In this document: piece after piece, positions 1-32,366 of the stretch
Layout: each line of letters starts with the position of its first letter
Numbering within the stretch: position 1 is the stretch's first letter
Assembly (NCBI GenBank): GCA_903834825.1
Contig: CAILKQ010000083.1
Coordinates: forward strand, 1-32,366
Reading direction: 5' to 3'
DNA: 32,366 nucleotides
Source of the DNA: an uncultured bacterium
GTDB taxonomy: Bacteria > Bacteroidota > Bacteroidia > Chitinophagales > Chitinophagaceae
Notes under the pieces: generated by a model
What the model was told of the DNA's origin: nothing
Seen by the model: the letters and a program-made list of their open reading frames with translations, nothing else
Database searches by the model: none
Made by a program: the position numbers and the translations under genes

Positions 1-301
1 AAACAGCCTTCCCTTTTTCCAAGGCAGCCACTGCATATTCTTCATGAAACTTTGGGGGCGTCGCAATATAGACTGCATTGATGGCTGGATCATTGATCAA
101 TGCTGCCGCATCGCTGAACCAGCAAGGTACCTGATGCCTTGCGGCATAATCTGCAGCCTTCACTGCATCCCTGCGCATCACCGCATGCAAGCTGGATTGG
201 GCCACTTTGTTGAATGCTGGTCCACTTTTTAGTTCGGTTACATTTCCGCAACCGATGATGCCCCATGAAATGGATTCCACTGTGTTCTGATGATTGTTCA
301 T
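1..301 (-). CDS. Gfo/Idh/MocA family oxidoreductase, N-terminal part (cut by window edge)
   Basis: This is the first ~100 residues of an NAD(P)-dependent sugar-type dehydrogenase; the rest lies left of the window. Reading the minus strand from the ATG at 301 gives an open frame with the Rossmann signature WGIIGCGNVTE near residue 12-22, then an NAV-YIATPP segment near residue 80 and a HEEYAVAALEKGKAV segment leading to the expected catalytic Lys-Pro just off the edge. This order is typical of the GFO_IDH_MocA N-terminal domain. No signal peptide is visible, so it is probably cytoplasmic, unlike the exported relative at 2009. It is transcribed divergently from the secreted protein at 344 with about 42 nt between start codons, so the two probably share a control region. 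Family assignment is firm; the substrate cannot be told. Confidence 0.85.
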   Translation of the reverse strand, partial: MNNHQNTVESISWGIIGCGNVTELKSGPAFNKVAQSSLHAVMRRDAVKAADYAARHQVPCWFSDAAALINDPAINAVYIATPPKFHEEYAVAALEKGKAV

Positions 302-343
302 AATTTTTCGGACCTTTTGATGGCTTTACCAAATGATGAAATT

Positions 344-1945
344 ATGAAATTCCTGCTAGTCTTGTTGCTGATTCCCTTCTCTAACCCAACAAATGCCCAA
401 GCCCTTGACCCGGAATTCAAGCTGGCTGCTGCGCAGGGCAAATTGGTCAATGAAGGTTTCAACCGGTGCATTGCCTATGTGAATGCATGGATGAAATATG
501 CTGATACAACAACCGGACTGATCCCAAGAAACATCACCGATTCAAAAGATTTCTGGAATGCCTGGGATGCGGCGGCAGATAACTATCCCTTCATGGTGCT
601 TACCTCGTCTATTTTGATGCCTGAGTTCTTTAAAGGCAAAGCCCTTGACATGTTAAAAACTGAACGGCAGCTTACCCCAAGGATCGGAAAACTTCCAGAC
701 ACGTACTCGTTTTCAAAACAGGGTTTTAAAAATGAAACCATTGATACCAACCAACTCATCTTCGGTGCGGCAGAATACATGAAAGATGGGCTCATCCCCC
801 TCACAGAGTGGCTGGGCAAAAGCCCCTGGAGCAATCGCATGCTGGAGATCCTGGACGACCTTCCCCTGCTCACCAGGGTTGCCAAAAACATCAATGGAAA
901 CTGGTATGGCAGCAGCGCAACAGTAGAAGTGAACGGAGATTTATTGCAGGTGCTCTCCCGCATGTATTGGTTCACCGGAAAAAGAAAATACCTTGATTGG
1001 GCAGTAGAGATTGCAGACAATTACCTGAACGAAAAACAGTTGCCAACAAGGGCCTTGGACCACCTGCGCATCCGTGATCATGGCTGTGAAATCATTTCCG
1101 GACTCTGTGAAGCCTATATAGCTGCTTACTATGCGATGCCTGAAAAAAGAAACCAGTGGAAGCCTTATGTTCATGAAATGCTGGACCGCATTCTTGAAAT
1201 AGGAAGAAATGAAGATGGATTGTTTTATGATGAAGTCAATCCACAAAATGGCAAGATTCTTTCTGCAAGATTGGCCGACAATTTTGGCTATACCTTCAAT
1301 GCCTACTGGTTCATTTCCAAGATTGATTCAACACCCGCCTACAAGAATGCAGTGATCAAGGCCCTCTCATCCCTCAACCAAAAATACAGGAACCACAATT
1401 GGGAGAGCGGCAGTGCGGATGGATATGCAGATGCCATCGAAGGCACCTTGAACCTCTACAACCGAGAACCCATCGCATCTGTGAGAGAATGGCTTGACAG
1501 TGAAATCAAAGTCATGTGGGCCATGCAAAAGCCCGACGGCATGATTGAGGGATGGCATGGGGATGGTAATTTTGCCCGTACTTCCATCATGTATTGTCTT
1601 TGGAAAACTCAGGGCATTGTTCCTTTGGAATGGGACAGCCAACTATCGATTGGCGCTGTACAAACTTCCAAAGGTGTGAAAATTGCCGTTTCGTCACCCG
1701 TTGGATGGAAAGGGAAATTGAAGTTTGATGTAGCCAGGCATTCCACCATGATGCATTATCCTGCAGATTATCCCAGGATCAACCAATACCAGGAATGGTT
1801 TGTGGTTGATGATAATCTGTTGTATGAATTGCACAATGTATACCGCGGAACAGTAAACAAAATCAAAGGCCGCTTGCTTACAAAAGGATTGTATGTTGAA
1901 GTGAAGGCTGGAGAAACTGTTTTCCTTGAAATTAGCAGCCACTAG
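344..1945 (+). CDS. secreted protein with alpha-helical toroid-like fold, possible glycoside hydrolase
   Basis: The predicted protein is 533 residues. The start at 344 is chosen because it gives a clean signal peptide (MKFLLVLLLIPF, cleavage near TNAQA); an upstream in-frame ATG at 290 would add 18 residues ahead of the hydrophobic core and overlap the divergent gene. The mature protein is rich in aromatic and acidic helical segments spaced like an (alpha/alpha)-toroid: DAWD/NYPFMV near residue 75, WYGSSATVEVNGD near 190, DHGCEIISGLCEAY near 245, DNFGYTFNAYW near 310, GSADGYADAIEG near 355, and GWHGDGNFART near 405. A short beta-rich tail follows. I do not recognise a specific family; a periplasmic or outer-surface polysaccharide-acting enzyme is an inference from the fold-like pattern and from the sugar-dehydrogenase neighbours on both sides. 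Confidence 0.6.
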   Translation: MKFLLVLLLIPFSNPTNAQALDPEFKLAAAQGKLVNEGFNRCIAYVNAWMKYADTTTGLIPRNITDSKDFWNAWDAAADNYPFMVLTSSILMPEFFKGKALDMLKTERQLTPRIGKLPDTYSFSKQGFKNETIDTNQLIFGAAEYMKDGLIPLTEWLGKSPWSNRMLEILDDLPLLTRVAKNINGNWYGSSATVEVNGDLLQVLSRMYWFTGKRKYLDWAVEIADNYLNEKQLPTRALDHLRIRDHGCEIISGLCEAYIAAYYAMPEKRNQWKPYVHEMLDRILEIGRNEDGLFYDEVNPQNGKILSARLADNFGYTFNAYWFISKIDSTPAYKNAVIKALSSLNQKYRNHNWESGSADGYADAIEGTLNLYNREPIASVREWLDSEIKVMWAMQKPDGMIEGWHGDGNFARTSIMYCLWKTQGIVPLEWDSQLSIGAVQTSKGVKIAVSSPVGWKGKLKFDVARHSTMMHYPADYPRINQYQEWFVVDDNLLYELHNVYRGTVNKIKGRLLTKGLYVEVKAGETVFLEISSH

Positions 1946-2008
1946 CATGGCGTAAGATCAGCCCTTTTTATTATCTTTTCATATCATTTTGATCAAGCCC
2001 AGAAACAT

Positions 2009-3373
2009 ATGCAAAACAGCAACACCAGAAGAAACTTTCTCAAAAACAGCGCAGCCCTGTTTGCCCTTTCTTCGATCAAGGCATCAGGATTGGAAGGATT
2101 TTCACTTGGGCCTGTAAGAAGGGTTGCCCTGATTGGCACGGGATGGTATGGCAAAAGCGATTTGTTCAGGCTGATGCAAGTAGCGCCCACAACCGTGGTG
2201 GGGCTCTGCGATGTAGACAAAAATCAATTGCAGGGAGCCGCTTCCTTGATTGCAGGAAGGTCAGCATCCAATGCCAATATTCCGCTTTATGGAGATTACC
2301 GCAAGATGCTGGCAGAACAAAAACCAGAGATCGTACTCATTGGATCTCCAGACCATTGGCATGCGCTACAAGCGATTGAATCGATCAAATCCGGCGCACA
2401 TGTCTATCTCCAAAAACCCATCAGTGTTGATGTACTGGAAGGGGAAGCCATCCTTGCTGCTGCAAGAAAATACAACAGAACGGTACAGGTAGGGACACAA
2501 AGAAGGAGCACCCCCCACCTGATGGAAGCAAAGAAAAATATTGTGGATGCAGGCCTCCTGGGCAAGGTCCATCACGTAGAAATGTGCTGCTATTACCACA
2601 TGCGCAGCAGCAACAATCCGTCCGTTCAGCCGGTCCCAGATTTTTTGGATTACGAAATGTGGACAGGCCCAGCACCGTTCAGGCCTTATGATGGACTGCC
2701 CCATCGCCGCTGGTGGCGTGCCTTCATGGAATACGGCAATGGGATCATGGGCGACATGTGCATCCACATGTTTGATACTGTAAGGTGGATGCTAGACCTG
2801 GGCTGGCCCAACAAGATCAGCTCAACTGGCGGCATCTATGGCAGCAATCCAGGAAAAAGCAATATTGCGGATTCACAGACAGCCATATTTGAATACGAGA
2901 ACTTGAATTGCGTTTGGCAACACCGCAGTTGGGGAACCGCAGCAGATCCTGAGTATCCCTGGTCTTTCAAAATTTATGGTGAAAATGGAACCCTTTGTGG
3001 CAGCACCCTGAAATATGATTTCATACCGTCAGGGAAAGGAGAAAAGATTCACCGCGATGTTGTGCTTGAAAAAGAAAAATATCCTGAAGACCTGACAGAA
3101 AAAGACATTGAGTTGTTTGCCGCTCCTGCAACCCGTGAGCACATGAGAAATTTTCTTGCTTCCATCGACAACAATACCAGACCAGTGGCAGACATTGAAG
3201 AAGGCCATATTTCAACGGCTTCCTGCATCCTTGCCAATGTTTCCATGAAACTCCAAAGGCCACTGGTGTATGATCCTGTCAAACGGATTGTCAAGAATGA
3301 TCGCGAGGCTACAGCACTGCTGAAAAGGGATTATCGGTCACCTTGGAAACACCCCCACCATCTTTTGTCTTAA
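2009..3373 (+). CDS. Tat-exported Gfo/Idh/MocA family oxidoreductase
   Basis: The protein is 454 residues, a typical length for the exported subgroup common in Bacteroidota. The N-terminus has a twin-arginine type leader (NTRRNFLKNSAALFAL), so it is likely folded with its cofactor before export. The Rossmann loop is VALIGTGWYGK near residue 36, followed by LCDVD near 68. The conserved LQKPIS segment near 135 supplies the catalytic-region Lys-Pro; VGTQRRS lies near 162, and the C-terminal domain has the MGDMCIHMFDTVRWM helix near 250. It starts 63 nt after the secreted putative glycosidase on the same strand, consistent with one transcription unit acting on a sugar product. The true substrate is not readable from sequence. 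It ends 9 nt before the transferase-like gene at 3383, which may be co-transcribed although functionally unrelated. Confidence 0.9.
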   Translation: MQNSNTRRNFLKNSAALFALSSIKASGLEGFSLGPVRRVALIGTGWYGKSDLFRLMQVAPTTVVGLCDVDKNQLQGAASLIAGRSASNANIPLYGDYRKMLAEQKPEIVLIGSPDHWHALQAIESIKSGAHVYLQKPISVDVLEGEAILAAARKYNRTVQVGTQRRSTPHLMEAKKNIVDAGLLGKVHHVEMCCYYHMRSSNNPSVQPVPDFLDYEMWTGPAPFRPYDGLPHRRWWRAFMEYGNGIMGDMCIHMFDTVRWMLDLGWPNKISSTGGIYGSNPGKSNIADSQTAIFEYENLNCVWQHRSWGTAADPEYPWSFKIYGENGTLCGSTLKYDFIPSGKGEKIHRDVVLEKEKYPEDLTEKDIELFAAPATREHMRNFLASIDNNTRPVADIEEGHISTASCILANVSMKLQRPLVYDPVKRIVKNDREATALLKRDYRSPWKHPHHLLS

Positions 3374-3382
3374 GGCCCATAC

Positions 3383-4150
3383 ATGACCATTTATCACCGT
3401 ACTGAATATCCGGAGCAGATGACCCCTGCGGATTTCGATCGCTACCTGGCGACGGGATGGTACCGCATGCGCCAACATGTTTTCACCTGCTCACACCTGT
3501 TTGATTTTAATGATGAAAGCGAACTCACAGGCCTGCGCAGGGTTTGGTGGATGCGGTTTTCCATCAACCGCATCCTTCAACATTCCTCCCACCAGAAATT
3601 GAAAAAAAGAAACAATGGATTTCAGGTGGTGATGGGCCCGCATGAAACAATCAGTACAGCAGAAGAGCATTTGTATAGTACTTACCGCGGGTCAATCGAT
3701 TTTGATGGATATCCCACGCTGCAAAATGCACTGCTTGACCATGTAGCAGATGCAACCATTTACAACAGCCATTCCATTGCTGTGTACGATGGAGAAAAAC
3801 TGATTGCCCTCGGCATTTTTGATTTGGGTGAAAAATCAGCTTCTTCTCAGATCCATTGCTATGATCCTGCATACGCGTCTTATAGCCTGGGGAAATACCT
3901 GATCTTACTCACCCTTGATCACCTGAGATCCCTGGGGCATGACTGGTACTATCCGGGCTATGTTTTTGCAGGAAACCCAAAAATGAACTACAAACTTTTT
4001 GCCGGAAAAGAAGCTGCCGAATATTTTGATCCTGAAACTGGAGAATGGCAGGCCTTTGTTGAGGAATTGCTGGATGATGAGCCCTACAATGAAGAACTCA
4101 TCCGCCTGGTCAGTGAAAAAATGTTTGGCAAAAAAGGGCCTAAGGCTTAG
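3383..4150 (+). CDS. arginyl/leucyl-tRNA-protein transferase-like (ATE/Bpt C-terminal domain)
   Basis: The 255-residue protein resembles the C-terminal aminoacyl-transfer domain of ATE1/Bpt enzymes, which attach Arg or Leu to protein N-termini for the N-degron pathway. Matching segments are LYSTYRGSIDFDGYP near 95-108, SIAVYDGEKLIALGIFD near 131-147, HCYDPAYASYSLGKYLIL near 156-173, YYPGYVFAGNPKMNYK near 190-205. The YDP...SLG...YY.GY...NYK order is the family signature. The N-terminal region lacks the clustered Cys residues of canonical members: only a single Cys is seen in the FTCSH stretch near residue 33, so any cluster-binding or N-degron recognition role is altered. No signal peptide, so cytoplasmic. 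It follows the Tat oxidoreductase by 9 nt, and its stop overlaps the stop of the opposing DUF3445 gene by 4 nt. Confidence 0.72.
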   Translation: MTIYHRTEYPEQMTPADFDRYLATGWYRMRQHVFTCSHLFDFNDESELTGLRRVWWMRFSINRILQHSSHQKLKKRNNGFQVVMGPHETISTAEEHLYSTYRGSIDFDGYPTLQNALLDHVADATIYNSHSIAVYDGEKLIALGIFDLGEKSASSQIHCYDPAYASYSLGKYLILLTLDHLRSLGHDWYYPGYVFAGNPKMNYKLFAGKEAAEYFDPETGEWQAFVEELLDDEPYNEELIRLVSEKMFGKKGPKA

Positions 4151-4875
4151 CCATGGCTGTTCAGTATTTCCTTGACCCGCTGAAGGTTCTTGTATTCCAG
4201 CGTAGATGCTGTCATGGAATTGATGCTCTCCAACAAAAGTTCCCGTTTCGATTGTTCTTCCCAAACCAATGACAGCGGATGCATGTCTACCTTCACAAAA
4301 AACAGGCAACAATCGCCCGCCATGCCCACCGTTGTCTGTGTTTCTGTCCTGAAATAAAGATCACCAATGCCTTTTGCAACAGGCCGTTGGTAGGCAGGAT
4401 GCTGGCTCAAACCCGGCAAGGATGTAACCGTCCAGACATGCCTCCTGAACATGGCACCATCCTTTGAAATGATGCCTGCCACTTTCTCGCTGGACGCCCT
4501 GAGGTTGTCGCCATCCGCCACAGGCAGGTGCAATCCAAAAAATGATTCACCCAATTTCCGGGCAGGAACAAATCCACTGGGAAAGCAAAAACAAATGGAA
4601 ACCAGGTTGCCTTTGTGAAGAATGGCAAGATCCTCCTCGCAGGCCAATGCAATGGACCTGATGTCTGTAGCATTGTTCAAGCCACAATATCTTCCCATCA
4701 TGTGTACCAAAGGAAGGGCATCTTCTGCTGTAGCCGTAAGGTCATGTCCGATGGTATCCAATTCATGCTTTTTCTGCAAGAGATACAATGGGTCTGGATG
4801 CCTGTTGAACGCATCCCCACTGTATTTGACAATGTCTGCTGAAACGGTATATGGAGCCTTTATAGGAAAAAACAT
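4147..4875 (-). CDS. DUF3445 / heme-dependent oxidative N-demethylase-like protein
   Basis: The 242-residue protein fits DUF3445, the family of the alpha subunit of heme-dependent oxidative N-demethylases that act on methylated amines. Supporting segments are DPLYLLQKKHELD near 28-40, the central SICFCFPSGFVPARKLGESFFGLH stretch near 93-116 (Pro-x6-Lys-x-Gly-x4-x-x-IH-like), PVADGD near 118, and FRRHVWTVTSLPGL near 143-156, where an arginine-histidine pair and a tryptophan are conserved in the family. No signal peptide. The likely start is ATG at 4875, with a TAnnTTTG-type -7 element at 4892-4899 just upstream. It converges on the transferase-like gene with a 4-nt stop overlap and sits 63 nt from the start of DNA encoding a receptor on the same strand. 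Demethylase activity is by family only; the partner reductase subunit is absent here. Confidence 0.68.
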   Translation of the reverse strand: MFFPIKAPYTVSADIVKYSGDAFNRHPDPLYLLQKKHELDTIGHDLTATAEDALPLVHMMGRYCGLNNATDIRSIALACEEDLAILHKGNLVSICFCFPSGFVPARKLGESFFGLHLPVADGDNLRASSEKVAGIISKDGAMFRRHVWTVTSLPGLSQHPAYQRPVAKGIGDLYFRTETQTTVGMAGDCCLFFVKVDMHPLSLVWEEQSKRELLLESINSMTASTLEYKNLQRVKEILNSHG

Positions 4876-4891
4876 GCAAAATAATCTTGCT

Positions 4892-4899
4892 CAAATGTA
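4892..4899 (-). promoter_or_regulatory. candidate -7 promoter element (TACATTTG) for DUF3445 gene
   Basis: On the minus strand the sequence TACATTTG matches the Bacteroidota -7 consensus TAnnTTTG exactly and lies 16 nt upstream of the ATG at 4875. The expected -33 TTTG is only matched by TTTC at 4918-4921, with an 18-nt spacer. This is therefore a half-supported promoter. Confidence 0.4.
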
Positions 4900-4938
4900 C
4901 AACATCCATCCGGCCTTGAAAACCAACAGGCACCAATG

Positions 4939-7347
4939 CTAAAATTTCAATGCCATCCCAACCCTGACCACCTGGGTTTCATAATAGTCTGTACTCACAT
5001 AACCAAACCCATTGCCCTGGATGGTTTTCCTGATGTTCATGGTATTCAGCAGATCGGTAGCATTGAAAAACAGTTCGCCCCTTCCTTTCATCATTGGTTT
5101 TTTTAAGCCCAGGTCCAAAGAAAACCTGCTGCCGATTTCACCCTGCGGAATTATGTCTGGCGCAAGATAGACCATTGTCAGTTGGGCCTCTGTGCCATTG
5201 GCAAACCTCAGCTGCTGATTGAGCTTCAGGTTCCAAGAAAATTTTCGTTGCAAACCAGCGCTGAAAAGGCTTTTTACAGGATACAAATTAACCACTGAAA
5301 ATGCATCAATGGTGTTTTGATAAAGATTCATGTTGATGTCAAACGAATATACCTTGCGCATTTTCTGGGAAAATTGAAGGTCAAGACCCGATGCAAAACT
5401 CTTCCCTGCATTTTGAAATACTGCATAGATGAGGTTATTCCCAGGGGCAATGGTAGAAATTCTGTTGATGGTGCCATTGGCCATTTTTTGATAAATAGCG
5501 CCATAGAAACTACCCGCCGGCCAAGTACTCCTAAAGCCCAGCTCAAGGGTATTGGTGAACTGCGGCCGAAGACCCGGATTGCCTACTTTAATGATTTCAG
5601 CATCATCATACTTAGGAAAAATTCTGATGTCCACTTCATTGGGCCTGTCCAACCGTCTGTTATAATATACACTCAGCTTGTTTTTCCCATCAAGTTTATA
5701 TCCCATCCGCAAAGAAGGAAAAGGCTGCAGATAATGATAGCCATCTGTTGTGTATGTATTGTGGTTGGGGTTGACCTCATATTGCAAGTCAAGGTATTCA
5801 GCCCGAAGACCAAGCTCCGTCTCGATTTTCTCTGTTTCATAGACGTAGTTGACATAGGCAGCAGGGATGAGTTCTCTGTAGTTGGCCCAGCCCCCGGCAT
5901 TGGCGTCAATGGCAGAATACTGACCTGGGAAAAACTGCATGTTGGTGGGGATAGAACGGTGCCTGAATTTTATGCCGGTTTCAATTCTTCCACTGGCCAA
6001 TGGTTTGGTATAATCAAGGTTGATGTCTGATACCTGCTCGTCTGAAAGCAATTTGAAGGCATCCTTTGATGTGTAGGCGGGAAGGATATTGTCAAAGAAA
6101 TATTTTTCATCCTCGCGGTGAAAGGTATAGTTGTACCCAACTGTCAACTGATGACCCGGTTGCGAAAATTTATGCTGGTAATTGATGGTTGCCATCACAG
6201 TTGTTTTCAGTTCATCTTCCAGAAACTGCCACAACCGCAATCGTTGGTTGAGGCCTGCATTGAAAAAAGGTTGGTCCCCGCGATCAATGATTTTTTCGGT
6301 TCCAAACATGCCTGAAATGCTGAGCAGATCATTGTCTCCAATGGTTTGGTCTACACCCAATCGAAAGTTGGTAAAAGCTGTATTCCTGTTGCGCTTGGTT
6401 TGTTGTCTGACAATATTCCCATTGCCGTAGTTGCGGTCTACAAATTCGTTTTTGTTGAGGGTCTCCGTATAGAGATAATCGCCCTGAAAAAACAGGTTGG
6501 TATTGTTTTTCCTGTAATTCAATGACAAGGATGGATTAAGCTTTGGGGTTGCCTTGTATTGTGGCCTGATCTGCGGAAGGTTGGCTTTCTTTTCCCATAA
6601 GGCACCAAGGCCACCCGCCATGCCAAGCTTTCCATTGAAACCCTCTTTCTTGCTCTTCTTGTACACCAGGTTGATGATGCCTGCATTGCCATTTGCATCA
6701 TATTTTGAAGAAGGGTTGTTGATGATCTCTATTTTCTCCAAGGCCGATGCGGGTATATTGTCCAGCCCCGTTTGGTTCCCAAAACCTGTGAGTGCTGTCT
6801 GCTTGCCATCCACCAGCACCATCACTTTATCACTTCCCCTGAGCAACAACTTTCCATCTTGTATTGTAACACCGGGCAGGTTCTTCATCACCTGCATGAC
6901 AGAACCCCCTGCCTGGGCAATCCCATCACTGACATTAAACGTGAATTTGTTCATCTGGTCATTCACTCCGGTTGGCTGCGATGAAACAATGATCTCGTTC
7001 AAGGTTGTTGCCTTGGGCTCCAAGGGAATAGGTTTGAGTTCAAGAAACTGACTGAGATTACCGATGAAAACTGATTGCCTCATGGGGAAATATCCCACCA
7101 ATGAAATGTCAAGAAAGTATCTGCTAGGAAGAATGCCTGAAAACCTGAATCGACCTTGCTCATCCGTGATCGTGCCGGCAACAAGGATACTGTCTGCCGA
7201 CCTTTTCAATAGAACATTGGCAAACCCCAACGGCAACTGTGTAGCCTTGGCTTGCACCATGCCTGATACAGATACAAGGTTTTGTGCATGGGCTAATGAT
7301 GCGTGCAAAAAGAGTACAAGGAGCAACAAATAAAATCTATCCTTCAT
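4939..7347 (-). CDS. TonB-dependent outer-membrane receptor (CarboxypepD_reg + plug + OMP_b-brl barrel)
   Basis: The 802-residue protein starts at 7347, where MKDRFYLLLLVLFLHASLAHAQ forms a signal peptide; an in-frame ATG ten codons earlier would bury it. After cleavage comes a carboxypeptidase-regulatory-like beta-sandwich (residues ~25-105, GMVQAKATQLPLGFANVLLKR...), then a TonB plug (LPGVTIQDGKLLLRGSDKVMVLVDGKQTAL near 165-195; ASALEKIEIINNPSSKYDANGNAGIINL near 205-235), and a long barrel with repeated aromatic beta-strands ending in VGMALKF, a proper C-terminal aromatic. No canonical SusD partner is adjacent, so it belongs to the stand-alone receptor class that imports, for example, peptides, siderophores or small glycans. 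It is on the same strand as the phosphoesterase gene upstream, 77 nt away. Substrate unknown. Confidence 0.9.
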   Translation of the reverse strand: MKDRFYLLLLVLFLHASLAHAQNLVSVSGMVQAKATQLPLGFANVLLKRSADSILVAGTITDEQGRFRFSGILPSRYFLDISLVGYFPMRQSVFIGNLSQFLELKPIPLEPKATTLNEIIVSSQPTGVNDQMNKFTFNVSDGIAQAGGSVMQVMKNLPGVTIQDGKLLLRGSDKVMVLVDGKQTALTGFGNQTGLDNIPASALEKIEIINNPSSKYDANGNAGIINLVYKKSKKEGFNGKLGMAGGLGALWEKKANLPQIRPQYKATPKLNPSLSLNYRKNNTNLFFQGDYLYTETLNKNEFVDRNYGNGNIVRQQTKRNRNTAFTNFRLGVDQTIGDNDLLSISGMFGTEKIIDRGDQPFFNAGLNQRLRLWQFLEDELKTTVMATINYQHKFSQPGHQLTVGYNYTFHREDEKYFFDNILPAYTSKDAFKLLSDEQVSDINLDYTKPLASGRIETGIKFRHRSIPTNMQFFPGQYSAIDANAGGWANYRELIPAAYVNYVYETEKIETELGLRAEYLDLQYEVNPNHNTYTTDGYHYLQPFPSLRMGYKLDGKNKLSVYYNRRLDRPNEVDIRIFPKYDDAEIIKVGNPGLRPQFTNTLELGFRSTWPAGSFYGAIYQKMANGTINRISTIAPGNNLIYAVFQNAGKSFASGLDLQFSQKMRKVYSFDINMNLYQNTIDAFSVVNLYPVKSLFSAGLQRKFSWNLKLNQQLRFANGTEAQLTMVYLAPDIIPQGEIGSRFSLDLGLKKPMMKGRGELFFNATDLLNTMNIRKTIQGNGFGYVSTDYYETQVVRVGMALKF

Positions 7348-7424
7348 CAAGTGGTTATTGGCACTAAATGTACGCAAGCGCAGTGCAGTTTGACCACTAC
7401 TTGCATAATTTATTGCTCAATCAA

Positions 7425-9860
7425 CTAATCTTCCTCTGTAGGCTTGATGAACGCCGCCCTTACAGGAGAAGGTGCAGGCTTACCCTTCAACCCTTGCCAA
7501 AGAATTTCATTCAGGATCAAGTCGGGCACCCGGTCTTCAGTGCTCCAATCAAATTTTGCTGAAAGTTTGGCTGCTGTTGTTTTTCCTGCATTTGTTTCGC
7601 CAAGGTTGATGTTTGATTTGAGATGGTTGAACGGAGTGAAGTCGGGCTTGTTGGTAAAACACCTCCACATGGGCGTTGCCGCCGCATCAAATTGGGTCAT
7701 AGGAGGCAATCCTAAAATCAATTCCATGGTGCGCAACATGCCAGAGGTTGTGTACATGGTATGGTCAACATATTTTCGCTTTACGTATGGTCCAACAACA
7801 TAGGCAGTGCTTCTGTGTGCATCCACATGATCCGGACCGTTCTGCGCATCATCTTCCAAAATGAATACCACTGATTCTTTCCAAACCGGGCTCTTGCTCA
7901 AATGATCGATCAACATGCCCACAGCAAGGTCATTGTCGGCCACATGCGCATAGGGAGAGGGCCTGTCTGCACGCATCCCTTCGGTATGGTCATTGCCGAG
8001 GCGGATGGTGGAAAAACGGGGAACATTGTTCAGCGCAACCAAAGAATCAAAATCATGTTTCCACTGGTGAAAACGGATGGTGTCCATGGTTTTGAGACCA
8101 TAGGGTGCAAAAACCGCCGCATGATCTTTCAATGACTCCAACCTTGGCTTTGTGCCAAAATCATCTGCCACGAACTCTCCATACGAACGGTAGCTTATGT
8201 TATTTTTGGCACAGAGGTCCCAAATAAAACCATCCTTGTTGTTGCCGATTTTCAGTAGTCCAGAGGTGCCATGTGTGCCCCCTTTGCCGCCGTAAGAAGC
8301 TGGCCAGTTCTTTTCAACATAATCATTTGCGTATGCGCCCATGCTCCAGTTGTGTCCATCTGCACTCACTTCTGCATCAACATAAAAATTATCCAGCAGC
8401 ACATAGTCTTTTACAATCTTGTGCTGATTGGGTGTTACGTGTTCACCAAAAAGCAGCAGGCTTGTATCGCCATTCCCTCCTTTTACATCACTCAAGACCT
8501 GGTCATAGGTCCTGTTTTCTTTGATGATATAAAAAACATGTTTGATGGGTGATGCAGCACCAACTTTCATCGGAATGGGATTACCAGGCTGACCTTCAGC
8601 ATTTAACTCCTTTGATTTTGTATAGGGTGCGTTCTGGTATACCGCTTTGGTATAAATGGCCAGCTGCTCTTCAGAAGGCTTTTTGATGATGCTGAGTGTT
8701 CCCTTGAACAATGAACCGATGTACTCAACAGAAGCCGGTTTTGTACTATCCCCCAAATGACTTAGCACAACCTGCTTTTTGTTGACAGGATTGGGACCGT
8801 TGGGATTGGCAAAAGAGCTGAGCCCCTTTCCATTGGTCACATAAATATTTTCTCCAATTACTTTTATGTTGGTTGGATACCAACCTACTGGAATAAATCC
8901 TTTTGATTTGCTTTCAGATTGTTCAGAAACATCAAAAACTGCCAGACAATTGTTGTCTGCGTTGGCAACATACAGCGTGTTCTCGTCTTCACTCAGTGCA
9001 ATGCCATTGCTGGTTGATCCGCTTGGAGATTCCGGATACAATGATGCCATAAGGGTTTCAACAACTTTTCTTGTTTTTGTATCGATAACAGAGATGGAAT
9101 TATCCTGGGAATTGGCCACATAGAGCAGTCCGCCATTTTTGGTCAGGAGCAATTCATTCGGATGATCACCAACAGGGATCGATTCAGTAATCGTTTGAGA
9201 AGGAACGTCATACACCAGTACTTTTTTATCGCCCCAGAGGCTGATGTACAAGGTATTCCTGTCTTTGGAAAGTTTACAGGCATAGGCTTCTGCGCCCAAC
9301 ATAACTTTGTTAAGTAATTTTTTGGATGCCAGGTCAAATACAAACAAACTCTTTCCTTCTTTGGAAACCACATACAATTTGTTGTTCACCCGCTCATCAA
9401 CATCCAGGCCTGCCGTTCCGATGAGTGCTGGCCAGGGCATTCCAAGGATATATTGGTCCTGCAGCACAAGCTTATTGCCATTGATAGAGTACCTGTTGAC
9501 CTGGTTGTCATGACCAGCAGACACATACAAGGATTGGTCATCATCGCCAAATGCCAGGCCATACCAGGCTTTACCGATCACAACGCTGTCCAGCTTTTTC
9601 CCAGACGCCACTTCAATCAATTCAATGGAATGGGTGCCAACGCCGTTGTTGGTAACAGCCATCAGTTTTCTATTGTTGCTGACCACCAGGTTCAATGGCA
9701 AATCGCCTAAACCAACCTGTTTCCCCACAGGAGTGATGGACCAACCGTTCGGAAGCATCACTCTTTTTTTGTTCAACTCCTGGGCTGTTTGCGCCATAGT
9801 GGCGGCTCCAAAAAGAATAGAAATAGCAGAAAAAAGAAAAAGTTTTACAAATGGTCTCAT
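7425..9860 (-). CDS. YncE-like beta-propeller / phosphoesterase (alkaline phosphatase-fold) fusion
   Basis: The 811-residue protein starts at 9860, giving the signal peptide MRPFVKLFLFSAISILFGAATMAQ; in-frame ATGs at 9887 and 9920 would only lengthen the leader. Residues ~40-370 form a seven-blade-type propeller with repeated YncE motifs: LYVSAGHDNQVNRY, LYISLWGDKKVLVYDV, LLYVANSQDNSISVID, LYVANADNNCLAVFDV. Residues ~420-800 belong to the phosphoesterase family (PF04185-like): the entry motif IIKENRTYDQVLSDV near 455, SADGHNWSMGAYANDYVEK near 510, and the metal-binding end motif FILEDDAQNGPDHVDAHRS near 695. The same two-domain architecture is widespread in Bacteroidota and is usually labelled bifunctional YncE/alkaline phosphatase. 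Likely a periplasmic or exported phosphohydrolase; the substrate is unknown. Confidence 0.88.
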   Translation of the reverse strand: MRPFVKLFLFSAISILFGAATMAQTAQELNKKRVMLPNGWSITPVGKQVGLGDLPLNLVVSNNRKLMAVTNNGVGTHSIELIEVASGKKLDSVVIGKAWYGLAFGDDDQSLYVSAGHDNQVNRYSINGNKLVLQDQYILGMPWPALIGTAGLDVDERVNNKLYVVSKEGKSLFVFDLASKKLLNKVMLGAEAYACKLSKDRNTLYISLWGDKKVLVYDVPSQTITESIPVGDHPNELLLTKNGGLLYVANSQDNSISVIDTKTRKVVETLMASLYPESPSGSTSNGIALSEDENTLYVANADNNCLAVFDVSEQSESKSKGFIPVGWYPTNIKVIGENIYVTNGKGLSSFANPNGPNPVNKKQVVLSHLGDSTKPASVEYIGSLFKGTLSIIKKPSEEQLAIYTKAVYQNAPYTKSKELNAEGQPGNPIPMKVGAASPIKHVFYIIKENRTYDQVLSDVKGGNGDTSLLLFGEHVTPNQHKIVKDYVLLDNFYVDAEVSADGHNWSMGAYANDYVEKNWPASYGGKGGTHGTSGLLKIGNNKDGFIWDLCAKNNISYRSYGEFVADDFGTKPRLESLKDHAAVFAPYGLKTMDTIRFHQWKHDFDSLVALNNVPRFSTIRLGNDHTEGMRADRPSPYAHVADNDLAVGMLIDHLSKSPVWKESVVFILEDDAQNGPDHVDAHRSTAYVVGPYVKRKYVDHTMYTTSGMLRTMELILGLPPMTQFDAAATPMWRCFTNKPDFTPFNHLKSNINLGETNAGKTTAAKLSAKFDWSTEDRVPDLILNEILWQGLKGKPAPSPVRAAFIKPTEED

Positions 9861-9947
9861 GGCAGGGGTTTTTGAAAATGATGGCATGTTGACGTATAGC
9901 TGTAAATTTACACCAAGCATGTAAACGCAATATTATTTTTATTCACC

Positions 9948-10601
9948 ATGAAAAAGCAGCTCATCATAGCCATCGGATTGATTCTTCTGCCCTTTGCCTA
10001 CGCCTTTTACCTCTATCCAACGCTGCCCTACAAGATTCCCATGCATTTTAACATGAATGGTGAAGTGGATGGCTGGGGGTCGAGGGAGGGTATTTATTTA
10101 CTGCCCTCTATCATGGGATTTGTGAGCATCTTCGTTTTTTTGATGATGGCCAACATCAAAAAAATTGACCCAAAAAGATATGCAGGGGCTGATGAGAAGA
10201 TCTATGCACAGTTAGGGCTTTTTACAGTAGGCTTTTTGTGTTGCTTGTCTTTGGTTATTCTTTATGGCACTTCACACATAGGCATTGAGATCAATAAACT
10301 GATCTTCCCCTTGTTGGGTTTTGCTTTTACCGGAATGGGCATCTACATGCCCAAACTCAAACAGAATTATTTGGCAGGATTCAAGCTGCCATGGACATTG
10401 GAAAATGAAGCGAACTGGGATGCCACACATGCGCTGGCCGGAAAAGTCTGGACGATCGGAGGAACCCTGCAAATGATCAGTGCGTTGCTGCTCAATGGGC
10501 CATCCATATTCATTGTATTCATGTCGATCACAGCCGTTATGGTCATCATTCCATCGGCATTCTCTTACAGGATGTTCAAACGGGGTAATACAACAACATA
10601 A
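9948..10601 (+). CDS. SdpI-family membrane protein with DUF1648 domain
   Basis: The 217-residue integral membrane protein has an N-terminal DUF1648 segment (PTLPYKIPMHFNMNGEVDGWGSR, residues ~24-46) between hydrophobic helices at ~3-23 and ~50-68, then further helices near ~88-108 and ~112-132. A SdpI-like segment follows (AGFKLPWTLENEANWDATHALAGKVW near 145-168) and the last helices lie near 170-205. SdpI proteins confer immunity to a secreted toxin and act in signalling in Bacillus; in Bacteroidota most are orphan membrane proteins of unknown role, and no SdpC-like toxin or regulator is seen nearby. It is divergent from the phosphoesterase gene and is followed by a strong terminator at 10611-10640. 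Confidence 0.82.
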   Translation: MKKQLIIAIGLILLPFAYAFYLYPTLPYKIPMHFNMNGEVDGWGSREGIYLLPSIMGFVSIFVFLMMANIKKIDPKRYAGADEKIYAQLGLFTVGFLCCLSLVILYGTSHIGIEINKLIFPLLGFAFTGMGIYMPKLKQNYLAGFKLPWTLENEANWDATHALAGKVWTIGGTLQMISALLLNGPSIFIVFMSITAVMVIIPSAFSYRMFKRGNTTT

Positions 10602-10610
10602 TTCCAAAAG

Positions 10611-10640
10611 AAAAAACCCCCGGCAAATGCTGGGGGTTTT
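10611..10640. terminator. bidirectional rho-independent terminator between SdpI-like gene and tRNA-Phe
   Basis: An A-tract is followed by CCCCC, then the inner complement GGCAAATGC loop region, then GGGGG and TTTT. The hairpin (10617-10636) has A and T tracts on both sides, so it can end the SdpI-like gene on the plus strand and tRNA-Phe on the minus strand. Confidence 0.85.
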
Positions 10641-10642
10641 CG

Positions 10643-10715
10643 TGGAGATGGACGGATTTGAACCGCCGACACACGGATTTTCAGTCCGATGCTCTACCAA
10701 CTGAGCTACATCTCC
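10643..10715 (-). tRNA. tRNA-Phe(GAA)
   Basis: A 73-nt cloverleaf is read on the minus strand. The acceptor stem is GGAGATG paired with CATCTCC plus discriminator A; the D arm is GCTCAGTTGGTAGAGC; the anticodon loop CTGAAAA gives anticodon GAA; the T arm has GGTTCAAATCC. The 3' CCA is not encoded, as is usual in this phylum. It lies between two terminators with its own promoter at 10739-10769. Confidence 0.97.
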
Positions 10716-10738
10716 TCGTAGCCAAATTAATTGGATTG

Positions 10739-10769
10739 CAAATATAATCCTTGGCGGGGAAATGGCAAA
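10739..10769 (-). promoter_or_regulatory. Bacteroidota-type promoter for tRNA-Phe
   Basis: On the minus strand a TTTG (-33, plus-strand CAAA at 10766-10769) is followed by exactly 19 nt and TATATTTG (-7, 10739-10746). Both elements match the known Bacteroidota consensus, and the tRNA starts 24 nt downstream of the -7 element. Confidence 0.8.
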
Positions 10770-10786
10770 ATCATTGCAAGAAAGAA

Positions 10787-10823
10787 CAAAAAAAGACCGG
10801 AGACGTAATGCTCCGGTCTTTTT
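10787..10823. terminator. terminator of the Oar-like receptor gene
   Basis: AAAAGACCGGAG and CTCCGGTCTTTT form a 12-13 bp stem around an 8-nt loop (10803-10810), flanked by A-rich and T-rich tracts. It lies 25 nt beyond the stop of the minus-strand receptor gene and would also shield it from readthrough from the left. Confidence 0.85.
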
Positions 10824-10847
10824 ATTCGATCAAACGATCTGTATAGA

Positions 10848-13800
10848 CTAGTTGTTGAAGATATACCTCACACCCAATTGGATCTGGTATACATCGTTCA
10901 AGGTTTTTGAATCTACGAAAGCATCCTGCAACAAAACAGTTGCACCATTCACAACCTGTGTAGCCAACCTGTAGATGGGCTCACCCGCTGCTGTACGGCC
11001 ACGGTAGTTGAGTGGCTGTGGTGTTGTAGAAACATTGCCTACGCCCCATTTGTTGTTGATGAGGTTTCCGAAGTTGATGAAATCAGCCCTGAAACGGAAG
11101 GTATTGGCTTTCTTGTTCTTCCCCGTCTTTACAAAGAAATCTTGTTCAATGCTGAAGTCAAACCTTGTCAACCAAGGAGCCTGACCGCCATTGCGCTCTG
11201 CATAAGTACCCCTTCTGTTTTTCAGGTAAGGATTCGCTTCAATATAGTTGCTGAAGGCTGATGCCTGTGCTGCTGCCGTGAAAACAGTTGTACCAACAGT
11301 TTGATCCTGGAAGGCAAGGTTGTTGCCCGCTGCAGGTACATAAATCAGGTCATTGAATTGCCCGTCTCCATTCACATCAGAGCTGTAGGTATAAGATAAT
11401 TTGTATCCGCTGGCAGAAACCATGCCCAAAGAGAAGGTGGTTGCGCCGCCAAAATTACCACCATAATTGAGCCTGTAGTTTACATAGCCCATGAAACGGT
11501 GGCGAAGATCGTTGTCAGAAAAACCTTCTCTGAGGTAGTTCATGCCATAAATGCTTGGTGTGCTGGCATTAACCGTACTGGCTACAGAAGAAAGATCCAT
11601 TGCTTTTGCGTTGGTATAGGCCAAAATACCACCAAAATTCTTGGTCATTGGCTTTTCAAGCTTTGCAGTAAGCGAATAAGAATAACCCACATTGTTGTTG
11701 GTCAAAACAAAGGCATTGCCAATGCCAGGATTCAAGAAACGGGCAGTGTTTGCAGCACCACCAGAAAGGTCAAGGGCAGGATAGATGTCCCTTTTGTCGT
11801 TTCCTGTAAAAGTTGCCGAAGGCCTTTTCTGGTTCACGTCTTCATAATGAAGCATGTTGATGTTCTTGTTGTAGATCGCTTCCAATGTTCCAATCACACC
11901 CCAGCCCAATTTCTGGTCGATGGCGATATTGGTTTTCCAGATCTGTGGGAATTTCAGGTCTTGATCACCGTAGTTGATGTTGTACCCGCGAAGGCTGTTG
12001 ATATCAGTAGTTGTAGGGGTATAACGGGTAGGATCCAAGGTGAAAGGATAGGCAGTTGCTGCTGAACCAGTCACGTTCACGAGGCCGATGTTAACTCCAT
12101 TGTTTCCCAACTGGTTGCTGATCAACACATAAGGAAGACGGGAAAGAAACAAGCCTGATCCACCACGGATTTGTGTCTTCTTGTTGCCGTAAACATCCCA
12201 GTTAAAACCTACACGTGGAGATACATAAAACCTTGACTTGGGCATGCTTGCCGTATTGATGCTATAAGGCACGCCAGATGGCTCCCTGAAATTCAAACTG
12301 CTAACATAAGGATTGGCGTAATCAGTAGCTGTGTTGACGATGTTCAGATAATCCAAACGCGCACCATAGGTCATGCGGAAATTCTTGGTCATCTTCCACT
12401 CGTCTTGTCCATAAACAGTATAGAACTGGTTCTGGAAAGTCTGCCAAGGAAGTTTTCCGTCAGGCAGAAGGGTATAGCGGTAGTTGAATCGTGCAATGGG
12501 AACAGTTGAAGCAGCAAGGTTTGGATTGGCTTTGTAGGCCAATGCTGCTGCTTTGAAGTCTGCAATGCTGTTGAATACCCAAACGCCATTAGAACCATAG
12601 AAGAACAGGTTGTTCGACTTGAAGGATTCAAATGCAGCACCCAAGGTGATGGTATGGTTGCCACGGATCAGGGTGGTATTGTTGGTTAGGTTGAAGGTTG
12701 AATAGTTCAACTTGTTGTTGGGCGTGAATGGATCAAATCCCAAAGAAGTATAGGTGCTTCCGCCAACACCACTGAGGATGTCCACTGTAGGGAACATTGC
12801 GGTACGGTAAGCACGGTCTTCGATCTGCTTGTTATACGTAGCGATGAACTGGTTGGAAACCCTGTTCTTGAAGTTAGAGCTCAATTCCAATACTGCAGAA
12901 CGGGTATTGTCCTGGATGATGTATCCGGTGTTCTGACCTGAAATGGCCAAAGCAGAGTTCTGCCTGTTGCCATTACCAGCGGTATTCCCTGAGTTACTGT
13001 TACTGATGGGCACATCACTTTGTGAGTTGTGGTGCGCGTACCTCAAAGAAAGCTTGTGGATATCATTGATGTTGTAATCAATACGGGCAAGTACTTTCTT
13101 GCTGAAAGACTCGTTGTTGAAATTGTCGATAGCACCGAGGTCGTAGTCAAAGTTGGACTTCATGAAGGTTTTCAGGTCATCAAGATCGGTAGCCGTTGTC
13201 CTGGAAACGTTACCCGTTGCACCGGGGCGGTTGGCTACCCAGCTCAAGGCAGGGTTGGTTCCATTGGTAAATTCACCGTTTACAAAAAAGAAAAGTTTGT
13301 CCTTGATGATGGGACCGCCAAAGCGAAAACCCTGGGTTTCAACATTGAAAGGTGTTTTGGGGATGTTGTCTGTTTTGCTGGCAACCTTGGTTCCTGCAAG
13401 ATCCCTGCTGTTCCAAAAACGGAAAACAGAACCTGCAAATTCATTGGTACCACTGCGTGTTACGGCATTGATGGCAGCACCGGCAAAGCCTGACTGGCGG
13501 ATATCATAAGGAGTGATGTTGATCTGAACCTCTTCCAAGGCATCCAAAGAAATGGCTGTGGAATTGGTACGACCACCTGCTTGTGCATCAGAACCAAGAC
13601 CGAAACCGTTGTTGAAAACGGCACCATCAATGGTAAAGTTGTTGAAGCGGCTGTCTTGACCAGCAAATGAACGGCCATTGCTGTAGGCATTGTACTTGGT
13701 TACATCATTCAAATTTCTTCCGATGGTTGGGGTCAGGTTCAGCGCCTGCCTTCCAATGGTAACGCTGGTACCGTTGGCCCTTGAGTTGATGATCGGGTTT

Positions 13801-14168
13801 GGTGCAGCTTTTACAACGATGTTCTGCATGCTGACAGCATCGTTTTTAAGGGCTACGTCTACGTTGGCTGTATTACCCAGCGGAGCGAAAACGCCTTGCT
13901 CTTCGTAAGATTTGAAACCGCTGAACGTGATTTTAACCACATAAGGTCCACCCACACGCACGTTCAAGATGGTGAAAGCACCAGACTTGTTCGTTGTAGT
14001 GGAATACTTTGTTCCTGATGGCTGGTGAACGGCAACAATGGTAGCCCCATCGAGGAACTTGTTGTCATCGCCCTTTACTGATCCGGTAATGCTACTGCTG
14101 GTCACCTGTGCAAAGGAGGTTGAAGCAACCACCAGCACCAGAGCAAGCAATGAAATGATTTTTTTCAT
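10848..14168 (-). CDS. Oar-like TonB-dependent receptor with carboxypeptidase-regulatory domain
   Basis: The 1106-residue protein begins with the signal peptide MKKIISLLALVLVVASTSFAQ. A carboxypeptidase-regulatory-like fold occupies ~27-110 (ITGSVKGDDNKFLDGATIVAV, FTILNVRVGGPYVVKITFSGF). The plug follows at ~115-260, with NLTPTIGRNLNDVTKYNAY, FTIDGAVFNNGFGLGS, and LDALEEVQINITPYDIRQSGFAGAAINAVTRSGTNEF, which is the diagnostic Oar plug. A ~800-residue barrel ends in QIQLGVRYIFNN. Oar-family receptors in Bacteroidota and Myxococcota are outer-membrane proteins of unclear cargo; some take part in protein export or fibre assembly. Well isolated: a terminator behind it and an 88-nt AT-rich upstream gap. 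Length is within the family norm. Confidence 0.92.
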   Translation of the reverse strand: MKKIISLLALVLVVASTSFAQVTSSSITGSVKGDDNKFLDGATIVAVHQPSGTKYSTTTNKSGAFTILNVRVGGPYVVKITFSGFKSYEEQGVFAPLGNTANVDVALKNDAVSMQNIVVKAAPNPIINSRANGTSVTIGRQALNLTPTIGRNLNDVTKYNAYSNGRSFAGQDSRFNNFTIDGAVFNNGFGLGSDAQAGGRTNSTAISLDALEEVQINITPYDIRQSGFAGAAINAVTRSGTNEFAGSVFRFWNSRDLAGTKVASKTDNIPKTPFNVETQGFRFGGPIIKDKLFFFVNGEFTNGTNPALSWVANRPGATGNVSRTTATDLDDLKTFMKSNFDYDLGAIDNFNNESFSKKVLARIDYNINDIHKLSLRYAHHNSQSDVPISNSNSGNTAGNGNRQNSALAISGQNTGYIIQDNTRSAVLELSSNFKNRVSNQFIATYNKQIEDRAYRTAMFPTVDILSGVGGSTYTSLGFDPFTPNNKLNYSTFNLTNNTTLIRGNHTITLGAAFESFKSNNLFFYGSNGVWVFNSIADFKAAALAYKANPNLAASTVPIARFNYRYTLLPDGKLPWQTFQNQFYTVYGQDEWKMTKNFRMTYGARLDYLNIVNTATDYANPYVSSLNFREPSGVPYSINTASMPKSRFYVSPRVGFNWDVYGNKKTQIRGGSGLFLSRLPYVLISNQLGNNGVNIGLVNVTGSAATAYPFTLDPTRYTPTTTDINSLRGYNINYGDQDLKFPQIWKTNIAIDQKLGWGVIGTLEAIYNKNINMLHYEDVNQKRPSATFTGNDKRDIYPALDLSGGAANTARFLNPGIGNAFVLTNNNVGYSYSLTAKLEKPMTKNFGGILAYTNAKAMDLSSVASTVNASTPSIYGMNYLREGFSDNDLRHRFMGYVNYRLNYGGNFGGATTFSLGMVSASGYKLSYTYSSDVNGDGQFNDLIYVPAAGNNLAFQDQTVGTTVFTAAAQASAFSNYIEANPYLKNRRGTYAERNGGQAPWLTRFDFSIEQDFFVKTGKNKKANTFRFRADFINFGNLINNKWGVGNVSTTPQPLNYRGRTAAGEPIYRLATQVVNGATVLLQDAFVDSKTLNDVYQIQLGVRYIFNN

Positions 14169-14256
14169 GATTTTTTATTTTGTTTTCTCAGCGCAAATTG
14201 TCCAAAAAATATTTTCAGTCCTTGTTTATTGCATCAAGGAATTGTAAAGGATTCAG

Positions 14257-15765
14257 CTACAGCTTGTTGGCTTTGTAAATTTTTACAAGACCATCGTTTT
14301 CACTGCTCACGACGACAAGGCTTTGGCCAATTGGGCTTTTTGATGCAGGGATAAACAGCAGTCCTTCGGGCGCATCGCCTGTTTTGAACATCTTGACAAA
14401 TACAGGCTTGGTAGGGTCCGTGATGTCATATACCGCCACAGCATCAGTCCTTTCCAACCCTACAAAGGCTACCGTTTTGCTGCCAACCCTTCCGATTGTC
14501 ACCGACTCAGGTTCTGCACCTTTGTCGTCACTTCTGCCATCATCATATACTCCCAACTCATTGGATTTAACATCCAGTTCATTCTTACTGTCCCAAACCA
14601 AAGCACCTGTGGATGCATTCCACACTGAAAAAGACCTGGCACCAAAACTATAAATTGCATCAAGGTCACCATCACCGTCCTTGTCGCCAAGGGTTGTGGT
14701 GATGTTCAACCTTCCCAGTTGGGCATCAGTCTTTAACAGAGCGCCTGTGGGGAAAGCAACAGGATCTAGCATAACCGTTCCCAGTCTTTTTATTTCAGTA
14801 AAACCGGCGTATTCCCTGGCGTCGCCTTCATTGGCGGTAAATAGATAAGTTTCCCCATTATAATAATGAGAAGCGATGGCATCTGGCATGTAGGTTCCAA
14901 AAACAGGTGCATTTTTGAATGCAACAGCGGCATCCTTGTCGCTCAAATCAAATGCATTGCCGGGAGCAGAATAATCTTTGAACCCAAGAGGCATTATTTT
15001 TTTGATGGTTGCAGAGAGGATATCAATTTCTGCAATGGCATTGTTTTCCTGCAACGTAACCCAGGCAGTTTTGGAATCATTGGAAACAGTAATGTACTCA
15101 GGCTCAATGTCATTGACGAAATTTTTGCCAGGTCCAAATACCCTGAAACCACCTGCAGACAATGCTGACAATTGGCTTGTAAATCCTGCAAAATCAAAGG
15201 TGGTTACGGTAAACTTGTTGTCTACGTTGATGATGGATACAGTGCCTGCGGGGTCTGTAGTGTACGCATCGTTAGGCTCTCCCTCATTGGCAGTAAGGAT
15301 GAATTTTCCATCGGAACTAAATACCACATGGTCTGGAAGTGAGCCAACATTGATCGATGCAATCTCCTTGTATGTGCTGGTATTGAAAACCACAACCTTG
15401 CCAGGAGCCTGTTTGTTGGTAGACTCAATCGCTGCAGCCAACATGCCGTTCTTCACGTCAACACTGTTTACATATCCACCATAGGGCTGCATGCTGATGC
15501 TATTGATCAACTTGATACTGGCAGGATTGGCCATATCAATTACATCAATTTTGTTGGTCGTACCATTGTTTACAGCAAAAAGCCTGTTGGTGAGAGGATC
15601 AAACGTAGTGATCTCTGCAGCCCCAAGTCCTCCCAAATTGATGGATGCAATTTCCTGGTATGATGCCAGGTCTTCGTTCACGGTTTGCTCAAGGGGAAGT
15701 ACAACGGTTTCCTTTTTGCAAGCAAAAAAGGCTGTTACAGAAAGTGCAAGGAATAATTTTCTCAT
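14257..15765 (-). CDS. choice-of-anchor I family beta-propeller lipoprotein
   Basis: The 502-residue protein starts at 15765, because MRKLFLALSVTAFFACKKE is a textbook lipoprotein leader with the lipidated Cys at residue 16; an ATG 13 codons upstream would place charged residues before it. The body is a seven-bladed propeller with repeated motifs (DPLTNRLFAVNNGTTNKIDVIDMA near 55, GKFILTANEGEPNDAYTTDPAGTVSIINV near 157, EPEYITVSNDSKTAWVTLQENNAIAEIDI near 221, YLFTANEGDAREY near 304, and PEGLLFIPASKS near 476), which is the choice-of-anchor I pattern related to alkaline phosphatase and phytase propellers. It is probably anchored at the outer membrane. It precedes the Oar-like receptor on the same strand by 88 nt; a functional link, such as a surface partner, is only an inference. 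Confidence 0.87.
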   Translation of the reverse strand: MRKLFLALSVTAFFACKKETVVLPLEQTVNEDLASYQEIASINLGGLGAAEITTFDPLTNRLFAVNNGTTNKIDVIDMANPASIKLINSISMQPYGGYVNSVDVKNGMLAAAIESTNKQAPGKVVVFNTSTYKEIASINVGSLPDHVVFSSDGKFILTANEGEPNDAYTTDPAGTVSIINVDNKFTVTTFDFAGFTSQLSALSAGGFRVFGPGKNFVNDIEPEYITVSNDSKTAWVTLQENNAIAEIDILSATIKKIMPLGFKDYSAPGNAFDLSDKDAAVAFKNAPVFGTYMPDAIASHYYNGETYLFTANEGDAREYAGFTEIKRLGTVMLDPVAFPTGALLKTDAQLGRLNITTTLGDKDGDGDLDAIYSFGARSFSVWNASTGALVWDSKNELDVKSNELGVYDDGRSDDKGAEPESVTIGRVGSKTVAFVGLERTDAVAVYDITDPTKPVFVKMFKTGDAPEGLLFIPASKSPIGQSLVVVSSENDGLVKIYKANKL

Positions 15766-15994
15766 GTAGTTTGATTTTGTGCTTGCGCGAATGTCTTTAT
15801 TCAATTTTGCTTAAAAGTTTCTGCTGTGTTAAGGATTTGTTATTCAAATATGTTCATATTGTTAAGGGGCCGAGAGCTGATCAGAAAGAAAATATTCCAG
15901 TTTTAGTCAAAAGATTTTTAAATTGTAAAGCGTTAGCCTATGACAAAAAAGGATAAACGCTAACTGATCATTTTTAACCGATAACAACCCATCA
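15766..15994. promoter_or_regulatory. 229-nt divergent intergenic region with a small inverted repeat
   Basis: This AT-rich gap separates the lipoprotein gene (-) and the GMC oxidoreductase (+), so both promoters should lie here. The only clear structure is AGCGTT (15929-15934) facing AACGCT (15956-15961) across 21 nt, about 35 nt before the GMC start codon. On the minus strand CATATTTG (plus 15845-15852) misses the -7 consensus by one base. Neither is strong enough to name a regulator. Confidence 0.3.
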
Positions 15995-17656
15995 ATGTCC
16001 AACACATTCGACGCAATTGTAGTAGGCTCAGGCATCTCCGGAGGCTGGGCGGCAAAAGAACTGACTGAACGTGGCCTCAAGACCATCCTCATCGAAAGAG
16101 GACGCAATGTGGAACATGTGAAGGATTATGTGGGAACAGAAAAAGACCCATGGGAATTGGAACACCGCGGTGGAAAAACCCAGGAAGACCGCACCAATTC
16201 GCCCATCCAGAGCAAATGCTATGCTTATGATGAGGTGTCGAAGAAGTTTTTTGTAAACGATCTTGAAAATCCATATACCCAGGTGAAGCCATTTGAGTGG
16301 ATCCGTGGCAACCATGTGGGTGGAAGGTCTTTGATGTGGGGACGCCAATGCTACAGGCTGAGCGACCTCGACTTTGAAGCCAACGCCAAAGATGGCCATG
16401 GTGCAGACTGGCCCATCAGGTACAAAGACATGGCGCCATGGTACAGCTATGTTGAAAAATTTGCGGGCATCAGCGGTTCGCGCGATGGATTGTCGATGAT
16501 TCCTGACGGAGAATTTCTTCCACCCATGGAAATGAACTGTGTGGAAAGGATGGTCAAGGAAAACCTCAAAACCAAAATGGGAAGGCCAATGATCATTGGT
16601 CGTGCCGCCAACCATACCGCCAAGATTGGCACCCGCGGACCTTGTCAGTTCCGCAACAAGTGCCAGCAAGGCTGTCCTTTTGGGGGCTATTTCAGCTCCA
16701 ACTCGGCCACCCTTCCTGCAGCGGCAGCAACAGGCAACTTGACGATGCGCACCAATGCCATCACCATCGAGGTAATCTACGACAAGGAAACCAAGCGTGC
16801 CAAAGGCGTTGTGGTATTGGATACCGAAACAATGAAAACCGAAGAGTATTTCGCCAAGATTGTTTTCCTCAACGCTTCTACCCTTGGAACCACCCATATC
16901 CTCCTGAATTCCGTGTCTGATGCCTTCCCCAACGGGTTCGGCAACAGCAGCGAACAGGTAGGGCATAACCTGATGGACCACCACTACGGTGTTGGGGCTT
17001 CAGGCGATTTTGATGGATTCCAGGACCAGTATTTCTATGGAAAGAGGCCCAATGGCATCTATGTTCCACGCTTCCGCAACCTCGATGGCGGCTCCTCGGC
17101 CGGCTATGTGCGCGGATTTGGTTACCAGGGCGGTGCTTCAAGGGGACGCGCCAGTTCAGGCGAGATTGGCTTCGAACTCAAGGAAGCCGTTACCGAACCA
17201 GGCAACTGGGCGATGGGATGGGGCTCTTGGGGAGAACATCTTCCTTATTATGAGAACAAGGCAACGCTCAACAAGGATAAAAAAGACAAGTTTGGCTTGC
17301 CAACCCTCGATATGGACTGTGAGTTCAAGGAGAATGAAATGAAAATGAGGGTAGACATGAAAAACAGCGCAGTAGAAATGCTGGAAGCCGCTGGTATTAA
17401 GAATGTCAAAGCATACGATAACATGCCTGCACCAGGTTTCTGTATCCATGAAATGGGAACAGCACGCATGGGCAATGATCCAAAAACATCGGTCCTCAAC
17501 AAGTGGAACCAGATGCATGATGTACAGAACGTCTTCATCACAGACGGATCTGCCATGGCCTCATCAGGCTGCCAGAACCCATCCGTCACGTACATGGCCC
17601 TCACTGCCCGCGCAGTTGACCATGCTGTGGGAGAGTTGAAGAAGGGGAACTTGTAA
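15995..17656 (+). CDS. GMC family FAD-dependent oxidoreductase
   Basis: The 553-residue flavoenzyme oxidises alcohol or sugar groups. The FAD-binding motif is DAIVVGSGISGGWAAKELTERG near residues 5-26, followed by ILIERG. The GMC signature region HVGGRSLMWGRQCYRLSD lies near 105-122. A ferredoxin-like Cys pattern (RGPCQFRNKCQQGCPFGGYF near 212-231) is typical of the Bacteroidota subgroup. The C-terminal catalytic block contains CIHEMGTARMG near 485 with the active-site His and VFITDGSAMASSGCQNPSVTYMALTARA near 513-540, including the second His-equivalent/Asn. Members usually have a small gluconate 2-dehydrogenase subunit 3-type partner gene next to them; none is present in this window. No signal peptide of its own; export by a Tat partner is possible. 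It is followed by a convergent PepSY gene. Confidence 0.92.
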   Translation: MSNTFDAIVVGSGISGGWAAKELTERGLKTILIERGRNVEHVKDYVGTEKDPWELEHRGGKTQEDRTNSPIQSKCYAYDEVSKKFFVNDLENPYTQVKPFEWIRGNHVGGRSLMWGRQCYRLSDLDFEANAKDGHGADWPIRYKDMAPWYSYVEKFAGISGSRDGLSMIPDGEFLPPMEMNCVERMVKENLKTKMGRPMIIGRAANHTAKIGTRGPCQFRNKCQQGCPFGGYFSSNSATLPAAAATGNLTMRTNAITIEVIYDKETKRAKGVVVLDTETMKTEEYFAKIVFLNASTLGTTHILLNSVSDAFPNGFGNSSEQVGHNLMDHHYGVGASGDFDGFQDQYFYGKRPNGIYVPRFRNLDGGSSAGYVRGFGYQGGASRGRASSGEIGFELKEAVTEPGNWAMGWGSWGEHLPYYENKATLNKDKKDKFGLPTLDMDCEFKENEMKMRVDMKNSAVEMLEAAGIKNVKAYDNMPAPGFCIHEMGTARMGNDPKTSVLNKWNQMHDVQNVFITDGSAMASSGCQNPSVTYMALTARAVDHAVGELKKGNL

Positions 17657-17660
17657 AACA

Positions 17661-17687
17661 GGTTGAAGAGGTTGAAGGGGTTGAAGT
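17661..17687. repeat. three tandem copies of a 9-bp unit (GGTTGAAGN)
   Basis: GGTTGAAGA, GGTTGAAGG and GGTTGAAGT follow one another directly after the GMC stop codon, in the 42-nt gap before the convergent PepSY gene. GAGGTT at 17668-17673 can also pair with AACCTC at 17694-17699, so the stretch might act as a weak terminator. Confidence 0.75.
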
Positions 17688-17698
17688 AGAATTAACCT

Positions 17699-18799
17699 CT
17701 AAATTTTCTTGATCCTGCTCAGCCACATGATCACCCCAGTAATCGGGAATGTTGTGCCAATCAGGCAAACCAGGAATCCAAGGATTTTGGTTGGCAGGCC
17801 AAAGATGGAGCTGGTGTGGATGGGCTTGAAACTGGCCCGTATTTGTTGACCGATGGGCCTGTCTCCAAAAGCAACCGTCTTCAGGTATGCTCCAGAATAT
17901 TGATCATAATAATGGTTGTCAGTGGCGTTTTGATGGATGGCCGTTCTGCTCAGCATATTGACTCCAAATACGGATGTTGAGTCTTTGGGCAGGCTGATGT
18001 TGTAAAAAACAGCGTTGGGAAACCTTGTATAGGCATTTGCCAGCACATCATCAATGCCTGCTTTCCCCAAGGAATCAACAATCGTTGAGGTGGGTGGCTT
18101 GATGGGTTCCTTGGAAGAATTGGTGACCTTGTAAATGCCATCATTGAACCATTGGAAGCTCCATGCCAGCGCAGTGAAGGCGAAAATGAAAAGAAAAATG
18201 ACGGTGTAAATGCCCAGCGCATGGTGAAAATCGTAGGCAAGCCTTTTCCAGTTGGCCTTCCACTTGATGGAGCTGTATTGTTTGAGCATAGCCCTGTTTT
18301 TGGGCCACCACAGGATCACCCCGGTGATCATGATGAACAAAAACAAAAGTGTGCTGGTTCCCATGATCAGCTTGCCAATGTCTGTACCCAGCAACCTGCG
18401 GTGCATGTCTTCCACAGTACTAAAAAAAGAATCTGCGTAACTGTACAATTCAACAACGCGACCAGTATAAGGATCTGCAAAAGCAGTTAATTTTTGGGGA
18501 TCGGATTTGCCATCCTTGCCCGGCAGGGATACCGCTATTTCGAGGTTGCGGGACGGGTCGGAATGGATCTTGACGCCACTTACCTTGGCCTCGGGAAATT
18601 CCTTTTTGAGGTTGGCCAACACCGATCCAACAGGCAGTTGCAGCTCCCCCTGCTGCTGTACAAAATACCTGTCGTGGTAAATGGAATGCTGCAAATCCTC
18701 CTCAAAAACAAGGATGGATCCTGTGAAGCAGGCCATCATGATAAAAATACCAGAAACAAGGCTCAGGAAAAGGTGTATTGTGCGGAAAAAATTTTTCAT
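17699..18799 (-). CDS. PepSY-associated transmembrane protein (PepSY_TM)
   Basis: The 366-residue inner-membrane protein has the four-helix PepSY_TM layout: a first helix at ~9-32 (LFLSLVSGIFIMMACFTGSILVFEE), a large periplasmic PepSY-type part (~35-135), a pair of helices at ~142-166 (IMGTSTLLFLFIMITGVILWW) and ~192-217 (ALGIYTVIFLFIFAFTALAWSF), a second periplasmic part, and a last helix at ~335-360 (ILGFLVCLIGTTFPITGVIMWL). Histidines sit near helix ends (DFHHALGIY, MHRRLLG, KPIHTSSIFG), as in the family. Relatives are linked to iron-siderophore uptake or to ferric reduction at the inner membrane; nothing in the neighbourhood confirms this. It is transcribed divergently from the ATP-grasp gene with only 44 nt between them. 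Confidence 0.88.
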   Translation of the reverse strand: MKNFFRTIHLFLSLVSGIFIMMACFTGSILVFEEDLQHSIYHDRYFVQQQGELQLPVGSVLANLKKEFPEAKVSGVKIHSDPSRNLEIAVSLPGKDGKSDPQKLTAFADPYTGRVVELYSYADSFFSTVEDMHRRLLGTDIGKLIMGTSTLLFLFIMITGVILWWPKNRAMLKQYSSIKWKANWKRLAYDFHHALGIYTVIFLFIFAFTALAWSFQWFNDGIYKVTNSSKEPIKPPTSTIVDSLGKAGIDDVLANAYTRFPNAVFYNISLPKDSTSVFGVNMLSRTAIHQNATDNHYYDQYSGAYLKTVAFGDRPIGQQIRASFKPIHTSSIFGLPTKILGFLVCLIGTTFPITGVIMWLSRIKKI

Positions 18800-18843
18800 T
18801 TGATTTCTTTAAAAGGGTATGAAGATAGTTAATACATTTATGA

Positions 18844-19938
18844 ATGCAAATGACTGAAAATTTTATCTACGTGTTGGTTCCTCATTTGGAAACCGATGAT
18901 GAAAACATCAGCTATTACTATGATTTTTCGCAGAGCATAGCAGAATACACCAAGTTGTTTGCCGCATGGAAAGTGGATTGGAAATGGCAACCCGTAACCA
19001 TGAAAGACCAGGAGCAGGTCATCAACACCATCATCGAAGAAAGTAAAACATCAACCAAACTGACACTGGTATTGAATTTGTGCGATGGCGATGAGGTAAA
19101 TGGTACACCAGGCATTGCTGTGGTAAGGATGCTCGAAAAAAATCGACTTGCTTACACCGGGGCAGAGGAATATTTTTACGGGATCACCACGTCCAAAGGA
19201 CCCATGAAAAAAGCCTTTGATCATGCGGGTGTACCCAACGCAAAATGGGCCATGATCAGTTCCATGGACGATGCGAATGAAAGCCTTTTTGAACAATTGG
19301 GCAGCCCCATCATCCTCAAGCCCGCTGTCTCAGGAGGCAGCATGGGCGTAGGTGTCAGGAATGTAGTGTACAATTTGGAGGAGTTGAAAATCCAGCTGGA
19401 AAAAATGCTGGAAGGTTATCGGGGATGGAACCTTTCCATAGATGGCGTGATTGCAGAGGAATTCATCAATGGCAGGGAGTTCACCACCCTGATCACAGGA
19501 TCGGCCCGGCATCCTGATCAGTGCAGGGTCTATGACCCTGTTGAAAGGGTTTTTCATCCATCCCTTCCAGCCCACGAAAAATTCCTTTCCTTTGACAGGC
19601 TTTGGGAAATCTATGAAGAGGAAGCCCCCATGCCAGCGGAAGAAAATTTTTACGACTACCATCCGGTAGACAAGGACCTTGCAGAAAAATTGCGTGCGCT
19701 TAGCATGCAGGCTTATGCCGCTGTCAATGGAACAGGCTATACCAGGATTGACCTGCGCATGGACCAGGAAACAGGAGCAATCAAGGTATTGGAAGTGAAT
19801 GCCCAATGCGGACTCAGCGAAGATGAAGACTATACTTCCATAGGCGCCATCCTGCGCGTCAACGGAACAAGTTTCGGGGAAATGATGCTTGAAATTTTTC
19901 AGGATGCCTTCACCAGAAAATCAAAAAAATGGGATTAA
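18844..19938 (+). CDS. ATP-grasp ligase, D-Ala-D-Ala ligase-like
   Basis: The 364-residue protein has the D-Ala-D-Ala ligase fold. Segments are NLCDGDEVNGTPG near 78-90, YTGAEEYFYGITTSKGPMKKAF near 104-125, the nucleotide-binding ILKPAVSGGSMGVGV near 157-171, EEFINGREFTTLI near 205-217, GYTRIDLR near 298-305, and the Mg-binding LEVNAQCG near 316-323. It forms an amide bond using ATP, with an amino acid or peptide acceptor. It departs from cell-wall Ddl: NLCDG replaces the usual LHG/EDG block and NAQCG replaces NTLPG. A ~55-residue acidic insert (res ~222-276) sits between the EEF and RID motifs. Its last 10 nt overlap the next gene's start, so the two ligases should be translated together. 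An alternative start at 18850 is also possible. Confidence 0.85.
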   Translation: MQMTENFIYVLVPHLETDDENISYYYDFSQSIAEYTKLFAAWKVDWKWQPVTMKDQEQVINTIIEESKTSTKLTLVLNLCDGDEVNGTPGIAVVRMLEKNRLAYTGAEEYFYGITTSKGPMKKAFDHAGVPNAKWAMISSMDDANESLFEQLGSPIILKPAVSGGSMGVGVRNVVYNLEELKIQLEKMLEGYRGWNLSIDGVIAEEFINGREFTTLITGSARHPDQCRVYDPVERVFHPSLPAHEKFLSFDRLWEIYEEEAPMPAEENFYDYHPVDKDLAEKLRALSMQAYAAVNGTGYTRIDLRMDQETGAIKVLEVNAQCGLSEDEDYTSIGAILRVNGTSFGEMMLEIFQDAFTRKSKKWD

Positions 19939-21320
19939 AGGTTTGTGTGCTACAGCCAGATTATTCAACCACTGCGGTGGATTACCAGTACTATGATCCC
20001 ATTCGGCAGCTCGCACCCTTGTTGCCTGACGCAACAGTGAATACGGTATTGCTCAACAAGCTGACCACCTACAAACAATTGCAGGCACTTAAACATGAGC
20101 AGTACGATATTTTTGTAAACCTCTGCGAAGGCTACCTCGAATGGGAAGTGCCTTCCGTTGATGTGATCCATTGCCTTGACCTGCTCAATCTCCCGTACAC
20201 CGGCCCGACTGCAACGCTTTATGATCCGCCCAAAGAACTCATGAAATATGTTGCCTACTGTGAAGGCATTCAATCTCCAGCCTACCACCTCATCAGTTCT
20301 GCAGCCGCAGCAGCCGATCTTGCAGAAACAGCAAATTTTCCGCTGTTCATCAAACCCGCAAAAGCCGGAGACAGCCTGGGCATTGACCATGGCTCGTTGG
20401 TGAACAACCATAGCGAACTGATGGCAAAAGTGAATGATATCATTGCAGTCTATCCTGAGTTGTTGCTGGAAGAATACATTGCAGGCAGGGAGTTTACCGT
20501 GCTGGTGGTGGCCAATCCAGATGGCAGGTCCTGCAGGTCTTTCAAGCCTGTTGAATATGTTTTCCCGGAAGGATTTGCGTTCAAAACCTATGCCTTGAAA
20601 ACCGCCGAACTCCACCCCGGCGCCAATATCCCCTGCAACGATCCTGCATTGGAAAAAGAACTCCGCGATGCAGCCGAAAAAATCTTCAATTGCTTTGGCG
20701 GCAAGGGATATTCAAGAATGGACTTCAGGGTGAAAGATGATAACAGTATCTATTTCCTTGAAGTGAATTTCACTTGCTCTGTTTTTTATACCGATGGATA
20801 TGAAGGCTCGGCTGATTTTATTTTGCAATATGATGGGGTTGGACAAGCAGGCTTTCTGCAACAGATCATTGAAGAGGGAATGGCAAGGCATGCGCGCAAA
20901 CAAAAGGCCTATGCCCTGCGCGGCAATTCCATTGCAGGTTTTGGCATCTATGCTTTGCGGCCCATCAAAAAAAACGAATGCCTTTACCAGGGAGAAGAGA
21001 GGGCCACAAGGGTGGTCACTAAAAAACATGTAGCAGCGCACTGGAACGAGGAAGAACAGATGAGGTTCAGGCAATATGCTTACCCACTTGGGGGCGATGC
21101 CTATGCATTTTGGGATGCCGAGCCCGGAGAATGGGCTCCCCAGAACCACAGCTGTGATGCCAATACAAGGATGGCAGGACTCAACATGATTGCCACCAAA
21201 GACATTGCAACAGGAGAAGAGCTCACCCTCGACTATGCCCTGTTTTTAGACAAGGAAATGGAACCCTTCCAGTGCCAATGTGGTTCCACCCAATGCAGGG
21301 GCATCATCAAGGGCATCTAA
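19929..21320 (+). CDS. ATP-grasp ligase fused to C-terminal SET-domain methyltransferase
   Basis: The 463-residue protein has two domains. Residues ~1-320 are an ATP-grasp ligase related to the gene before it: NLCEGYLEWEVPS near 64-76, YTGPTATLYDPPKELMKY near 90-107, FIKPAKAGDSLGIDHGS near 140-156, EEYIAGREFTVLV near 181-193, YSRMDFR near 261-267, and the metal-binding FLEVNFTC near 276-283. Residues ~325-463 are a SET domain: GFGIYALRPIKKNE near 337-350 (SAM-binding), NHSCDANT near 406-413, GEELTLDY near 429-436, and a post-SET zinc cluster with Cys449, Cys451 and Cys456 joining Cys409. Such SET domains methylate lysine side chains using S-adenosylmethionine. The frame is continuous, so the fusion is real, not a frameshift. 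Translationally coupled (10-nt overlap) to the preceding ligase. Substrate unknown. Confidence 0.88.
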   Translation: MGLKVCVLQPDYSTTAVDYQYYDPIRQLAPLLPDATVNTVLLNKLTTYKQLQALKHEQYDIFVNLCEGYLEWEVPSVDVIHCLDLLNLPYTGPTATLYDPPKELMKYVAYCEGIQSPAYHLISSAAAAADLAETANFPLFIKPAKAGDSLGIDHGSLVNNHSELMAKVNDIIAVYPELLLEEYIAGREFTVLVVANPDGRSCRSFKPVEYVFPEGFAFKTYALKTAELHPGANIPCNDPALEKELRDAAEKIFNCFGGKGYSRMDFRVKDDNSIYFLEVNFTCSVFYTDGYEGSADFILQYDGVGQAGFLQQIIEEGMARHARKQKAYALRGNSIAGFGIYALRPIKKNECLYQGEERATRVVTKKHVAAHWNEEEQMRFRQYAYPLGGDAYAFWDAEPGEWAPQNHSCDANTRMAGLNMIATKDIATGEELTLDYALFLDKEMEPFQCQCGSTQCRGIIKGI

Positions 21321-21362
21321 AAAAATACTTTGGTTTTCAGCAGAAAAACAACAAAATTATCA

Positions 21363-22652
21363 TCAACGCAATGCAGAGACATCTACACGGGTGGGTGTTT
21401 CCTTTCCTGAAACAATTCCTTTTGAGCTCAGGGCGATGGCGCGGATGATGGCCGCCATGTTCTGCATGTCCAAGGTGCCAATTTCATCGGATGCTTTGTG
21501 GTAATTCGCCTCGCTGTCCATCTTGGATGTGGAAATGGTATGTGCCGGAACACCAAGCCTGGCAAGGGTTGCATTGTCTGAGCGGTAGAACAATTGTTGG
21601 GTTGGATAGGGATCTGGATGGAAGGTAAAGTCCGTTCCCTTGAGGTTGTTTTGCAATATTTCGCCCATGTTCGTTTTCTCAAAACCGGTGATATAGGCAC
21701 TGTTCTTCCCCCACTTGCTTTCTGTTCCGATCATTTCAATGTTGAACATGGCCATCACCTGGGCAGGATCAAATTGTTTGGAAAAATAGGTTGCACCAAA
21801 ACCGCCAATCTCTTCCGCAGTGAAGGCAGCGAAAACCAGGGTGCGCTCGTTGTTGTTGAGTTTCTTGAAATACTTGGCCAGCATGATCATGGCTGTAGTG
21901 CCTGCTGCATCATCATTGGCACCGTTGTAAATGGAATCATTGTTCTCCATTTTCTTGCTGTTGATGCCCAGGTGATCATAATGCCCTGAAAAGATCACGT
22001 ATTCATTGGCCTTTGATTTACCCGGAATGATGCCCACCACATTGGACAAAGGCATTTCAGTTGTTTCCTGCTTCAATTCAACACTGAAAGATGAGGGTGC
22101 TTTGTCCACCAACAACATGATTACATTGGGCTGTGTTGAATACAACTGTGAACGCATCTGTGCAAACCTTCCAAACATATTGGCATGGGCGGTATCAACA
22201 AGTACTATTGTATTTTTCTTGGCGCCCAAGGCCTTTCTGGCCTCGGTGGGGAAATTCATTTTGGCGGTAATGGAAACCATTTCATACCCGGCATTGTTGT
22301 CTGCCATCAGCGATTTTGCAGGCGATACGATAATAGCTTTTTTTGCATCAAGCTCCACCCCATTGACCAGGATTTTCTGGGAGAAGGCTTTGGTGCGGAC
22401 CATTGAAAACGATTGCAGGTAAGTATTTCCGTTGTTCCATTCTTGCAGTCCGATTTTCTCAAATTCGGAAGCAATGAAGTTGGCGGCCTTTTCAATACCA
22501 GGGGTGAAAGTTCTTCTCCCTTGCATATCATCCGCAGAAAGGGTACGCTCAATGCGTTCCGTTTCCTTTATGCTGATCACATTGAGGGCTTTTTGCGCGA
22601 AGCTTGCCGAAGAAATTACCAGAAGAAAAAAGGCTGAAAATGTTTTTTTCAT
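21363..22652 (-). CDS. secreted M28-family zinc peptidase
   Basis: The 429-residue protein begins with the signal peptide MKKTFSAFFLLVISSASFAQ. A PA-like segment comes first, and the catalytic M28 domain runs from ~205: FSGHYDHLGI near 221 (Zn ligand His, Asp), GANDDAAGTTAMIMLA near 243 (bridging Asp), FTAEEIGGFG near 273 (catalytic Glu-Glu), FNIEMIGT near 300, and the final ligand His in VPAHTISTSKMD near 376. The usual Asp in the N-x-D-M-[IV]-G ligand position is a Glu here, which can still bind zinc. Likely an aminopeptidase or related exopeptidase in the periplasm or outside the cell. It converges on the ATP-grasp-SET gene with a 42-nt gap and no clear shared terminator, so a link to the ligases is possible but unproven. 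Confidence 0.9.
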   Translation of the reverse strand: MKKTFSAFFLLVISSASFAQKALNVISIKETERIERTLSADDMQGRRTFTPGIEKAANFIASEFEKIGLQEWNNGNTYLQSFSMVRTKAFSQKILVNGVELDAKKAIIVSPAKSLMADNNAGYEMVSITAKMNFPTEARKALGAKKNTIVLVDTAHANMFGRFAQMRSQLYSTQPNVIMLLVDKAPSSFSVELKQETTEMPLSNVVGIIPGKSKANEYVIFSGHYDHLGINSKKMENNDSIYNGANDDAAGTTAMIMLAKYFKKLNNNERTLVFAAFTAEEIGGFGATYFSKQFDPAQVMAMFNIEMIGTESKWGKNSAYITGFEKTNMGEILQNNLKGTDFTFHPDPYPTQQLFYRSDNATLARLGVPAHTISTSKMDSEANYHKASDEIGTLDMQNMAAIIRAIALSSKGIVSGKETPTRVDVSALR

Positions 22653-22738
22653 GACGGGGATTAAAATGCTTTTAAAAATTTGGGATAATCCCTTGGCTTA
22701 ATGATGGTTGCTTTCAGGAATTTCAGCGCCAAGATAAA

Positions 22739-22772
22739 ATAAAAAAGGCAGATGGAATGACCATCTGCCTTT
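22739..22772 (-). terminator. terminator of the susC-susD operon
   Basis: GGCAGATGG (22747-22755) and CCATCTGCC (22761-22769) form a 9-bp stem around AATGA. On the minus strand the hairpin is followed by a T-run, 21 nt after the susD-type stop. It lies before the M28 peptidase gene, so that gene needs its own promoter. Confidence 0.85.
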
Positions 22773-22792
22773 GAATACGGTATAGGTGAATA

Positions 22793-24481
22793 TCAATAGC
22801 CAGGATTCTGCTTCAAATAGCCAGGAAGGTTGGATGCACCATCGATGGCTGTTTGGGGAATCGGGAAAACGCGCTTGTTCTTGTCTGTGCTGGCTTTCTC
22901 TGTCCAGGTTGATTCAAATTTTCCAAAACGAACCATGTCCGTTCTTCTTTGAAGTTCCCAGTACAATTCGAATCCACGCTCCCTGAAAAGCTGATCCAGG
23001 TTTACTGCGGTGAGGGCCCTGCCCACTCCGGTTGCAGTGCGGGATGTTCTTACTGCATTAACATCAGTAAGCGCGGCAGCAGCATCACCCTTGCGCAGCC
23101 TGGCTTCGGCACGCATCAGGTAAACATCACCCAAACGAACAATGGGAATATCTGCTTCGCCAAAATTTCTTCCACTGACTGATTTTTTTCCAAATTCGAA
23201 TTTCAATACACGGAAACCAGTGGCATAATCACTGCCAACTGTTGTAAAATCAATTTTTTCTGTATGCAGTACTGGTGTTGTAGGCCTGTTCCTGGTGTTG
23301 TTGAACAACCTGCCCACCTTGAATTTGCCGTCAGGGCATTTTTCAAAAACACCGGCAGTCCTGATCAAACCATACTGCTGTCCACGCAAAATACCCCTGT
23401 CGATCCTGTAAGAAGCAGCATCATAGCAAGCTTGCTGTGTTACAGGGTCTACGGTAATGTTCTTTTGGTAAAACCTGGGGTCTGCAACAGCAGGATCTGT
23501 AGGACTATACGCATCTACCCAGGTCTTGTAAAAATCTGGAGTGATGCCAGGACCGTCGGTTCCGTTGGCGCCAGTAAAGGATGGCAAAGGAAACTGATCT
23601 CCTGAAAGGGAGAAATAGGCAAGCCTGTTATGACCATTCAGGTCTGCACGCTGGTCAACGGCAAAAACCAATTCCTTGTTGGTATTGTTTTCGTCATTGA
23701 ATATTGCCCAGTAGTCAGGAGACAATGCATATTGGCCAGATGAGATGATTTTAGAGGTATACTCTATCACCTTATCCATGTCCTCATTTTTGAAAGTAAA
23801 GGTAGCAGCATAGCGATCGCGGTAAACTGCAGCATTCAGGTGAAGCTTGGCAAGCAATCCCCAAACGCCAGCCTTGGTGAGGCGGCCCGGGCCTGTGGTA
23901 TTGTCCAGCAAAGGCTCCACTTCAAGCAATACCTTTTTGAGGTACTCCACTGCTTCTTCTCCACGGACAATTTTTGATGTAGCACCTGGATCTTCCTTAA
24001 CAAAGATCACACCCCAAAGATCAAGCACCAGCATGTTATAAAATGCATACATGCCTTTGGCCTCTGCAATATATTTTGCGGCATTTGGATCTTTGCTGCC
24101 TTGTAGAGAACTGATGGCAGAAACAGCACGGGAAAGGCTTTGCGTCAATGGGTTCCAGGTATTTCTTACCGGCGCATTGTTGCTGGTGGTTTGGTGCCTG
24201 TGCAAGTCAAGGTAGATTCCATTATCACCCCAATCTGTTCCACCACGGTAAGGAAGAATGGCCTCGTCTGTGGTGATTTCCTGAAGGGCAAAAAGACCAG
24301 TATGGATAAAAATATTGGGCAATTGTGCATAGACCGGGGCAATGGTTCCGTCTGCAATCTGTTTTTCTGTCAAACCAGTAACAGATGACTCATCGAGAAC
24401 AGTCTCCTTTAGCTTGGTACAGCTTTCTGTCATGGACAACAAGCCCAAAACAAAGAGCAGGGTTAATATTCTATTTTTCAT
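22793..24481 (-). CDS. SusD/RagB-family nutrient-binding outer-membrane lipoprotein
   Basis: The 562-residue lipoprotein has the leader MKNRILTLLFVLGLLSMTESC with Cys21 as the lipidation site, followed by TPR-like helices: TIAPVYAQLPNIFIHTGLFALQEITTDEA near 47-75, RAVSAISSLQGS near 116, and LWGLLAKLHLNAAVYRDR-type segments near 205. The SusD C-terminal block IPIVRLGDVYLMRAEARLRKGDAAAALTDVNAVR near 465-498 and the FRERGFELYWELQRRTDMVRF segment near 518-538 are clear. It caps the SusC-type channel and binds the nutrient at the cell surface. It begins 10 nt after the SusC-type gene and shares the terminator at 22739-22772. No degradative enzyme, sigma or anti-sigma pair is next to it, so the glycan or peptide substrate cannot be deduced. 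Confidence 0.94.
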   Translation of the reverse strand: MKNRILTLLFVLGLLSMTESCTKLKETVLDESSVTGLTEKQIADGTIAPVYAQLPNIFIHTGLFALQEITTDEAILPYRGGTDWGDNGIYLDLHRHQTTSNNAPVRNTWNPLTQSLSRAVSAISSLQGSKDPNAAKYIAEAKGMYAFYNMLVLDLWGVIFVKEDPGATSKIVRGEEAVEYLKKVLLEVEPLLDNTTGPGRLTKAGVWGLLAKLHLNAAVYRDRYAATFTFKNEDMDKVIEYTSKIISSGQYALSPDYWAIFNDENNTNKELVFAVDQRADLNGHNRLAYFSLSGDQFPLPSFTGANGTDGPGITPDFYKTWVDAYSPTDPAVADPRFYQKNITVDPVTQQACYDAASYRIDRGILRGQQYGLIRTAGVFEKCPDGKFKVGRLFNNTRNRPTTPVLHTEKIDFTTVGSDYATGFRVLKFEFGKKSVSGRNFGEADIPIVRLGDVYLMRAEARLRKGDAAAALTDVNAVRTSRTATGVGRALTAVNLDQLFRERGFELYWELQRRTDMVRFGKFESTWTEKASTDKNKRVFPIPQTAIDGASNLPGYLKQNPGY

Positions 24482-24491
24482 ATTGTTTATT

Positions 24492-27400
24492 TTAGAAAGT
24501 TAAGTTTAATCCGAAAATGATTGATTTGGCCTTGGGATAGCTAAGGCCATCAATTCCGTATGAAGAAACACCATTGATCGTCCTATCGGTGTTCACCTCA
24601 GGATCGTACCCATTGTACTTTGTGATCACAAAAAGATTCTGACCTGTTACAGAGAGGCGCAGTCCGGAAATCCACTTGCCCATTGCACTGGCGCGGGTAT
24701 CAAAATTATACCCAAGGGCCATGTTGTTCAAACGTAAAAATGCTCCGTCTTTCAGGTACCTTGAACTGATGGGTGCCGAGTTGCTGATAGACTCTTTGGG
24801 AGACCCAACTGCCTCAGGGGTAGTGTTTACACTCTTCGATAAACGCAATTTATAGAAATAGGCATTCGCTGTATTGTCGTAAATCTTGTTCCCAGAAACA
24901 CCGTTGAAATTGGCAACAAAATCGAATCCCTTGTAAGAGAAGTTTGCAAAGAAAGCATAAATCACTTTGGGAAGTGCAGTGCCCAATGCAAGCCTGTCCT
25001 TGTCTCCGCTGATGCCATCGCCATCAATGTCACGGAAGGTGCTGATACCATTGGCATCGAAACCTGTCCATTCTCTGAGAAAGAAAGTACCAATGGGCTG
25101 TCCATTGATATAGCCGTTGACAGTAGCCGAGGTCAAACCAGGCCCTGATGCACCACCCGATTGAATAACAGAGTAAGGAGAATTTTCAACAAGATTGCTG
25201 AGGAAAGCAACATTACCGCCAACCGTATATTTTATTCCGGATTTGGTCTTGTTCTTGTAAGCAAGATCAATTTCCAGACCCTCATTGGTGATTGTCATGT
25301 CTTCCACATTGGTCCAAAATGTACCTGCAGGCTGAACAGGATCTGCTGGAATCACTTCAAGCAGGATGTTGTTGGACAACTTCTTGAAATAATCGATTGA
25401 TCCAGTAAGTGCGCCTTTCAGCAAGCCAAAGTCCAATCCCACATTGGTTTGGGTAGATACTTCCCACTGGATGTCTGGGTTGGCCAACCTTGAATAGGTA
25501 ATCCCTGCGGGATAAGGGCCTGCAGCAGAAAGCGGATAACTGGTGGTACCTGAAACAGCTGATGTGAAAAGGGGTTGGGTTATTTTGGAAGGGATTTCCT
25601 GGTTACCCGTTTGTCCCCATCCAGCCCGAAGCTTAAGGTTGCTGAAGGGTGAGCCCTGCATAAAATCTTCTTCACTGATTCTCCATCCAAGAGAGAAAGA
25701 CGGGAAATAACCGTACTTGTTGTTTTCACCAAATTTAGATGAGCCATCCATCCTGAAATTGGCTGTGGCAAGATATTTGTCCTTGTAAGAATAGTTGACA
25801 CGAGAAAAGAAAGACTGCAACTCATTCAATACGGCATACCCATTCGGCCTGTTGTTGGCCAGTGTAAGCTCTTGCCCAATGCCCGGATTGTATAGCGGTT
25901 CAACCGGACCAACAGTAGGGCGGTTGATGCTCCATCCCCTGCCTTGTAGATATATTTCCTGGTAGGAATGTCCGGCCAATGCAGAGAAATTATGCTCCTT
26001 CACCTTAAAATTATAGGTCAGGTAGTTTTCAATCAGGGTATTCCTGTTGATGGTATTGTATGTTTCAAACCTTCCATCCCGCTGGGGCAGTACATTGGCA
26101 AGAGACTGTACATCCCTGGTAGCGGTAGAATTGTCTACACCAAGGTTGAGTTTGTACGTAAGGCCATCAAATAGTTTAATGGATGGTGAAATGCTTCCAA
26201 TCACCCTGTTGATGGTGGTAACGTCTTTGTCCAACTTAAATGTCAGCAAAGGGTTGTTGAACAGCTGGTATGCTGCGATATTTCCCTGTGCATCATATGC
26301 TGAGTATGTAGGGTTGTTGCTGAGGGCATCTCCAATAACACCACCAATATTGGGGCGCTGTTGCTTGGTATTGTTGGCGCTCAGGTTTACATCTACAATC
26401 AGCCTGTCGTTCAAGAATTTTTGGGTTGCATTAAACCTTCCAGAATACCTTTTCAGGTCATTGGTTTTGATGATACCCTCCTGGTTTTGCAAACCAAAAG
26501 AAGCAAAATAGGTAAGCTTTTCAGCACCGCCGCTCATGGTAAGGTTGTGGTTCTGTGTAAGAGCAGTTCTGGTAATTTCTTTTTGCCAGTCGGTATTGCC
26601 ACCCTTATCATCAAGGAGGCCTCCCACTTCAAGAACCTTTTTCCTGAACTCAGCTGCACTGTAAACAGGAAGTGCCCTTGTCAGTTCAGATACGCCCACG
26701 CTGCTGTTGTAATTCATCACAGAAGTACCGGATTTTCCTTTTTTGGTAGTGATGAGGATTACGCCATTTGCACCACGTGCTCCATAGATGGCAGTGGCGG
26801 ATGCGTCTTTCAATACATCCATCGTTTCGATGTCTGCGGGGTTGATAAAGTTCAATGGATCACCACCACCTGTACTTGAATTGTCGAGCGGAAGTCCGTC
26901 AACCACAAAAAGCGGGGTACTTCCTGTACGCACACCGCCAGGCCCCCTGATGCTGATACCCTGAGCACCACCCGGTTCACCACTTGCAGAAGTTACATTG
27001 ACACCAGCTACCTTGCCCTGCAACAATTGTTGCGGCGCATTGATGATTCCTTTATTGAACTCTTCAGCACCTACACTTTTTACAGCGCCGGTTACATCGC
27101 GTTTGCGTTGTGTGCCATAACCCACAACAACAACTTGGGTCAGGTCAGTTGAAACAGACTGAAGTGAAAAATCTACGCTGGTCCTGCTCCCAACCACCAC
27201 TTCTTGGCCAACATAGCCTACAAATGAAACAACCAGTACGGCCTTTTCATTGGAAACGGAAATGGAATAATTCCCCATTCCATCAGTCAGCGCGCTTGAT
27301 GAAGAGCCCTTGACGGCCACACTGGCACCAGCCAGCCCAGCCCCATTGGACCCATCGGTTACACGTCCTGTGATTGTCTTGTCGAAAGCTGAGGAAATTT

Positions 27401-27512
27401 TTCCTGTCTTCTCACGGGCAATGGATGCCTGCGAAAAAGAAAGGAAAAATCCGGTCAGCAGCATGCATGATAGCAGTCGTAAACATGCATGAAGCGAAAT
27501 GCAATTTCTCAT
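24492..27512 (-). CDS. SusC/RagA-family TonB-linked outer-membrane transporter
   Basis: The 1006-residue protein has a signal peptide (hydrophobic core LLSCMLLTGFFLSF, cleavage near QASIA). A carboxypeptidase-regulatory-like domain follows at ~47-125 (ITGRVTDGSNGAGLAGASVAVKGS, VSFVGYVGQEVVV). The SusC plug signature VVVVGYGTQRKRDVTGAVKSV lies near 127-147, with PLFVVDGLPLDN near 198 and METMDVLKDASATAIYGARGANGVILITTKKG-type segments near 225-258. The barrel ends in IIFGLNLTF, with a terminal Phe. It forms the channel of a SusCD complex with the lipoprotein that starts 10 nt downstream. The pair stands alone in this window. Length and domain order are normal for the family. Confidence 0.95.
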   Translation of the reverse strand: MRNCISLHACLRLLSCMLLTGFFLSFSQASIAREKTGKISSAFDKTITGRVTDGSNGAGLAGASVAVKGSSSSALTDGMGNYSISVSNEKAVLVVSFVGYVGQEVVVGSRTSVDFSLQSVSTDLTQVVVVGYGTQRKRDVTGAVKSVGAEEFNKGIINAPQQLLQGKVAGVNVTSASGEPGGAQGISIRGPGGVRTGSTPLFVVDGLPLDNSSTGGGDPLNFINPADIETMDVLKDASATAIYGARGANGVILITTKKGKSGTSVMNYNSSVGVSELTRALPVYSAAEFRKKVLEVGGLLDDKGGNTDWQKEITRTALTQNHNLTMSGGAEKLTYFASFGLQNQEGIIKTNDLKRYSGRFNATQKFLNDRLIVDVNLSANNTKQQRPNIGGVIGDALSNNPTYSAYDAQGNIAAYQLFNNPLLTFKLDKDVTTINRVIGSISPSIKLFDGLTYKLNLGVDNSTATRDVQSLANVLPQRDGRFETYNTINRNTLIENYLTYNFKVKEHNFSALAGHSYQEIYLQGRGWSINRPTVGPVEPLYNPGIGQELTLANNRPNGYAVLNELQSFFSRVNYSYKDKYLATANFRMDGSSKFGENNKYGYFPSFSLGWRISEEDFMQGSPFSNLKLRAGWGQTGNQEIPSKITQPLFTSAVSGTTSYPLSAAGPYPAGITYSRLANPDIQWEVSTQTNVGLDFGLLKGALTGSIDYFKKLSNNILLEVIPADPVQPAGTFWTNVEDMTITNEGLEIDLAYKNKTKSGIKYTVGGNVAFLSNLVENSPYSVIQSGGASGPGLTSATVNGYINGQPIGTFFLREWTGFDANGISTFRDIDGDGISGDKDRLALGTALPKVIYAFFANFSYKGFDFVANFNGVSGNKIYDNTANAYFYKLRLSKSVNTTPEAVGSPKESISNSAPISSRYLKDGAFLRLNNMALGYNFDTRASAMGKWISGLRLSVTGQNLFVITKYNGYDPEVNTDRTINGVSSYGIDGLSYPKAKSIIFGLNLTF

Positions 27513-27684
27513 TTTTAAAATTTTACTTGAAAAAAATTAGGATAGCAAAGGTTAATTTCAGGCATTAGCTCCCCATTAACCAAATACTAAATTATGGTTA
27601 ATATTTGAAAAAATGAGCTAGGGGGGCCTGTATGGAAATGACGGCGTCCAGCATCTGTAAAATGATAACCCTTAAATACATAAC
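27513..27684. promoter_or_regulatory. 172-nt divergent intergenic region between susC-type gene and SIMPL gene
   Basis: The gap must hold both promoters. On the plus strand TAATATTTG near 27599 is a one-base-stretched match to the -7 consensus, and a G-run lies near 27620. On the minus strand only near-matches are found. I see no open frame, repeat or RNA here. Confidence 0.3.
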
Positions 27685-28386
27685 ATGAAAAAATTGATTG
27701 TAGTCAGTTTACTGGGCCTTCTTGCCCATGGCGCCTCTGCCCAAATGAAGAGCTTTTTGGATGTGCCTTATATAGAGGTGTTCGGCAGTGCTGACACCCT
27801 GGTGACCCCCAATGAAATCTATATCAGCATTGTGATTGCCGAGGCCGATGTCAAAAACAAGATTTCCCTGGAGGAGCAGGAGCGTAAAATGTTGGCTGGC
27901 CTTAAAACCCTGGGGATCAATACTGAAAAGGAACTGACCACTTCAGACATGCAGAGCAATTTCAGGTATTATGTACTGAAGCAAAAAGACGTGATGAAGA
28001 CCAAATCCTATACCCTGAAGGTGGGAGATGCCGTTTTGGCCACCCGCGTATTCATGAAACTGGAGGAACTGGGGATTGCCAATGCCAACCTTGATCGGGT
28101 GGGGCATTCTGAAATGCTCAAACTCAAAAATACCTGCAGAACCAATGCCGTTAAAAATGCCTTTGACAAGGCCAAGGCATTGACCAGCCCGATTGGGGCT
28201 TCAGTGGGTGCGCCTTTGCATATTGCTGACTTCAGCAATGATGGGGACGGCGCAACACAACCGGCCTCCCAAATCCGGATCAGGGGCATGTCTACACTCA
28301 ATGAAGTCAAAGAAGAGTTGCCTCAAATAGACTTTGAAAAAATCAGGATCAGCATGAATGTGAGCGTCAAATTCATGTTGAAGTAG
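27685..28386 (+). CDS. secreted SIMPL-domain (DUF541) protein
   Basis: The 233-residue protein has the signal peptide MKKLIVVSLLGLLAHGASAQ. The DUF541/SIMPL domain covers nearly all of the rest: YIEVFGSADTLVTPNEIYISIVI near 29-51, KKxSLEEQERKMLAGLKTLGI-like segments near 58-77, DMQSNFRYYVLKQ near 88-100, SYTLKVGDA near 108, and the C-terminal KIRISMNVSVKFML strand. Family members are periplasmic or outer-membrane-facing proteins of poorly defined function that have been linked to oxidative-stress tolerance and signalling. It is the last housekeeping-type gene before the tRNA-Leu region: its stop codon lies 39 nt before the tRNA fragment at 28426. No partner gene is apparent. Confidence 0.9.
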   Translation: MKKLIVVSLLGLLAHGASAQMKSFLDVPYIEVFGSADTLVTPNEIYISIVIAEADVKNKISLEEQERKMLAGLKTLGINTEKELTTSDMQSNFRYYVLKQKDVMKTKSYTLKVGDAVLATRVFMKLEELGIANANLDRVGHSEMLKLKNTCRTNAVKNAFDKAKALTSPIGASVGAPLHIADFSNDGDGATQPASQIRIRGMSTLNEVKEELPQIDFEKIRISMNVSVKFMLK

Positions 28387-28408
28387 CATTTTATTTGCCT
28401 TTCTGCCG

Positions 28409-28416
28409 TATATTTG
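28409..28416 (+). promoter_or_regulatory. candidate -7 element (TATATTTG), possibly the old tRNA-Leu promoter
   Basis: TATATTTG is identical to the -7 element of tRNA-Phe in this window and sits 9 nt ahead of the tRNA-Leu 5' fragment at 28426, a suitable distance for a tRNA start. A TTTG lies at 28394-28397 but the 11-nt spacer is too short, so the -33 part is not supported. Confidence 0.4.
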
Positions 28417-28425
28417 CCCTCCACT

Positions 28426-28492
28426 GCCCAGGTGGCGAACCTGCCTGCCGGCAGGCAGGACCTGTCTGCCGACAGGCAGGTTGGTAGACGCA
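28426..28492 (+). pseudogene. split 5' half-copy of tRNA-Leu
   Basis: GCCCAGGTGGCGAA (28426-28439) and TTGGTAGACGCA (28481-28492) equal the first 27 nt of the intact tRNA-Leu at 28757, apart from one A. They are separated by a 41-nt palindromic insert in the D loop. The copy stops exactly before the anticodon stem and its last base is the A of the GIY-YIG start codon. It cannot make a tRNA. Confidence 0.85.
28440..28480. repeat. pair of GC-rich palindromes inserted in the tRNA-Leu remnant
   Basis: The first unit (28440-28459) is a perfect 20-bp palindrome built from CCTGCCTGCC and its complement. After one A comes a diverged second unit (28461-28480) with arms CCTGTC and GACAGG. The stretch is far richer in G+C than the flanking DNA. 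In frame it would encode LPAGRQ-like peptides, a telltale of interspersed palindromic repeats rather than protein. Confidence 0.85.
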
Positions 28493-28749
28493 TGGAAAGT
28501 TTGAGTTCTTTTAAATTCAATGTTTACGCTATAAAAAGCAACAACAGAAACTATATTTACGTAGGGATGACCAATAACCTTGAAAGAAGGTTAAAGGAAC
28601 ATAACCAACGTGAAAACAGGTCGACCAAGGCTTATGCCCCCTTCACACTCATTTACTCTGAAGCATTTGATTCGAGATTAACTGCCAGAGCAAAAGAGAA
28701 ATACCTGAAAAGTGGAGTAGGAAAAGCTTTTTTAAAAGGTTTGATTTGA
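28492..28749 (+). CDS. small GIY-YIG nuclease-domain protein
   Basis: The 85-residue protein is a minimal GIY-YIG endonuclease domain of the UvrC N-terminal/YhbQ type. It shows VYAIKS (11-16) and YVGMTNNLERRLKEH (23-37), giving the VYA...YVG core with Arg33 and His37, then KAYAPFTLIYSE and the catalytic-type Glu69 in AKEKYLKSG. The ATG at 28492 is chosen because the frame upstream only translates the palindromic repeat and tRNA remnant. The start codon therefore overlaps the last base of the tRNA-derived fragment. The stop lies 7 nt before the intact tRNA-Leu. Such proteins nick or cleave DNA; here a homing-like role in the spread of its own cassette is an inference from the flanking tRNA duplication. 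Confidence 0.85.
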   Translation: MESLSSFKFNVYAIKSNNRNYIYVGMTNNLERRLKEHNQRENRSTKAYAPFTLIYSEAFDSRLTARAKEKYLKSGVGKAFLKGLI

Positions 28750-28751
28750 TT

Positions 28752-30419
28752 TTAATGCCCAGGTGGCGAAATTGGTAGACGCACTGTGTTCAGGTCGCAG
28801 CGTTCGCAAGGATGTGCTGGTTCGAATCCAGTCCTGGGCACTTCGTTAGATTTAAGCCGATTCTTTAAAGAATCGGCTTTTTTGTTTTCTGATGAATCGC
28901 CCGCCAGCAAAGGGATTGCCGCGAATAAACTGTTTACTCTAGAAGTTCGAACTACCCCTTTTTGTTTATTATACAGGATTCCCTCTGGGAATATCAACTT
29001 CTGTAGTTGCTGCTTACCCTCATATTTAGCTGTAACCCATGACTGGCTTATGTTTTCAGCAATTGTCAAACATTTTTCAACCGCATTATCAAAGTTCGAA
29101 CTATTAAAAGCACTTGTATCAGATTCCTTACTTAATTCAACGATTTCTTCCTTGATCTGACCCGCATGTTTGATGTAGATTTCCTCACTAATCTGATCGT
29201 TAATAAACTTTTTTTCTACTTTTTCGAGCAGTGATTTTTTTTCTGCAATTTTCTTTTTCGCCTGGGTTGCATCTTTGCCAAGCTCTATTAGCTTTTCTTT
29301 AAGTTTTACTTTCAGCGTAGTTGCAATTTGACTTCTTAATGCGGGCTTACACTCATATCCACTGAGTAGCGTTACAAAAAGTTCATTGAGTTTATTGGCG
29401 CTAACATTCACTGGGTTTTGTCCAGCCTTAATTTTATAGTACCAATTCCCCTTTGTCTTGTATCCTGTAAATGGCATGAGACTTAGTTCATCTTTTGCAA
29501 AAGTTTTCAGAGGCAATTCATCATGACGGGATACTTTGGGTACCCCAGCAACGGGAACATCATTTAAGACATCCTGCACGGTCATAAAAGTTTTAATATC
29601 AATGAGAGGTGGATGTTGACCTTTGATCAACTTTCCTCCAACAAGTTTTCCTGTAACAAAGCCAGCACAAAATGGATTGGAGAAAACATAGCGAAAACTC
29701 TTTGCGGTTATCTCTACCCCTCGTTTGCGAAGGTATTCTATCACCTCTGCAAATTGGTACCTTTTTTCAGCTATCATCTGAAAACCCTTCTTAATCTGTT
29801 TGCCTTCATCTGTAATGATATACTCATGAAAACAAGCCCTGTGTTTTGGCTTTAGGTTCTTATAGCCAAGTGGTGTAGCATAGGGCCAATAACCCTTTAA
29901 CATGACTTCGCGTGTATTGATGGTAGTGCGGTCACTTTTTAGGCGGTTATCAAAGTTATTGAGCATGTGAAAGAAATTCTCCTGCAATCTTCCAATTGCA
30001 GTTGATGTATCCAGATCTTGGGTAACTGATTTTACAGTTATACCTTCTTTACTAAGTTCTTCACTGAGATGAGATGCTGCAGCCCCAGTTCGGGAGAACC
30101 TGTCATAGTTAAATACAATAATTATGGAGATCAGCTTATTTTTCCTTACATATTCCAACATTCTATTGAACTCCTTGCGTCCATCATTTTTTGCACTCTC
30201 ATAAGTCCCACCAAAATACTCCCTGATGGTTACTCCATTATTTTTTGCATAGGTATCACAGTATTTAAGCTGAACTTCCAAGCTTCCATTATTTTGAGCC
30301 TGCTCCTGACTACTTACCCGTGTATAGACAACTGCATCGCCACCCCGTTTTTTGGAAGGATCCTTATAGCGATTAAGGGTTAACTGTTCAAGAGCCGTTT
30401 GCATGTTTTCTTTTTTCAT
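28752..30419 (-). CDS. large serine recombinase (resolvase/recombinase family), C-terminus read through antisense tRNA-Leu
   Basis: The 555-residue protein catalyses site-specific DNA integration and excision. The resolvase catalytic domain occupies ~28-175, with VYTRVSSQEQ near 31-40 (nucleophile Ser36), FNYDRFSRTG near 104-113, and QENFFHMLNNFDNRLKSDRT near 147-166. The recombinase domain is near 190-290 (GYWPYATPLGYKN, FSNPFCAGFVTGK). The zinc-ribbon region (FTGYKTKGNWYYKIKAGQNPVNVSANKLNELF, ~318-350) keeps the framework but no Cys, as in many Bacteroidota relatives, and a coiled coil follows near 375-425. The last ~30 codons lie antisense to tRNA-Leu and its terminator, giving a GFEPAHPCERCDL-type tail, so the native end was probably different in the circular element. 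Start 30419 is preferred; 30404 is possible. It overlaps the small gene upstream by 32 nt. Confidence 0.88.
   Translation of the reverse strand: MKKENMQTALEQLTLNRYKDPSKKRGGDAVVYTRVSSQEQAQNNGSLEVQLKYCDTYAKNNGVTIREYFGGTYESAKNDGRKEFNRMLEYVRKNKLISIIIVFNYDRFSRTGAAASHLSEELSKEGITVKSVTQDLDTSTAIGRLQENFFHMLNNFDNRLKSDRTTINTREVMLKGYWPYATPLGYKNLKPKHRACFHEYIITDEGKQIKKGFQMIAEKRYQFAEVIEYLRKRGVEITAKSFRYVFSNPFCAGFVTGKLVGGKLIKGQHPPLIDIKTFMTVQDVLNDVPVAGVPKVSRHDELPLKTFAKDELSLMPFTGYKTKGNWYYKIKAGQNPVNVSANKLNELFVTLLSGYECKPALRSQIATTLKVKLKEKLIELGKDATQAKKKIAEKKSLLEKVEKKFINDQISEEIYIKHAGQIKEEIVELSKESDTSAFNSSNFDNAVEKCLTIAENISQSWVTAKYEGKQQLQKLIFPEGILYNKQKGVVRTSRVNSLFAAIPLLAGDSSENKKADSLKNRLKSNEVPRTGFEPAHPCERCDLNTVRLPISPPGH
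28757..28840 (+). tRNA. tRNA-Leu(CAG)
   Basis: An 84-nt class II tRNA with acceptor stem GCCCAGG/CCTGGGC and discriminator A. The D arm is GGCGAAATTGGTAGACGC, and the anticodon stem CTGTG/CGCAG encloses loop TTCAGGT, giving anticodon CAG. The variable arm is long and the T loop is TTCGAAT. No CCA is encoded. No consensus promoter is visible directly upstream, inside the GIY-YIG gene. Confidence 0.96.
28854..28883 (+). terminator. tRNA-Leu terminator (26-bp perfect palindrome plus T-run)
   Basis: AAGCCGATTCTTT and its exact complement form a 13-bp stem (28854-28879), followed by TTTT. It lies 13 nt after the tRNA and inside the coding frame of the opposing recombinase, whose C-terminal codons it supplies. 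Confidence 0.85.
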
Positions 30420-30642
30420 GGTGTATTTCGTTTTGCAGGTAGATGTCAATGATTATTTCTGAAAATAAATTAAGCTGTTCTTCCATGCTTAGATGTTCCG
30501 AAGTATTATTTTCTAAAATAATATTCGTTTCAGCGGTCGTGGTAAGAATGTTACCTAATGTTGACTTTTTTGATTTCCCTATTTTTCTTATCTGTTCATT
30601 GTGTTGTTGTAAATTTAATTGTTCATGAAATTTGATTTTCAT
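30388..30642 (-). CDS. small protein upstream of and overlapping the serine recombinase
   Basis: The 84-residue protein is of unrecognised family. The start at 30642 (MKIKFHEQLNL) is preferred over an ATG 10 codons earlier. It is charged and mostly helical by composition (EQLNLQQHNEQIRKIGKSKK, then EEQLNLFSEIIIDIYLQNE), without a signal peptide or membrane segment. Its stop overlaps the recombinase start by 32 nt, so the two are likely translated together; it may be a recombination directionality or control factor, which is an inference from position alone. It lies 75 nt downstream of the MerR-like gene on the same strand, so regulator, small protein and recombinase may form one transcript. 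Confidence 0.65.
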   Translation of the reverse strand: MKIKFHEQLNLQQHNEQIRKIGKSKKSTLGNILTTTAETNIILENNTSEHLSMEEQLNLFSEIIIDIYLQNEIHHEKRKHANGS

Positions 30643-30717
30643 TATTACCCAGTTGAGACTTCGCCATTTCAAATGGAAGAGGCCTTATAGAAAAACTGAG
30701 CCGTGGCAAACGGGTCA

Positions 30718-31623
30718 TTATATAAATTTGGTTTCGGTTTTTGTAAATGATAGAGAGGTACCAGTTCTTGTCTTTAGTTGGATTCCTGAATAGTTTCGCA
30801 ATCCCAGAATTCGCATTACTTCTTTTGCTTTGTCTCCATTGATAAGACCAGATTTGTCATATTCAATTTTTGACACCTTGCGAGCATCCCTATCATATGT
30901 AATAGTTACTTTCTCAACATTGTTGTTTCGCAGTTCTTTCACCAATCTCAGCTCATCTTCACTGAACAACTTTAGTTGATTGATAAATTCAGTTTTCTCT
31001 TCGTCATCAAAAAGATCTACAATGAAATGTGACAGGGGAATATAGATATGTGGCCTATCTCGATCAATATTTTCAAACCCCGATCCAAACATCCTATATG
31101 TCTCGTCAGGATATATAACCACTCCTGATTCTACACTATTATATATAGACTGAGATACTATTTGGTAGAAATAGCTGATTTCAGTTCTAAGATGTAAGCA
31201 AATAAACGGGTCATCAAGATTACGCTCACTAATTTCTAATTTTTTTTGTTCCTCTTCATTTAACTCTCGAATTTTTCTCAAGCTTTTGAAATAGGCAATA
31301 TTATCTGTGAGTGTTTTTCTATTGAGATCTTCTTCATAAGCTTTCAGAAATTGGTCGTAGTATATCTTCTGCATTAGTTTTATGGAACAACCGAAGCCTC
31401 TCATCGATTCAAGTACTTTTAACCAGAGATACTCGATAAAACTAATTTCAGCCCACTTCCCTTCTTCTACAAAAGATATTAGACCATTCATTTTCCAGTA
31501 ATGGAATGTTTTTGAGTTGAAACCAGTATCCCTGAACTTGATGTTTTTAGCTAACAGACTACCCCTGAGTTCGATTCCTTTGAGGTCATTTGCCTGTATT
31601 TTTTTGAGATTTATTGTTTTCAT
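30718..31623 (-). CDS. MerR-like winged-helix DNA-binding regulator of the island
   Basis: The 301-residue protein has an N-terminal MerR-type helix-turn-helix at about 35-90: FNSKTFHYWKMNGLI near 35-49 is the recognition region, where a wing-like KWAEISFIEYLWLKVL and the GFGCSIKLMQKI second helix match the MerR layout of FTYRTLHYWEKEGLI-type domains. The rest is a long helical, charged domain without a recognised ligand site: NRKTLTDNIAYFKSLRKIRELNEEEQ near 101-126 is probably a coiled coil, then beta-rich segments (RPHIYIPLSHFIVDLF near 189-204; KVTITYDRDARKVSKIEY near 235-252). It is divergent from the four-cysteine gene at 31675 with a 51-nt gap containing repeated ATTACTAA sites, suggesting self-control. 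The effector is unknown. Confidence 0.6.
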   Translation of the reverse strand: MKTINLKKIQANDLKGIELRGSLLAKNIKFRDTGFNSKTFHYWKMNGLISFVEEGKWAEISFIEYLWLKVLESMRGFGCSIKLMQKIYYDQFLKAYEEDLNRKTLTDNIAYFKSLRKIRELNEEEQKKLEISERNLDDPFICLHLRTEISYFYQIVSQSIYNSVESGVVIYPDETYRMFGSGFENIDRDRPHIYIPLSHFIVDLFDDEEKTEFINQLKLFSEDELRLVKELRNNNVEKVTITYDRDARKVSKIEYDKSGLINGDKAKEVMRILGLRNYSGIQLKTRTGTSLSFTKTETKFI

Positions 31624-31674
31624 ATATCTAAATTACTAACTTGTGAGCAATTTATAATAATTTATTACTAATAT
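31624..31674. promoter_or_regulatory. divergent operator candidate with direct repeat ATTACTAA
   Basis: ATTACTAA occurs at 31632-31639 and again at 31664-31671, 32 bp apart start to start (about three helical turns), in the 51-nt AT-rich gap between the MerR-like gene and the opposite gene. No consensus promoter was found. Confidence 0.4.
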
Positions 31675-32136
31675 ATGAAGTACAGCAAACCCCAAAACAA
31701 ACCAGCAAAAACCTATTTTTTAGGCCGAGTCTGTCAATATTGTGGCGAACCCATTGAAGATCAAGCAAGAGCCAGCAGAACACATTGTCCAAGATATATG
31801 GACGAATTTAGCGTCATCCATGATTGCAGGAGGAAAAAACATCAGATTAAGCATCAGGCAAACGAGGCGGTATTACTTGATTGGTGTGCAAATCAACGCC
31901 AGATCAAAAGGAAAATCGAAGATGCAATCGCTGCGCATGGAGAGCATGTTACACTTGAAATACTGGATGCCTATCATATTCAATTGCAGGAACGCATCCG
32001 CATGGATCATTATGAAGGAGTGACTGTATTGGAATTCCTTGGCTATGATATTATACTGACACCCAATTTTAAAACCTATAAAATTCAAAAAAATGACAAA
32101 TCAGGAATTTATAAAGATGATAGAAAAAATGCATAA
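31675..32136 (+). CDS. hypothetical protein with four-cysteine zinc-ribbon-like N-terminus
   Basis: The 153-residue protein is not of a family I recognise. Four cysteines lie in the first third: Cys20 and Cys23 (VCQYCGEPI), Cys38 (RTHCPRYMDEF) and Cys51 (HDCRRKKHQIKH), which fits a CxxC...C...C zinc-binding module followed by a basic stretch. The rest is helical with a Lys/Arg-rich segment (NQRQIKRKIEDAIAAHGEH near 73-91) and an acidic-basic C-terminus. There is no signal peptide. The start ATG at 31675 is 51 nt from the divergent regulator gene, and the last 44 nt overlap the start of the membrane-coiled-coil gene, so a coupled pair is likely. Nucleic-acid binding is suggested but not shown. 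Confidence 0.6.
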   Translation: MKYSKPQNKPAKTYFLGRVCQYCGEPIEDQARASRTHCPRYMDEFSVIHDCRRKKHQIKHQANEAVLLDWCANQRQIKRKIEDAIAAHGEHVTLEILDAYHIQLQERIRMDHYEGVTVLEFLGYDIILTPNFKTYKIQKNDKSGIYKDDRKNA

Positions 32137-32366
32137 AGTAGAAAATAATGCAAAATGGAAGGTACACAGTGTACTCATTGGTGTAGGGTTTGCTGGGATA
32201 ATATATGCTCTATGGATATCTGGACAGAATAAATCTAAGATTATATCAAGTCAACAAGCTGAAATACAGGTCGAAAGACAGGATAATTTGCATTTGAGTT
32301 TCTTGAATAATCAACTTAAAAGTGATAGAGCAGCTCAAGATATTATTATAGAGAATATTAGCCGAG
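32093..32366 (+). CDS. short membrane-anchored coiled-coil protein (cut by window edge)
   Basis: The first 91 codons are visible, and no stop is reached before the window ends. The sequence begins MTNQEFIKMIEKMHKVE, has one hydrophobic helix (SVLIGVGFAGIIYALWI, residues ~27-43), then a charged, Gln/Lys/Glu-rich helix (SSQQAEIQVERQ, then NNQLKSDRAAQD) typical of a coiled coil. No family is recognised. It starts 44 nt before the end of the four-cysteine gene in another frame, which argues for translational coupling. A phage-like or element-borne membrane protein is one possibility; the visible part is too short to settle it. Confidence 0.55.
   Translation, partial: MTNQEFIKMIEKMHKVENNAKWKVHSVLIGVGFAGIIYALWISGQNKSKIISSQQAEIQVERQDNLHLSFLNNQLKSDRAAQDIIIENISR

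Follow-up and report, generated by a model that had tools for sequence, protein, structure and literature searches.

Two overlapping genes of an uncultured Chitinophagaceae bacterium encode proteins resembling D-Ala-D-Ala ligase (Ddl), and the second carries a SET methyltransferase domain; what would such a combination join, and what would it methylate? The genes lie in contig CAILKQ010000083.1 of assembly GCA_903834825.1, a stretch of 32,366 nucleotides that we call the window. A preliminary description of this DNA read the pair as one unit that forms an amide bond and methylates a lysine, and hence as a route to a modified peptide or protein tag. We designate the first gene AGa and the second AGSET. 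The features considered here are as follows.

18844..19938, + strand: AGa, a 364-aa ATP-grasp ligase of Ddl fold (open reading frame, Pfam, structure model, alignment)
19929..21320, + strand: AGSET, 463 aa, a Ddl-fold ATP-grasp ligase and a SET methyltransferase in one chain
19929..20888, + strand: ATP-grasp part of AGSET, residues 1-320 (Pfam, structure comparison, alignment)
20895..21317, + strand: SET part of AGSET, residues 323-463 (Pfam, profile matches, alignment)
19929..19938, + strand: 10-nt overlap of AGa and AGSET (open reading frame coordinates)

Domains, fold and active-site residues

Pfam model Dala_Dala_lig_C (PF07478) recognizes AGa and AGSET at 65.8 and 75.6 bits, against a cut-off of 24, and the SET model (PF00856) covers AGSET residues 337-436 at 40.5 bits, above its curated cut-off of 22.4. 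The NHSC motif (residues 406-409), the ELTLDY motif (431-436) and the post-SET cysteines (449, 451 and 456) lie where the preliminary description had placed them in a full SET domain, and the overlap of two Ddl-like genes is likewise as first reported. The ligase halves of AGa and AGSET are distant homologues of one another (hhalign probability 99.9, 27% identity). TIGR01205, the NCBIfam model for Ddl, matches the two proteins at 80.8 and 87.4 bits, far below its cut-off of 245.65.

Structure models of both proteins bear out the likeness to Ddl. The AGSET model has a pLDDT of 86.1 and a pTM of 0.83, the AGa model 87.9 and 0.89. Residues 1-321 of AGSET superimpose on the Ddl crystal structure 8evx_B with a Z score of 27.5 (rmsd 2.9, 287 residues aligned), AGa superimposes on the Ddl crystal structure 8evv_A with a Z score of 30.2 (rmsd 2.3, 307 aligned), and the best 50 matches listed for AGSET are all Ddl chains. 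The C-terminal part of AGSET is assigned to the SET family from sequence; querying the PDB with a profile of full-length AGSET gave no match at E <= 1e-18, a threshold that is too strict.

Residue conservation was counted in 42 of 81 AGSET, 36 AGa and 24 of 55 SETa sequences (SETa is a free-standing SET protein described below), with the window represented in the AGSET and AGa sets. Invariant in AGa are K118, K122, K159, E205, E212, R301, D303, E317 and N319. By alignment to Ddl we take the three lysines to be ATP-phosphate positions, R301 the substrate-carboxylate position, and D303, E317 and N319 the Mg positions. Invariant in the ligase part of AGSET are K102, K106, K142, E181, E188, R263, D265, E278 and N280, to which we presume ATP-phosphate, Mg or substrate-carboxylate roles as in Ddl. 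The SET part keeps G337-x-G339, N406, H407, C409, Y436, C449, C451 and C456 in all 42 (S408, within NHSC, was left out of the count); G337-x-G339 is presumably the SAM motif, and Y436 presumably occupies the position of the SET active-site tyrosine. In SETa, NHxC, the Tyr and the three post-SET cysteines are invariant in the 24 aligned sequences. Variation at the positions checked is confined to AGSET E182 (kept in 38 of 42), AGa G164 (35 of 36) and AGa E206 (10 of 36). As judged from these alignments, the ATP and Mg residues of both families and the SET residues of AGSET are kept.

The substrate loops are another matter. Both Ddl blocks, the HG loop and N-T-x-P-G, are absent from all aligned AGa and AGSET sequences, as the preliminary description had noticed for the window. 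NLCDG (AGa 78-82) and NLCEG (AGSET 64-68) stand where Ddl has its LHG block, and NAQC (AGa 319-322) and NFTC (AGSET 280-283) stand in place of N-T-x-P-G. The family consensus is N-[LI]-C-[DE]-G plus N-x-x-C. All 36 AGa and 42 AGSET sequences agree on N, C, D/E and G in the first block and on N and C in the second.

AGa and AGSET are strictly paired in close relatives

Within the order, 39 of 298 genomes encode an AGSET relative with both domains; in addition, G065 has a shorter relative of 28% identity whose match is confined to the ligase part. AGa is found in the identical set of 39 genomes. In all of them AGa lies upstream of AGSET on one contig and one strand, separated by -7 to 204 nt between matches in 38 genomes and by 1060 nt in the other (G239); among close relatives the two genes are therefore not routinely found apart.

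Named genomes gave the same picture. The scan found 377 related loci, of which the 80 with the highest similarity were kept and inspected; the neighbourhood counts therefore lean toward Chitinophagaceae. Open reading frames for the locus comparison were picked greedily by length, and four loci without an AGa call were rechecked by tblastn, which recovered AGa in L091 and a partial match in L058. AGa is upstream of AGSET in 78 of the 79 judgeable loci; L086 has none in 8 kb upstream by tblastn, and L096 could not be judged at a contig edge. One gene intervenes between AGa and AGSET in L062 and two in L074. Among 76 AGa/AGSET pairs called in relatives, 10 likewise overlap by exactly 10 nt. The pairing in close relatives is firm.

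Five comparisons per gene put synonymous sites near saturation (0.70-0.97 differing), while the non-synonymous difference stays at 0.17-0.28; this low level extends into the SET part of AGSET. Because each gene is carried by 39 of the order's 298 genomes and shows this purifying pattern at codon sites, the pair is not a product of chance, and the observed gene pair with its SET fusion is confirmed as genuine. From the retained residues and the codon pattern, AGa and AGSET are enzymes under selection and probably active.

Operon partners of the pair

SETa, of about 165 aa, is present in 55 of the best 80 loci. It lies directly before AGa in 54 of the 55, and in 50 of these the two are separated by -32 to 18 nt. 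In one further locus (L109, a single metagenome-assembled genome) SETa and AGa are fused into a single 556-aa protein with SET and Dala_Dala_lig_C domains. Directly 3' of AGSET, 39 of the 80 loci encode an ABC-transporter membrane protein of about 300 aa; the single member scanned with Pfam has ABC_membrane_3 and no ATPase domain. This protein was not seen in the other 41 loci, which include the window's clade and some loci cut by contig ends. The AGa/AGSET pair thus is part of a larger operon: the unit first proposed stands as far as AGa and AGSET go, and leaves out the transporter and SETa.

The window itself has neither SETa nor the ABC protein beside the pair; a PepSY_TM protein is encoded upstream on the opposite strand. 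In the window's clade (L041-L051) the operon has no SETa; upstream, 9 of the 11 loci encode a DUF1295 protein and 7 an amino-acid permease (Pfam run on L041). Among four genomes of the window's genus, SETa is encoded elsewhere in G261 and G291, and was not found at E <= 1e-8 in G263 or in the window's own genome (G000, 93.5% complete), where the fused SET of AGSET is the sole SET domain. Since this genome and G263 show none at that threshold, SETa is not needed everywhere. SET domains as such are common here, at least one being present in 234 of 296 genomes of the order, so the initial remark that bacterial SET domains are uncommon does not hold for this group.

The M28 peptidase gene near the pair is convergent to it in the window, as first described. 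Among the closest named loci that reach far enough downstream, 7 of 8 have the peptidase directly downstream on the same strand; it was not seen there in the other 69 loci, and was rejected as a part of the operon. An amidohydrolase-like neighbour family occurs in 11 loci.

Small open reading frames were clustered from the 500 nt before the operon in 73 loci and the 400 nt after it in 76. Clusters of at least 6 loci lay mostly within called genes (DUF1295, the ABC protein, the M28 peptidase and others); outside called genes, no family was common to at least 6 loci in these regions, and two upstream clusters of 5 loci each were not within called genes. The conserved small genes that the preliminary description had suggested seeking near homologues did not appear at this level, and a graspetide or other RiPP was rejected for lack of a conserved precursor gene adjoining the operon, as far as the adjacent regions go. 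Mobile origins and defence were set aside as well. The 92 pattern matches in viral_contigs include none related to AGSET; 10 phage and 219 plasmid records match, and among the matches listed none covers 80% of AGSET; and AGa, AGSET, one SETa and one ABC protein hit 0 PADLOC families at E <= 0.01.

Relatives outside the order

Across the phylum-level set, AGSET was found in 17 of 395 genomes at E <= 1e-40, 12 of them outside the order. Nine of these 12 belong to a single family and genus (f38, g183), which are probably green sulfur bacteria, judging from BchD and BchI encoded beside one of their loci. SETa is directly upstream of AGSET in all nine (one match is partial), and a further small SET protein lies beyond AGSET in eight, the contig of the ninth (G434) ending there. 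An ABC protein stands between AGSET and this further SET in all 3 loci viewed with enough flank, and in L137, the one locus on which Pfam was run, it is a complete ABC exporter.

AGa was not found in the nine genomes, where its profile matches AGSET itself only, and it is missing from 11 of the 12 distant genomes overall; the pairing of two ligases is therefore not universal. The expectation that the 364-aa ligase always accompanies AGSET thus stands for the 39 genomes of the order and for nearly all judgeable named loci, and fails at greater distance. In G497 the cluster is split, with AGSET alone and SETa plus AGa together on another contig, and in G621 AGSET stands alone. Of the combinations seen here, SETa with AGSET is the core shared most widely; in the Bacteroidia relatives the partner is AGa.

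Kinship of the two SET domains

Searched against solved structures, the SETa profile finds BurB best (70 bits, 1.3e-18), the next solved SET domain scoring 37 bits. For the fused SET, BurB (4.2e-12, over 56 positions only) ties with the histone-lysine enzyme KMT2A (5.5e-12). Both SETs have NHSC where BurB has LHSC, including the His aligned to BurB chain position 93, taken as its adenine-binding His93.

BurB methylates free methionine and not two other thioethers, works by proximity and desolvation, grips methionine through main-chain contacts, and keeps more than 60% of its activity when Tyr124 is changed to Phe (PMC12542666). Because of that residual activity, the presence of the tyrosine does not separate N- from S-methylation. 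Kinship at the sequence level favours a small substrate for SETa, and the tie between BurB and KMT2A points neither way for the fused SET. A simple transfer from BurB to SETa is weakened because no GxG motif was seen, in alignments read by eye, at the place in SETa where the fused SET has one.

Proposed function and alternatives

The best reading, to which we give somewhat better than an even chance, is a pathway, independent of the ribosome, that links amino acids to form a small amide or peptide, which is methylated and probably exported. Starting from the intact motifs, the Ddl fold, the strict pairing in close relatives, the operon partners and the purifying selection, all of which are observed, we infer catalysis, a small-molecule substrate, an order of steps and export. 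AGa and the ATP-grasp half of AGSET would be active carboxylate-amine ligases of Ddl fold, each using ATP to convert a carboxylate into an acyl phosphate that is then joined to an amino group. The product would be a short peptide or amino-acid amide, made by neither ribosome nor NRPS. The SET half of AGSET would methylate the same molecule with SAM as donor, on nitrogen or, as in BurB, on a thioether sulfur. The fusion and the gene overlap would hold ligation and methylation together, and suggest that the two steps share an intermediate. In many relatives SETa would add a second methylation, and the ABC-type membrane protein (the complete exporter in distant relatives) would carry the product out.

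The main competitor keeps the original idea of a tag on a protein or ribosomal peptide: the ligases would extend it, with a logic like that of TTL or RimK, and the SET domain would methylate its lysine. Characterized SET domains mostly methylate protein lysines, and the level scores of the fused SET with KMT2A suit this reading. The substrate loops differ from those of Ddl and may admit a protein or other large acceptor. A eukaryotic protein, TTLL12, unites a SET-like and a TTL ATP-grasp domain (PMC3520985), and one distant AGSET (L135, in G496) lies 441 nt before an FGase-MATCAP-GSH-S operon, MATCAP being named after tyrosine carboxypeptidase. However, RimK models give the ATP-grasp halves lower scores than Ddl models do, and these halves keep the Arg that in Ddl binds a free amino-acid carboxylate. 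The operon contains transporter parts, SETa is nearest to a methyltransferase of a free amino acid, and the regions searched beside the operon hold, outside called genes, no small-gene family common to at least 6 loci. These observations weaken the tag as first proposed, and we consider it improbable. The claim of one unit that ligates and methylates lysine survives in its two ligases and SET domain with active-site residues kept; its lysine target is what the BurB kinship of SETa and the BurB/KMT2A tie have weakened.

A less probable scheme is cryptic methylation, in which the SETs form an intermediate, a sulfonium or N-methyl species, that does not last but is removed or rearranged at a later stage, the ligases building on it. 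SETa resembles BurB, which makes S-methylmethionine for just such a step in the malleicyprol pathway (PMC7496086), and beta-lactone peptides are a known case in which ATP-grasp assembly of the peptide goes with a cryptic carboxyl methylation (PMC11427300). Against this, no obvious removing or rearranging enzyme was seen among the 40 most frequent neighbour families listed, read by eye, and we regard the scheme as quite unlikely.

A modified Ddl making an unusual peptidoglycan dipeptide would fit the fold and the best database names, which are Ddl, but it is highly improbable: the neighbour families listed include no conspicuous wall gene (read by eye), and on the sub-cut-off TIGR01205 scores, the replaced substrate loops and the patchy distribution in just 39 of 298 genomes we reject a cell-wall Ddl, in agreement with the initial view that cell-wall synthesis is unlikely.

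Relation to known systems

Ddl shares with AGa and AGSET the fold (Z 27-30), the ATP and Mg residues and the carboxylate-binding Arg; the new families differ in their N-[LI]-C-[DE]-G and N-x-x-C loops, their sub-cut-off scores, their pairing and the SET fusion. BurB, a Burkholderia SET-domain methionine S-methyltransferase of DMSP and malleicyprol pathways, is a small bacterial SET protein with the same Cys-rich C-terminal stretch. Among solved structures it ranks first for SETa and shares first place for the fused SET. Besides having LHSC for NHSC, it is unfused and, in the parts of the sources available, works with NRPS-PKS and DMSP genes rather than with ATP-grasp ligases.

TTLL12 likewise has a SET-type and an ATP-grasp-type domain in a single chain. 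Its SET-like domain is N-terminal and nearest to SETD3/4/6, with critical residues lost and no activity found in vitro (PMC3520985). Its ATP-grasp domain is of the TTL type, whereas AGSET combines a Ddl-type ligase with a C-terminal SET domain whose residues are kept.

BacD and MysD are stand-alone ATP-grasp peptide ligases of natural-product pathways. Like them, CysD of the cystargolide pathway couples free amino acids or small peptides off the ribosome; that pathway also has a methylation step, and, unlike AGSET, CysD is described with no mention of a SET domain in the part of the source available.

In a literature search for which most subscription papers were beyond reach, ATP-grasp and SET domains came up together only for TTLL12, apart from an unrelated paper on a drug side effect, and a review of bacterial SET proteins does not mention ATP-grasp. 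The protein families are known; the ATP-grasp-SET fusion and its operon are undescribed, as far as our searches show. A tentative proposal, whose chances we put a little below even, is that they represent a pathway of a new type, needing neither ribosome nor NRPS, that is found in Bacteroidota and probably also in green sulfur bacteria. In it SET domains, commonly regarded as writers of protein-lysine marks, would act as small-molecule methyltransferases fused to ATP-grasp ligases, and a single short operon would serve for joining amino acids, for one or two methylations and for export.

The operon type is present in 39 of the 298 sampled genomes of the order. If the small-molecule reading is true, in AGSET a SET enzyme would be tethered covalently to the ligase of its own pathway, and the operon would be a compact, self-contained source of methylated peptides. 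The metabolic chemistry of bacterial SET domains would then reach beyond BurB and its kin, which bears on the roles of SET domains outside chromatin.

Apparent inversion of the M28 peptidase gene and a possible mobile-element edge

The gene beside that of AGSET, the 463-residue fusion of an ATP-grasp ligase with a SET domain, differs in orientation from its counterparts in most of the close relatives judged.

21363-22652, minus strand: M28 peptidase gene

A plus-strand M28 peptidase gene lies directly downstream of AGSET in seven of the eight close loci that could be judged, but the window's copy is on the minus strand. Because the same SusD/SusC-like genes, identified by reading, come next at L049, a locus of the window's own clade, the peptidase gene alone looks to have been inverted in place. 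A search of window positions 21200-22900 for inverted repeats found none longer than 24 nt (at 71%), and this one did not lie on both sides of the gene. Farther downstream, a second feature was read from the sequence.

28752-30449: ORF resembling a large serine recombinase

More ORFs follow it to the window's end, and together these perhaps represent the edge of a mobile element.

SET domains and ligase neighborhoods among relatives

SET domains are common in the window's order, with at least one in 234 of 296 genomes; for most of the matches listed there, the open reading frame is about 125-190 residues long. Two relatives' loci carry further arrangements.

L135, 2041-5872: FGase, MATCAP/QEGLA (DUF1704) and glutathione-synthetase-like ATP-grasp genes, one operon
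L109, 6261-7931: SETa fused to AGa, one MAG

At L135, a distant locus, the AGSET gene lies 441 nt from the operon, a bacterial one that pairs a relative of tubulin tyrosine carboxypeptidase (MATCAP/QEGLA) with an ATP-grasp ligase. The L109 fusion joins the small, elsewhere free-standing SET protein (SETa) to the Ddl-fold ATP-grasp protein (AGa), and its domain order, SET then ligase, resembles that of eukaryotic TTLL12.
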